Source: Acorus gramineus (taxonomy: Eukaryota; Streptophyta; Magnoliopsida; Acorales; Acoraceae). Taken from it: a stretch of DNA of 64,000 bases. The notes under the pieces were generated by a model. The model had not been told where the DNA came from, did no database searches, and was given only the letters and a program-made list of their open reading frames with translations. A program made the position numbers and the translations under genes. The stretch covers positions 7,712,584-7,776,583 of the forward strand of contig CM060847.1 in NCBI GenBank assembly GCA_030737835.1, written 5' to 3'. Shown piece after piece: positions 1-64,000 of the stretch (positions are counted from its first letter, which is position 1; each line of letters starts with the position of its first letter).

Positions 1-258
1 AACCCGGGCCCAGTCTATCTCGAGTTACACCCCTGGTTCCTCCCGCGATGCTCCGAAGCTCTCCACATTCAGGGCCTATTCGCTTCTCCCCCTCCCAGAG
101 AAAACCCTCCAGGAGAGCACCGTCCGATGGTCTCGATCTCTGCAGGAGGAGGCCTCTTCGATGAGAACAACCCACTTCCATCTCCTCTTCAGGAGAACAA
201 AGAAAGAAAAAAAAAATGCAACCTTTTTGTAATGCTTGTCATTCTTGTTTTGATTTAA
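1..258 (+). other. GC-rich open stretch, possible 3' part of an upstream gene
   Basis: The first 200 bases are clearly richer in G+C than the following DNA, and one frame stays open from base 1 to a TAA at 256-258 (85 codons). I do not recognise the translation. It could be the last exon or transcribed leader of a gene lying off the left edge, or chance openness in GC-rich sequence. No splice acceptor or start can be fixed inside the window. Confidence 0.2.
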
Positions 259-1866
259 TGAATACGTTAGTTTTGTATATGCTGTTTAAATGAGGTATTT
301 TGATGACAAGAGATTGGAGGGTTGGTTGGATTATTGGAGCTCCAGTTCAATGTAATATTCATTCTTCAAGAACCCAAACCTTGATGAGGATTAGAAGGCT
401 AGGGTTTTTCTTTTAACTGTCTAGGGTGGCCTATTATGCCACCCTCAGAATTTCACTTGGTGGCTCTATTGGTTCGCCCTTTCCACTTTGGGTGGAAGCC
501 AAGCCACTCTGTTGCCTGCATTTTCAAGGTAGTCGTTTCCTCGGCCTCTCCTCATCGAGGGTTGAACCCTTGACATCTTCTTTGATGCCTGATGTTTAAT
601 GTGATAGATGTATTGATTATCTAGATTATAAACTATTGAAGAATTCGATAATAGTGAAGTAAGGGTGAAACTTTGATCTTTCTACATTCTCAAAAAATGT
701 GACCATAACAGTCATTTTTAGATTGAAAAATTCACTCCTCAATAAGGATGTGGTGAATTCTCCCACATCGCCAAAAATGACTGTTATGGTCCCTATACTT
801 TTTTCTAAGTATCTAACATTCCCCAGATCACGCTTTTCCATGGATCGCCAAAGAAAAAGTTTGTCATGAATGTATCTGATTTAATGTTCTGAAACAACCA
901 AATTGTTTTTTTTTTCCTATTTGAGTGAGGTTTGTTGTCTCACAGAAAGTGCCTTCAAGGCTTCACTTGATTTGTGTTATTAATTATTAACATGAATTAT
1001 TTTTTTATGTAGGGATGTGCTATTTTTTTGGTCAATTGCAATTTCATGTATATTTGTGGTATAAATGTGTCCAACATACCCTATATTTCAATATTTGACT
1101 TCTCAGCTTTCTCTGTATGTTTCTTGACTTTGTTAGCTCACCATGCAGAAACCTCTCTTCTTCCATTTTTGATGTTTCTAAAGTGTAATAGATTCATTCG
1201 ATCAATTTGTGGCGTTCTGATCTGTGTGAAACCAGCATTTACAGTAATACTGTACTGCTACTCATATCATTCGACACGTGTTACGTTTCTTTGGCAAATC
1301 TTAATATAGTCTTTGGGTTGGCAGACAATATATCTTCGTTCTTTTCTAAACTGGATTTGTTTTGCAGTGAGTCACATTCGACAGTTTCAGCACATTTCTC
1401 TGCCACATTGTCAGTTCCTAGCTCATTATTTCCTGTGGAACTCGTAATTATGTTTCTGCTAATTTTAGCTATGTTATTAAGAGATTACATATGTCCTCAT
1501 ATGTTATGTGCCTCACTCTTTATGCTTAATAATCACTAATCAGTGCATCATATCCACCATGCTATTGAAAACTGCTATTGCTACAAAATTAGTTTGGTTT
1601 TCCAATGTTGCACCTTAGCGCAACACCTCTGCTTCAACTCTGCAATTTCTCTGTCTAAGAACTTCAATTCATTGACCTACTAGTAGTGTCTTCAATCATT
1701 TGAATTTATGTTTCAACTTCATCTTCCCTGTGCATGGTTTGGGCCTTCCTGTTATTATATGTTTCCACTCTTCCATCTCTACCACGTAACCCACAGATAT
1801 ATGTTTCTGAAATGTAGAATAATATGTGATTTGACAAAGAAATCTATATTGTTGACTATTTATATA
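259..1866. other. Intergenic stretch without a recognised gene
   Basis: AT-rich non-coding DNA. Frames are short and do not resemble known proteins. The only structure I see is the 19-bp inverted repeat annotated at 701-791. Confidence 0.6.
701..791. repeat. Short perfect inverted repeat (hairpin)
   Basis: A 19-base arm at 701-719 is the exact reverse complement of 773-791. The spacer is 53 bases, and within it TTCAC pairs with GTGAA, so the fold extends imperfectly inward. This could be a tiny foldback element or a small-RNA precursor. No target duplication is visible. Confidence 0.6.
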
Positions 1867-2722
1867 GGGGAAAATCTTCTTTAACTCCTTGAAATTTTCT
1901 TGAAATCACAAAAAGTCCCTCTAAAATCAGAAAATCATTCTAGATCCTCATAAAGTATATATGGTTAACGAATTTAGTCCCACAGTCAAGAGTATATTGA
2001 AATCTTACTAAAATTAGATTCAGTCCCTACAAACTTTATAAAATCAGATTTAGTTCTTTTGTAAGACAAAATAACTCCCGTCATTTTTTAACATCCTCAT
2101 GTCCTGAAATGTCATCCTCATCTGTAAAAAAAAAAAAAAAAAATCCATCGAACCTCAATTGATCTACAAAATTGAGTCATTTTTCAATATTTTTCCATCC
2201 TCAACCTCATTACAGAGATTGAACAAAAAAAAAATTACAGTTTCATTAACTCCATTACAAAATCAGTGGAGTATACAATTTAAAAACTAAATCAAAATTC
2301 TATAATACATTCTTAACTCAAAATTACTAGCAATAAAAAGCATAACACCTTGACTATAAAACTATAATTTGTTTAATAAAATTTAAATAAATTAGTATAT
2401 ATTTTTAGATAATCGCATGGATTTTTTATGATTTTTGAAAGATTTCAGGGAGTTAACACGATTTTTAAATTTCATAGTGACTTTTTTTAATTTTCATAAG
2501 TTTTCAGGGAGTTATATCGATTTTTTCTAACAAAGAAAATAAATTTTAAAAGGGTATAACAGTAATTTACCATGCATGGTTAGGGTTAACCACACATCTG
2601 GTTAGTTATAGGGATTAAAATAAATATTATTTAATAAGATAGAGACATGAGGGGATTTATCAATTTTACAGGGACTTTTTCTGATTTTCATAAGTTTTCA
2701 GGGAGCTATATCGATTTTTCCC
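1867..2722. mobile_element. Foldback element A, Mutator-like (non-autonomous)
   Basis: Starts GGGGAAAATC and ends GATTTTTCCC. The arms are diverged inverted repeats carrying CTCCCTGAAAA-type sequence. Flanks ATTTATATA and TTGTATATA match at 7 of 9 positions, as expected for an old 9-bp target duplication. Left-arm CC(C)T motifs sit at 1886, 1917, 1946 and 1979, about 30 bp apart. A further related arm lies internally at about 2440-2530. There is no coding capacity. Confidence 0.55.
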
Positions 2723-3045
2723 TTGTATATAATTTTACTTCGGAAAATGGTAGAAGTGGCACCAAATTGCCCTGTCGCAGTATTTACAGAGGAAACACTT
2801 CATTTACTATGTGTTTTTTTTTTTTTTTTTTTTGGGTCTTCCTCTGTCACAGTTCTTGTTCAATAAGCATTGTTTTCCCTTTTTAACATTTTATAGAGGA
2901 CAACATGGAACGCATATTTTGTGCTATTGAGCAGTTTTACAGTCTTGACATCTGACAAGTAAAGTGTCGTAAGATTTTGTTTTCCTGACATTAATTGCAA
3001 GAGCCAACCCAAAACTACTGGGAAATAGGCTATACTGACTTAAAC

Positions 3046-3323
3046 CTATTCAATTCTCTGGGAAAGACATTCTCCTCGACTGGATGGAAGATTGGTTCGG
3101 CCTACTTTGTAGTGGTGGATCACATGGTGTTTGGTTTTGAAAATGATTTTGCCTTTTGTGAACACTTGATCAAAGAAGTGGGTGTCGTTGCCATCCCAAC
3201 TACCATTTTCTATCTGAACCTGGAAGAGGGAATAAAATCTGGTGAGATTCACCTTCCTGTAAGGTTGTGGACACCCTGAGTTCAGCCATCGAGCAGATGA
3301 AAGTGAGGTTGAAGGGAAGGTGA
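3046..3323 (+). pseudogene. PLP-dependent aminotransferase fragment (kynurenine/glutamine transaminase-like)
   Basis: The frame at 3046-3279 reads NSLGKTFS.TGWKIG, the active-site lysine region of class I/II aminotransferases. It then jumps directly to a YFVVVDH...FCEHLIKEVGVVAIPT segment that lies roughly 60 residues further on in intact plant homologues. The intervening part is deleted. Near 3250-3262 the frame is lost; the family's C-terminal helix (VDTLSSAIEQMK...) resumes in another frame and ends at the TGA at 3321-3323. Upstream exons are absent. The deletion plus frameshift make this a dead relic. Intact plant homologues are multi-domain enzymes of about 400-440 residues that transaminate aromatic or sulfur amino acids. 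The relic lies 8 kb upstream of a MORN gene, an arrangement also found, from memory, in Arabidopsis (At1g77670 next to At1g77660). Confidence 0.85.
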
Positions 3324-3853
3324 ATGTGCTTGTTATCTGCATGAGAAAATTTTAATTGACATGCTTGTGACTGTAACATATTGGCGCAGTTTTTTTTTTT
3401 TTTTCAATCTCTACATCAATGGTTTGGTCGTTTAGTTTGTTGAAGGTGATGTAATGATGAGTCACCATTTGAAAAACCATATCACGCCTTTGAAATATGT
3501 GTTGCGTCCATTTGTTGTTCTTATTTGTTGGAGACTTGACTTTAAAAATATATAGTTTGAGAAAGACTGAATGACTTTTTAGCATTTGCTGGTGACCAAA
3601 TGCCAGGACCTCAGGTAGTGACCATGCAGAGTAGATGAAACCAGAGAACTAAAAAGACCCTTTCTGAAGAGACAAAATGGAAATACCATTGGCTAACTGA
3701 TTTGGGAAGATGGTTTTACTGCTTTTCAGTGTTTGTGCTCAACTTATATTACTATTTTTTTAATAGGTTCATAGGACTTTTGAAAACAAGCTCTTGATAG
3801 TGATATGGAAATTCTTGTGGACAGAGAAAGATGAAAGTTACAATTTGATGATG

Positions 3854-3897
3854 GATTTTTGGTGGGTGTGATTCATGATTCACAACCACCAAAAATC
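3854..3897. repeat. Short near-perfect palindrome
   Basis: GATTTTTGGTGG on the left faces CCACCAAAAATC on the right across a very short centre. The stem is about 19 bp with one mismatch. Such a hairpin could be a foldback remnant; no function can be assigned. Confidence 0.55.
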
Positions 3898-4179
3898 ATT
3901 CACGTCATACACCATCCTTTTATTTTATTTTGTGGAGAGTAATCTCGTGAATACAAGTGCCAGTTGGTAACACATTAGTCTAAAATGAGAAATTCTCTCT
4001 CCCAAGATCCAATTATGGTAAATTCCATGGGGGAGAAAATTAAAGAAGAATTTGTTTGAATTTTCACGAATGAACGAACGTAAGAATGAAGGATTTTAAA
4101 CACTGTTTACTTGGGTGATTAGGTGAGTTCTTGAGAATACGAGAAGCAAGTTCCAGTTATTCATCTATTCAAACAATTA

Positions 4180-5110
4180 TTGTCCAAGAATTTGAGGATG
4201 CTTATGCTATGAGTTATCTGAAATTTTGTATTTAACAAAAGAATGTGTCAGCCATTTGATTTTCAAACTTCATTGGACAATATAATATTTGAATCATGGG
4301 AAATTTGAGTTGGTATGTTTATAAATATGAATTTATATTGTAAAGGTTGTGTCATTTTCTGCTATCGAAGTCCAGATCGTTATTTGTGATAAACATGGTA
4401 ATAAACAAGCTTAATGTCAGATACAAACTGATGCAGCGTACGAATACGCTCTTCTGCGGACCTGATTAAAGATGCAAGATCTACAGGCTTCAATGACGCT
4501 GTTAATTCTTAACGAAGAATATCAGGACGATGGGCTTCAACGTATCTGTTGATTCTTAAGAATACCAGAACGATGGACTTCTATGAATATGCTATTATAT
4601 CAAGAACAACAAAAACAATAGGAGAATTTTAATAAAGGGAATAATCTCAAATTTTTAAAAATCTAATCTTCTCTTAATTTTGTGTTTACAAAGTTTATTT
4701 ATAGAGTAAAGAATCCCAATAAATTAGGAACTCAACAATAAATATCTTAAATCGCCTAATCTTAACTGAATTTTAAATAAAAATACAAAACATATCTGAA
4801 TATACCTAAATATAAAAATATTAACTAATCCTAATTATCTATAAAAGATATGATAAACCTAACAAATAATATTAAAATTGTAAATCATCAACAATCGTCC
4901 ATTTGGTGGTCCTAGATCGAATGGTCCATGATCGTGCTGCATCAGTAACACAGCTAAGCCCTGAACCGTTGTGCTATGACCAATAGAACTTTTTTTTTTC
5001 CATAGATGTTGACTTTTAACACTAATCAAAATTCAAACCAAAAGCTAAATTTAATGAAAAAATTCATTTGAAATTGATTATCTAAAAACTGATATTGTGA
5101 AACTGAATTA
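4180..5110 (+). repeat. Segmental duplication, copy 1 (interrupted)
   Basis: Sequence at about 4180-4425 and 4985-5110 is a diverged direct copy of 5328-5590 and 5690-5800. Shared stretches include GGATGCTTAT, ATAATATTTGAATCATG and AAAGCTAAATTTAAT-like runs. A probable solo LTR (4429-4944) interrupts this copy and is absent from copy 2, so the duplication predates that insertion. Confidence 0.55.
4429..4944 (-). mobile_element. Probable solo LTR
   Basis: The segment begins TGATGCAGC and ends GCTGCATCA, a TG...CA pair with a 9-bp terminal inverted repeat as in LTRs. On the minus strand a TATAAATA motif lies near 4697-4704. The flanking five bases are CAAAC and GTAAC, matching at 3 of 5. No internal retrotransposon genes or second LTR are present. 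It interrupts one copy of a local duplication. Confidence 0.45.
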
Positions 5111-5327
5111 TTAGTTGATTTGACCATTAATTTGAGGTCTAAATATAACCCCAAGGCCCAAGACTAGTTGGGAAAATCTTGGATGCAAAGAATCACATAA
5201 ATCTTTTGCATTAAATCTAAAAGGATTTGAATTCAATTTTTATGGAGAGCAAACTCATGACACTTTAATTAAAGAACAAGTCCTGTGTTGTTTATAACCA
5301 TGTTTTGGTTATCTTAAAATCTCTATA

Positions 5328-5800
5328 AACAAATGTCCAATAAATTGGGGATGCTTATATTCTATGAATCATATGAAATTATGTATTTAGCGAAGACTAT
5401 CTCAGCTATTTGAATTTCAAACTCTAATTGACCATATAATATTTGAATCATGTGAAATGAGTTAGTATAATATATACGAATTCAACTATTGCTACATTAT
5501 AATATAAAGGTTGGTACCATTCTTCTGCTGTCAAAGTTCTGCTCCATATTATTTGTGTAAAAACGTAATAATAAATATGATTAATGTAGTAGATCAAGTC
5601 TCACCTTTGAAACAGAACTATAACAAAGCACATTTGGTCTAGTTTGAAATCAATTTAAAAAACAATTTGTCATAAAAGCTGCCACTGAACAATTTTTTTT
5701 TCTACCATAAATGCTGTTTTTGTTGATTTCTAATACATAAAAGTAAAATCCAAAATCAAAAGTTAAATTTAATTAAAATAAAAAATTGGCATGAACAAAA
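5328..5800 (+). repeat. Segmental duplication, copy 2
   Basis: This is the uninterrupted partner of the repeat at 4180-5110, in direct orientation and clearly diverged. The last about 100 bases recur a third time near 6985-7100, inside a MITE-like unit, so part of this repeat belongs to a dispersed family. Confidence 0.5.
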
Positions 5801-6913
5801 TATGTTTTGGTTCCAAATGGAGCACAAGAAATAAAATTAGATTTAGTCAATTTCATGGAATAATGAATATTGGTGTTCCTTCCCTTTTTGACTCTCTTTT
5901 CTTTGATCACATTCAACAACTCAACAAACTTGTTAGTTTCATAAAACTATTTCACAAATATATCAATATGTCTATGACAGATTGACAGTCAAATAAAGCT
6001 ACCTTTCTTTTTAATTTTTAACCTTTCTAGTGTGTCAACAGTGAACCCTAATTTCTGAACAGGCCCCAAGGCCTCTGTTGCATCCTATCTATGCCCCAAT
6101 AAAGTACCATTTTAGGTTTGAAAGAAGGTTCATCCAAAGATCAGGACTGAACATCATCACACACTTCTTCTTCTTCTTCAATAAGTGCATCCAGACAGGT
6201 TTCTGACCATAGCATTATTTGGTGCCCTCAGTATTTATTGTTGTGGAATGGCTGAATGGACTTTCCATGTTTCAAAAGGTATTGGTCACCTAAACCCCCT
6301 CAAGGACCATAAGCCATTTTTTTTTAATATAAGATGACCATCTCTGGCAAGTGAACAATGGCAAGACCATGAGAACACATATCTCACCCAACACTTAAAC
6401 AAACCAAAGCAGTGTTTTTAGAAAATTAAAATAAAGGGGGACCCCAATTAAGTATAACAATTCTACAACAATGGATGTGTAGGGAGTTGGAATTAGTCAT
6501 GATGCATGGGAGTCTTGAACTGGCTTTTTCACCTGATGAATGCAGGTCTTTTAATTCAAAATAAAATATAATGATATTAAATTAAAATTGTTAATTCCAC
6601 CTGCCTGTCCATCTTATTGAATAATCAACATTTCATTCAAACCTATATTGGTTTGTGGGTTTTTTTTTTTCTTTTTTTTGAATAAAAGGTTTGTGGGTTG
6701 ATGTAAACATTATTCTACATATCTTGGAGACCCCAACCAATGGAGCCTAATGAGTTCCAAATCATGTTGTGTTTTCAGTTTGGTTCTTTTAAATAGACTG
6801 GACTAAATTGTATGCAAAATATATACAAAGTGTGTCTTCAATCTGATCATGTGTTCTAATTCAATGTTAAATGTATAGAAAGTTTAGGAGAATTTCTTTT
6901 TATTTTTTTATAT
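5801..6913. other. Intergenic stretch
   Basis: AT-rich non-coding DNA with poly-T tracts. No credible gene or clear repeat boundary is seen. Confidence 0.5.
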
Positions 6914-7132
6914 AGACTCTGTTTGGATTTGAAGAACAATTCCTCCTCCTTCTGCTGCTGAATTACATTAATGCTCTTAACCAATTTTTTTATGTGAATC
7001 TTTTTTTTTTGTACTTTTAAAATAAAATCTAAAATTTAGAATGAAAAGCTGAATTTACAACTGGAATTGATCATCTAAAATTTGATTTTGCAAATGCAAA
7101 ATCCATTTGATAATTGGTTTCAAACGGAGCCT
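6914..7132. mobile_element. MITE-like element with CTCYGTTTG ends
   Basis: The left end reads CTCTGTTTGGATTTG and the right end reads CAAACGGAGCC, giving a short imperfect terminal inverted repeat around an AT-rich, non-coding body of about 220 bp. Internal sequence matches part of the 4985-5110 and 5690-5800 repeats. The target duplication is not clear, so the superfamily cannot be set. Confidence 0.4.
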
Positions 7133-8196
7133 TATTCAGCAGTAATGAATTTTGTTCTATTATGATATTTACATTAGGTTTTTCCATCATGTAATGTAGC
7201 TCTTTTTTGAATGGTTTTTAACACATGCTACATAGCCCATTTTAATGCGATCTGATATTAATTGCTTCAGATTTTGTAACAGAATAAAAATTCGACAAAC
7301 AATTGTGTTGGAAGATAAAGTACAAACCGAAAAAACGTGGTTCAAAAATATATCTGTCACTGAAATGGATGTTTTTACCAACAAGATCACATGCACTTGA
7401 TAGTTGATAGTGTGACTTTTAACCAGTGACAATTATTTGAGCTTTTTAAAAATGTGACCAAATAAATACATAGTCCACGTAATTACTCCTTAGTAATCAT
7501 TCACCTTCATGAATGATGGATATGAACACTGTAGCAGGAGATTGTCACTATTTCATCCCGTCTCTTCATTTCTCTTATTCTCTCTTTTTAAACACAATCT
7601 ATTCCTCTTAACCCTCTTTGGATACATGATTGGATGCATTCGGTGTTTGAAAAGCTGAACATTTTCATATGCTGATCAATAACTTTTTTTACATTTGATT
7701 TTTAAATCCGCACATCTGCCCTTTTTCGTTTGTTATAAGGGTCTTGCTACATGGACCCTAAAATTTGAGGTCCGTTGAGAAGTCCTAATAAGTGTCATTA
7801 ATTTGTTGGTTCTATGTTTGACTTTTTTTAAAGGTAAAAAGTGCAGAGACAATATTACCCTTCTTTTTATATTTGAATTTTTTATTATAAAATTCAATCC
7901 CTCATTAATTGGGATTGAATAACCGCCTCTAGCACTCATTCTTTGAAAAAAAATCTTTTTTACCCTCATAAGACATCCACTACTTCAAAAATTCATTCCG
8001 GCTGACCTTCTCATCTCCGGCGATCGGCATCACTACCTTTGGATTGCTCTCGTTGCCCTCTATCATATGAGAGGTAGATCAGCTACCTTTCGAGCACTCC
8101 TCTGACTTCCATCTCCTCCGACCTCTACCTCCATTTTTTTCAGATATAGCTACAAATGAATATATTAGAATTTCAGATACAGATGAGTATATTCAT
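7133..8196. other. Intergenic stretch
   Basis: No supported gene. A segment at about 7735-7935 shares short motifs (ACCCTAAAA, ATAACCGCCTCTA) with about 9130-9240 and 63720-63840, which suggests a dispersed repeat family that I could not delimit. Confidence 0.4.
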
Positions 8197-8676
8197 ATGA
8201 AACAATTATATTCTACTTGTTAATGAAGCATTGCTTAGATGATTAATAAAAATATTTAAATATACATGACAAAACAATTAAATATTATTCAGATACACAT
8301 TAATCAAATCCATTAAAACAAAAATAACAAACAACAAAGTGGGCTGTGTAAATAATTCAGATACACTTGTATCTAGAATCTGAAATAACAACTTTACATT
8401 AGATACAAGTGTATTTGGAATCTGAATGAGTTTAAAAATGAAACAATTATAGTTTATATGCTAATGAGGCATTGCATAGATGATTAATAAAAGTTTTTAA
8501 ATATAGATGTCAAAAAATAATTAAATATTATTCAGATACACATTAATCAAATCCATTAAAACAAAAATAACAAACAACAAACTGAGCTGTGTAAATAATT
8601 CAGATACACGTGTATCTGGAATCTGAAATAACAACTTTACATTAGATACAAGTGTATCTGGAATCCGAATGAGTTG
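8197..8676 (+). repeat. Tandem duplication, two units of about 240 bp
   Basis: Unit 1 (8197-8437) and unit 2 (8438-8676) both start ATGAAACAATTATA and end GAATSYGAATGAGTT. They are roughly 90% alike. Each contains paired motifs AGATACACTTGTATCT or AGATACACGTGTATCT, which are short palindromes. The units contain no open frame. Related ATTCAGATAC sequence continues to about 8850. Confidence 0.85.
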
Positions 8677-9353
8677 AATAATGATCATGCAAGGTTAAAA
8701 ATATACTGAATGACTCAATATGCATACTTAGACACATACACAGAAACAAAAACGATTATACAAATTATACTTATTCAGATATAAAAAATCGTACTGAATA
8801 ATGATTATGCAAGGTTAAAAATTCAGATACAGTGACAATGTATCTGAATTTAAATTAAATTTGATCTAAAAATGTATTGATGATTCAAAGATGAATGTAA
8901 AATCAGAACAATATGTTTTATTCAGATCGAAAAGCTTAAACTGAAATGAATCGTCATTGTTTGCACCACAATCAGGTCGCAAATAAAAAAAAATTACTAG
9001 AGTAATTATAATCTTCTCCTCCAATTCCCACCAAAACTGAATTCGATATTTTTTTTCACATATCAATCTGAATAAAAAAAATGTAAATCTTATTTTTTTG
9101 ATATTCAATTGAATTGATTGCTTTAAAAGGAGAGAGAATATCCTAAATCATAACCACCTCGAGATTTAAGGAATCGGTTATAAAAAACATGAGCACTGAG
9201 ATGGGGTCTACCAATTCGGGCCTAAAAATCATTATTGTTGTTATAAACCCAATGATTGAAAGGACGTGAAAACAATATTTTTCAATTGTCGGGTTTCGAT
9301 TATCGGGTTTAGAATGCGTGAATTTGATAATTATCGCTCACCGAATCCAAACA

Positions 9354-9643
9354 CAGGTTTAATAGTAAATCATTAATATTTTGTCTGAAAAAACATTTTT
9401 TAAAAAAATAATGTAGATAACCATGATTCCATTATTGAAATCGTAGTACAATTCTAAAAGAGTAAATAAAAATAGATAAAAATTAAAAGAACATAAAACA
9501 GGTTTAATGGTAAATCATTAATATTTTGTCTGAAAAAACATTTTTTAAAAAAATAATGTAGATAACCATGATTCCATTATTGAAATCGTAGTACAATTCT
9601 AAAAGAGTAAATAAAAATAGATAAAAATTAAAAGAACATAAAA
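9354..9643 (+). repeat. Near-perfect tandem duplication, two units of 145 bp
   Basis: Unit 1 (9354-9498) and unit 2 (9499-9643) both start CAGGTTTAAT. I find a single difference (AATAGTA against AATGGTA). The units are AT-rich and non-coding. The near-identity marks a very recent duplication, or an assembly duplication. Confidence 0.9.
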
Positions 9644-11629
9644 TTCGCCAACAAGTTCCCAATTTCTTCCTGTTCTATATTACTGTTCTATATTGGCCTA
9701 AAAAGAAATGGAGCCTAAAAGATATTTCATGTTATTGATAATTATTAGGTCATAAAACAAAGATGTTTTGTCACATAACAATCTTACTAATATGATCATT
9801 TGATTGTTTTTGACAAGACCCCTCATTCTTTCACTATAGATCAAAAATCACTTTCCTTCCTGGTGATTGAATGCGATGATACATTGATGCCATAGCAATC
9901 TTGAGGTCACAAAATAGCAAAATTTCCCCATAGGATGCCCAATTGCCCAAGGCAACATTCAAGTTCCTAAGACCTAACATCACATTAATTATATATGTAC
10001 ATTCACATTCATTACCCACAAAATGACCAATAGTCTAGATGTGTTTAATCTATAAAGTATAAGTTCTCCACCAAAGGACTTCCAAAACAGGGCCCTGCTG
10101 TTTTTTGCTCACCAGCTAAGATCCAACCCACAAAGAATTGATGACAGACACTGTCATAAAATCATGTTAGACCTAATGTAGATGTAATTCCAAGTCCAAC
10201 CTTATATTTAGTGGGACAAGGTCTGTTGATTCTATTTCTAAACTGAATAACTAACTCATTTAAACAGTCCCTAACTATTATATAATTTAAATTTGAATCC
10301 ACTAATTATTCCAACTAAAACTGTCCCCCAAAAACCTTGGACCACTATCATGTCATTAGTGTTACTAAAGTGTTCTCACACTAGAGGCAGTGTAAAGCGA
10401 GAGAAGAATAAAAGCGGAGAAACAGAACCGAAACCTCTTTGCACGTGCCAACCGAACTCTTCTCTGACCGTATCTCCCACTCACCCCTCACAGATCTGGG
10501 CCGTCCATTCTAGATTTCGATCATGGGTTCCACCACTTCTCATCCGTCCGATCTAAATACCCCATACCCGGTTGAAGTCCAGCCCACTTACGTCGGAATC
10601 CTCACCGTCTACGAAACGAAAAACAAAAGGGTTGGTTTTTTTAGGGTTAGGTCCTTGAAGATCTATTGTTTAGGAAAGATTCCCCACGATCCTCTTAATA
10701 TTGTTAACAATTCAAACTAAGTTGGGTTGAATTGGAGCTCAATCAAAACTCAACCATAGAGTATAAGAGACCAATCTAAATTAAATCTGATTATCATAAC
10801 AATTGAGACTAATTTGAATCTAGTTCAAATTCAAGTTGGATTCAGGTTTGACTCAGTTACATAAAATTTAGATCAGGTTTGGATTAATGTCATATTTGAT
10901 TATCAAAATCGTGTTAATTTATATTTTTTTATCTTAATCATAACAAATAATATAATAAATATGAAAATGGAAAAACAACAATAAAGAGAGAATGAATAAT
11001 AGATTCTAAGAAAGAATGATATATTGGAATAAAAATCAATTAAATGTTTTAAATTTCATCCCAAAATTAAAACCCAAACCATCGGGTTTTATGTTGAACT
11101 TGGGTAACTTGATTCTCCTCAACTTTATGTACAATATAAATTAGGTCACGAATTAAGATCCCTTTTAGATTTTCATTCGCTCAGTTTTTACACTAAATTA
11201 GTGAAGGAGGGAGTTTGAAATAATTTTTAACCTTTTCAGATAAACCCAATTAAACAGTTCCAACGCGTCCAAATTTGGGATTTCTAAAAACAAAAAATTA
11301 GAGGGGGCTAATTCTAGATAGAAAAACTTTCCAGAGACTTGAAAATAAAAAACCCCAAAAACAAAACCGGTCTAGTCTACACAATCCACTTAAACCGCCC
11401 TCTCACAGAATCATCTCCTTCAGTCCTTCCCTTTTTTTTTCACACACTCTCTCTCCCCTTCCCATTCGACATGTTGTATCTCTTCAAATCCTTCTTTTTC
11501 AGAAGAATCTCTCGCTACAGATCATCTTAAGAAGACCCAAACCCCCCAATAAAATCAAACCCATCTTTTTTTCGTGAACGACAAGCTTCAAAAAAAAAAA
11601 AAAAAACCTTTTTTTTTAAAAAAACAACA
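9644..11629. other. Intergenic and upstream region of the MORN gene
   Basis: No supported gene. A GC-richer island at about 10380-10640 contains short open frames that I do not recognise. The last 250 bases are pyrimidine-rich (CTCTCTCTCCCC, then an A-run and T-run just before the start codon) and probably form the 5' leader of the MORN gene. Confidence 0.45.
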
Positions 11630-13255
11630 ATGGAAGCCAGCACCAGCAGGAGCCCATCGTCCCTGCTTCGCTCCCCGACCGTCCGATCCTCAATCCAGAG
11701 CCTCTCCGCCGTCGATCTTGAGAACCCCACGACCTCCTCTTCTTCCCTCCTCGTCGAGAAGAAGACCCACTTCCCCGCCTCCTCCTCCGCCGCCTCCCGC
11801 TCCGCCCCCCTCTCCGCCTCCCTCACCGTCGCTGCCCTCCTCTCCTCCTCCTCCGCTGCCCTCCTCCTCCTCCTCTCTTCCTCTACCTCCGAAACCCCCT
11901 TCCCGCGCAACCTCCCCATCGTCCTCCTCGTCGCGGCAGTCCTCCTCCTCGCCTTCAGGAGGGCGCGAATCTCGAGGCATCCGCCTCCGTCGGTGCGGTG
12001 GACCATCGGAGGGGAGCAGGAGAGGAGACCCATCAAGAAAAAATCCAAGATTGTGAGGGAGGGCGTGCAAATCTACAGCAACGGAGACTTCTATGAGGGG
12101 GAGTTTCACAAGGGGAGGTGCAATGGGAGCGGCGTCTACAACTACTTCGGGAACGGGAGGTACGAGGGGGACTGGATCGACGGGAGGTACGATGGGTACG
12201 GCATAGAGAGCTGGGCGAGGGGGAGCCGGTACCGGGGGCAGTACCGGCAGGGGCTCCGGCAGGGGTTTGGGGTCTACAGGTTCTACACAGGCGACAGCTA
12301 CGCCGGCGAGTGGCTCGGCGGGCAGAGCCACGGCGTCGGCCTGCAGAGCTGCGCCGATGGGAGCTCTTATGTCGGAGAGTTCAAGTGTGGGGTCAAGCAT
12401 GGCCTCGGTTGCTACCATTTCAGGTAATCCTTCTTTCAAATTGAAGTTTTTATTGTGTGGGTTATCTTGATTCTTGAATTTTTTGTGTGGGGTTTGGTTT
12501 ATTGGATTGGTTTCTTGTTTGTATCTGATTCTGTTGATGTGGGTGTCGATGGAACAGTGTGGAATGTCTGTTTTTCTTGTTTTCAATTGTGTTGTCTGTC
12601 TTGTCTGATTTTCTGTTTATGTTTCTGTGATTCTTTATGGATCTGTCCTTTGCAATTCTAGTAGAAATAATTAAATGAGATTGAACAAAATGACATTCTT
12701 GATTTTATGAGTTCTATTTAGTTAACTATATAGGAACATGAGGAGGAACTGAATGTATGTGGTGTGCTTTTGATGAACTGTAGAAATGGAGATAGGTACG
12801 CGGGGGAGTACTTCGGAGATAAGATCCATGGTTATGGTGTCTACCACTTCGCGAATGGCCATTGCTACGAGGGCTCGTGGCATGAAGGCCGAAAACAGGG
12901 TTTTGGGATGTACACCTTCCGCAGCGGGGAAACCAGGTCCGGTGACTGGGACTGTGGAGTCCTCAAGACCTCCATGAATTCGACATCTGATGCTGTTGTT
13001 CGAGCTGTCCAGGTATGCTTTTCTGTCTGGAACTTCAAACATTCAGTATTGGTGGGCATATCTGTTCAATTAACTGGTTGTTGTTGTTAGGCTTCAAGAA
13101 AGGCCGTTGAAAATGCGATTCGAATCCCCAGAGTGGACGAACAAGTGAACAAAGCGGTTCAAGCCGCTCACAGGGCTGCCAATGCAGCCAGAGTCGCTGC
13201 TGTGAAAGCTGTCCAGAACCAGATTGATGGGAAATTTTGTGACACAGATGCGTAA
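11630..13255 (+). CDS. MORN-repeat membrane protein (MRF1-like)
   Basis: Three exons, 11630-12423, 12784-13012 and 13091-13255, joined at canonical GT-AG sites, give a 395-residue protein. The N-terminus is Ser-rich, followed by two hydrophobic segments (about residues 61-84 and 94-109) and a basic linker. Seven to eight MORN repeats (pattern YxGEF/W...G.G.Y) then run from about residue 150 to 335. An Ala-rich helical tail completes the protein. MORN repeats mediate membrane or phospholipid association and protein contacts. Plant proteins of this layout were once labelled SET7/9-like but lack a SET domain. One Arabidopsis member (At1g21920, MRF1) has been linked to flowering time. The start is the first ATG in frame and lies just after A- and T-runs. 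Exon 1 is strikingly GC-rich in third positions, whereas the introns are T-rich. Membrane anchoring is inferred from hydrophobicity. Confidence 0.93.
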
Positions 13256-15495
13256 GACAACTCTGTCTTGCTTACACTGTAAATTTTTTTTCTTTCCTAC
13301 TGCAACTATAATTATCATTGAGAATCAGAAGACAAGGGAAACAAATGCCTCGCCTTGTCGAAGAGAGACTTTGAGAGAAACTGACCACCATAGATTGTCT
13401 GGAATCTTATCTGGAGAGGGAAAAAGAAGAAAAACCAGAGAGATTGACACCACAACGTTGTTGCGCGATCTATAACATGTAAATAACCCCCTCCCCCCAA
13501 TATGTACATTTGCTTATTGAATATGATTTTTGAAGGGCCACACACATCTTGTGCTGTTTTATTTGGCTTCATATTGTTCAACTCCCCCATTGGTTCTGGG
13601 ATCTGTCTGTGTAAAGAAACTATTGTTTTTGATCTTTCATGTGGGATTTATCTGTTATGTCTCACCGGATCCCTTACTAGATAGGTTCTTTGCACATGGG
13701 AACAGTTCTTCTGTGGTTCTTATTATAAGTTGCTCCTGTTGCATTGGTTGGAGCTTTCTTTGGGTCTTTGAGGGGGCTCTTTGTTTGACCCCCTCTTTAT
13801 AATTTCTTTAAAACACCTGTTTCAAACAATCACAAGCAATCACAATAAACATCTGGTCCACTGTCTGTCTTTCATTTTTTTATATTTCCATCTCCCTCTC
13901 ATAGGCTCAACCACTCCCCCACATATAGACTTACATTAATAGTCCCACATTTAAAAGGGAGGGACGACTACAAAGAAGGTTTGTTTTTGCCAATCTTTTT
14001 TTATTATAAACCAAGTGGGGGCGATGCATGGGATGTTTGGAAGCTTATTGTATTTGGGAAGATCCCTAGGCAAAGTACATGGATGGTGACGACCGTCCGA
14101 TTGGGACTGGGATATGTGTTTTTTTTATTTTTTTGTTTTCATTTTTAGGTTTTTTGTGTTAGTGATGGAGGAGTTCATTGCAAGTCAAAAAGATTATGCT
14201 AATGCATACATGTGCCATGTCTTGTCAATCCACAGTTGTTTAAAACCTTTTCATATTTGAGAATATTGAGATCCTCCCTTTATAATGCATTACTATTTCA
14301 TTATAAATAACAAATAAGGTGTTTTTATTTATTTATTTGTGTTTTTAGTTATTATTATTAAAAAACATTAGAAAGAATTTTTTTTTAATTGTTTTGATGA
14401 TCATGGGTAAGTTGTTAACAAAATATTTATAAAAAGTAAAAAAAATAATTTGATATGTAGACTCTCTTACACGGATAGATTATATTGAGTGGAATACCAT
14501 AATTTCAACAAAGACATACAATTTTAATAATAGTTTATTCAACATATTCTGGGATAACTATAGTTAATATATTTTATCCAAGCATATTTATGGCCTTCTT
14601 CACGTATATCTTAGCTTAATCCACCATCATTCTTCTACCAAAACAGAGGATAAATGATCCATGAAGGAGATTGTCATATACTTTTAGTAACTTGCTTTTG
14701 ATTTTTTTTAAAAAAGTGTATATTTCATATAATTAAACATATATTTTATAAACTCATTTTTAAAAAATGAAAATTACGTGGTTTGATAAACAACGCCCAT
14801 TTGTGGTCCATACATGGATTTTTGACAGAGGTACAGCTCTAATTACAAGTTTAGTCAATATATTTTATAAACTAGTATGGATGAATCCAAAAAATGATAG
14901 CACTCAATACTAATGCTATGGTCCAAAATCAATCTGTTTACCAAATTGGTCAAAATATCCAAAAAAATTCCATATGCATGAGGAGAATCTTAATCATGGT
15001 ATATAATTAATTGTCTTACTTTCAATTTTTAGGAATCTGCATTTTTATCAACATATTAATTAGAATTTGAATACTCAACTATTCCCTAATGAAATACATA
15101 ATGTATTAGGTATCCATATATTTTCTTAAAAAAATATATATTTTTTTTAATATTTAATACCTAATCCTTTGAATATTTCCCCTTCATTAATGATGGCTTG
15201 AATCCCAAGTCAATGAAAGATGATGAACTTATTTGATGATATTGGTTCACCTTTTTTTTTTCCTTGTTCAAAGAAAAATTATTATTTATTCTTCTTTAAT
15301 ATTTAAGAGGGAATGATGTCGATTAATTAGTGGGACCAAGATTGATTATAAATCATTATAAAATGAAAAACGTTATATTCAACTTTGTCTCATTGTCTGT
15401 AGTCGTCAACATTTATAATTTTTTTTTTAAAAAAAAATATGCATTTCGTTTAATGTAAGCATATACTATTTATTTTTGAAAAATATTAATTGAAT
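13256..15495. other. 3' flank of the MORN gene and AT-rich intergenic DNA
   Basis: The first several hundred bases are probably 3' untranslated or transcribed flank. The rest is AT-rich with poly-A/T tracts. No gene was recognised. Confidence 0.5.
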
Positions 15496-15718
15496 GGGTT
15501 TTTTTTTTAAGTCCCCATAAACTATAGGATTTAGTAATCGATTCCTTACTTCTTCATATTTTGATTTTAGTTCGTATATGTTCCTTTTTAGTCTCTAGGA
15601 GTAGAAGGGATTAAAAAAGAATATATCCTTAAATCTGGGGACTAAAATCAAATTGTGAAGAAGCGATTGATCGATCACTAAATCCTATGGTTTGTGGGGA
15701 CTTAAAAATAAAAAACCC
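15496..15718. mobile_element. Foldback element B, Mutator-like MITE with perfect 9-bp target duplication
   Basis: A 223-bp palindromic element starting GGGTTTTTTTT and ending AAAAAACCC. It is flanked on both sides by TAATTGAAT (15487-15495 and 15719-15727), a perfect 9-bp duplication. The arms carry TTAAGTCCCCA and ATCGAT motifs. CC-containing motifs lie at about 15513, 15543 and 15573, 30 bp apart. It is the same family as elements D and F. It is non-coding. Confidence 0.88.
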
Positions 15719-15727
15719 TAATTGAAT

Positions 15728-17780
15728 ATATACTGCACTAGTAGGGCTAGTTTAATGAGGGATTAAAGTTCTGAGGATAAGTTATCCCAATTTTAGAGAA
15801 TAAAAAATCCATCAATTTTGTTCATATTTATATTTATAAAACAAAAAGTGAAGATAAAATATCTTCATTTTTATTTTAAAATTGAGACAATTGTCCGTAA
15901 TTTATTCCTAATATTTTTTATACCTAACTGAAAATGGAAATAAATTCTCTCCCATTCACTTATCCTTACAATTATCATTTATCCCATTATTTATCTCCTG
16001 AATTGTTTTTAAACTACGAATAGAATGAGTGTATCAGCACTCTTATTAAATATATAATAATTCCTTGTCATCAATCATATTCTCGGAATAGTAATTCATC
16101 AAATCCGCGTGAACAATGCAGGCCGAGTCCTTTTCTTCTGTTAATTCTGATGCCCAATTGAATGCTTGGTTGGGAAATAAAAATTTTGTATTGTTTTTTT
16201 TTTTAATAAAGTATGAAACGTAACTGTGAGTCCTTTTGGGGGTTTTTCAAATTCTGTTGAGCTCCTTTAATATTTGAAATCGATATAAATCAACAATATT
16301 TTTTATTTTCTATTCCCCTCAGAAGTCTAACCCACTTTCATTTTGATAATGATTTTTTTTTGAATTTTTTGTTTGAGAAAACATTAAAGTTTGTCAAATC
16401 AGTCGCACCAACTTATGAATTGTCAAGGCTTTTGGTGGGCATGGTTAATCTGCCTTTAATTTTGTCACAAAATTTATACCGTAATTGAGAGCTCCATCAA
16501 AATGATCATGGGGTTTGATATTATGATATGATTTACACAATCACTCATGAATTTTTTTTCTTTTTAAATCTTCATTTATCTTTAATTTCGTATATACTAG
16601 GTTAAGCAAGTAAATAACATTTTTTTGTAAAAAAAAAAAAATGTGTTTAATTTATTCTAATATGTATTTCAGTTTATTTTATAATTAAATGCATGAATTC
16701 CTTTATAAATATGTATATATTCAAAGAAATCAAATGAGTCGGCAAATTTTTTTGATAATGATTGGTTTGTCATAAAAATTCTTTTATAAAGAATTTGTCA
16801 AATCAGTCAAATTGATAAGGTTTTATGCGGGCATGATTAATCGGTCCTTAATTTTGTAGCAAAAACAAAATTATGTGATGTGATTGAGGACTTTTTTATA
16901 CGGCCGAAAATGATATATACAATCTTATTGGTCGCGGTTCAACCTTTTTTTTTTAATATTAAATTATTCTTTAAAATACATATTATTATATAAATTAAAA
17001 TACACATTAAAATACACTTATATATTTTTTTATTTGAAATAAAAAATTAACATCTTCATATATTGCCATAGAACTTATATATTGTGTGATTATATAATGG
17101 CTAAAAAATGGATTAAGTGTATCAACGCATTTATAGTTTTATTTTATATCTATCTCTGTACTAACAAGAAATTGTTTTAGTTTTTAGTTTTGTTTTCTCT
17201 TCTAATATTTTCATTTTCAATTTTACTCTTAATTTTTTTTTTGTGACGACTATATTAAATTTTGGTTCTAAATTAGGGACAAGAACAGAAAAAAAATTTC
17301 AACTACAAAATCTATCTACATTTTATTCAAAATTTCAATGTGAATATATTTAGAGGATAATATTAAATAATTACAAAATCTATCTTATTAAATACGACAA
17401 ATGTTTTATTAAAAAAATAAATTTATAAAAATAATTTTTAAGTTAAAAATAATAACAAACTCGATAATTTAGTTGGTTTGTTTTTCTTAGAAATTTATTA
17501 ACATTTAATATATCATATTATTTATTAATTTTATTTTCATGGACATGGAGTCGCGTGGATAAAGACTAATAAAAACTAAGCAAATGTTGATGATGATCGA
17601 GTATATGTTTTTTAATTGAATATATGTTATATTAAGCGAGGAGTATACAGTAACATTCAATTCATTTTAGCATATATTTAATTTTTATAAATGCTTGTAT
17701 TTTATTAGCTAAAATTATATCTTTGCTCAAAACATTTAAAACATATGAAGACTACAAAAATAATTATAGAAGGTCAATCT
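15728..17780. other. AT-rich intergenic DNA
   Basis: Very AT-rich with homopolymer tracts and scattered short repeats (for example the pair of TTTGTCAAATCAGTC segments near 16390 and 16795). No gene or bounded element was recognised. Confidence 0.5.
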
Positions 17781-19112
17781 CCTCCGTTTGGGTATAGAAT
17801 AGCCAAGGGAAAAGTGAGAATAAAGCAGAATATGTGTTTTTTTATTGTTTGGATGCAGGGAATACCCAGAGATAAACTATGTCGGAATAAACTGGTATAA
17901 AGTGGTACATGAATTCCAACCAACCCCTAGAATTAGTCACCGTTTAAATACAGAATATGACTTATTCTTGGGTATTTAGTTATTCTGACATAAGTGAGTA
18001 TAAATAAAGATAAAGTGATTTTATGTTTGGTTGTGTTTTGAATTATTTTCATTGGGAAACGTAAGAATAAAAATTTCGTTGTTTGGGTAAAATGTGAATA
18101 AAGTGTGGATAAGGATTTATAAAAAGTAAAAAAATAATTATAATTTATTTGATATGTGATTTATTAGAGGTGATGACAATTGATTTGATAATAGACCCAC
18201 ATATTCTTTGGGTGAAATAACCTGAAATAACTTTAATTCCCCCCGTTTGTTTTGGGAATAAGCCCCTGGATAACCCCGAATAACCTCAGATAAATGATAA
18301 AGGGTGTCTGGAAACCCCGAATAACCCCTGATAAAGTATGCTAGAATAAACTGACATAAAATGATATATGAATTCCAAGCAACCTCTGGAATTAAAGTTA
18401 TCATAGGTTATTCCACTCAAAGAATATGTTGGCCCACTGTCAAATCAACTATCATCACCTCTTATAAATCACATGTTAAATCAACTATCATTATTTTTTC
18501 ACCTTTTATAAATAGTTATTCATACTTTATTAACATTTTAGCTAAACAACAAAACATTTATTCTTACATTTACCAACGAGAATAATTCAAAACACAACTA
18601 AACACAAAATCAATTTATCCTTATTTATACTCACTTATACTTGGATAAATATATACCCAAGAATAAATCCTATTCGGGTTGGTTGTATACCACTTTATAT
18701 CAGTTTATTCTGCATAAGATATCCCAAGGTATATCAGACATCCAAATAAGAAAAATGGTTATTCTACCTAATTCTCAGTTATTCCAGGGGTTATTCTCGA
18801 AACAAACAGGAGCTTAAAGTTATTACAAGTTATTCCACCCAAAGAATATGTGGGTCCACTGTCAAATCAACTGTCATCACCTCTAATAAATCACATGTCA
18901 AATCAACTATCATTATTTTTTCACCTTTTATAAATCTTTATCCACACTTTATTCATATTTTATCCAAATAACAAAATAATTTATTATCACGTTTTCCAAT
19001 AAGAATAATTCAAAACACAATCAAACACAAAATTATATTATTTTTATTTATGCTTATTTATACCAAAATAATTATATGCTCAATAATAAATCATATTCTG
19101 TATCCAAACAGA
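17781..19112. mobile_element. Cluster of nested, related foldback elements
   Basis: The left part (17781-18235) and right part (18815-19112) contain long inverted copies of the same sequence. For example, TTATTAGAGGTGATGACA at 18163 faces TGTCATCACCTCTAATAA at about 18872. Between them, 18238-18812 is a second element with its own inverted ends (CCGTTTGTTTTGGGAATA... and ...TTCTCGAAACAAACAGG), whose inside carries yet another copy of the same core. Outer ends read CCGTTTAAATACAGAATATG and CATATTCTGTATCCAAACAG. The best reading is one MITE family inserted into itself. No transposase is present. Confidence 0.7.
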
Positions 19113-19424
19113 AGAGAATTAAAAGCTTAATAAGTGAAACAATTGTCTTGATCAACATGATTCTTTTTAAACAAAAATGAAGATACTCACTTCAGGCTAT
19201 TAGCTAATCCGTCCAAAGAAATTTTAATTATATTTTTTTAATTATGAGGACATGTAATAATAAAAGCATTTCAGCCTTTAAAAAAGGAAAATATATACTA
19301 CGTAAAATAACTTTCTATATTGTATTTATAACGACGGTTGCAAAATGGACTGGCTGCATCTAACACATTTTTCTTAAATTTCATTACAACATTGTTCGTA
19401 GTTCTTAAATAAGGCATCTATTAA

Positions 19425-19985
19425 AATTTTCAATTATCCGAAAAAATATATGTATCTTATTCGAATCTGTATCTGAAAATTCAAAAAATATCCAATATCT
19501 GAAAAATTTGTATTCATATTTGAAATTTTTTGGATCGGATACGGATATGCCTGTATCCAATCCGAAAATTATCCTAATTCAAAATATTATTATATTATTA
19601 TTTATCTAATTATATATTTATATTTTTAGAATTAATATGAGTTTTATTTTTATTTTAAAGCATGTAATGTTTTTATGTATATGCTTACAATTCTATGTTT
19701 TATACTATGTAATTATTATATATTTTTTACATATTTTAAATATTAAATATATTATTTTTATTTTTGGATGTTAGATCTTTGTATATTTTAATCATTCCAC
19801 GTTCATTTTGAATTTTCAGATAATTATTCTTTTCTAAATCTGGATTTTCAGATCGGATATGAATACTTACTTTCAATATCCGTCAAATATCCGATATGGA
19901 TATTTTTTTGGATATCTAATTCGGATACAGATATTGATATGGGTCTATCTGATTCGTATCCGTTCGATTGACAGGTTTAGCCTCC
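19425..19985. repeat. TATCCGA/GGATAT-rich dispersed repeat
   Basis: Many interspersed copies of TATCCGAAT, CGGATATGGATAT and their complements occur on both strands around an AT-rich core. The organisation is partly inverted between the two ends. This looks like a degenerate transposable element, but I could not define termini. Confidence 0.4.
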
Positions 19986-20080
19986 ACTGGAGAGAAGCCA
20001 ATTTTAATGGATAATGTATCAAGGGTCCCATTAATCTTGTAGGCCCATTCAAGATTCATGGGCACATAGAGCTCTAAGAT

Positions 20081-20290
20081 AGCGTTTGGAAACGCGTTTG
20101 AAAAAAAATGAGATTTTAAATAAAGTGACTTAAATAAACAATATTACTAAAAATTGCATTTTCTGTACTTTAAAAAAAATAACATTTTTGTATTAAAAAT
20201 TGTAAGTAACTTTTTAATTAAGTCTGCTTTCTGAAAACGCGTTAGATAACACGTTTGTGATTTCTGCTTTATTAAAAAGCAAAATCGCGT
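20081..20290. repeat. MITE fragment related to the 40.5-kb foldback
   Basis: Segments such as GTAAGTAACTTTTTAATTAAGT, AAAGTGACTTAAATAAA and AACGCGTT recur in similar order at about 40440-40800. The segment is non-coding and directly abuts a Tourist-like MITE at 20295. Confidence 0.45.
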
Positions 20291-20294
20291 CTAA

Positions 20295-20510
20295 GGTGCG
20301 TTTGGTTGCTCGATTGCAAAACTGATTCTGCGGGAATCTGGGTTTTAAAATTGATTCTGCAGGAAGCTCACCTCCCTTAGATTTTTGAAATTATAGCTTT
20401 TGAGCACTATTTGTCTGAAATCTGTGTGCATGAAACTGTTTGGTTGCATGATTATAAACGCAGCTTCCTGCAATCCCAAACGCTGACCAATCGCGCAATC
20501 AAACGCACCC
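20295..20510. mobile_element. Tourist-like MITE (PIF/Harbinger type)
   Basis: A 216-bp element starting GGTGCGTTTGGTTGC and ending GCGCAATCAAACGCACCC, so the terminal inverted repeat is about 20 bp. TAA flanks both ends (20292-20294 and 20511-20513), which is the 3-bp target duplication expected of PIF/Harbinger MITEs. It is non-coding. A related copy lies at 22393-22616. Confidence 0.75.
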
Positions 20511-20734
20511 TAAAGGTGTTTCCAAACGTTGTTATACATAATCCATTTTTCAGCTATTAAAAAAAAATTATGCAATTCATTAAAATATATGTTTAATTTT
20601 TTTATAAAAACATTTATCTCATGAGATGAAGTTAATTATTAAAAAAAATTAAAAGACTAAAAATAGAGCTAAAAAAAGAACAACTATGTAAGTAACATCA
20701 CAACTATTGCAGTTCCTTTTACATCCCTAAAAAA

Positions 20735-21180
20735 AACGGATGCTCGTTATCCTCTGGACACATCTCTTTATGGCGTGTCCGATTGCTCGTCAATTATTGA
20801 GCCGCTTGACGACGAGGATGGCGGATGAATTTGCCTCCTTGAATGATTTATGGGAGGCGCCTCCATTTTAAGGGAGATAGAAGCGCGGCTGGGCAAAATC
20901 ACTCAATCCTTTTTTCCTATCGTGGTATGGACGATTTGGCTAACCCGTAACCATTTGATTTTTAAGAATACAAGAGTTTATATTGAAAATTTATGGGATT
21001 CAATTTTATTAGAGATTGGAGATTGCTTGCATTGGGACAAACAAAATTTTATTGAATCGATGAGTAGGCCTTTTGTATTACCTCCTCAGTAGACCCTCAT
21101 CTACTTGTTTTTACCGCTTTTAGTATGTTTCGCTTTGGTTTGAGTAAAAATAAAGGCGCATGTCTACCATTTTATAAAAA
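20735..21180 (+). pseudogene. LINE (non-LTR retrotransposon) 3' fragment
   Basis: The frame starting near 20753 reads THLFMACPIARQLLSRL, typical of the zinc-knuckle-like zf-RVT region at the C-terminus of plant LINE reverse transcriptases. After a frameshift near 20867, the next frame continues VVWTIWLTRNHLIFKN, the conserved WxIWxxRN block. The fragment ends near an A-rich stretch at about 21177. It is 5'-truncated and inactivated. Confidence 0.75.
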
Positions 21181-21559
21181 AAAACTATATAAAATATTTT
21201 TTTAACATATATTTTATTTCTTATCTTATCTTATCTTATTATTATTATTTTGAAAAATGGGTGTTCCCTTGGGTTTAATACCCAAATCTCCATCACGAAG
21301 AGAGGAGGTGCTAGCCAACATATCAAAGTTTGGTTCTCTATATTTTATTTTTTAATTAAGCATAATCTAATATTATAAAATTTAAAACATGTCTACAAAT
21401 GATAACCTAGGCTCTAGTCTAGAACCACAACCCTGAGTAGGCGCGCAAAAAAAATATTTTGTACAAATCTTACAATTGTTTTTATTTTTTAAAATATATT
21501 TACATATTTAATAAAATAAATATTTTTATAAAAAAATGAATACATTTTTTAACTGAACA

Positions 21560-21970
21560 AAAAAGATGATCCGATCCTTGCAAAGGAGTTATGGCGCGAG
21601 GTGGGGCGCGCCACTTCCCTCCCATCGCCCTTTATATCTCTAGAGGAGATGTCGACCACGAGGAGGGTGGTGCAGTGCGTGGGGGCTTCTAGGCTGGCAA
21701 TGTTCATCCCCCTTTCGATGGTGTCAGCGATTGTTTAGGCCATTTAGCAGACTCGAAATGAGGTCATCTTCCGTGATTCCAGAGTCTACATTGAGATTAT
21801 GTGAGAGCTGATTGCGAGTGGGGATGTTTTATAGTTGGGGCACAGGGGATTTTGATGTCCAACAGGACCATCATAGTCACAGTTTGAGTGATGGTGCTCG
21901 GACAAGGTTTGTGCTAGATATCTTATCTCCGACAACTAAGTCCCGACTCCCATGCACCCTTTTTCTCTAA
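21560..21970 (+). pseudogene. Second LINE 3' fragment
   Basis: Across frames the sequence gives EELWREVGRATSLPSP and TRNEVIFRDSRVYIE, the same C-terminal LINE region as the fragment 0.8 kb upstream (TRNHLIFKNTRVYIE). Stops interrupt it at several points. The divergence between the two fragments suggests two independent insertions rather than a recent duplication. Confidence 0.65.
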
Positions 21971-22392
21971 GCTTGTTTTTAAAATTTATGTTTTTTATTT
22001 TAGCCTGTACACTCTCACCCCAATTCAGACCCGTAATTTCACTCTCATTAATGAATATGATAGTAAAATGTTGTAACATACGTTTACTTTTTTTTCAAAA
22101 ATAGATCCGATCTTGTCAAGATACACAATAATATAATATAAATTCAAATTACTCTATTAAGTCAATACAAAAATTACTAGAAATATCAAAATTAAAAATA
22201 ATTAACACCAAGAAGAAATAAATATGTAAAAAAAAATCAAGTCTGTATTTGAAGAAAGAGAAAATAACATGCAAACATTTTCTAAAAATAATAATAAATA
22301 CGTTTATTCAGATATGTCATTGAATAAATTTAGCTACAATAAATTTTAATAGCCATGTAACAACTAATTCAAAATATCTTCATAAAATATTA

Positions 22393-22616
22393 GGGTGCGT
22401 TTGGTTGCACGATTGCACAGCGTTTGCGATTGCAGTAAGCTGTGTTTGTAATCGTGCGATCAAACAATTTTACTGTAACAGTTTACTGCACACATATTTC
22501 AAGTAAATAGGTATCAAAAGCTGTGATTTTAAAAAGTGAGAAAATGAGCTTCTGCATAATCAGTTTTAAAACTGAAATTCTTGCAGAATCAGTTTTACAT
22601 TCGAACCAAATGCACC
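22393..22616. mobile_element. Tourist-like MITE near the p24 promoter
   Basis: The left end GGGTGCGTTTGGTTGCACGA and right end ACCAAATGCACC match the element at 20295-20510. The body is about 220 bp and non-coding. The target duplication is not clear. It ends 165 bp upstream of the p24 start codon, inside what must be promoter or 5' leader. Confidence 0.6.
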
Positions 22617-22756
22617 GAGTCAAAATGAAGAGGATGATGAGATCTTCTTAATTAATGCTATCTGCTGCCATTTCCATATGGTTTCTTCATACCCCAATAA
22701 TGTATCTAATTATACAAATCTGCAAAATCAAACAAATTATATAACAAATACATACA

Positions 22757-22777
22757 GTGAGAGAGAGAGAGAGAGAC
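22757..22777 (+). promoter_or_regulatory. GA repeat in the p24 5' leader
   Basis: An uninterrupted run of GA dinucleotides ends a few bases before the start codon at 22782. GA repeats in plant leaders are binding sites for BPC/GAGA-binding factors. A regulatory role here is inference. Confidence 0.4.
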
Positions 22778-22781
22778 GAAA

Positions 22782-25700
22782 ATGGCCGCATCAATAGCGG
22801 GTTTCGGCGGCGGCGGAATCGTGAAATGGTGTTACTGGGTGGTGGCGGCGGCGGCGCTGATCGTGATATTCTCACTCCCCAACGGATGCGGAGCGATATG
22901 GCTCAACCTACCGAAATCGGGCACCAAGTGCGTCTCCGAGGATTTACATAACAACGTCGTCGTCCTCGCCGATTACACCGTCATCGCCGACGAACACTCC
23001 CACGACTACCCCACCATCTCCGCCAAGGTAAGAACTGTTTTGGATTTTGGTACTATTTTGCAGAAGATTGTTTGATTGGTGGATGCTGTGGGAAAAAAAA
23101 ATGTCCCCTTTTTGGCTATTATTGCGTGATTGAATTGATTCATGTGACTTTTGACTTAAACCTAGATGTTTTTTTTTTATTATGCTGTAATTCAAACGTC
23201 GGATGATCTGTTTTATGTGGCACATTTTGCTTCTTGAGATGGAAAATTGTGTTACGAGCAACCCTAATGCGGATTTTTTTTTTATTGGTAACTGGTGGTA
23301 TTGATTTCACATATTTTGGATTTAGACGCTGTTGATTTCATTAATGCTTGGCAGATCAATATTGATGAAGAATTGGGGATACTTTTAAGCCAAATATTGA
23401 TTTTTTTAGGGCATGTTGATGTTGTTGTTAGGGTCTCAGTATTGACTCTTAGAGAACAGACTATATCAGTCATATGGATGGGTGGTAAATCGAAGGAATG
23501 ATATCCCGAATTGTCGACTTCGCTAAATTTTTCAAATTTAAAATCAAAATATAAGATGAACCTACTGGATTTCTCATTTTTCATGAAATCATTTTGATAC
23601 TATCTTTCTCTTCAGTCTGCCATCTTGATTTCAAGGGGAATTTGATACCCGTAACTTTATTTATTTTTAATTAATTAATCAATTATTTTTTTATTTTTTT
23701 TATATTTTGCACTGTTGTTATATAGGATCCTGCATATGTTGGTGAGGTTGCATGATATTACTACTTTACTAGCATCTTCCAATAAAGAGGCATCGTTTTG
23801 TTGGAAATTCAATGCTTGAGATCAAGTAGAAACATAGCCTTATATACAGCAATAGGCGTAAAGATCTCACCACTTCAATCAGATTGGTTTTGATCTAATG
23901 AAAAAGGATAAGGGCAAATGCTTGACATGTCTAACGCATCATCAATCAATGAAGAAATATAAGAGATATTCATGCCCAGTCTTATATGAAACACGCTATA
24001 GAGACCCCTGTTCTTGGGATAACACTCTTTACTAGCAAAGAACTTATTTCTAGTGAACCTAATGGCCCAACATTCAACCTGAGTTACAACAGAGATGGAC
24101 TTGATTTTGTTGTTTCTATCACCTCTTTTCTGTGCCTTCAAAAACTCCAGAGAATTTCTTCATGGATCTGAGATTCACAGTGTAGTCTCATGACATGGTT
24201 ACCTTGGCCCAAATAAATTTACATAAAGTGCATTTTACAAACAGGTGTGTAGAAGTTTCAATGACATTCCCATGGACCTCACAGATTAGAGGAGAATTGG
24301 GGGCCCAAACTACCCGGTTCATTTTGGTTATCATCTTATCAAGACATAAAATCCACATAAATGCCTGAACCTTTGGAGGCTTTCCATGTATTTTTCACCA
24401 CATCTACTATTTTTTTATAAGGAAAGATATTGCCTACCAAATTTAATAAACTGGACAAAAATAGCACTAGAAGAAAGGAAAAAAAATGTTAAATCTGCTC
24501 CCACAGAAATAAGCGTGGCATGGGACGTCACCTCCCACAGGAAACACACTCGAATCATAACTTTTCAGGTACATTCCTATGATTCTAGTTCCTTGATGCT
24601 TACTTGTTTAACTTATCCCTTGTCTTTGAAAAAGATCTAGAGCAAGCATTTTCTCTCTCTTCTTCATTTAATATTTTAAGTTAAGGTTCCTTGCAAGATT
24701 GGTTGATTAAACAGTTGATCCAAACCAACAAAGTTTCTCAATGTTAGTGTGATGTTTGATTTACACTCCAATTTAAGTTTTAAAAGATTTTTAAGATTTT
24801 ATATAATAGAGGATGTCCGTCTAGAGTTTAGAATTGAATTATAAGCTAGGGTGTCCAAGAAACCTCTAGGCTCTAGGAGGTTTGCTTTTTTGAGAAATGG
24901 GTGAAGAGGGTGAAGTGTGCCACTTGAGCAATGCCAAGAAGTTACCCTACTCTGGTAATAATATTAAGTGCGCAAGCTGGGTTAATACCATGAAGTTTAT
25001 GCAATATCTGAACACAGAAATTTTTTTTTTTTTAATGAAAATGGTAGGCCAGTGCCCTTTAATTAGATTAAGGAAATGGCCCAAAAGGACAAAACAAGAA
25101 ATGAAAGCAAAGAAGCAAAATATACAAAAAGAAACCTGACTAGTAGATGAGGTGGTACACCTCAGAGTTGTTATGAAGGTCAAGGTTTTTTTTTTGTTTT
25201 TTTTTTTTAAAAGAAAACATAGGAGCAATCTTATTAATAAAATATGCCCCCACAGAAAGGAGACGATGGATCTTCTTACAAACTTTTAAATAAGAAGGAA
25301 AAGAAGTGTGAGAAGTAAATCAACACTTCAAAAAGGGGAACTCCATTCCTACAAATACCCTGGACGTCTCCTCCCAAAACAAAGATTGCCAATAATTGTT
25401 GAAGGGTCGACTCCTTAAATTATGGTGACCCAATCTCTAAAGGTTCGAAGATATAGTCGCCCAAGTGTTTCCAAAATAGAACCTCTAGTATTAGGAGATG
25501 CATTCGTTTCAGGTGATCCATATTCTCCAACAAACACATGAGAAATGAAACATTGGAATTTAATACGGTCATTCCGACCACCTCGCATTTATCTTTCCGG
25601 AACCACCTCGATGTACCTTTATCATTTTTGTAGTCTTTATATCCAGATTTCTAATGGTAATACTGTGACAAAACTTGGTTCCAGAGGTCCTCAGCGAATT

Positions 25701-28400
25701 GATCCTGGCTTATGACTTATTTAGGGAGCTTTATTACCCTATTTGGGGAGGTGACTTAATTTTGGTCTCCACCAAAGTCCTATTTGTTTAGGTGTATTAC
25801 TTGTAGGCTACGCGAAGATATGGAAGCCCTTGGGCATGGGTTGTGAATTATTTATGACATATTATGATTAGTACATTAAGAAGTTAAATAGCATGTTTTT
25901 CTGAAGGCTTTTTATCCATAAGATCTTTTTGTGTCAGGCAATCCTGCTTTGTTGATTATACTGGTGGGGTAATTTGTTTTCTATTTTTCCTGAGATGAAT
26001 GCATATTGGTAAATGACCTTCTTCATATTTTTTATAATTTTTTTTTTGAAAATTGGCACCCCCAGGATTTGATCCTTGGTCATTCTTTATGGAGAGGGAG
26101 ATGCTAGTTGACTTTCCCAAAACTTGGTTCGCACCTTCTTCATATTGTAAACATTGTTGTAGTTGCAAATTTGGACCTATGGAATTCTGATTAGAATTAA
26201 AATATTCTTAAACCAGAATGCCTAGTTCTTTCACATTTGGCTGACCACCATGATAATTGACGACTACTGTAGTTGTGGTTGAGTTTAATATTTCAGTTCG
26301 ATGAAATGGTAGACACTTCTCCGATTTTAATCTACATCTGGGTCACTGGATAGTTACCGATTGAAGGAGATTGCTCCACTTGAGACTTCCGTGGAAGTGC
26401 GCTGTCTAATCAAGAAACCACAAAGCTGTTGTGCACTTCTTGGTGGCTTTTAGGAATTTTTCTTTTTGTTCTATTGTATGGATTCCTTTTTACCCATGTC
26501 ATCAATATAAGATCTATAAAACCTTTTTTATTTTGATTATTACATATATCAATTATATTAAATTGTGTAAAGTTCAATGGTATGATATTATGATATTTTC
26601 AAGTTGATGTTGACAACATTATATGGTTATTTCTCACTGTCTTTCTTTTTTCTCCTTGTTTGGATTGTTTTTGAGTTATTTTCTGGTGGGATTGATGTGA
26701 ACCCCTTTGGTAATACATTTTGTACCCATAAAGGGCTTCAAGTAGGTGTCATTCCACAGCTTTTGTATATGATATTTACCAGAAAAAGCTGAAAACTATC
26801 TCATTTTTTATAGAGCTTTGGTGGTACCAGGTTTTGCTTGTAATTACCTTTGACGACTAATATTTAGATGAAAATGCTAGTCGTGGAACCCCTGATATTA
26901 ATTGCCATGTGACAATTGCTTGCAATTCCTTATACTTCACAGGTGACATCACCATTTGGAAACACTCTTCATCACCAAGAAAACGTGACACATGGTCAGT
27001 TTGCATTCACCGCTTCTGAAGCTGGCAATTACTTGGCCTGTTTTGGGTTGGATACCCACCATCAAGGCAAAGAGGCTAGTGTCAATGTTGATTGGAAAAC
27101 TGGAATTGCGGCAAGGGATTGGGAATCTGTTGCAAAGAAAGAGAAAATTGAGGTGTGATTTTCAGTGCTTGGAGAACGTCGCGGTTGCTGCTTGAAGTGT
27201 TTTTGTATTCATACATGCACTTAATGATACTGGATTTTGTGGGCACAGGGTGTTGAACTTGAGCTGAGGAAGCTAGAAGGGGTAGTTGAAGCTATCCATG
27301 AGAATCTACTATACCTGAAAGTTAGGTACTTTCTTCTTTCTTTTGTAGGATTGTTCTGCCTTCTGTTTCCTGAATTTATCCCAACTGTCCTTGGCCAAGT
27401 TAGTGGAAGGAAGTTTTCCATCTGAATGTAATGAATTGAATGCATTCCTTCGGTCCATTAGGGTCAGCAATTTGAACACTATTTAAAATTCTAATACTCT
27501 CATTGGTAAATATTGGTTTACATGATCAAAGTTACATATAGATTGCATATGTAATATTTTTTTTTTTGGTAATTGCACAAGTAATATTTGAACAGTAACA
27601 TGTTTGAAATTTCCCAGAATGGCAATTAATTAACATGTCCAAGTGGTTAAAGTTCTGTGTTATTTTTTCTTCTGGGGAAATGGAGGCAATCTTGAAAATC
27701 AAAGAATTTCTTCGGTCCATTAGGGTCATAAATTTGGACAAAATTTCAATTATAACACCCTCGTAGGTAATATTAGTTTACATGTCCAAAGTTATGCTAC
27801 GCATTTCCAAGAATGGTAATTAATTAATATGTATAAATGGGTTTAATTTTCTGTGTTATTTTCCTGGGAAATGGGAGGCAATCTTCAAAATCAGTTTGGT
27901 TAACTTATTTTCATGGTTATCTAGTTTTTGGAACAATATGAGAACCCAAAGCAGCGAGTGACTTATAGTAACAGTTCATTACAGGAAATGAGAAATATTC
28001 CAACTCATATAGGGTTGATGATGAGATCGAGGAGATGAAAACCAAAATTGATTCTTTTCTATGACTTGTATGTTTCATTTATCGTGCAGAAAAGTAACTA
28101 TTTTTTTTCTGCCTGCACCTATTCTGATGCTTGCTTTCATAAGATTTGTTTGCCCATCTGTTCCTTCTTCCTTTGGGCTTTAGGTTGACAAGTGATAAGT
28201 TTGTTATTTAAATGTGCCTGTCCACTATTAATTAAAATTGGCATCATGTATTCAGGGAAGCAGAGATGAGGACAGTGAGCGAGACAACGAACGGTCGGGT
28301 TGCATGGTTCAGTATCATGTCTCTAGGTGTGTGCATTGTAGTTTCCGCTCTGCAGTTGTGGCACTTGAAGGGCTTCTTTCAGAAAAAGAAGCTTATATAA
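22782..28400 (+). CDS. p24-delta family cargo receptor (emp24/gp25L, GOLD domain)
   Basis: Four exons (22782-23027, 26943-27152, 27249-27325, 28256-28400) encode 225 residues. A hydrophobic signal peptide occupies about residues 14-38. A GOLD domain follows, with the expected cysteine pair (Cys50 and Cys115) and a possible N-glycosylation site at Asn96 (NVT). A coiled-coil stretch ([23 protein letters not shown]) precedes one C-terminal membrane span at about 195-215. The tail FFQKKKLI combines a di-aromatic COPII signal with a KKxx COPI signal. p24-delta proteins cycle between ER and Golgi in hetero-oligomers, packaging cargo such as GPI-anchored proteins and helping ERD2-type retrieval. Intron 1 is 3.9 kb and carries a LINE relic. 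The gene is tail-to-tail with the first WAT1 gene. All four junctions keep the frame, so it looks functional. Confidence 0.95.
23870..24410 (-). pseudogene. LINE reverse-transcriptase fragment inside p24 intron 1
   Basis: Read on the minus strand from about 24400 downwards, the sequence gives [19 protein letters not shown], then [17 protein letters not shown]. This is the signature of the zf-RVT region of plant LINEs. A stop and frame breaks follow. It is antisense to the host gene. Sequence up to about 25640 may include further TE debris, including poly-T/A tracts at 25020 and 25185, but I recognise no domain there. Confidence 0.75.
27449..27895 (+). repeat. Diverged tandem duplication in p24 intron 3
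   Basis: TTCGGTCCATTAGGGTCA starts both 27449 and 27711. The following roughly 180-260 bases correspond (GTAATATTRGTTTACATG, AATTAATTAAYATGT, GTGTTATTTT, GGAGGCAATCTT) with substitutions and gaps. The duplication is intronic and non-coding. Confidence 0.65.
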
Positions 28401-29776
28401 ACTATGCTGTTAGATTTTCCATTTTCTGTTGTCTTTAAAATGCTAAACATTAGATCTATAAAACCCATTGTCTTCGTTGTACTAAATTTTCCATACAGGA
28501 AAGAATTTTTTTTTTTTTTTGTAAAACATGCATCCAGTAATTCTTCATTCAGGAGGGAACCAAGGGTATGCATCTGCAAACATCTTCCAAATGCATTTCT
28601 GTTTTGCATCTGACTTTACCATATAAGAAGATAGGACTTCATTATATGATAATAAGTTTCAATAACTTTCTTTAATGGTATGGATATCATTCTTCCCACA
28701 TTGTACAGGGAATACTGATTCATCAACTGATCATATCTAACAAATGTAGCATTGCTGACTAAAGCATCTGTTTTATATGCATGAATTGTGCTGTTTTAGT
28801 CTCTCAAAGTGTGTACTGCATAATTGCCTCCATCCATTGATTCCACAATTCACAATAATTTGCTTTGTTTATTAATTAGGATGAAGTGCTACACATTGTG
28901 ATAAATGTTTCTACTTGCTTTTCTTGATGAGTGAGACCCATTCAGATTTCAAGCAGATTTATGGTGTCACTTGGGATTTAATATTTCAAAGTGTCATGAC
29001 CTCAGCAAACTTCATCTGTATCTGGTGATAAGTGATGACATGATACCAAAAACATCAAAGTATGGAAGTGTTCAATGTTTTTGTTGTTAGAAAGATGGAT
29101 CTGTTGTTAGTTTTTAACTTTTTATCTTAGTGATGAAATCCAAATAAAGAGTACCAATGGAGAGTAACTGTCACCAAATGCCTGCAATCGTGAACTCCTT
29201 TAATGAACTTATGTATAGATTATAGAAAATCCACTCATGTTTAGAACATATAATGGTGAATTGCAATAAACAAATTCATGGATACAACTTACATGATGAC
29301 TTGCCTCATCCCCCACCCCCCACCCAAAAAAAAAGAAGTAAATAATATCATGGGGCATTTGGATACCATTTTAGTAGTGGAAAATTTTCATTGGATTCCC
29401 TTCCTTCCTTTATTGGAAACACCAAATCTAGCTTTACCTATTGATCTGGGTGCATGCATTTACATAAAAGTATATAGTAATGAGTGTATCTTTATACACG
29501 CCCATATGAAAATATGTATTTTTGATGGGTTAAAAGTAGGGCTAAAATTATAGCCGTGGCTAGAGGAGTGCACGAATATATTATTAACTACATTAAATGC
29601 TCTTTTGTTCCAATTGTTGGTACATGATCCACATGAGTGCTTCAAGCTTCATTGTGGTTATAGATGTCTTCAATTGAAACATGTAAGCTCAGCAGGGAAT
29701 TGACTTCTTCAATTTATCAAAATGTAAAATATTGATTACAACAAGCTTCCATCAAGACAAGCACAAGAGCATAGAG
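28401..29776. other. Intergenic region between convergent genes
   Basis: Holds the 3' ends of the p24 gene (+) and the first WAT1 gene (-). No additional gene was recognised, and short frames here have no family likeness. Confidence 0.6.
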
Positions 29777-32167
29777 CTATATCTGTGAAGCGATGGTCAT
29801 CGGAGCGTCATTGGTCGCACTGGTGACAGAGTTGTTGGAGCTTGGTTTCATAGCTCCAGTTGCAGCCACCGGTAAGGCGAGGCTTCCTTTCTTCTTATCT
29901 TCCAGGTATGAAGAAGCAATGTGATCCTTACTTTTACCCCATATGATCGAATAGAGTCCAATTACTATGATTATTGCACCAATGACCCTGCAATTCAATG
30001 AAAATCAGTAGTGTTTGACAGAATACATAGTTTTGGTTCATCATCATATAAACCTACCTTCCTAGAGTGATTTCCTCTTTGAGGATGATTGAGCCTAAGA
30101 TTGCAACAATGAAGAGACACAATGGGTTGAAAGCAGTCACAAAAACTGGTCCCCTCTCTTTGAGCACAATCCCTTGCACATAATATGTAATTCCAGAGCA
30201 CACCACCCCCTACATGCACAGTATTCTAAAAGTTAGTATAGTCACAATTCTGGAATATAATGCACATTCTATTTATTCAAACTGTGACTGTTTTTTGTGA
30301 GACTAACTGAATAGATGGCAGCAAAAATTCTGGCATCCCAGTGGATAGTCCAGGCGCTGGCCTCGCGTTCCATGACAAGCGCCACAGCTGTGGCTTGCGC
30401 CGCACCCATGAAGCATATCAGGGTGGTCAGGGAGAGCCCCACCGGGTACTTCATCAGCGTGTGAGACTGCATGTTAAAAAAACAATTGAATTCAGTGCTC
30501 TAATTGCATGCTTTACAGTCAGACAATCATTATTCGTTCAGACAGGTCACTCTGTGACTCGCCTGTAGGATGTAGAAGGAGGACCAGCAGACGCAGCTCG
30601 CGAGGAGCATCAGCGTCCCCTTGAGCCAGTTTGCTTCGTCAGGGCTGCCAGCGGAGTCGTGGTGGCCGTGCCCTTGATTGTGGAACAGGTCGAGGATGGG
30701 GCCTTTGTACATTATCATGACCAGAGCCCCTGCTATTGTTACCAGGGTGCCTATGATCTTGGCTTGGCTTCTTGGGCTCTTGAGCTTTATTTTCTCCATT
30801 CTATTTTGGTTACATGGTTCATAACCCAGGCATATGAGATTACACATTAGGGGTGTGTGTATATTAGTTAACTTATGTTTAGATAAATTAAAGGATCAAT
30901 TATTATGAAGAAAAATATGCATAAAAGCAATTACTGAAAGAATTGCAACTTGGATGTCTGGCATCCACAGATAATAATGAAAATAATAGAAGATGGTGGA
31001 GATGAAGGATGTGTACCGAAAACTATTTTCAATGATACAAAATATTATAGTGAGTGTTGATGCACTCAGTCATTCTTACAATGTATATGAAATTTTTGAT
31101 AAAAGTGTATAGATGCGTAAATACTTGATTGATATAAATACAAAAATATTTATTCAATTCATTTAAATATATATTTTTATTTTTATTTTGTTGAAAATAT
31201 GTACTTCATTATCCATGTTTATATCTTAAAAAAATTCAAAATGTGCAAGGAGTGCAAAAGCGATTGGAAGAACTACTCATAACATTTTTCAGAATTTTAT
31301 TTTAGATTTCTATAAGTACGATCCATGTCCATCAAAATACATGAATAAGATTTCTATTAATGATTTTTTACTTAATGAAAGATTTTTTATTTTTTGATAT
31401 ACACATTGTTTATCTAAACATGTACTACTCAAAATCTCATCAGTACTGATATTAAAAAAATTTCACTTTCCACGTTATATGTTCATAGTTTCTTCATGTG
31501 TGCACAGAAAAATTTAGGCACGTGCATGCATCTCGAGCACAATAATTAAAAAAAAAAATAGTATACCTAAATATAATGGCCAACACAAAAGTTATGGCTG
31601 GAAGGATGTTAAACAAAGCTGCAGAAAAGGAAGCTGATGTGCACTTCGATCCCACGTAGTAAAAGTTCTGGTCAAGCACAGGCCTACACACACATTAAAC
31701 ATTAATTAACATTGATTTAGTTCATAACAAATTAAAGAAGCCCACACACTAGGAAGAATCCATACTCTAGTAATCCCAAAGCCATTATCTTCAAAAATAT
31801 GGATAGTGTCATCTTAGGCCTCACTTTCCTGTTACAAATGAACCAAAAATAACAATCAAAGTTAAATGACATTCCATAAATTTGCCCATGCAACCTCCCA
31901 TGAACACGTTATGTAGACAGGAGGGGTCCAATCAGTTCTCAGTAAGAGAATGACAGTCTCATATTTAAGGACCAACCTCTCTAGAAAGAACGCGAAGGGG
32001 GCAATGACGGCGGCAGCGATGGCATTGCGATACACGACGAGCACGTAATGGTTCATGCCGCGCTTCAGCGAGACCATTACGATGATGTACATACCGGCGT
32101 AGCCAAACTGCAAGAAGACCATGGCCACATATGGCTTCACCTTGGTGAACGTTTCACTTGAGCCCAT
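29777..32167 (-). CDS. WAT1-related (UMAMIT, EamA/DMT superfamily) transporter, copy 1
   Basis: Seven exons on the minus strand (32167-31977, 31828-31766, 31683-31567, 30800-30563, 30466-30308, 30209-30058, 29987-29777) give 376 residues. The family hallmarks are present: KPYVAMVFLQFGYAGM at the N-terminus, EPVLDQNFYYVG in the first EamA half, and GITYYVQGIVLKERGPVFV plus GLYSIIWGKSK in the second. Ten membrane spans are expected in two repeats. Family members move auxin at the vacuole (WAT1) or amino acids at the plasma membrane (UMAMITs); the substrate cannot be read from sequence. The start is the ATG at 32167; the frame upstream opens only with GTG. The fourth intron begins GC (CAG|GCGAGT) instead of GT, where the neighbouring paralogue has GT. 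The exon structure is identical to copy 2, consistent with tandem duplication. Confidence 0.94.
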
Positions 32168-32258
32168 CTTTGGGTGTATACACCCTCTCACACACTCTTT
32201 GAAGTCCTCTTCACCAAAGATTCCAAGCTAGTATCTAAATATGGCTATTGTATTCTCT

Positions 32259-32266
32259 CTTATATA
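32259..32266 (-). promoter_or_regulatory. Candidate TATA box of WAT1 copy 1
   Basis: TATATAAG on the minus strand lies about 92 bp upstream of the start codon at 32167, a plausible position given a leader of 50-70 bases. The call rests on position and motif only. Confidence 0.45.
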
Positions 32267-32267
32267 A

Positions 32268-33426
32268 AGACTAGAAGTGGCCAACCACAAAGGAGAGCAC
32301 CTCATGTCCTTCCATGGTTATCCACAAAGACAAAAAAGCAATACCCATTTGTGAAATGCAAGGCATATTAATTAGGGGGATGTGTAGAAGGGATGGATGT
32401 GGCTTCTTTTACTCTTGTAGATTAATTCTTTTGATTTGTTAATAGACCTCTAATTGAGGCTTTAGTGAGCATCGAATGGGATTAAGTGTCAGTGCATGCT
32501 GAGGCATGGAGGGGGTTGTCATGGTTTCACTGGTGGAGACAAGTAATAGCAGAGTTTGTGCGTTCATCTTAGGATTTGCAATGCTTATTGGAGGGGTCTT
32601 TTTTTTATTTTTAAGTGAGGGAGGAAAAATTCACAAAAGGAAATGGTAGGGGGGATGGATGGATTGTCACGCATTTTGGTACATTATGTGGAGTCTTGAG
32701 TGAGAAAAATGTGATGCTTGTGTGATTGTGAAACACTTGTGTGTGTGTGTGTGTACACACAATATAATAAGCATGACTGCATGAGAATACATTGCAACAT
32801 GTGAATGACCATTTTTAATTCAGATTAAAGTTGATCACGCGTATCATTTGGAGAGTGTTTTATTTGAGTGACTGTACCTTGTGATAAATTTATACTAGGC
32901 ATGATGAAGATGTTGATGTGTCGACTCATAAACTCAATAACTTTACTATCCATCTCATACTGGTTTCATTTGGAATCAGTTGTTAATTATATATTGCATT
33001 TACAAAATCAGTTTTAGATAATCAGCTTTATATTACTTTTGAATTTTAATTATGCATAAGCTCTCTTTGGAGATGGGTTTACAACAGAGTCTATATATGC
33101 AAATGTTATTTTTATAATATTTATGTTTCTGTTTCACACTGTATGCTTTTGTTAGTGGATCAATCAGTCTCATATAAAAACATATTTTTAAAATAAGTAT
33201 TTAATAAAACTCATTTACTAGGAAGCACACTTGTTTTACTTTTCTAAAAAATATAAATTTTTTTGTAATAAAAGTTAAAATAAACTTTTTAATCAATCAT
33301 ATTTTTACATCCATTTGAAAATACGTTTGTGTTTCACAATTCCTGCAAAATAAAAAAAACCACTATAAATATGTTTTCAAAATGGGTCTTAGTTGTTCAT
33401 TTCTCTTTTAAATTACCATTGCTTGT
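32268..33426. other. Upstream region of WAT1 copy 1
   Basis: AT-rich non-coding DNA with a short (TG)n tract near 32740. No gene was recognised. Confidence 0.5.
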
Positions 33427-33435
33427 TTTATTATA

Positions 33436-34465
33436 GGGTTAAAGACATCTAAGTCCCTACAAACATGAGAAAATCTATATAAGTCCCTATTAAAATTGAG
33501 ACAGACGTATAAGTCCCTGAAAACTCAGAAAAATCCAATTATCATCCCTGAGTTAAATTTCCATCCAAGCTTAACGGAATATTCCCAGAATATTCCATCA
33601 CATATAATTGTGTTAACATTGAAGTCCTTATAAACAGTCATAAAGACAAATTAATCCCTGCAAAAGATAAAATTGTCCCTAAAAGACTTTTACATTAAAT
33701 TGTGTACACATTGCTATCCCTATAAATAATCATAAAGAAAATTAATCCCCGCAAAAGATAAAATTGTCCCTGAAAGAATTTTACATTTAATTAAATAGAA
33801 ATTACAGTATTTATAAATAATTGTAAAGACAAATTGGTCTCTGTAAAAGACAAAAATACCCCTGAAGGATTTTTACATTTAATTGTGTAGACATTGCAGT
33901 CTTTATAAACAATCATAAAGACAAATAATATAATTTATTTATTTATTTTTTCATCTTCTATCCTATCAATCACACTCCACCTGAAGATCATAATTTGGAT
34001 GTAAAACCAATATTTTAACCGGTAGAATGCATTCTTCACGGGCATTTTGGTCTTTTATAGGGACCATTTTGTCTTTACGATTATTTATAAGGACTGTAAT
34101 GTTTATCCAATTAAATGTAAAAATCTTTCAGGGACAATTTTGTCTTTTGTAGGGATTAATTTGTCTTTATGATTATTTATAGGGACTGCAATGTGTACAC
34201 AATTTAATGTAAAAGTCTTTCAGAGGCAATTTTGTCTTTTGCAGGGACTAATTTGTCTTTATGACTATTTATAAGGACTTCAATGTCTATACAATTATAT
34301 GTGATGGAATATTATGAGAATATTCCGTTAAGTTTGAATGGAAATTTAACTCAGGGATGATAATTGGGTTTTTCTGAGTTTTCAGGGACTCGTATGTCTG
34401 TCCCAATTTTAATAGGGACTTATATGGTTTTCCCATGTTTGTAGGGACTTAGATATCTTTAATCC
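33436..34465. mobile_element. Foldback element C, Mutator-like, with perfect 9-bp target duplication
   Basis: A 1030-bp element starting GGGTTAAAGACATCTAAG and ending with the complement of GGATTAAAGATATCTAAG. It is flanked by TTTATTATA on both sides (33427-33435 and 34466-34474), a perfect 9-bp duplication. The arms of several hundred bases are inverted copies. AAGTCCCT-type motifs occur at 33455, 33485, 33515 and 33546 in the left arm and as GGGA at 34354, 34385, 34414 and 34444 in the right, at 29-31 bp steps. The inner part has further inverted units (GGGACAATTTTGTCTTTT-like). There is no transposase. Confidence 0.88.
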
Positions 34466-34474
34466 TTTATTATA

Positions 34475-35476
34475 GCGTACCTGATGCAACAAAGATTATT
34501 AAAAAACCATCAATTTCTTCCTTATACTTCTATTAAATCTTCTTCCATCAACAGAATAAAGACTTGAATTTAAGACCCCTCCATAGAAAAAAGGCGTATT
34601 TTTTTTCTTAGATATACTATGGACATGTTCTTATGATACATTTCAAGCTTTTGAAGTGATGCAATCAAGAGTACGTACGTATCCCTGCCCCCTCTCCTCC
34701 ATCAGCAGCATCAGCAGCACCATTAATAGACAAATCAGTGCTGTTATACAGTAAGGTATGGTCCACCACATTTGAGTGATTTCGACACAAGGCCAAGTCC
34801 AATTATTCTCAAAGGGTGATGCGGTTGGGCAATATATATGGATGAAGTTTCATATGATTCTCATTGCACATCTGGAATAATGAAATTGTTCTTCATAGTT
34901 GAAAGAGACCTATTTCATTCTGTTATTGCAACATCACATGTAGTTGCGTATGGGAATCAATGGTTTATGTTGGTTTAATTAGACTAATAACTAATTTCCC
35001 CCTCCAAGTGTTTGGTCAAGATGAAACACTAATGGCTTCCAATCACAGCATGCCTTGCAAGCCATCTGAGTTGATGCCATGGGAGATCTCCACCACAATT
35101 TTTTGGGAAACTATGTTTTCCAACAAAGAAAATGTTTTTTAGAAGATTCACCCATTTTAGAGATATAATATATTGATTTATATATAATTTATTCCAACTT
35201 ACCTACCACCTGTGGAACTTGGCTGTAATAAGGCTAGCTACAAAGAACGCTATTGAATAACAAAAAATCAATGACATGTGAATGCATAACTCCCATTTTT
35301 TATTATAACAATTTTTTTTGCAATTCATCTCTTCGTTCCTAAGCATGTGATGCTATTTATTGTCATTCCTATCAACATGAAAACTCAAATATATATAGAA
35401 ATCCTCTTAGGTTTAGGCCTATACATAATTAAAGTGGGAGCACTTCACCATGAACGCTATTCGCCTCCCCTGAGCC
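34475..35476. other. Intergenic region between the two WAT1 genes
   Basis: Non-coding, AT-rich. It contains an (ATCAGCAGC)-like stretch near 34700 but no gene or bounded element. Confidence 0.5.
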
Positions 35477-38207
35477 TCACTGTTCTTCGTGGCACTTAAG
35501 GTGTTCTACATCCTTGCTCTTGCCCCATACAACTAAATACAGGCCTGAAACTATCACAATTGCTCCAATTAACCTGCCAAAATCACACACTCACAACATC
35601 ACCTAAAAAGCTTGAAATCATTTTAAACATTTGTTGATTGAGATGGAAAGATTCATGTAATGTTTGAGAACTTCTATATGATGTTTTTGAGTGAGCTATA
35701 TATTTTATATGTTTAAAAACGAGTTTTTAAAAAAATTAGGAGTTTCTAAAAACAATTTCCGCAAAACCTACTTGTATTAGATTTTTGAAAAATTATTTTT
35801 TATAACTAATTAAACTTGTTCTTCACTTGTGCTAGAGGCATTTGGAACTGAGTTTAAATTAAGTATGATTTCTGTATAGAAGCTGTTTTTCCAAACACTA
35901 TCTTATCTTTGATAAGATACTAATTAAGCACGTACATTCCCAGGTAAAAATCCTCCTCCAGAACAATCGATCCAAGAACGGTGACGATGATCATGCCCAA
36001 GGGGCTGAACGCCGTCACGAAAACCGGTCCCCTCTCCTTCAACACCACACCCTGTAAGTAGAAAGCAATCCCTGAGCACATGATTCCCTGCACTCAAAAA
36101 ACAGTAAAATCTGTGTGTTCTGAGTCTGAATTTGGACAAGTAGTAGCAGCATTTGCAGTTCAAAAACATAGAGAAAGACATTCAGTACCGCATAAGCCAT
36201 GGCCAATAGTTTCTTGTCCAGTTTTATGGACCAGATGGCTCGGTTGCCAGGGTTCATCAGCACTGCTGCTATAGAACCTTGGGCCGCACCAGCCGCGCAT
36301 ATCAGGGCTGCGACCGTGATCTCCACCGGATACTCGCGCAGCGTGAACGCCTGTTAATCAAAGGTTATAACATTGGTCATGTTGTCAATTTTTTTTTTAC
36401 TTGGTAAACTTTTTTTTATTTTTATCAGGAGGGACAAGACTCATATCTCTAAGACCTTCCGGTGAAGAGGGAGTACATCGATCAACCTTACTGTTGTCAC
36501 GTTTGTTTACCTTTAATTCATGCACTTAAAGCTGACCCAATTAGCAGTTGCCTAGTTTTTAAACATGCTTCACTTGGTCTAGAGTTAGTTGCACTCCTCG
36601 TGCTTCTTTATAATCACTTACCAGGTTTAATCCCTCATTGGGGACTAAGGAATCCTAGTCAAATCCAATTCTGATTGGATCTCATCCCTGTCTTTTCTTC
36701 CTTATATTCATGAAGAAAGAGTTGCTCCCTAGATGGATTCTAGTTTGGGTTTTATTTAATTAGGTCTTGTTGGGCTCTGTTGAAGTACAAACATGTGTGA
36801 TCTCATATATTTACCATGTAAAATCTGTAACATTTTCAATCACATGTTTAAGTTTGCATTCCAAACTTACTAGAGCTAACAAAATTCAGCCCATCACCTT
36901 AATTACTCTCTTTGTTGACTCATTGTAGATTGAATTCCCTTTATTGGGTATCGAAAGGTTCCCTAACATAAGCTTTTAATCTGAAAACAATAATTAGAAG
37001 GGCGTATACACTCAGTCTGTTTTATAGTTCAATTTGCAATCACCACATCACAATCAATAAATTTTATATTATAGAAAATATAAACATGTGCGCATTATAT
37101 TCATGTGAGTATGTATAAAAACAAACATAATGTGATCCTAATTAGAAATGTTGATTTACCTGGAGAATGACAAAACCAGCCCAACATGAGCAAGCAACGA
37201 AAAGCATGATAGAACCCTTAATAACATCATCTCCCAATCCACCATCACTGGTCACATGGTGATGCTCTCCTCTGATCCATGGCATGTGAAGGACCGGGCC
37301 GTGATACAACGTCATGACCATCGCCCCCGCCACGGATACAATCGTCCCCGCCACCTTCGCCACACTCCGAACCTCCGTCATATTCACCCTCTCCAACCTT
37401 CACAAGACATACATCAATCCATATCATGTAATAACATAATCACTACTTCATTAATAACAACAATGGTTATATTTATATATATATATACCTAAAGATGCAT
37501 GCCATGATGAATGTTACGGCGGGGAGGACGTTGCCCATGGCGGCCGTGAAGGTCGCCGATGTGTGTTTCATCCCGGTGTAGAACAAATTTTGATCTAACA
37601 CTGGCCTTTTGAGTAATCAAACAAAAAAGTGAGCTATAAGAACAAAGAAGCATTTCAGTAGGGGTCTCATCAGTCACCAATGACATACTAATACATGGTT
37701 AACAAATTAATCTCGCATGTATTAATTAATATCTCATTGGTGACTGACGAGACTTGATAAGATCTAGCCAGAGCTTGATCTCATCCCAAGAAATTAATGA
37801 AAATTTTGAATATCATAAACGAGTTACTCCAAGAAGCCTAATGCCATGATCTTCAAGAAGATGGATAGTGTCATCTTTGGCCTTGAATTCCTATCATCAA
37901 CAAATTAATTAAAACACAAGAATTTCTCTTAGGCCATAATACTGAGCTATGTACCAAACAAAGTGAATCCTTGTGAAAATTGGGACCTCTTGCAGGCAAA
38001 AGCGAATGGACTGATGGCAAGGGTGGCGATGGCATGTCGATACACGACGAATGTGGAGGGGCTCATCCCATCCTTCAGAGCTGCCATGGCGATGATGCTC
38101 ATGCCGGCGAAGCCAAATTGGAGGAAGACCATGGCCAAGTAGGGCTTCACCGTGGTCCAGCCGGCCCTCGGCGAAGATGACTCCCTCCCTCCCTGGTTTT
38201 CCAACAT
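35477..38207 (-). CDS. WAT1-related (UMAMIT, EamA/DMT superfamily) transporter, copy 2
   Basis: Seven minus-strand exons (38207-37987, 37890-about 37828, 37605-37489, 37397-37160, 36350-36189, 36087-35936, 35573-35477) give 349 residues. Exons 3, 4 and 6 have exactly the same lengths as in copy 1 (117, 238 and 152 nt), and all junctions fall at the same codon phases. Motifs include KPYLAMVFLQFGFAGM, EPVLDQNLFYTG, LKERGPVFVTAF and GLYLVVWGKSKD. The C-terminal tail is shorter than in copy 1 and ends at the TGA at 35477-35479. Ten membrane helices in two EamA halves are expected. The start is the ATG at 38207; the codon three positions upstream that extends the frame is TTG. All introns here are GT-AG, including the one that is GC-AG in copy 1. 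The substrate (auxin or amino acids) is undetermined. Confidence 0.94.
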
Positions 38208-39008
38208 TATATTCAACTACAACAAAAATAAAACTAACTAAACTGGACACTAATTAGTGTTTCATATACACACACACATGAATAATGCAAGTTTTTCTCT
38301 AGACAATTCAATGCAACAAGAAACAGAGCCATTTAAAACCAATCTCCTACAATTCAAGTGTTCCACTAATGCTTAACCGCCACCCCCATTAACAACTGAA
38401 GCAGATAAACAAAAATATCATATGTAATACCTTTCCATATATGCATTTAATCACAGGTTGTTGTTGGGGATGTTATTTGGCAAATGTTTTACGTGTCAGT
38501 TTATTCATCAAGATATCATAGACTTTTTGCTTAATTAGATGATCTAAACTTTCCAATTCTTCTTTCCATTGGTATATGTGAGTGATCAGTTTATTCAGCT
38601 TTAATTTTCCATTAACAATGATCAGAAAAAGAAATACTTGTTAAGGAAATCTTTTTATGGAAAACAAGGTTCTGTGTGGTTTTGCATGATTCCATTGTTA
38701 GAAAAAGAGGAGAAGAGAAGTTAATTAGTTTAATTTAATTCCAACACTCAATCAACAAAACTCACTTAAGAAAATGCGCATTTTAAAAGTTGAGAGATTA
38801 TTCCACTATAGTATTCTCGATTCATGCTTCTGTTGCATTGGGCTCTTCAAAGGATCTTCATTCAAAAAAAAAAACACTATCTGATGGAATGGTTAACAGA
38901 GGATCAACAGACTCTAGAAGAATCACTTATATATTACATAAAATTGTTTCATTTGATCGTGTATGTGTTTTAACGTAAATATTAATTAAAGTGAGTATTT
39001 AAATCTAA
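38208..39008. other. Upstream region of WAT1 copy 2
   Basis: Non-coding, with a short CA tract near 38266. No gene was recognised. Confidence 0.5.
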
Positions 39009-39017
39009 TAATTTTTA

Positions 39018-39914
39018 GGGTCAATTGCTCAAATACCCTGTAGGCTGTAGCCCAACCCCAATATTTTCTGTACCCCACTTTTTGAAAAAAAAAAATTTAC
39101 TCGTGTAGCAAATATTTAATTTTTTTTCTACCTTTCTCCTTTAATTCTCCCAGCACCACAAAATCACGGTTTTTTCCTGTAAGTACATATATGTTTTCTG
39201 GAACTTGTAGAACACAAAATGTAATTTATGTAAATATTATCTGTAAGTACATTATTATGCATATCATGTAAAAATAGTAACTTGCAAAATACTAGAGAAA
39301 CATACGTGCGCTAATGCATAACACCTGAAAATATTTTATCACAAACATGAAAACACTTAAATTCATCGAATGTTTGCATTCTGACGTTTTTTTTCCTACC
39401 CTAATGAATTGAGATGTTGTATTTCCTCGGATCATCTTTATGTCATTTTGGCTAAAATCAAATCTATTGTTACACCTTCAAGTTAGTAAGCGTACATCAT
39501 TAGGAAGAACTCGTAATTTAAACTATATTAGAGATGTAACAATTAGTCAAACACCCAAATAAATTAAATACCAATAAGTGTGTACTTCATGACAATATAA
39601 GAAATATATATATAAATTAATGTTATGTATTAATGTATGTTTCTCTAGTGTTTTACAAGTTACGATTTTTATATAACATAATAATGCATTTACAGATAAT
39701 ATTTACAGAAATTACATTTTGTGTTCTCCAAGTTACAGAAAACATATATGCACTTACAGAGGGAAACTGCGATTTTGTGGAGTTGGGGGAATTAAAAGGA
39801 TGATAGTAAAAAAAAAAATTAAGTGTTTGCTGTAGAGATACAAAAAAAAGTTTTAAAAGGTGGAGCACAAAAAATATTAGGGTTAAACTGTAGGAATATT
39901 TGAGCAATGGACCC
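39018..39914. mobile_element. Foldback element G, Mutator-like, with perfect 9-bp target duplication
   Basis: An 897-bp palindromic element starting GGGTCAATTGCTCAAATA and ending with the complement of GGGTCCATTGCTCAAATA. TAATTTTTA flanks both ends (39009-39017 and 39915-39923). The arms extend inward over 200 bp each (ACAAAATGTAATTT against AAATTACATTTTGT, CATATATG cores). Non-coding. Confidence 0.88.
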
Positions 39915-40439
39915 TAATTTTTATCACCGGTGTCAGTTTCCTGGGTAGTTCACATGGTTATCTTTTTAATATTTGTGGCGTATCTTTGTTGAATCGGTAT
40001 CGCTTATGAAATTATCCCAGCTAGTTTTTTTTTTTTTTTTTTTTCACTCTTGTGGAATCATTGTGGACTCACTTCGATCATCTCACAACTCTAGTCTTTT
40101 TGTTTAAAAAACTGCTTTCCAAGGTTCCTATGATGATTCACTGATGGTGTATTTAAAAAAAAGTTTTTGGAAGTTTTATTTTTTCAGAAATTATACTTGA
40201 TCATTTTCAAAAGACTTTAAGCAAAATCAAAATATAACTTTTAGTTTTAAAAGTCAATTTTTTAGAAACCAACAAAAATGTGTCTTAAAAAGTTATTCAA
40301 AGTCCTTTTCAAATGCTATCCCATAAAGAGATTCTTCATTTACTGCTTGATAACCAAAATCTACACACTGAATAAAAAGTTATTTTAATAGATATTCACA
40401 AACCAAGCAAGACATTGCCTGGCCTGTTTGATATCCCTT

Positions 40440-40800
40440 AAATTAAGCGACTCTGTTTTTAATTAAATAAAAAGCTAAAAAGTGTTGTTAAATGCATTCT
40501 AAAAAACTAGTTTAATTAAAAAATCACTTTCAGCTTTTAAATGCAAAAAAATTGATTTTTAAAAAGAAAAAAAAATCTGCTTTCCAGAAATTAAGTCTAT
40601 TTAAGTCACTTTATTTAAAATCTTATTTTTCATACGTGTTTCCTGGAAAGTGGATTCATGTAAAGCGGATTTTTTTCGCTTTTTAAAAATCAATATTTTT
40701 GCACTAAAAGCTGTAAATAACTTTTTAATTAAGTAAATTTTTTAGAATGCGTTTAATAATATTTTTTTGTTTTCTGTTTAATTAAAAATAAAATTATTTT
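40440..40800. mobile_element. Imperfect foldback element
   Basis: The left arm (about 40480-40590: GCATTCTAAAAAACTAG, CAGCTTTTAAATGCAAAA, TTGATTTTTAAAAAG) is mirrored in reverse complement by about 40640-40780. This gives a palindromic unit of roughly 350 bp. No target duplication was seen. It resembles 20081-20290. Confidence 0.55.
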
Positions 40801-41469
40801 AATTAAGTATTTTCAAACGGGGACTTAATCAAAAGATGTGTCCCGCAGGTTTTAGAATTGGCAGATGGAACATCAATCCCCTTGTACTAGACTTTCATGC
40901 CAAAAGTTCTGCATTAGTTTTTGGGCCTCCAGTCCAGGACTTGTCTAGGGCTCATTTGGCCCAATATGTCTTATGCCTATTCATAGAAGGATATGTTACG
41001 TGTAGGTTGCATTTAGTTGAACGATTACAAAATAGATTTGAGACAAAATGTGAGTTTAAAACTGATTTTATAAGAAGACGTCTCTTTACAGCTTCTGAAA
41101 ATCTGAGGTTCTGAAAAAAAATTCTCATTCTCATAAATCTATCTGCAAATTTTAGTCTCAATTTTTCTATTTGAAAATCAGTTTAGAAAAAGCAGTTTCT
41201 TACAAATCCAAAACATGTTCAAACCTGTTTTCAAACAAGCTCGATTGCCTTTTATGATGTTTTTTGGTGTGATCCAATATTAATGATTTGATCTGGATAC
41301 ATGGTAAGATCAAAATATGACCCTAAAGTTTTTGGAAGTAATTAAAATTGGGTCGGCGACCCTCATTAGTCAACCATAACTCTTAGAAGGATTAAAATGC
41401 AAATGACCCAAGTCAAGTATTTTCATTCCATGAAAAGCCACTCATAAAACATCATCATCATCATCAGCC
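40801..41469. other. Upstream region of the intronless gene
   Basis: Non-coding. A segment at about 41000-41250 has weak MITE-like character (GTTGCATTTAGTTGAACGATT near one end, AAACAAGCTCGATTG near the other), but the ends do not match well enough to call an element. Confidence 0.4.
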
Positions 41470-41931
41470 ATGGAAGCCCTCTTCAACCAATTCTCCACCA
41501 TGTCCAACCAGATCCTCACCGGCGACAACCCCTTCAACCCCTACGACGTCGACCACCTCCTCCACCTCTTCGAACTCGAGGCCTACAACTCCTGGTCCTC
41601 CTCCGCCGCCGCCTCTCACGCCTCCGCCTTCGCCTTCGCCGCCGAAGCCGAGTCCTCCATAAAGGCCGTCGAGTCCGACATGGACGCCCTCATCGCCGCC
41701 GCCATGGATGAGTTCCACCGCACGGTCGAGGAGGCCGAGAGGCTGTCGGAGTCCGAGACGCGCGGCCTCGTCGGGGCGGCGGAGAAGGTGAAGAGGGCGG
41801 GAGAATCCGTTGGGTCCGCCGCCGCCGTGGCTTCCAAGAGGTACCTGGACGGCGCCGTCGCCTCGGCCACCGCGACGATGAGGTCGGCGTTTGGAAGCGC
41901 CGGCAAGATCAAGAAGATCTATCCTTATTAG
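41470..41931 (+). CDS. Conserved-looking plant protein of unknown function, single exon
   Basis: An uninterrupted 153-residue frame with strong codon bias (GC-rich third positions) against an AT-rich background, so it is very likely real. The N-terminus reads MEALFNQFSTMSNQIL, followed by PYDVDHLLHLFELEAYNSW. It continues into a long Ala/Glu-rich amphipathic helical stretch (about residues 45-140), ending in KIKKIYPY. No signal peptide, membrane span or named domain is visible. The layout (short N-terminal motif, then coiled-coil-like helices) suggests a small soluble or membrane-associated adaptor, but that is speculation. The start is the first ATG in frame. It lies between the WAT1 pair and the GGCT gene and has no intron. 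Confidence 0.85.
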   Translation: MEALFNQFSTMSNQILTGDNPFNPYDVDHLLHLFELEAYNSWSSSAAASHASAFAFAAEAESSIKAVESDMDALIAAAMDEFHRTVEEAERLSESETRGLVGAAEKVKRAGESVGSAAAVASKRYLDGAVASATATMRSAFGSAGKIKKIYPY

Positions 41932-41986
41932 ATTTGTAAATCTTGTTAAGTTCTTAATTATCAGATGTTGTAATGATAATAATAAT

Positions 41987-41992
41987 AATAAA
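41987..41992 (+). terminator. Polyadenylation signal candidate of the intronless gene
   Basis: AATAAA follows an (AAT) repeat 56 bases after the stop codon at 41929-41931. Its position fits a near-upstream polyadenylation element. Confidence 0.45.
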
Positions 41993-43813
41993 CTCGTTTG
42001 TAACAGCTTTTGCTCGGTTATAATTAATATGGATTATTGTTTCTCAAAACAATAATAATAAAAAAAAATTGTTTGATGATTTTGAGTTTTCGTTTTATTT
42101 TTATATAATTATCAAATACTCTCTCAGCATTGCCCCTTTTTATCAAAGAGCCTCAACACGCTAACTCGATCCTAGGTCTAATGATAGTAATTTATTGAGA
42201 AACTATTTTCTACTACATGAAATATAATTTTCTATACAATTAAATGCATATATTTTTTTATTTATTTTTAATAACATATATACTATATTAGATGATTTAA
42301 TACATTGTGTTGGTGATCTAGGGTTCCTAAAATTTTTTAACACACCTTTCCAAGGTTTAAAAAATCATCAAGAGTCTAACAATGCTTTGAAGAGAGGTCA
42401 GATCATGTGTAACACAGTAATGAAATCTTTTTCATTTTAATTAAAATTTACATTAAAAAAAATCTATCCGACGTTACACTTTTATTGGTGGGTTATCATC
42501 GGCACAAATGATATCATCACTTTTGTGAGGAGACATAGTGGTTGCAATAATTTTGAGGCCCCACTTTGAAAAAGAAAGATGAACAACAAAAAAATTGGGG
42601 GAAAAAGTCAAGCTAATTATAGGTGTCATGTTTGCTGAGTGGAAATCCGAATTGGATTCCTTTATCATGCCTTTTGTTTTAATTTTTCGTTTTCTGTTCA
42701 GAGATAATTTGATCCCAACCAATAAAAAAAATAACAACTTACATTTCCATTATTGACTCAAAAATGTGTATGGCGAAAAAAAATTAGCCAAAGTTTTGAG
42801 CCATCGGATCATAATGTTTTAAGTTGACCTCCTTTCAATGAGATGGATCAATTTAAACAGGATAAAATTAAAAATATTACATTTAATCCCTATGCAATCA
42901 TCACAAGTTCTAAATTTTTTATTACATCCTTAACTAATGAAACACATTCTCTTATAAAAGATGTATATTCATATAATTTAGATACATATTTTTTATAATA
43001 GAGTATTTATTAAATGCGTTAAGCGATTTCATCGTGACCAATACAAACATGACCATAAAACTGATTGAATATATTGATGCTCATGAGATTATTAGCTAGT
43101 TCACGAGATCTATCACCACCTACATGATATTTGAACCGAGTGTTGTTTTTAGTTTTACTTTTCACTTGAACAAACTAATATTATTGTATTTTTCAAGTTC
43201 GTGGTTGCATACAAAGACATTTACAGTCCCTCATATAGTTACATTCTGCTTCTTCTTTTTTCTCTCTCGCCCTGTTTGTTATCTTCAAATATATTGAATT
43301 TTTTAATATAAAATAATACATGTTTTTATGTTTTTTTTATAATTAATTCAAATATTGAGACAACGATTATATATATTATGTAAGACAATTTCATATACTA
43401 TATCGATTACAAATGAGTCTGTATATCAAAGCCCTAATTGGACTGAGCGCTGATACACTTAGTCCATTTTTACAGCTTGTTTTGGCAGTCCATACGCTAT
43501 GAAAATGTAGTATATACTGCACTATCATAATGTATACTGCGCAGTATCATAGTACATACTGTAGTCTATTTTTTTTTTTTTCACTATGAAAAAAAATACA
43601 CTAATGCATCTCAGTATATACTTAATTTTATATAATAGAATGCACTTCAAAGTGTGAGTGTATAAATTTATATAATAAAAAAATAGAATGGGCTATAATA
43701 GAGGCTACGTGTATCTTTTTCCAATTGGACCAAGCATAAAGATATTGATGGGCTTGGGCCGAGCTTACACATGGATATGTCGACGAATCGCCAGTGATCC
43801 GAAGGCTACTCAC
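41993..43813. other. Intergenic AT-rich region
   Basis: No supported gene. At about 43505-43565 a short motif recurs (GTATATACTGCACTATCAT, GTATACTGCGCAGTATCAT, GTACATACTG) with a period near 22-24 bp. Confidence 0.5.
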
Positions 43814-43933
43814 TCCTGGGCCATCTTTAACAACTCGGCCCACACACGCCGCTCCGACTTTCTCCAGCTCCTCGGGAAGGACAGCTTTGACACCGTACAC
43901 TCTCCTTATATTCAATCCACTCTTCTCCGCCAT
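43814..43933 (-). pseudogene. Candidate first exon or gene fragment, head-to-head with GGCT
   Basis: On the minus strand an ATG at 43933 opens a frame [11 protein letters not shown]...[18 protein letters not shown].. of 40 codons. It stops precisely at a consensus donor GTGAGT (43813 downwards). The sequence looks protein-like (charged helix, balanced composition) and is GC-richer than its surroundings. I find no following exon between 41.9 and 43.8 kb on this strand. It is therefore either a gene fragment or a first exon whose partners I could not recognise. I do not know the family. Confidence 0.3.
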
Positions 43934-44070
43934 AAACAAACAATCTCGTACACAGATAACTCGAGAACCCCATCACAACAAAATATTAATTTCACCAGGC
44001 GGTCTCTCATGCTCTCATAAGTCGTCCTCCATTGGTGCTTCCTTTCACAAAACAGAAGACTCAGAAAGAT

Positions 44071-44091
44071 TTAGAGAGAGAGAGAGAGAGG
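44071..44091 (+). promoter_or_regulatory. GA repeat in the GGCT 5' leader
   Basis: A GA-dinucleotide run ends six bases before the start codon at 44097, like that in front of the p24 gene. It is a possible GAGA/BPC-factor site. Confidence 0.4.
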
Positions 44092-44096
44092 TGAAA

Positions 44097-46922
44097 ATGG
44101 TGATGTGGGTGTTCGGGTATGGGTCCTTGATATGGAAGGCTGGGTTCCCATACGAAGAAAGGATTGTTGGTTTCATCAGAGACTATCGCAGAGTCTTCTA
44201 TCAAGGCAAAACATCTCTCTTTCTCTCTCTATAGACGCATGGTTGTCTATGAATCTATACAGATGTTTTTAGTTGTTGTTGTGATTGATAGGAAGCACAG
44301 ACCACAGGGGAACCCCTGAATTCCCCGGTCGGACCGTAACCATCGAACCCTTTCCCGGAGAGTTATGTGTATGTTCACTACACCAACCCCAATCATTATA
44401 TGTAAAACTGTATGTTTGTTGAAGTTTTCAATATGGGTTTGTGTTCTTTTCTTTTGTTCTTCACATGAGGACCCATTGTTTTGGAGATGGGACTGTAAAG
44501 GTTGAGTCTTAGTTGCAAAATCTATGTGGGTTTTTTCGTTTAGGCATCTTTATCGGCACAACCCCATTAAGAGAGGAGGCATCAACATGGGTTTGTTGGA
44601 TACTTAGGTACCATGATGAGAATTCATTATGACTTTCCACTGTAGAGCTCTTTTGTATGTTAATATTATTTATAATGTAGGGAATCAACTGAATGTTGTG
44701 TTTCTGAGGCATCACTTATTAGCTTTGCAACAGTAATTGGTGCATGTTATCTATGACATTGGCATGAGATTTGTTTCGATCTAGCAATGATTTTTTAATG
44801 TAATCTTGAATATGATCAACGTAGTGGGCTCAGACCAGTGCTGAATTTGATGTGAATATAATCTGAATCATTTGGTCACACACTAACCGGTTAAAATCAT
44901 GGAAACAAAATCCAACATTATATTAATTGGTCAGTACAAAGAGGAATTTAGAAGAATTTGTAGTATCTTCCAATTGTTGTGTAACTCTTGAGGCTTTATT
45001 ATGAATGTCCAATAAATTTAGAGATATGAACTTTTGTAGTTATTTTGGACCTTTCGACATGAACGAATTTGCTTTTCATAGTTTTTCTTGATTCTTACTT
45101 CTTTATGTTGCATTATGCTCTCTTCCATTATCATTTTTTATACAAAAGCAACATCTTTATTTTGCAAGGACCTAGTGGGGAGTTGCATACAAAGTTTCAA
45201 CACCAGAGGATGAACAAACTGCAGTGACGGTAGGTGTACCAAGTCATTGATCCTTTTATGGTGAATCCCCAATACGTCGTACATTATGCTCATTCCATTT
45301 TAATAACCATTGCTTCCATATCTTGAGTTTGTTGGTTTAAAACAATGTGGCTGATGGTGATAAAAATGCTTTCGGTTCCTCCACTTTTCTTTCTCTTTGG
45401 GGAAAGTCCTGAGCAGGGCTTAGATTGCAAAGACATACTGTGCACACAGGCCATCTCTGTTGACAATAGTGAAAAACATGTTGACATTGAGTTGTCATGC
45501 AATCAACTCTTTCAAAATAATCTAAAACAAAAACTGCAAAGTGGGTGGAAAATAGAGTGCTTGATTGATCTGATGAGGGGCCTAAGTGCCAAGGTCATGG
45601 CCTTGATAACATAAGGTTTCAGAATTGTTGGAAACAGAAACCAAGATGTGCTTTGTAAACAGAAATGCAGGATTGTGCTTACTGGTTTGAAGTTCTTGAG
45701 GTTTGCAAATTTAGAAGATGCAGTCTCATCCATGATGGGTCAGCTCTACCGACTTAATTAATTTTTTGATTTGCGACTGGCTAAGGTGAACCTTGGGTTA
45801 CAGACTGAACATCTTTTTTCTTTTCTTGAGTTTGGCATCACTTAAACGAAATTTTAACCATGACTTTATCCATTTCCTCTTCTCTTTTTTGTCATAACAG
45901 ATAGATAATAGGGATCAAAGACCCAACAATCACATCAAAAGACAGATATGATAGACAAACGAGTTGTTCTAATAAAGGTCACCAGAAGGTTCTACTATTT
46001 TTATTTCTTCGAGAAGTCCTCCATAACCAAACCCAATTTTTGATGTAATGAGACATCTGGTTTCTGTTCCCATTTCTAGCTGTGCAGCATCCGCCTATGA
46101 GTTTGGCAATTAGGAAATAATCATCCATTCCATTGATGAAAAAACCATCTGTACCCTTTTAATTTAAATATAATATTTTAGAGCACATCCTGTGACTACT
46201 AACATTTCTTCTGGGCATCTAATAGTCCATCTCTTTGCTGGTTCATTTTGCAGCATCTGGAAGTGAGAGAGAAGCAGTATGATAAGAAGGCTTACCTGGA
46301 TTTCTATACTGTAAGTTGTAGATATTCTAATCTGAACATCTACTTGTCGAATATTCAACATAAATGATCTAATGTGATTCTGATTTGATATCAGGACACG
46401 GGATCCACAACTCCTGCAACCTATAAAGTACTTGTGTAAGTGGATCTAAATTATGACGAGTACTTTTTTTTTATCTTCAATGACCTGACTATGTATGTTG
46501 CAATCCAGATACATAGCTTCACCCGATAAAAAAGTTAACACGAATTACTTGGGACCTGCACCATTTGAGGAAATGGCAATGTATGAGATTTTCCTCTTCA
46601 TTGTAATATTCACAATTTCTGAATATCTCAGAGAAGTTGAACAGGTTGTTTGATTCTGGTTTCAGGCAGATTATTCGTGCAAGAGGCCCCTCAGGTCCAA
46701 ACTGTGAGTATGTTTTCAAGCTTGAAGATTGGCTTATTCAATCTGGTGAGTAGAACCTTGAAGCATCTCAAATTATATTGTACTTTGCAAATTTGAAAGT
46801 GTATATCATGTTTTTCTCTCTGAATCATTATAGGATGTGAAGATAAGCACGTCATAGAGCTAGCAAATACAATCAGGAAACTTCTTGGAGATTCATCCAC
46901 AATGAAGGCAAATGGTGTGTGA
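44097..46922 (+). CDS. Gamma-glutamylcyclotransferase, ChaC/GGCT2 type
   Basis: Eight exons (44097-44205, 44292-44368, 45176-45229, 46254-46310, 46395-46435, 46509-46580, 46666-46745, 46834-46922) encode 192 residues. The protein starts [22 protein letters not shown] is the substrate-binding loop of the family. [15 protein letters not shown] and WGVAYKV follow. Glu83 in the [10 protein letters not shown] block sits where the catalytic glutamate of GGCT2/ChaC enzymes is placed. The enzyme cleaves glutathione (family knowledge) to 5-oxoproline and Cys-Gly in the cytosol, feeding glutathione turnover and glutamate recycling. The length fits the plant family (about 190-220). Intron 1 starts GC (CAAG|GCAAAA) yet joins the frame perfectly at the family's usual Q-G-S-T-D-H-R-G junction. 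The gene is tail-to-tail with the NF-YC11-like gene, with 681 bp between stops. Confidence 0.94.
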
Positions 46923-47603
46923 AGTGGAAATCCAGAACACAGTTCATTTTTTCTTCTAAAAATTGATTCATCAGAACAATTTGACACAAGCAACTGGTCA
47001 ATTATTTTGGCACAATGATTTGTCTTATGTGAATTTTTTTGGTTGAATCCAGTGTAAAATGCATTGGCTATTGTTGATGACATTGTTTCAAGATTGAAAT
47101 TGTTAGCCACGCTTATCTGAATTTTACAAATGGTTTGCTTTTCTTTGAATAATGATCTCTGTATGAGTCTGCATTCTGACCTATCTTCTGCACAGAACCT
47201 CAGAAATGGAGGTTTGACACAAACTCTTGACTTTCCTGAAAGTGTATGTAATGGATCATTGATTTTTTTGAAACTGTATGATGTATATCTTTATAAAAAA
47301 TATAATATATATGTTCCAATAAATTATATATACATACTCTCTTATGCACGAAAAAAAACTTACATGTTTCATCTGATGAAGCATATATCTCCAAAATGAG
47401 ATTTCACATGGGGTTTGTTTGTATTAGAATTTGAGACCTCTGAGATCCAATCATCATCAACAAATTGAAGAACAAAAATAATATGAATGAACATTCAAGA
47501 AAAGCTCCTTTTTCAATTTTTATTTCTAATTGTATGATAAAAATATATTACAAAGCTAAAAACATAGCTGGAAAAGCTCTTCTTCCCAGGAGACCAAACT
47601 GCT
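46923..47603. other. Intergenic region between convergent GGCT and NF-YC11-like genes
   Basis: This short stretch should hold both 3' untranslated regions. It is AT-rich, and no gene was recognised. Confidence 0.6.
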
Positions 47604-50600
47604 CTACTCTTCATCATAATCCTCATCTTCATCTACCCCTGTAGTCAACTTTGTAAGATCTGCCGCTTCCATGTTCAGATTTCCCCCAACATGCGCAAGA
47701 GGCCAGGCAGGATATTCTTCGTTTTGCATATCTGCCTCGGTGGTTGCATTAGTGGTTGCATTATCGGCTGTGGTTGCATCAACGGCTGTTTCAGGAATTG
47801 CGGAAGCATTACTAGGATTTGATACGGGTGCGTTTTTCTCAGAATCCTCGCCATCCATGGGCAAGTCCCCATTCTCAGGCGATAAATTATCACAATCTTC
47901 AAATTTCTCAATGTGCCTAGTTGGTGGCCGACCTCTGCCTCTTCCCCTTCCTCTGCCCCTACCCCTCCCTCTCATGCTAACAGCATTGGCTACTTCTTGC
48001 TGCAAAATCCAATTACAAAGGAATAAATGGATATGTAGGAAAACAAAATAAAGTGCCAAATGCATATCAGCATCAACGATGGAGAATATTTTAACCTTCT
48101 TTGCACATTTCCTCTCCTCCTCGGTCTCTATGTTTGGGCCATCTAACGAATTTTTCCTGAGAAACCAAAATCATTCCTTGTCGATAGATGGTTTTCACAA
48201 TGTGACAAAGCATAACTATATATTTGATATATAATAAGGAAAATGCAGTGTCACCTCCTCCTCGAGATGACCCTTTCATCTCCATGCGCTTCTGAACCAC
48301 CCAGGTCAGGGACCTTACTCACAACATCAGTCAAGAAGTCAAAGACACTGAAACTCCTGATGCACTGTTTTCTGAGAAGCTCAAAGAATAGTAAATCATT
48401 GGTGTTAATTTACTAACACATCATATGAAATGATATGAATAGAGTGGCCTGAGTTGCATTAAAGAGAAAATAATAATAAGTCAATTCAACTGAAACAATC
48501 ACAGCCATCTGTTTCATGATCAACTGAAAAACAAAAATGTTTCTCTGTCAAGGAAAACTTACAAATGCAAAGAATTCACAGTTTTGGCACCCTTCTGGAG
48601 AGTTACCTTGTAAGTCCTATCACACAAATCTTGCAAAAATAATTCCAAAGCTTTTGCTGCACATGATCATATAAGCAAATTAGCAACTCAAATTTTCATT
48701 TAAAGACCAGGGAGAGAACTTAGCAACCCACTGACAAGGGGCTTCTTCTTTATTAATATTGTCTACCCATTGATGCCCTTAGCAGATCACCACAGACAAA
48801 TGGCTAAACCTATGATACAAAGCCATTGCCCTCTTACATGATATGTATCCTACATGGTTTAGATAATTAGATTTTTTTCTTCTTTTTTGGGTCCAAGCAT
48901 TTTGGGTCCCTTTTTTAATAAGTAATTCTAAAAATTTCCACTAATCTTTAGGTTATGGAAAAACCAGAAAACCTTTTGGATACTCCCAACTCTTGAGGTT
49001 CTAACCCACATTAGGCTGGCACTTTGGCTAGAGCCATAGGTTTGCTACTTTGCTCCCAATTGGTTTCGGGATCAAATTCTACAGGGCTTACCCAAAGCAC
49101 AGGACTTGTGGGAGATTCTATGTATCAGGGGTTTTCCCAACATTAAAAAAAAGTTGGGGTTCCAAATCACAGGAAAAAACAAAAAAAGCAAAGAAGATCA
49201 TAATACTCTCCGTCTGATTCTTCTCCCAAAATGAAACCCTCACCCAGTCCCTTCACATCTCAGCTTTGGATCCTTAACCTCATCTGTATCGACCATGTCT
49301 TCACAATCCCCATTTCAGGGTACTTCCATTCAAAACAAAAGCATTTATCTCATTTCCAAATTATTGAAACTTTTTATCTGGCAAGTGAAACTGCTGAATT
49401 GCAACACTGACTCCAATAAAACAATAACAAGGGGAGGATTGCAGTCACATTAAAATTTCAAATGCCAGAAACTTATTGGCAAGGCTCCCCAAAACAAAGA
49501 TTTAACAAGAATTGATGTTTTAACAAAGATCCGGATCTTCACAAAATAAACACACAAACCCACAACCCCTTTTCCCTTTGAAAAATAAATACCACTCCCG
49601 ACTGAAACTAATTCAATTCACATACTTTTTCTCCATTATTCGCCTAATGATTTTCCTGAATAATCGAATATGTGTTGCCGTTCACATCTATAATTCTTCT
49701 ACAATTTCCCTCCATTTTGTTATCCATGATCCATACAGTAAAATACTCCAACCTGTCCTTGTCCACTGATATATAAAAAAGCATCACTTTTTGACCTGCC
49801 TTGCTGGATCTTGATTCTTGTAATTTCATTTTTTTTTTACCACCAAAGTAGTCCAAATGAAAGAGGGAGGGGTGATATACGTAATACACATATTAGAAAC
49901 CTTCAGCATAGAAAATCAATTTGTTTTTCAATTTGTGACTTGATATGGAAATATGAAATATTGTACATTTATTGACAGGTCAACCTAAAATTGGAAAATA
50001 CATGAAACTTGTTAACAAAAAAGGACAAAAATGTGTGATTCTGCATTTTTTTTCTACATTCTAAAGTTTACATAGTGTTATATGAGCTGTTCATGGCCTG
50101 TAATAATTTGAATCAGCACACAAAAAAGGTTACAGAAATGAATTATAAGCTCCCATATATATGACTAACCCACCTCCTGTTAAGCACTTAGCATGAACTA
50201 AAGAAAGAAAGAGACAGAGCTGTTGAGAACACTTCGCAACTCACAAACTAAAACAGGCACAGCTAATGCGATCTTTCCAACATCCTCATCTGCTTGCATT
50301 ATCTTCTTTATCCGAGACTGAGCAAAAAAAGTATAAAGCAAGACTTCAGTTTTAGTCATGAAACAGCTACATAAAAAATTATCAATCAAAACACGGAACT
50401 AGCTTCTCAGAGAGGAAAAAAAAAATTATACAGAATAATCTCATCAAAAGCTAAGATTCACATGTCACTGTGATTTAACTAAAAAACACTAAAGCTGAAG
50501 AATGAAATAGTTGCAATTGTGACATATAATTCAGAAAGATAATTCACCGACAACTGGCAAAAAATTTAGTTTCTGGAATGGGTAACACTTCTACTAAGCC

Positions 50601-51144
50601 CCAAGCATCATCGATAAAGTAGATGCCTTAGCACCCACGACATATTAAGCACAGGTGCCAGGAGGCAACCATGGCCATCTAGGGATGAATATAAACCAAG
50701 GCATGCATAAACACAGGCCTTTGTTCAAGCTCCAAAACAACTGAAGATCAAAACACGGTGCCCAAAACATGATTCAAATTGACATTTTATTTTCGAATCT
50801 ACCAGAAGGTAAAGATCCACCACCCAAATCTCATTTCAATACATAAAACAAACAATTTCAATAGAAGCAGAGAGACGATCCCGTCACACGAACATCCGAA
50901 GCCCGAGATCCAAAACTCAATTATCAAGAGCGGACTCAAGCTTCGGCAAATCAAACAAAACTAATAATAATAAAAAAAAAAAAAAAAAAAACACAAGATT
51001 CGCAGTGGATCGATATGAAACTTGATGTGACAAGGATTGAATAGATCCGAGACCCGCGCAAAGAATGAACCGATAAAAAGCAAAGGAAAGGAAAGGTCGA
51101 AGTGATCGTACGGCGGGGAAGCGAGTGCCGAGCTTCTTCCTCAT
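47604..51144 (-). CDS. NF-YC11: DR1-associated corepressor subunit, NF-YC11/DRAP1 type
   Basis: Six minus-strand exons (51144-51112, 50317-50245, 48656-48563, 48371-48255, 48156-48096, 47999-47604) give 257 residues. The N-terminal histone fold (about residues 8-95) starts MRKKLGTRFPASRIKKIMQ and contains GKIALAVPVLVSKALELFLQ and GAKTVNSLHL. These are the signature of the DRAP1/NC2-alpha branch rather than CCAAT-binding NF-YC. An (RG)n run begins near residue 136. An acidic C-terminus ending in DEDEDYDEE completes the protein. NC2-alpha pairs with DR1 (NC2-beta) and binds TBP on DNA in the nucleus, repressing or tuning transcription. Exon 1 encodes only 11 residues, and intron 2 is 1.6 kb. 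CT-rich DNA just upstream of the start is a GA-rich leader on the coding strand. The gene is head-to-head with the gene at 52893. Confidence 0.94.
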
Positions 51145-51967
51145 CAGCCCCTTCGCGTCTCTCTCTGTCTCTCTCTCTCTGAATTTGACAAGCTCGCTTT
51201 GCTTCTTTCAGTTGGCCAGCGTTCCTTTGATTTCTGTTCCTTCTTTTTTTGTTTTTCCCCTTTCTTTCCAAAAGGAGGTGAGCACGACGATTGCTCTGTA
51301 TCAGCTTTTCTTTTTCTTTTCTTTATTTTGAAAAATAAAATTTTAAGATTGGGTCTTTTTCGAGATTTCGGATCTAATCAGACTTAATTACTGTCAATAC
51401 CTAATTGTACAGTTTATTAATCAAATTATTAGGATAAGTTTATTCATCTGAATTTTAAATCTAAATCAACCCGATGAAAATATGAGATGGGATTGATTTT
51501 TAAGTGAAAAATCCTTTCAAAATTAATATATAAATATCATATATTATTATTATTACAATTGATAAAATATTTATACGTATTAAATAATATTATATAACAC
51601 AATGAATAATAAAAATTATTTAGTAACTTTAGTTTATATGCTAAAAAACATTATCAAATGTTTGAAAATTTTGGATCCTTGTGTAAGTTCTCTTCTAAAT
51701 GGGATGGGAAGGGACGAGACGAGTTTTCTAAAATCCTACTGGGATAGATTTAGGAAAAAATTATTAGTGATTTTAGGATTGGGATTGATCAAACTTGTCA
51801 CAACCCGTCCTGTTGTCATTTTTAAATTATCCAACTTATGAATCGAACTGTACAACCATTTGTTGGGTACAATGTCACTCTCTGTGCAATTCAATTCATT
51901 AACATTGATTCTTTTATCTCCTTTACAGAGATAGAATGCTAACTGACTTGATCAAAACTCGGTTTAT
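51145..51967. other. Promoter region of the NF-YC11-like gene and intergenic DNA
   Basis: 51160-51180 is CT-rich on the plus strand, that is, a GA-rich leader for the minus-strand gene. Beyond that the DNA is AT-rich without a recognised gene. Confidence 0.5.
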
Positions 51968-51976
51968 AAAAATAAT

Positions 51977-52254
51977 GGGTTTTTATTTTTATTTTTAAGT
52001 CCTCGTAAACTATATCATTTAGTGATCGATTCCTCACTTCTTCGTATTTCGATTTAAGTCCCCTTATTTAAAAAATATGTTCATTTTTAATCCCTTACAT
52101 GGACTAAAAAAAAACCAAATAATTTAGGGATATGTCCCTCCCGAGGATTAATAAGAAACATACACTTTGAATCTAGAGACTTAAATTAAAATATAAAGAA
52201 GTGATGGATCGATCACTAAACTATATAGTTTACAAGACTTAAAATAAAAAACTC
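51977..52254. mobile_element. Foldback element D, Mutator-like MITE (same family as B and F)
   Basis: Starts GGGTTTTTATTTTT and ends with the complement of GAGTTTTTTATTTTAAG. The arms share TAAACTATAT and TTTAGTGATCGAT. The flanks AAAAATAAT and AAAAATCAA match at 7 of 9. CC motifs occur at about 52001, 52032 and 52060. The element is 278 bp and non-coding. Confidence 0.75.
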
Positions 52255-52263
52255 AAAAATCAA

Positions 52264-52892
52264 AATGTTTATTATTTTTAACCTTAAATGAGTTTATTCA
52301 ATTCAAAATGGGATGATATATATTTTTCATCAGATATGTACATTATTAGACGATGTTTACTATTTTTAAAATATTAAAACACGTTTGAATTGTTTCTAAC
52401 ATCTTTTTAAATATTATTTCTAAATTGGGTGTAAAATTATATATATTTTTTCGCCTTCATGATGAATGATATCATATGATAATCTATATCTATGTATATC
52501 TATATGTATACTAGTATAAAAGTTATGAATTAAAGAAGAAATGGTCGCTGAGTGATTTTTATTAATGAAAATACATCATCATTTATCAACAAATCAGCTC
52601 TAACTATCACATATTTTCTCTAACAACGTATTATTTGTTATTTTTAACATATGTAAATATTTAAACAATTATATCTTTACAAAAATATTTTTTTATTACA
52701 AACAATTATTAGATTTGAATATTCAAAGATTGAAATCGTTCAACAATAAAAGCGAAAACCGGGGATAATAGCGTAAAAAACCCACAAATCAATCACAGAT
52801 GACAACCTCAATTGCCGACGGCTCCACGCCACCTTCCCCATTAAAAGAATAAAACGAAAATAGGGTTTGAAAGAGAGATCGATCGAGAAGCG
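52264..52892. other. Upstream region of the gene at 52893
   Basis: AT-rich DNA becoming GC-richer over the last 100 bases, which probably form the 5' leader (TAGGGTTTGAAAGAGAGATCG). No other gene was recognised. Confidence 0.5.
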
Positions 52893-55800
52893 ATGGTGAG
52901 GGCACGCGCGCACGGCATCGCCCACCCATTGGAGATGGTCGAGACGGTCATGGAGGTGGCCGACGTCGCCTGGGAAGCGTACGAGCACCACCACCGCCTC
53001 CGCCACCTCCGTCGCAAGGTCTCCGACGATCAACCATCAGAAGATGCCTCCTCCGGCGGCGGCGAGGAAGACTACGATGTCGCCTCCCTCCGGTCCGAGA
53101 ACCTCCGATTGAGGGCCCAGTTGGAGGAGAACCTCTCCCTCCTCGAGAGCCTCGCGCGGTCCCCTCCTCTGTCCTCCGCCTGCCCCCCTGATGTAATCCT
53201 CTCTCTCTCTCTATCTATCTCTCATCTATCTGTGGTTCGATTTCTTTTGAAAAGGAAGAATTGAAAATGCCGAATTGAATCTGTTGATTTGGGCTAGCAT
53301 CGGAATAGGGAATTTGGATTGTGAGAAGACTTTAGGATGTTGGAGAAGGGAGAACATTGTTTGTTTAACACCAAATCTTGGTTGGTTGGTTGGATTTATT
53401 TACCTGTTTCAAAATGTGTACTTGTTATGAATGGTTGTATTCATAACTCATATATCATGTGTGACAAATTCCCTATTCATGAAAAAGAGATATTTCAAGT
53501 ACTTGTTCGTCTAATTGGCTGGTTTTTATAGTTCTCCTATGAGAGTATGCATTATAGTTTTAATTCATTTGTCCTTTCACCTCCACATCTACAAAGTTCT
53601 TTGACGGAAAATAGTTGAGAAGGGTTTCCTTTGGTACTATAAGTGCACATCTGTAAATGATAGAGATACAGGATAAGTACAATAAAAGTATGAAGACAAT
53701 TAAATTGTTTTATAATTGTATTATGATCATGATTCATGAATATGAAAAATAGATGTAAAATTTCTATATTGGGTGTGAAGAAGGAGACGACAATTAGGGG
53801 TATTTTATTAAATTACAAATAATGTTGTAAATAATCCAACTATACAGATACTAGGATCCCTATAAACAAAAGCCAATGGGTACTGGAGGTAATCATTTCT
53901 GCACGTTTTTGAACATTCAGATAAGTTCAGCAAACTTTTTGATTGCGGTAACCTCAAGTGACTAGTTTACAATTTTCATGCATTCAGAAAGTTGGATTAT
54001 GTATCCCATGCTAGAGTTTTTTTCGCTCTTGTGCACCTGATGTTTATCGGTTGTGCTCCATTTACATCTCCATGCAGTTACATGTTCGTCTTGCAGCCGC
54101 AGTGGATTCTTCAAATTTTCTTAATCATCTCCAGACACTCCAGCAAGCACAAAACAACAATTTACTTTTCAAGGGGGCAACAGGTTCTCCAACATGTTTA
54201 ATTTCTTACAATGAAGTCTCATTGAATTCAATTTTTTATTGTACCCCATTGGGTTTATTGTCCTTTTTCTATGTTTCTCCTCTCATTTGTAAAACTAGAA
54301 TCAGATTTGCATCTGGTGGAAGATCAGGTGAACGTTGATCTTGAACAACCTAGCTGGTGGGTGTGGGTCACACCTGAAATGGTTCCAAGTACTGTGGAGG
54401 AGTTGAGTGGCATTGACAATGAGAATTATGTTATTATCAATGAAGAGCACATTGTAGATGGTGTTGCCAACTTTCTAGCAAAATGCATCCTTGCTAACCC
54501 AAAATCCAAGGTTTGAGAAATGCTCGTCTTCTTATTTGTCTTGTTGGTTTCTTTGGCATATCTGATGTTATAGTTTATTCTGAAATTTGCAGAGGTTAAC
54601 TCCAGAGGAATTGCAAAAAAGTAAGTTCTTATAGCTGTGGCCTCTTTCACGGAATCTTCTCTGACCAAAAGAGGGGACAGGACCCTGCTTAGCGCATTAG
54701 TCCGTTTATGTTGATTATGCATTTTTTTTGTACCATGCTATGTTAATATACAAAATGATTCTGATCTGTTGGCAGATGAAGCTTGAGCATATAACCTGCA
54801 GCATAATGGATGTAACCTGAATCCTCCCCCCCCCCCCCCCCCCCTAAACTATGTCAAAGAAAATGTTCTAGATAGAATGCTCGATTAATATGCCTTTTAG
54901 ATTGGGAGAACATGTAGCTATACTTTTACATAAATTATTGCATATTTCCTAAGTGTTCACTTAGTTTTCTTAATGTAAACCTTTTTTCTGGCAGTCTCAC
55001 TTAATTTGTTTGTTACTTATTTTTTCCTTCCTTTCATTTTAAATTAGTCCTTATCTGTAGATTGATTTTTATTCTTCTTTTGTTATTATAATTTACTGGA
55101 TTTTGAAACAAAAACTATTATCTTTCTTATTTTTTGTTGTGGATTCTCTGCCTATGTTTCTTAGCCATTGTCCTGTTGTGTAGTTTGCAACTTTGCATAC
55201 AATTTTTTGCACATGGTATCTTGAGTTCTACTTCTTTTGATAAGTTTTAAGATATAAAACCATTAGAAACTTTGGGAAATAATCTTCTGGAACATAACCT
55301 AAAAAAAAAATCGTACTGAACATTATAATTTATAAATAACAGTTTCAGTGCAAGAGTTGATCATTTATTGCTTAATTTGATAATGCAGAGATCTGAAGGT
55401 ACAAGTATGTTGAGTTACAAATGTTTGTTGTATAAGTATGATGATTTACACATATTTATTCTACAAATATAATGAATACATCTATTTTATAAAATAGTTG
55501 TACAATAGTAATTTATATTTGTAATCATACTTGTACTTTTAGATCTCCTGAGTGACAATGCCAATGTCCAATATCTTACTTGTAGAATGAATTATAGCTC
55601 GAACATTATGAAAAGAATCCTAATGAGCCATACTAAAAATAAAGAAAGAGAATACAAGCTATTCAGTACCTTCCACAGTTAAAACATCAATTCCAGAAAG
55701 AGTATACAAGCTATTCATTACCTTCCACAAATAAAACATCTATTTTTCTGGTTTCAAATTTTCAAATACCTGTGAAATGGCATGCCATGGGTCACCTTGT

Positions 55801-56963
55801 TATGGAAATTTTCAAATACCTTGTTATGGAATTATCTCAAAGTTATGCAAACTTTATTTACCTGACTTGCAATGGATGTCTGTAATTTTTATGATGTTAA
55901 GTGTTGTTGACCTATAGACCCTGTTCTGTTTTCATGTAGATCCTGTAAATGAATTTATGGTCCTGAGATAATTTATGTTAATTTTGATGTGCAGCTGTTG
56001 CAAGAGCCTTGGGTGGCATGAATGACTGGGGAAAAATGAAAAAAGTATGGCATGCTGCAAAACTTTTCTATGCCTTTTCAACATGGGGAATTGCTTTAGC
56101 GGGGTGAGTTTTTAGTTTTCTATTTTTCCCCCTGGGACCTGCCAGCCTATCATATTCAACATCTTTCAAATCTTCTTTTCTCTTAAATGAATAGAAGATT
56201 TTTTTAATCTTAGATATGCATGAGCTCTATACATGAATGTTATGTGTATGATATTCTTGCATTATTGTGAAACTGAGTACTATTTGGACTATAGAAAAGG
56301 GATTATTTTCATTATGTCATAAATTATCCTCGGATCCCCCACCACCACCACCAAAAAAAAAAGGAAAGGGAAAAAAGAAAAATATCTATCAGCTATTTAG
56401 TTAAGTATCATGTGTACGCTTTAAATTTAACAGAATGTTCCTTTTTTTTGTTGGTCTTTTAAAGAAACCCAAAGTTTATAAACTATTACTGTTTTAGATC
56501 TTTCAAGGATGGGGACTTCCTTCTGGCTTTCAAACAATGTACGTTGAAGGATGAGGTCTTGATTGTCTCACTCATAATTTCCCATTAAACGATGTACTTA
56601 TTTCTTGAATAATAAAGTGAACACCATTTCTTTTATCCCAAAAAGTTTCACCATCCAATTACGTATATGTGAGACTTAATTGAAGGGAACTTAAATTTCA
56701 TTTTGTCCAAGCCTGCAAGAATTGTGGAGGATTTCACCTTGTCAGCCCTATGAATGAATTCCAGAAATGGACACTTTAATTAGGTTACATTTTTAAGGTA
56801 TAAGGCTTGTGTTATTGTATAACATTACAAGATTACTTTACCATATTCAGTTTTCTCATCCTGTCTCATATGTCATTGCAGGTTGTATAGGCATCGGGCT
56901 ATTGTGAAGGCTGCAGCCAAAGGGGTTCAGACGTCAGGAAAGCTAATTATGAAGGCTCTTTAG
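52893..56963 (+). CDS. Plant protein of unknown function with coiled coil and C-terminal hydrophobic segment
   Basis: Six exons (52893-53192, 54078-54183, 54299-54510, 54593-54620, 55995-56103, 56882-56963) join in frame at GT-AG sites to give 278 residues. The N-terminus MVRARAHGIAHPLEM leads to an acidic, Gly/Ser-rich linker and a heptad-like stretch at about 63-90 (LRSENLRLRAQLEENLSLLE). The middle carries EQPSWWVWVTPEMVP and NYVIINEEHIVDGVANF. A single hydrophobic helix at about 238-254 (KLFYAFSTWGIALAGLY) is followed by a basic tail. The Trp-rich block and the C-terminal helix look like family hallmarks, but I cannot name a domain or function. Tail anchoring to a membrane is inference. 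The 28-nt exon 4 and 1.4-kb intron 4 are notable, and a 19-C run lies in that intron. Confidence 0.85.
54826..54844 (+). repeat. Poly-C homopolymer
   Basis: A run of 19 C residues in intron 4 of the six-exon gene. It is unusual in AT-rich plant intron sequence and prone to length error in sequencing. Confidence 0.9.
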
Positions 56964-58659
56964 ACATGACTCCCCCTACATGTATGTAATTCACTTTGAT
57001 AACTGTTGTTTGCTTCTTCTTTTTTGCTCACCCTCCCATTATCCTTTACCAAATCCCAGTTGCCAGGAACTTTCTAGGCAGTTCCTCAAAGGTAATGGAG
57101 GTGTGTTTCGGGGATTTATTTATTTATTTATGATGAATAACTAGTATTTTAATTCTGTGCTATTGAGGTGGCGCTGATATAACATATTCTCATGTTGCAG
57201 GCTGTATATCACTGGGTGAAGTTGAAGGGAATGCAGCATGGAAGTCTCCAAATAATTGAATTCATGGAGATGAGCTTGAAAAAAGTTTGTCTTGTCTCAC
57301 GCTCCTCATGTACAGTCACCTTTTCCATTCTCTTGATCTCATGCACTCCTGTAAATATACTGGAAACCATCAAATTTGAGGTGAACATCCCTCTTGTGTA
57401 AAGTTTATTCGTTTGGTATTACTGTGTGTCGTGTGTGTGATCTCCCACTTGTATGGATAACAATTCTATGTACATGCATATTGGCCTCCAGTTATAGAAT
57501 CAAACCCTAATTTAGAGGTGTAAAGCAGACTGGTCCGGTATGATGCCTTCTCCCACCCCGCCACCTCTTTTATTTCCTCCTCCATTTCGACCGCCTCCCT
57601 TGTCACTCTACTGCCTCCACCTCCTTTGTCCCAGACCACCTCTTTGCGGTCTCTGCCGCCTCCCTCCACCTCTCCACCGCTTTGACCCCTTTTTCTTCAT
57701 CATCTTCACCAATCCTCCTCTACTCCAAACCGCCTCTGATTTTTCACAAAGGGTGGTAACAAGACATGCATTCTTTCAATTTCTTTGACTACTCGTTTTG
57801 CATTCTTGCTTGCAGTCATCAAGTCGTTAACATGGTATATGAATCATTAGAAAAATATAAAAAAAATATGTACATTTCATTTATAGAAATATGCACTTTA
57901 TCTTACCACGGTGTGTGTATATATATATAAATCAAAACGTGTGCGATTTGCAAGTGGAGCTACAACAGCATGCTTGGAATCATCAATGTGTTGCAGGAAT
58001 ACAATACCATTTAGTATCTACTGGTGAACAAATACATTTTTCACTCACCTCCTTCGAAACGTACTTACGAATTCAGTTAATGAAATCAAGGTAGCATATC
58101 TGCCTCTCGTTCAAAACAAAAAAAAACAAATACGTTTCTCCTTCCTCATCAAGGGAATCATCCCATCGACCAACTGTCCAACCCCATTTGACACGTGGAT
58201 GCAAAAAAATCACAACGATATGTCATCATTGAATCAACAATATGATTCTTTTGACATAGGAGATTTTGACTATAGGATCCATGTCTCTCCCACATGATAC
58301 GATATATAATTGCACTTAATACTATCATCCCGTGGAAATTCAATTCCTGATAAATAAATAGAACCCTCCACCAAAATAGGTCTAATAAATTTCCCTTTTT
58401 CTTATAATTTGATTTTTGACCTCTAGTCAGAGACAAGTATTATGAGGTGAAGATACAATACACACATGTACTTTAGTTTTTTGAAGTCAAAGTGTTTACA
58501 TGCATATGGGTATCCTTAAAACATACCACCATTCATGTACTAAGAAAGAATCAAGACCGTTTGATGACATATCCTTACCAACTGCATATGGGTATCCTAA
58601 AAACATACCTTTAAAATTTTTATGTGACTCTTATATCAAGACCATCTCCTCACGAAGGT
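56964..58659. other. 3' flank and intergenic region
   Basis: Transcribed flank probably extends to about 57450. 57530-57740 is strongly pyrimidine- and C-rich (CCACCTCC-type runs) without a recognisable protein. No gene was supported. Confidence 0.45.
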
Positions 58660-59290
58660 GTATCGCGTGAAGTGGACGCCCTATGAAGACATTGCATGCC
58701 CGCCTTGCTTTGGTGGTGTTGAAACCATATCTTTGAGGAGTGCTCATTTGCATGTCAGGTGTGGCACGCTCTTTAGTTGGTTATTCATTTTGATGACATC
58801 AGGTGTGACACGCTCTTTGGTTGGTTATTCATTTTGATGATAGTCTTTCGCTTCTTGACGATCCATGGGCAAGTTGGAAGCTTTCTCAAGCAGACGATAA
58901 AAGCATTTGGGCTAAAGTCCTTTAGACCTTTGTCCTTGGCGTGTCGGGAGTCATAAATTCTTAGAATCACCGGGATTTCAGGAAATCTAAGATGGATCTT
59001 AAAATTCTTTAAGATATGGCAGTGCATGAGCCTCCAGGACTGGGGTGTTCACTGTGTTGGTGCAAGCAGGGTGTTCTTCTTGCGAGGGTGAGGGGAGGGT
59101 GTGTGGAAGGATTACTTTTGTGGATTAAGGAGGCCTAGGGTGGGACCTATCGTCAACCTCTATTCTACCAGGTCAATGGGCCACGCAGGGTTCTTTCCAG
59201 CTATGTTTTTCTTTCTTCCTCCTCTTTGTATGTTTTGAACGTTTCCCTTTTTTTAGCAATAAAATTAAGACAAAAAGTCTAAAAAAGAAA
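58660..59290 (+). pseudogene. LINE 3' fragment with a 44-bp internal tandem duplication
   Basis: A frame near 58731 reads FEECSFACQVWHAL, the zf-RVT region of plant LINE reverse transcriptases. It is followed by stops and frame changes. 58755-58798 is repeated directly at 58799-58842 with three differences. The fragment ends in a 3' tail GCAATAAAATTAAGAC followed by an A-rich stretch at about 59280, as expected for a LINE terminus. It is 5'-truncated and dead. Confidence 0.7.
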
Positions 59291-59713
59291 AAACTTCAAT
59301 AGAATCTAATATTTTAAACCACATCTCTAAGGAACTGTGGCATCCGAACTCACTCACCCTCAACTCCACCTACACTTCGGCATCCATGCATACTTAAATA
59401 CTTCTCAATCCATTCCTTTTCGTATATTACATGTTCATCTCTGTCTCCATTTTGCTACTATCAGTGTTATTTAGTGAACCATGATATACACAAATGAATC
59501 ACCCTCAAACAATTCTCCCAAGGGGTACCCCACTTTTGGAAAAGGGGGAAGACCTACCTGGTGGTGGGTTTGGCTCAAAAACACGAATGCGTCCATCAGA
59601 TCGCATTGTTAGATATTTTTAACGACTATAAAGTTAGGTTTAAAAAAATAGGTTCAAAAAGTTGAGTTTGAGTGGTGTCTATGAGAGGATGAAAAGTAGT
59701 CTCATCCTTTTAA

Positions 59714-60605
59714 GGGATTTTTGCATATATATACCCCTGTTAAATTTTAATTTTGTCAAAATACCCCTGCAAAAACTCACAGTGAAAAAATACCCCTCGA
59801 AAACTTTAAGTGAGTGCTATCGTGCCCCTGTGGTCAAATTCTGTCTGGTATGATTAATGTTTTTCGTTTTCATTCCGTTATAGGCGTTAAAATGACCCTT
59901 GTACCCTTAGGATACCCGAAGTGAGTTTTTTTTTTTTTGCATATATACCCATCTTAAAATCCATATTTGCATAATTACCCCTTTTATTTTCAACATTACA
60001 TAAATACCCCTGAAATTTTAATGCATCGTGCAAATTTGCCCCTGAGGTTAGTGTTCATGAGGATTGATTAAAAAAAATCTCCATTAGTCACCGTTAATCA
60101 CATGTAAATAGTTCAAAATACCCTCCCCACGCTCTGTTTGGATGGTCAAACCCTATTTCTTTCTTCCTCCAATCTTATCTCTTTTTTCCTCCTTCAACCT
60201 TATCTCTTTCTTCTTCACGCAGGGTTGAGTAGGGTGTGTAATTTAAATGAGGGGTAAATTGATCATTTTATAAGGTAGGGTTAAGAATCTAACTATAGTT
60301 CGGTCTGCGTTCCTAACAATGACTGACGGAGAAAAAATTTGCACAATTTATTTTTTTAATGGTGGAAACAATAGGGGTAATTCCAAAAATATAGGTGTTA
60401 AGAGGGGTATTTATGCAAAAAGCTTTTTTTTCAAAATTAGTAAGGGCATTTAAGTCAATATACATGTGGAATTAGACTTTTTAACCATAGTTAATCCAAA
60501 GTTCTTCACGGCGTGTGGTATAGGGGTACGGTTGCACTCACTTAATGTTTTGGAGAGGTATTTTTGCACTATGGGTTTTTGCAGGGGTATATATGCAAAA
60601 ATCCC
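59714..60605. mobile_element. Foldback element E, Mutator-like, with nested related unit
   Basis: An 892-bp element starting GGGATTTTTGCATATATA and ending with its complement. The flanks TCCTTTTAA (59705-59713) and TTCTTTTAA (60606-60614) match at 8 of 9. In the left arm CCCCT motifs lie at 59734, 59764, 59793 and 59825. A second, internal arm repeats the pattern at 59948, 59978, 60007 and 60039 with the same 30/29/32 spacing. Its mirror near 60360-60425 suggests a related element nested inside. Non-coding. Confidence 0.82.
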
Positions 60606-60687
60606 TTCTTTTAATTTCACATCGGTTGTTTGAAAAATATTTTGAGGATTTATAACGTGAGCTCATTGTATTCTAGTGAAACCTTTT

Positions 60688-61362
60688 TGTTGAACTCCCT
60701 ATGGTAGACCTTTGATGCGAGCACCACGCACGCGTATTGGGTGTTTTAGAGACGCACTTGGCACTTTGCACGTGCGCATCATCGCTAAGAGCTGAAGCAT
60801 TTTCTTTTTGGCTAATCGGATGTGGAGATCGTTTTGATCAGATGCTATTTGGACTGCCTGATGGAGGAACATTCAGATGCAATATGCACCGTTAGATTGA
60901 TTAGTTAGTGGTTACATTGATCAAAGAGTGCATCATATAGTGGACGATCTGGATCGAACGATCAGGTGGAAACGGTGGATCATCGATCGGACGGTTACTG
61001 TAACTCTCCATTCATGAAAGGTGTGTCTTTTGCACCAAGAAGCACTATTTTGCCTATAAATGGAGACCCTTAGATCCAAAATGAATATAACAACAACCAC
61101 TCATCCTCTCATCTCTGTATTACAAGTTAGCATTATCAACCCTATAAACAGAGAGTTCTAAGAGGTTGAAACAAATAGTACACACTTTGGTTTCAACACC
61201 AATGGAGGCTTTACTGTATCATGAAGGCTGTACTTCATAAATCCCTAGTGTGCTTGCAGTTCTTACCGGAGCGGGAGAAGTATGTCTAAAAGCATTCAAC
61301 TCCATTGATCCTTAAAGCACTAGCATTGGTTATGTCATCTTCCATTGTCCCGATTTCCAACA
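60688..61362 (+). mobile_element. Probable solo LTR
   Basis: The segment begins TGTTGAACTC and ends TTTCCAACA, a TGTTG...CAACA pair typical of LTR ends. A TATAAA box lies at 61055-61060, followed by a short leader-like stretch (GGAGACCC, then CCTCTCATCTCTGTATTAC). No primer-binding site, internal genes or partner LTR follow. No matching 5-bp target duplication was found, so the boundaries are uncertain. Confidence 0.4.
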
Positions 61363-61798
61363 TGCATTGCATCATATGCACGAATTAAATTTTATAGAAC
61401 CACCTCTCGGTAGGTTAACAGAGGTACCCGTGGGTTCAAGTCTTATTAGCCCTGTTGATGGGATAAGATTTGACCAAAAAATAAAAAATAAAAATTTACC
61501 AAGAAAAAAAAAACTCCAATGTACTGTCAACCAAATCCTCTAGTGATGTACAAGTTTTCAATAGTGTTTTAAAACCCTTGCTGATCGGTTGAACCGATTA
61601 AACTTTCACCCATTTTGAATTCCGTTCGGTTTATCCTCCCAATAGTATAAAAAAAATCAGTAAAACACAATCAACTCATCAGTTGAATCGATAGTTTTTA
61701 TGAATCGGTTGCGGGTTAATTAAACCAACATTCTTTATTCATATAAATTATGATTAATACTTGTTAAAATATGAAATGTAATAAAACATTTATATTTT

Positions 61799-62011
61799 GG
61801 TTTTTTTATTTTTAGGTCCTTGTAAACTATATGAATTAGTAATCGATCTCTCACTTCTTCATATTTTGGTTTAAGTTCCTGGATTTAAATGGTATGTTTC
61901 TTATTAGTCCTTGGGAGGGACCTATCCTTAAATTATTTAGTTTTCTTTTTAGTTCCTAAGAGAAAGAAATCGATCACTAAATTATAAACACTTAAACATA
62001 AAAAAAAAAAA
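61799..62011. mobile_element. Foldback element F, Mutator-like MITE with perfect 9-bp target duplication
   Basis: A 213-bp copy of the B/D family (GGTTTTTTTATTTTTAGGTCC, TAAACTATATGAATTAGT, ATCGATCACTAAATT). TTATATTTT flanks both sides (61790-61798 and 62012-62020). The right end has decayed into an A-run. Non-coding. Confidence 0.8.
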
Positions 62012-62020
62012 TTATATTTT

Positions 62021-64000
62021 ATATACTAAAATCATATTACGATATTAAATAAAATATTTATACAAAAAAATTTCTATGAATCATGATAACAATTAAAAAA
62101 AAAAAAAATCCAACATCTTACTTTCACCGCCCCCATAAAACACGCTTTCACAATCAGAATCCAATCTTTTTTTCCCTCATCATCACATAATCATCATCTA
62201 TAATTCAACCAACCACATCACGACGCGTGTAATCCACTCGTGCGAGGGCCCACCTCTGTCTTCCTGCATCTGGGTCCCACTAGAATTAAATACAGCACGT
62301 GGCGTGTTCATAGCCGTACGTTTAGCCAGTACATCAGGACCGTCGATCAAGGCTGGTTTTTGGATTCCGATGCAGAGACCACCCCAAAAGACAGTGTGGG
62401 TCAGACTATTTAAAATCACCTTGTCGCAGCACTGCTCGTTTTTCAGCCTTTTCGATCAGTCCACGTCAACGTTTTTTTTTTTATCTTCTTAATAATTTAG
62501 GTTTATTTTTTTATTTAATTACCATAAATATTTAATAAAACACATATTGTGTTTCATTTATGAAATAAATATGTAATGCGTATTTATATAATAAAGTGAA
62601 TGTTTTTAGAAAATAAAGTACCATGTTCGCCATATTTTTTTTTTTTATATAATTGAGTGCGTACTCACAAAGTCTAGTAGACCCTATATTAAAAATTTCA
62701 AATAAGAATTCCATTATAAAATATTTGATTGAGATTTTTATCATATATTATTTGATTACATAATCATTGATTTATTTACATGAATAAAATTTGATAGTTA
62801 TAAATAAATAAACTATCACAAAAAATGTAATGGCTGATTCATTTTTTGTACACCACAATTTATATGACAGAAGTAAATATATTTCACATAATACAGTTAT
62901 ATTAGATGATTGATTATCTCAAATGAAATGAACTTGGACATCAGATATTCTTTGAAAAATAAATTGGTTTTAAAACCAAATTTACGAAGTTGTCTCTTCA
63001 TCGATCCTAAAAAGAACAAACTTTTAATTTCTATATAAAAAAAAATGTCAGATGTTTTAATGAAGCTGGAGGAGAACACAACTTCCAACATTTTCCACGT
63101 AGACATTAAAAACCTGGGAAGTAAACAACAGAAAGATTGGAAAGTAAACAAAAAGAATTGATAGAGAAATTTTGAATTCAATAATAGAAATATATTTGTT
63201 TGTATTATTGAAAATCTGATGTTTATGTTTGGTGTAAATATGGGTAGGAGGAGCAGAGAGTCCCCTCGAAAATCGTGCTGACATCGTGAGTCGAACCTAC
63301 GCATCCCTCGCTGACAAACCGACATTCAAACACGTCGGGCCCTCCCATCTGGCCGTCCATGTTTTATGATCGGACGGTCTTTGGGCCACTTGCGTCCAAT
63401 ATCGCCGACTTTTTCACAGGCGTATTTGACGGAGGGAACAATGGGGGTGGACCATATGTGGCAATACGTATAATAAAAGAACAACTACTTTATATTAAAA
63501 TTAAAATTTCATTTTTTTTAAATGATTATATATTTGTTTCTCATTTATTTAGCCCTGTTATTATCTGGTGGTAGCCCTATAAACTATTTTAGAAATAATA
63601 TATTTTATTAATTATTATAGATACATAATGAATAAAAAAATGTTTACTTTATTATATTTTTAAATAGTTTCATTAAAAAATTAAAAGTGAATAAGATACG
63701 AATAAAAATTATTATAAAGATTTACAATAATGATTCCTGGACCTCAACTTTTTAGGTCCCATCACAGGCCCCATGATGTGACAATAGGACATTACCTATT
63801 ATACCCTCTAATTGATAACCACCTCTAAACAAGGAAAACGGTTTGATTTATTCTTAGGATTGTGGAGATTTCATTAATTACTATTTCCTTGCATTGTGTA
63901 AAATCATTAATCCATATAATTTACGATGAACATATTCGTAGCAGTCCCGAAATTTTAATATGAAGAAGTTTGAAAAACTGATTTGTTCTTTATCGAGTTG
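62021..64000. other. Right-edge intergenic region
   Basis: No gene was recognised. 62200-62450 is GC-richer and holds an ABRE/G-box-like CACGTGGC at about 62297 and ACGCGTGT at 62223. 63240-63440 is another GC-richer patch. Either could be promoter DNA of a gene off the edge. 63720-63840 shares motifs with about 7735-7935. Confidence 0.4.

Follow-up and report, generated by a model that had tools for sequence, protein, structure and literature searches.

A terminus-anchored ruler of four C-rich sites in foldback Mutator-like elements of Acorus gramineus: putative docking sites for a MuDR-type transposase

The ends of Mutator-like elements (MULEs) vary greatly in length for reasons described as unclear (PMC6446971). 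Several known systems resemble the foldback elements of Acorus gramineus analysed here. MuTAnT / AutoMuTAnT of Medicago truncatula are also foldback MULEs with GGGG ends, 9-nt duplications, short non-autonomous copies and a mudrA-like autonomous partner, but they target TA microsatellites, and a phased motif ruler does not form part of the description given there (PMC4486113). Muta1 and Muta5 of Aedes aegypti share with our elements the type-2 foldback structure and MULE ends with subterminal tandem repeats. Their repeats, however, are described as 12–15 bp long and present in nine copies, with linkers of 3–4 bp in Muta1 (PMC5225508), whereas the Acorus arrays consist of four sites about 30 bp apart, have diverged linkers and are common to several families. 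The Tm1 Mutator/Foldback elements of root-knot nematodes also have 9-bp duplications and modular long ends with repeats, but the reported tandem units are 13–15 bp long and variable in number (PMC3169594). Repeats in MULE ends thus have precedents in both of the latter reports. In tandem-TIR MULEs, ends are duplicated within one element, similarly to the inner array of element E (see below), although the whole TIR is duplicated and a 30-bp site ruler is not part of that account (PMC3310237). In the maize MuDR/MURA system, a conserved TIR transposase site serves many non-autonomous elements, but the accounts describe one conserved site region, not four (PMC3909067, PMC3440606). Long ends with several transposase sites have a precedent in Galileo, a member of another (P) superfamily, in which the THAP domain is reported to bind repeated sites in the long TIRs; these foldback ends also contain several sites for the DNA-binding domain of the transposase, but their distances from the terminus are about 70, 570 and 710 bp and they are unphased (PMC3688188). 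No published description of a four-site ruler was found in the literature searched, which was mainly open-access and is therefore weak evidence of novelty, and a search by the motif letters returned noise only.

The foldback elements of the window (the whole 64-kb stretch of DNA that was analysed) are listed in Table 1. An earlier note had described five of them, A to E, as different in sequence but sharing GGG...CCC ends, 9-bp target duplications and a CCCT motif phased at about 30 bp. A scan of the window for inverted GGG...CCC ends whose flanks agree at 7 or more of 9 positions recovered C, B, D, E and an additional element, F, and gave none in six shuffled windows; element A, with the ends GGGG and CCC, was missed by it. 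The window elements possess the long terminal inverted repeats typical of MULEs. As for the flanking duplications of 8–11 bp (typically 9) expected of MULEs, they are perfect in B, C and F, so that the 9-bp duplications ascribed to all five elements held fully for B and C; E matches at eight and D and A at seven of the nine positions. The long arms of C with internal direct repeats (the 92-bp tandem, in both arms) are the mark of foldback (type 2) elements. Element C had 1698 candidate matches in its own genome, the best matches of the 40 scored being 93–100% identical, and the flanks of seven other C copies matched at 9/9 in two, at 8/9 in two and poorly in three. Comparison of the arms placed B and D in one family, and the five elements of the earlier note therefore represent four families.

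Two more structures were observed in the window. Nested inverted repeats with direct repeats of 10–11 bp (GAATAACCCCT, TATACCACTT) at 17942–19109 form an unclassified foldback-like element, and at 20310–22604 a pair of diverged inverted repeats, separated by about 2.3 kb, is possibly a further DNA transposon with long ends.

Table 1 Coordinates of the foldback elements and of their phased sites (window positions unless a locus is named)
Feature	Position	Strand	Target duplication	Sites and remarks
Element C	33436..34465	.	TTTATTATA at both flanks, 9/9	1030-bp foldback; ends GGG/TCC; high-copy family
C left-arm phased CCCT sites	33455..33549	+		33455, 33485, 33515, 33546
C right-arm phased CCCT sites	34353..34446	-		AGGG at 34353, 34384, 34414, 34443
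C inner 92-bp tandem array	33600..33926	+		motif steps 30/21/41; mirrored at 34044-34302
Element A	1867..2722	.	7/9 (by eye)	left YCC sites 1886, 1916, 1945, 1978; ends homologous to MuDR-type element ends
Element B	15496..15718	.	TAATTGAAT, 9/9	sites partly decayed; one family with D
Element D	51977..52254	.	7/9	TCC sites 52000, 52031, 52059, 52091; site set about 5 bp off
Element E	59714..60605	.	8/9	sites 59734, 59764, 59793, 59825
Second, internal array of E	59948..60043	+		homologous to E's own end
Element F	39018..39914	.	TAATTTTTA, 9/9	sites decayed; not among the elements of the earlier note
Held-out family H	L011 5345-6449			GGG start; 30/29/32 in both arms

The general layout of an arm is YCC(T/C) at about 19, 49, 78–79 and 108–112 bp from the terminal GGG, that is, in the outer ~112 bp. 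The phased array was thus substantiated, but neither its uniformity nor the strict CCCT motif was: the rule is a terminus-anchored ruler of 19, +30, +29 and +31–32 and not a plain 30-bp period, and the motif is best written YCC(T/C). In the left arm of C, the sites lie 19/49/79/110 bp from the terminal G and the CCCT steps of 30, 30 and 31 are exactly those claimed; in the right arm (19/48/78/109) the spacing of about 30 bp holds, but the steps read 29/30/31 from the end inward and not in the order 31/29/30. Plain 30-bp periodicity over whole arms was rejected, since C is phased in its outer part only and not in the inner 92-bp tandem. The phase claimed for the left arm of A is present (20/50/79/112), with steps of 30/29/33 instead of 31/29/33 and with TCC(T/C) sites, CCCT being found at only one of the four; the right arm of A reads 19/49/68/109. 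The left arm of E (21/51/80/112) has the claimed steps of 30/29/32, and the array said to repeat them is present internally, with 29/32 in CCCT; the right arm of E has sites at 19/80. The spacing near 30 bp ascribed to B and D is clear in the left arm of D (24/55/83/115, steps 31/28/32 in TCC), where the usual pattern is shifted by about 5 bp, and weak in the left arm of B (17/48/87). The right arm of D has the 108 site alone and that of B has sites at 19/78/109, the last being the single CCCT of B. In the letters of F itself the phase was not seen; a sibling copy at C1:13196493 has intact sites at 30/29 where those of F are decayed. The suggestion that the sites lie on one DNA face was not borne out, as their angles at 10.5 bp per turn are 0, −51, −137 and about −120 to −154 degrees; a turn of about 10.0 bp would be needed to bring the four sites near one helix face.

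Dinucleotide shuffles were used for comparison with the arms. YCCY pairs at lags of 28–33 bp numbered 13 in the five left arms against 1.15 in the shuffles, none of 2000 reaching 13, and 4 against 1.24 in the right arms (P 0.04); the right arms of the five elements of the earlier note showed no best-lag excess (P 0.16). The ruler slots of A, D, C and E were filled in 12 of 16 cases in the left arms (shuffles 2.5; the shift of D scored as failure) and in 10 of 16 in the right arms (2.4). The held-out family H, whose sites lie 18/47/76/108 bp from the terminus, fills all four slots in both arms, and no matching flanks were found around it. Pooled, H, F, G and I filled 6 and 5 slots of 16, where shuffles gave 3.6 and 3.1 (P 0.10 and 0.14). 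The ruler is absent from two of them, G (L014 7735-8526) and I (L018 5397-5814), both met in random DNA. Three held-out inverted pairs have flanking duplications: 9/9 at C1:5653911/5654687, 8/9 at C1:23721569/23722568 and, in T runs, 7/9 (or 9/9 with the end shifted by one base) at C1:1317101/1318074. Among nine C copies, variation at the site columns was 0 against 0.028 elsewhere in the left arm and 0.017 against 0.036 in the right arm, which is weak evidence as the copies are few.

Element G has the ends GAGTGG/GGGTGG and a perfect 9-bp duplication. Its C runs are at 18, 39 and 96 on the left and at 39, 56 and 87 on the right; the first site is retained on the left and the later steps differ.

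The spacing was then counted over the genome, 398.6 Mb in 137 contigs. CCCT-N26-CCCT-N25-CCCT (steps of 30 and 29) was found 1303 times genome-wide, compared with 182 for steps of 40 and 39 and with 264 for the pattern read backward, a control that is possibly inflated by TCCC words within the same arrays. When a fourth CCCT was allowed anywhere 12–42 bp on, there were 757 matches against 115 in the backward control, and among the 100 matches listed the fourth step was 31 in 33, 32 in 25 and 30 in 8 (30–32 in 66, 28–33 in 79). Similarly, GGGA allowed at 8–38 bp outside the first site gave 516 matches against 25, with a distance of 19 in 71 and 18 in 15 of the 100 matches listed (17–21 in 93). 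Both histograms comprise 100 listed matches each, of 757 and 516, from the first contigs only and with duplicates and simple repeats kept; since neither distance was fixed by the query, these two spectra are the strongest evidence for the ruler. The recognition-like grammar proposed as common to several GGG...CCC families was thereby upheld, the ruler being present in A, C, E and H and genome-wide. Among 20 arrays picked by hand, GGG stands at −18 to −21 in 11 and YCCY 29–32 bp past the third site in 10. At G000 C1:8250285, 8253457 and 8256872 the same array occurs in direct orientation about 3.2–3.4 kb apart, apparently in a tandemly duplicated segment.

A random sample of 20 stretches of 10 kb (200 kb) was drawn at even spacing from C1 and C2 only. 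It contained 48 isolated CCCT pairs at lags of 29–32, against an average of 21.7 for four lags elsewhere (Poisson P about 8e-7), the range having been narrowed post hoc after 28–33 had given 90 against 59. The sample had five chains of at least three CCCT with steps of 28–32 bp, not above other steps (2–9); the window also had five, but there most other steps gave 0–2. Of the five random-sample chains, the arms of H account for two and a copy of C for one, and the remaining two have the look of simple C-rich sequence. The strict scan of the 200 random kb for GGG...CCC foldbacks with duplications returned one element, G, and the relaxed scan five rows, so that the sample is too small for a check on a collection of foldbacks.

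A source of transposase was sought with the PF03108 (MuDR-type domain) profile, which gave 471 candidates in the genome, 150 of them scored. At the locus L077, a phased end (19/49/78/109) lies 1.7 kb outside a MuDR-type DNA-binding domain. This copy is broken: two stops interrupt it, and the CCHC knuckle that comes after the domain lies in a different frame. The DDE core was not found in it by motif search and a Pfam scan of three ORF pieces assigned no family, the DNA-binding domain being identified by the PF03108 genome search. A search with the L077 end (40 of 432 candidates scored, 44 rows) placed 5 of the 43 non-query rows, representing four elements, at most 8 kb outside a listed PF03108 match in the right orientation (by eye), where about 0.12 would be expected by chance on a uniform genome, as reckoned for 39 places. 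The most complete case is C11:10927341-10934109, a 6.77-kb element whose two inverted ends are both phased (19/49/78 and 19/49/78/111) and which has a PF03108 match between them; its flanks share 10 identical bases, which lie in a T run and are weak as a duplication. On C83, an end with 19/49/78/109 lies 1.8 kb outside another PF03108 match, and single ends, both decayed, stand beside PF03108 matches on C4 and C79.

The Mutator-like identity proposed earlier was supported, as MuDR-type (PF03108) transposase sequence lies between ends homologous to those of A and C. Such matches are found inside homologous ends on C2, C11 and C83. The families with this homology are A, C and H only, and their arms match the MuDR-type ends beyond the motif; the right arm of A, for example, scored 55 against the right end of the C11 element and 16.8 when the linkers alone were shuffled. 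The window's A and C are thus relatives of MuDR-type MULEs. The right arm of B resembles two of four MuDR-type ends weakly (P 0.013 and 0.033), and the arms of D, E and F showed no linker similarity to these ends. The tie of B/D, E and F to MuDR-type MULEs is the ruler together with the duplications.

From these sequence comparisons we consider it probable that a MuDR-type MULE transposase docks at the arrays, which would descend from an old end and have been maintained by selection. The foldbacks of the window are best read as non-autonomous MULEs whose ends bear four C-rich sites in one orientation, anchored to the terminus and placed about 19, 49, 78 and 110 bp inside GGG. Each site may dock one DNA-binding domain (PF03108) of the transposase. 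The distance of the first from the cut would be 19 bp, or about two helical turns, while the others would hold further protomers in the end complex. Selection on working source elements would retain the ruler while the linkers change. We propose tentatively, as a matter close to evenly balanced, that the ruler (GGG, sites 19, 49, 78, 110) crosses the MuDR-type families of this genome and has outlived nearly all other end sequence, in which case it would reveal the protomer spacing of a four-step transposase filament at each end and permit MULEs to be found by spacing alone. A fixed ruler in families with dissimilar linkers would offer a testable answer, multi-site docking, to the question of MULE end length, and it gives a quantitative prediction for the transposase complex as well as a search pattern independent of similarity.

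The main rival, which we regard as unlikely but which accounts for part of the data, is that the array arose in one ancestral end as a 30-bp unit was duplicated in tandem, the families having simply inherited it and the spacing having no present function. The arms of A, C and H do align with the same MuDR-type ends outside the motif as well, the units of H read as a tandem repeat (AAATCCATATAACCCC) and E contains a second, internal copy of its array. Arm comparisons gave P 0.005 for the right arm of A with the left arm of C (0.07 for the left arm of A with the same arm) and P 0.005 for the right arms of B and C, the best arm pair for this weak resemblance. The common ancestry of A, C and H and the weak resemblance of B to C mean that the spacings are not independent and that ancestry explains part of them. 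Relatedness of the families, which the earlier note had named as contrary to its reading, was accordingly found in part: A, C and H resemble the same MuDR-type ends and B resembles C weakly, whereas E and F are without such similarity. The elements that it described as different in sequence include B and D, which are one family. For a wider comparison, 40 of about 100 matches listed for the 30,29 query were clustered after near-identical ones had been removed by hand; they formed 11 clusters at 55% linker identity, six with at least three members, and 4 clusters at 50%. Twenty of these arrays were taken by hand for diversity. In a set of 22 hand-chosen arrays the mean linker identity was 0.39 against 0.33 in shuffles, a surplus that fits inheritance, but the linkers of 176 of 231 pairs do not exceed the shuffle's 95% point, and yet motif, steps and end offset persist. 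As judged by their linkers, the ruler-bearing families are far apart yet not all independent. Without constraint, linkers and sites would be expected to decay together, and E, F and D have the spacing or its remains with no similarity to MuDR-type ends (B weakly), which speaks against inheritance alone.

It is rather improbable that the sites serve an element-coded anti-silencing or regulatory protein, or are promoter elements, instead of binding transposase. In VANDAL elements, the short motifs that VANC proteins are reported to bind make up tandem repeats (PMC5735166), and promoters are described in Mutator ends (PMC3310237). The VANC targets are arrays of YAGTATTAY or AGTTGTMC; the motif in Acorus is YCC(T/C). 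Against this reading, in 86 of the 100 matches listed a distance of exactly 18 or 19 bp separates the first site from GGGA, a precision that regulation does not need, and the array occurs at both ends and also in short elements. The chance selection of C-rich words in AT-rich DNA can practically be dismissed: the elements and the motif had been picked together, simple repeats and C-rich DNA of coding-like character occur among the matches listed and the random-sample chains are not in excess, but the sharp fourth-site and GGGA spectra, the excess over the control spacing and the lag peak in the random sample contradict it.

FAR1-like MULEs were examined as a possible partner of the phased ends and rejected on the basis of four loci and 20 further domains. 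A PF10551 profile search gave 1162 candidates, 150 of them scored, and the 20 domains examined of the 150 listed all look FAR1-like when compared by eye with motifs of that group. No phased GGG end encloses the gene in the 7.5 kb inspected at each of L029 and L050-L052; an H-type end is present at L029, but outside the FAR1-like gene. At L052, the FAR1-like MULE is flanked (1080-1700 and 4800-5660) by tandem repeats of about 225 bp with palindrome-like TTTAAGATACA...TGTATCTTAAA, a different end design.
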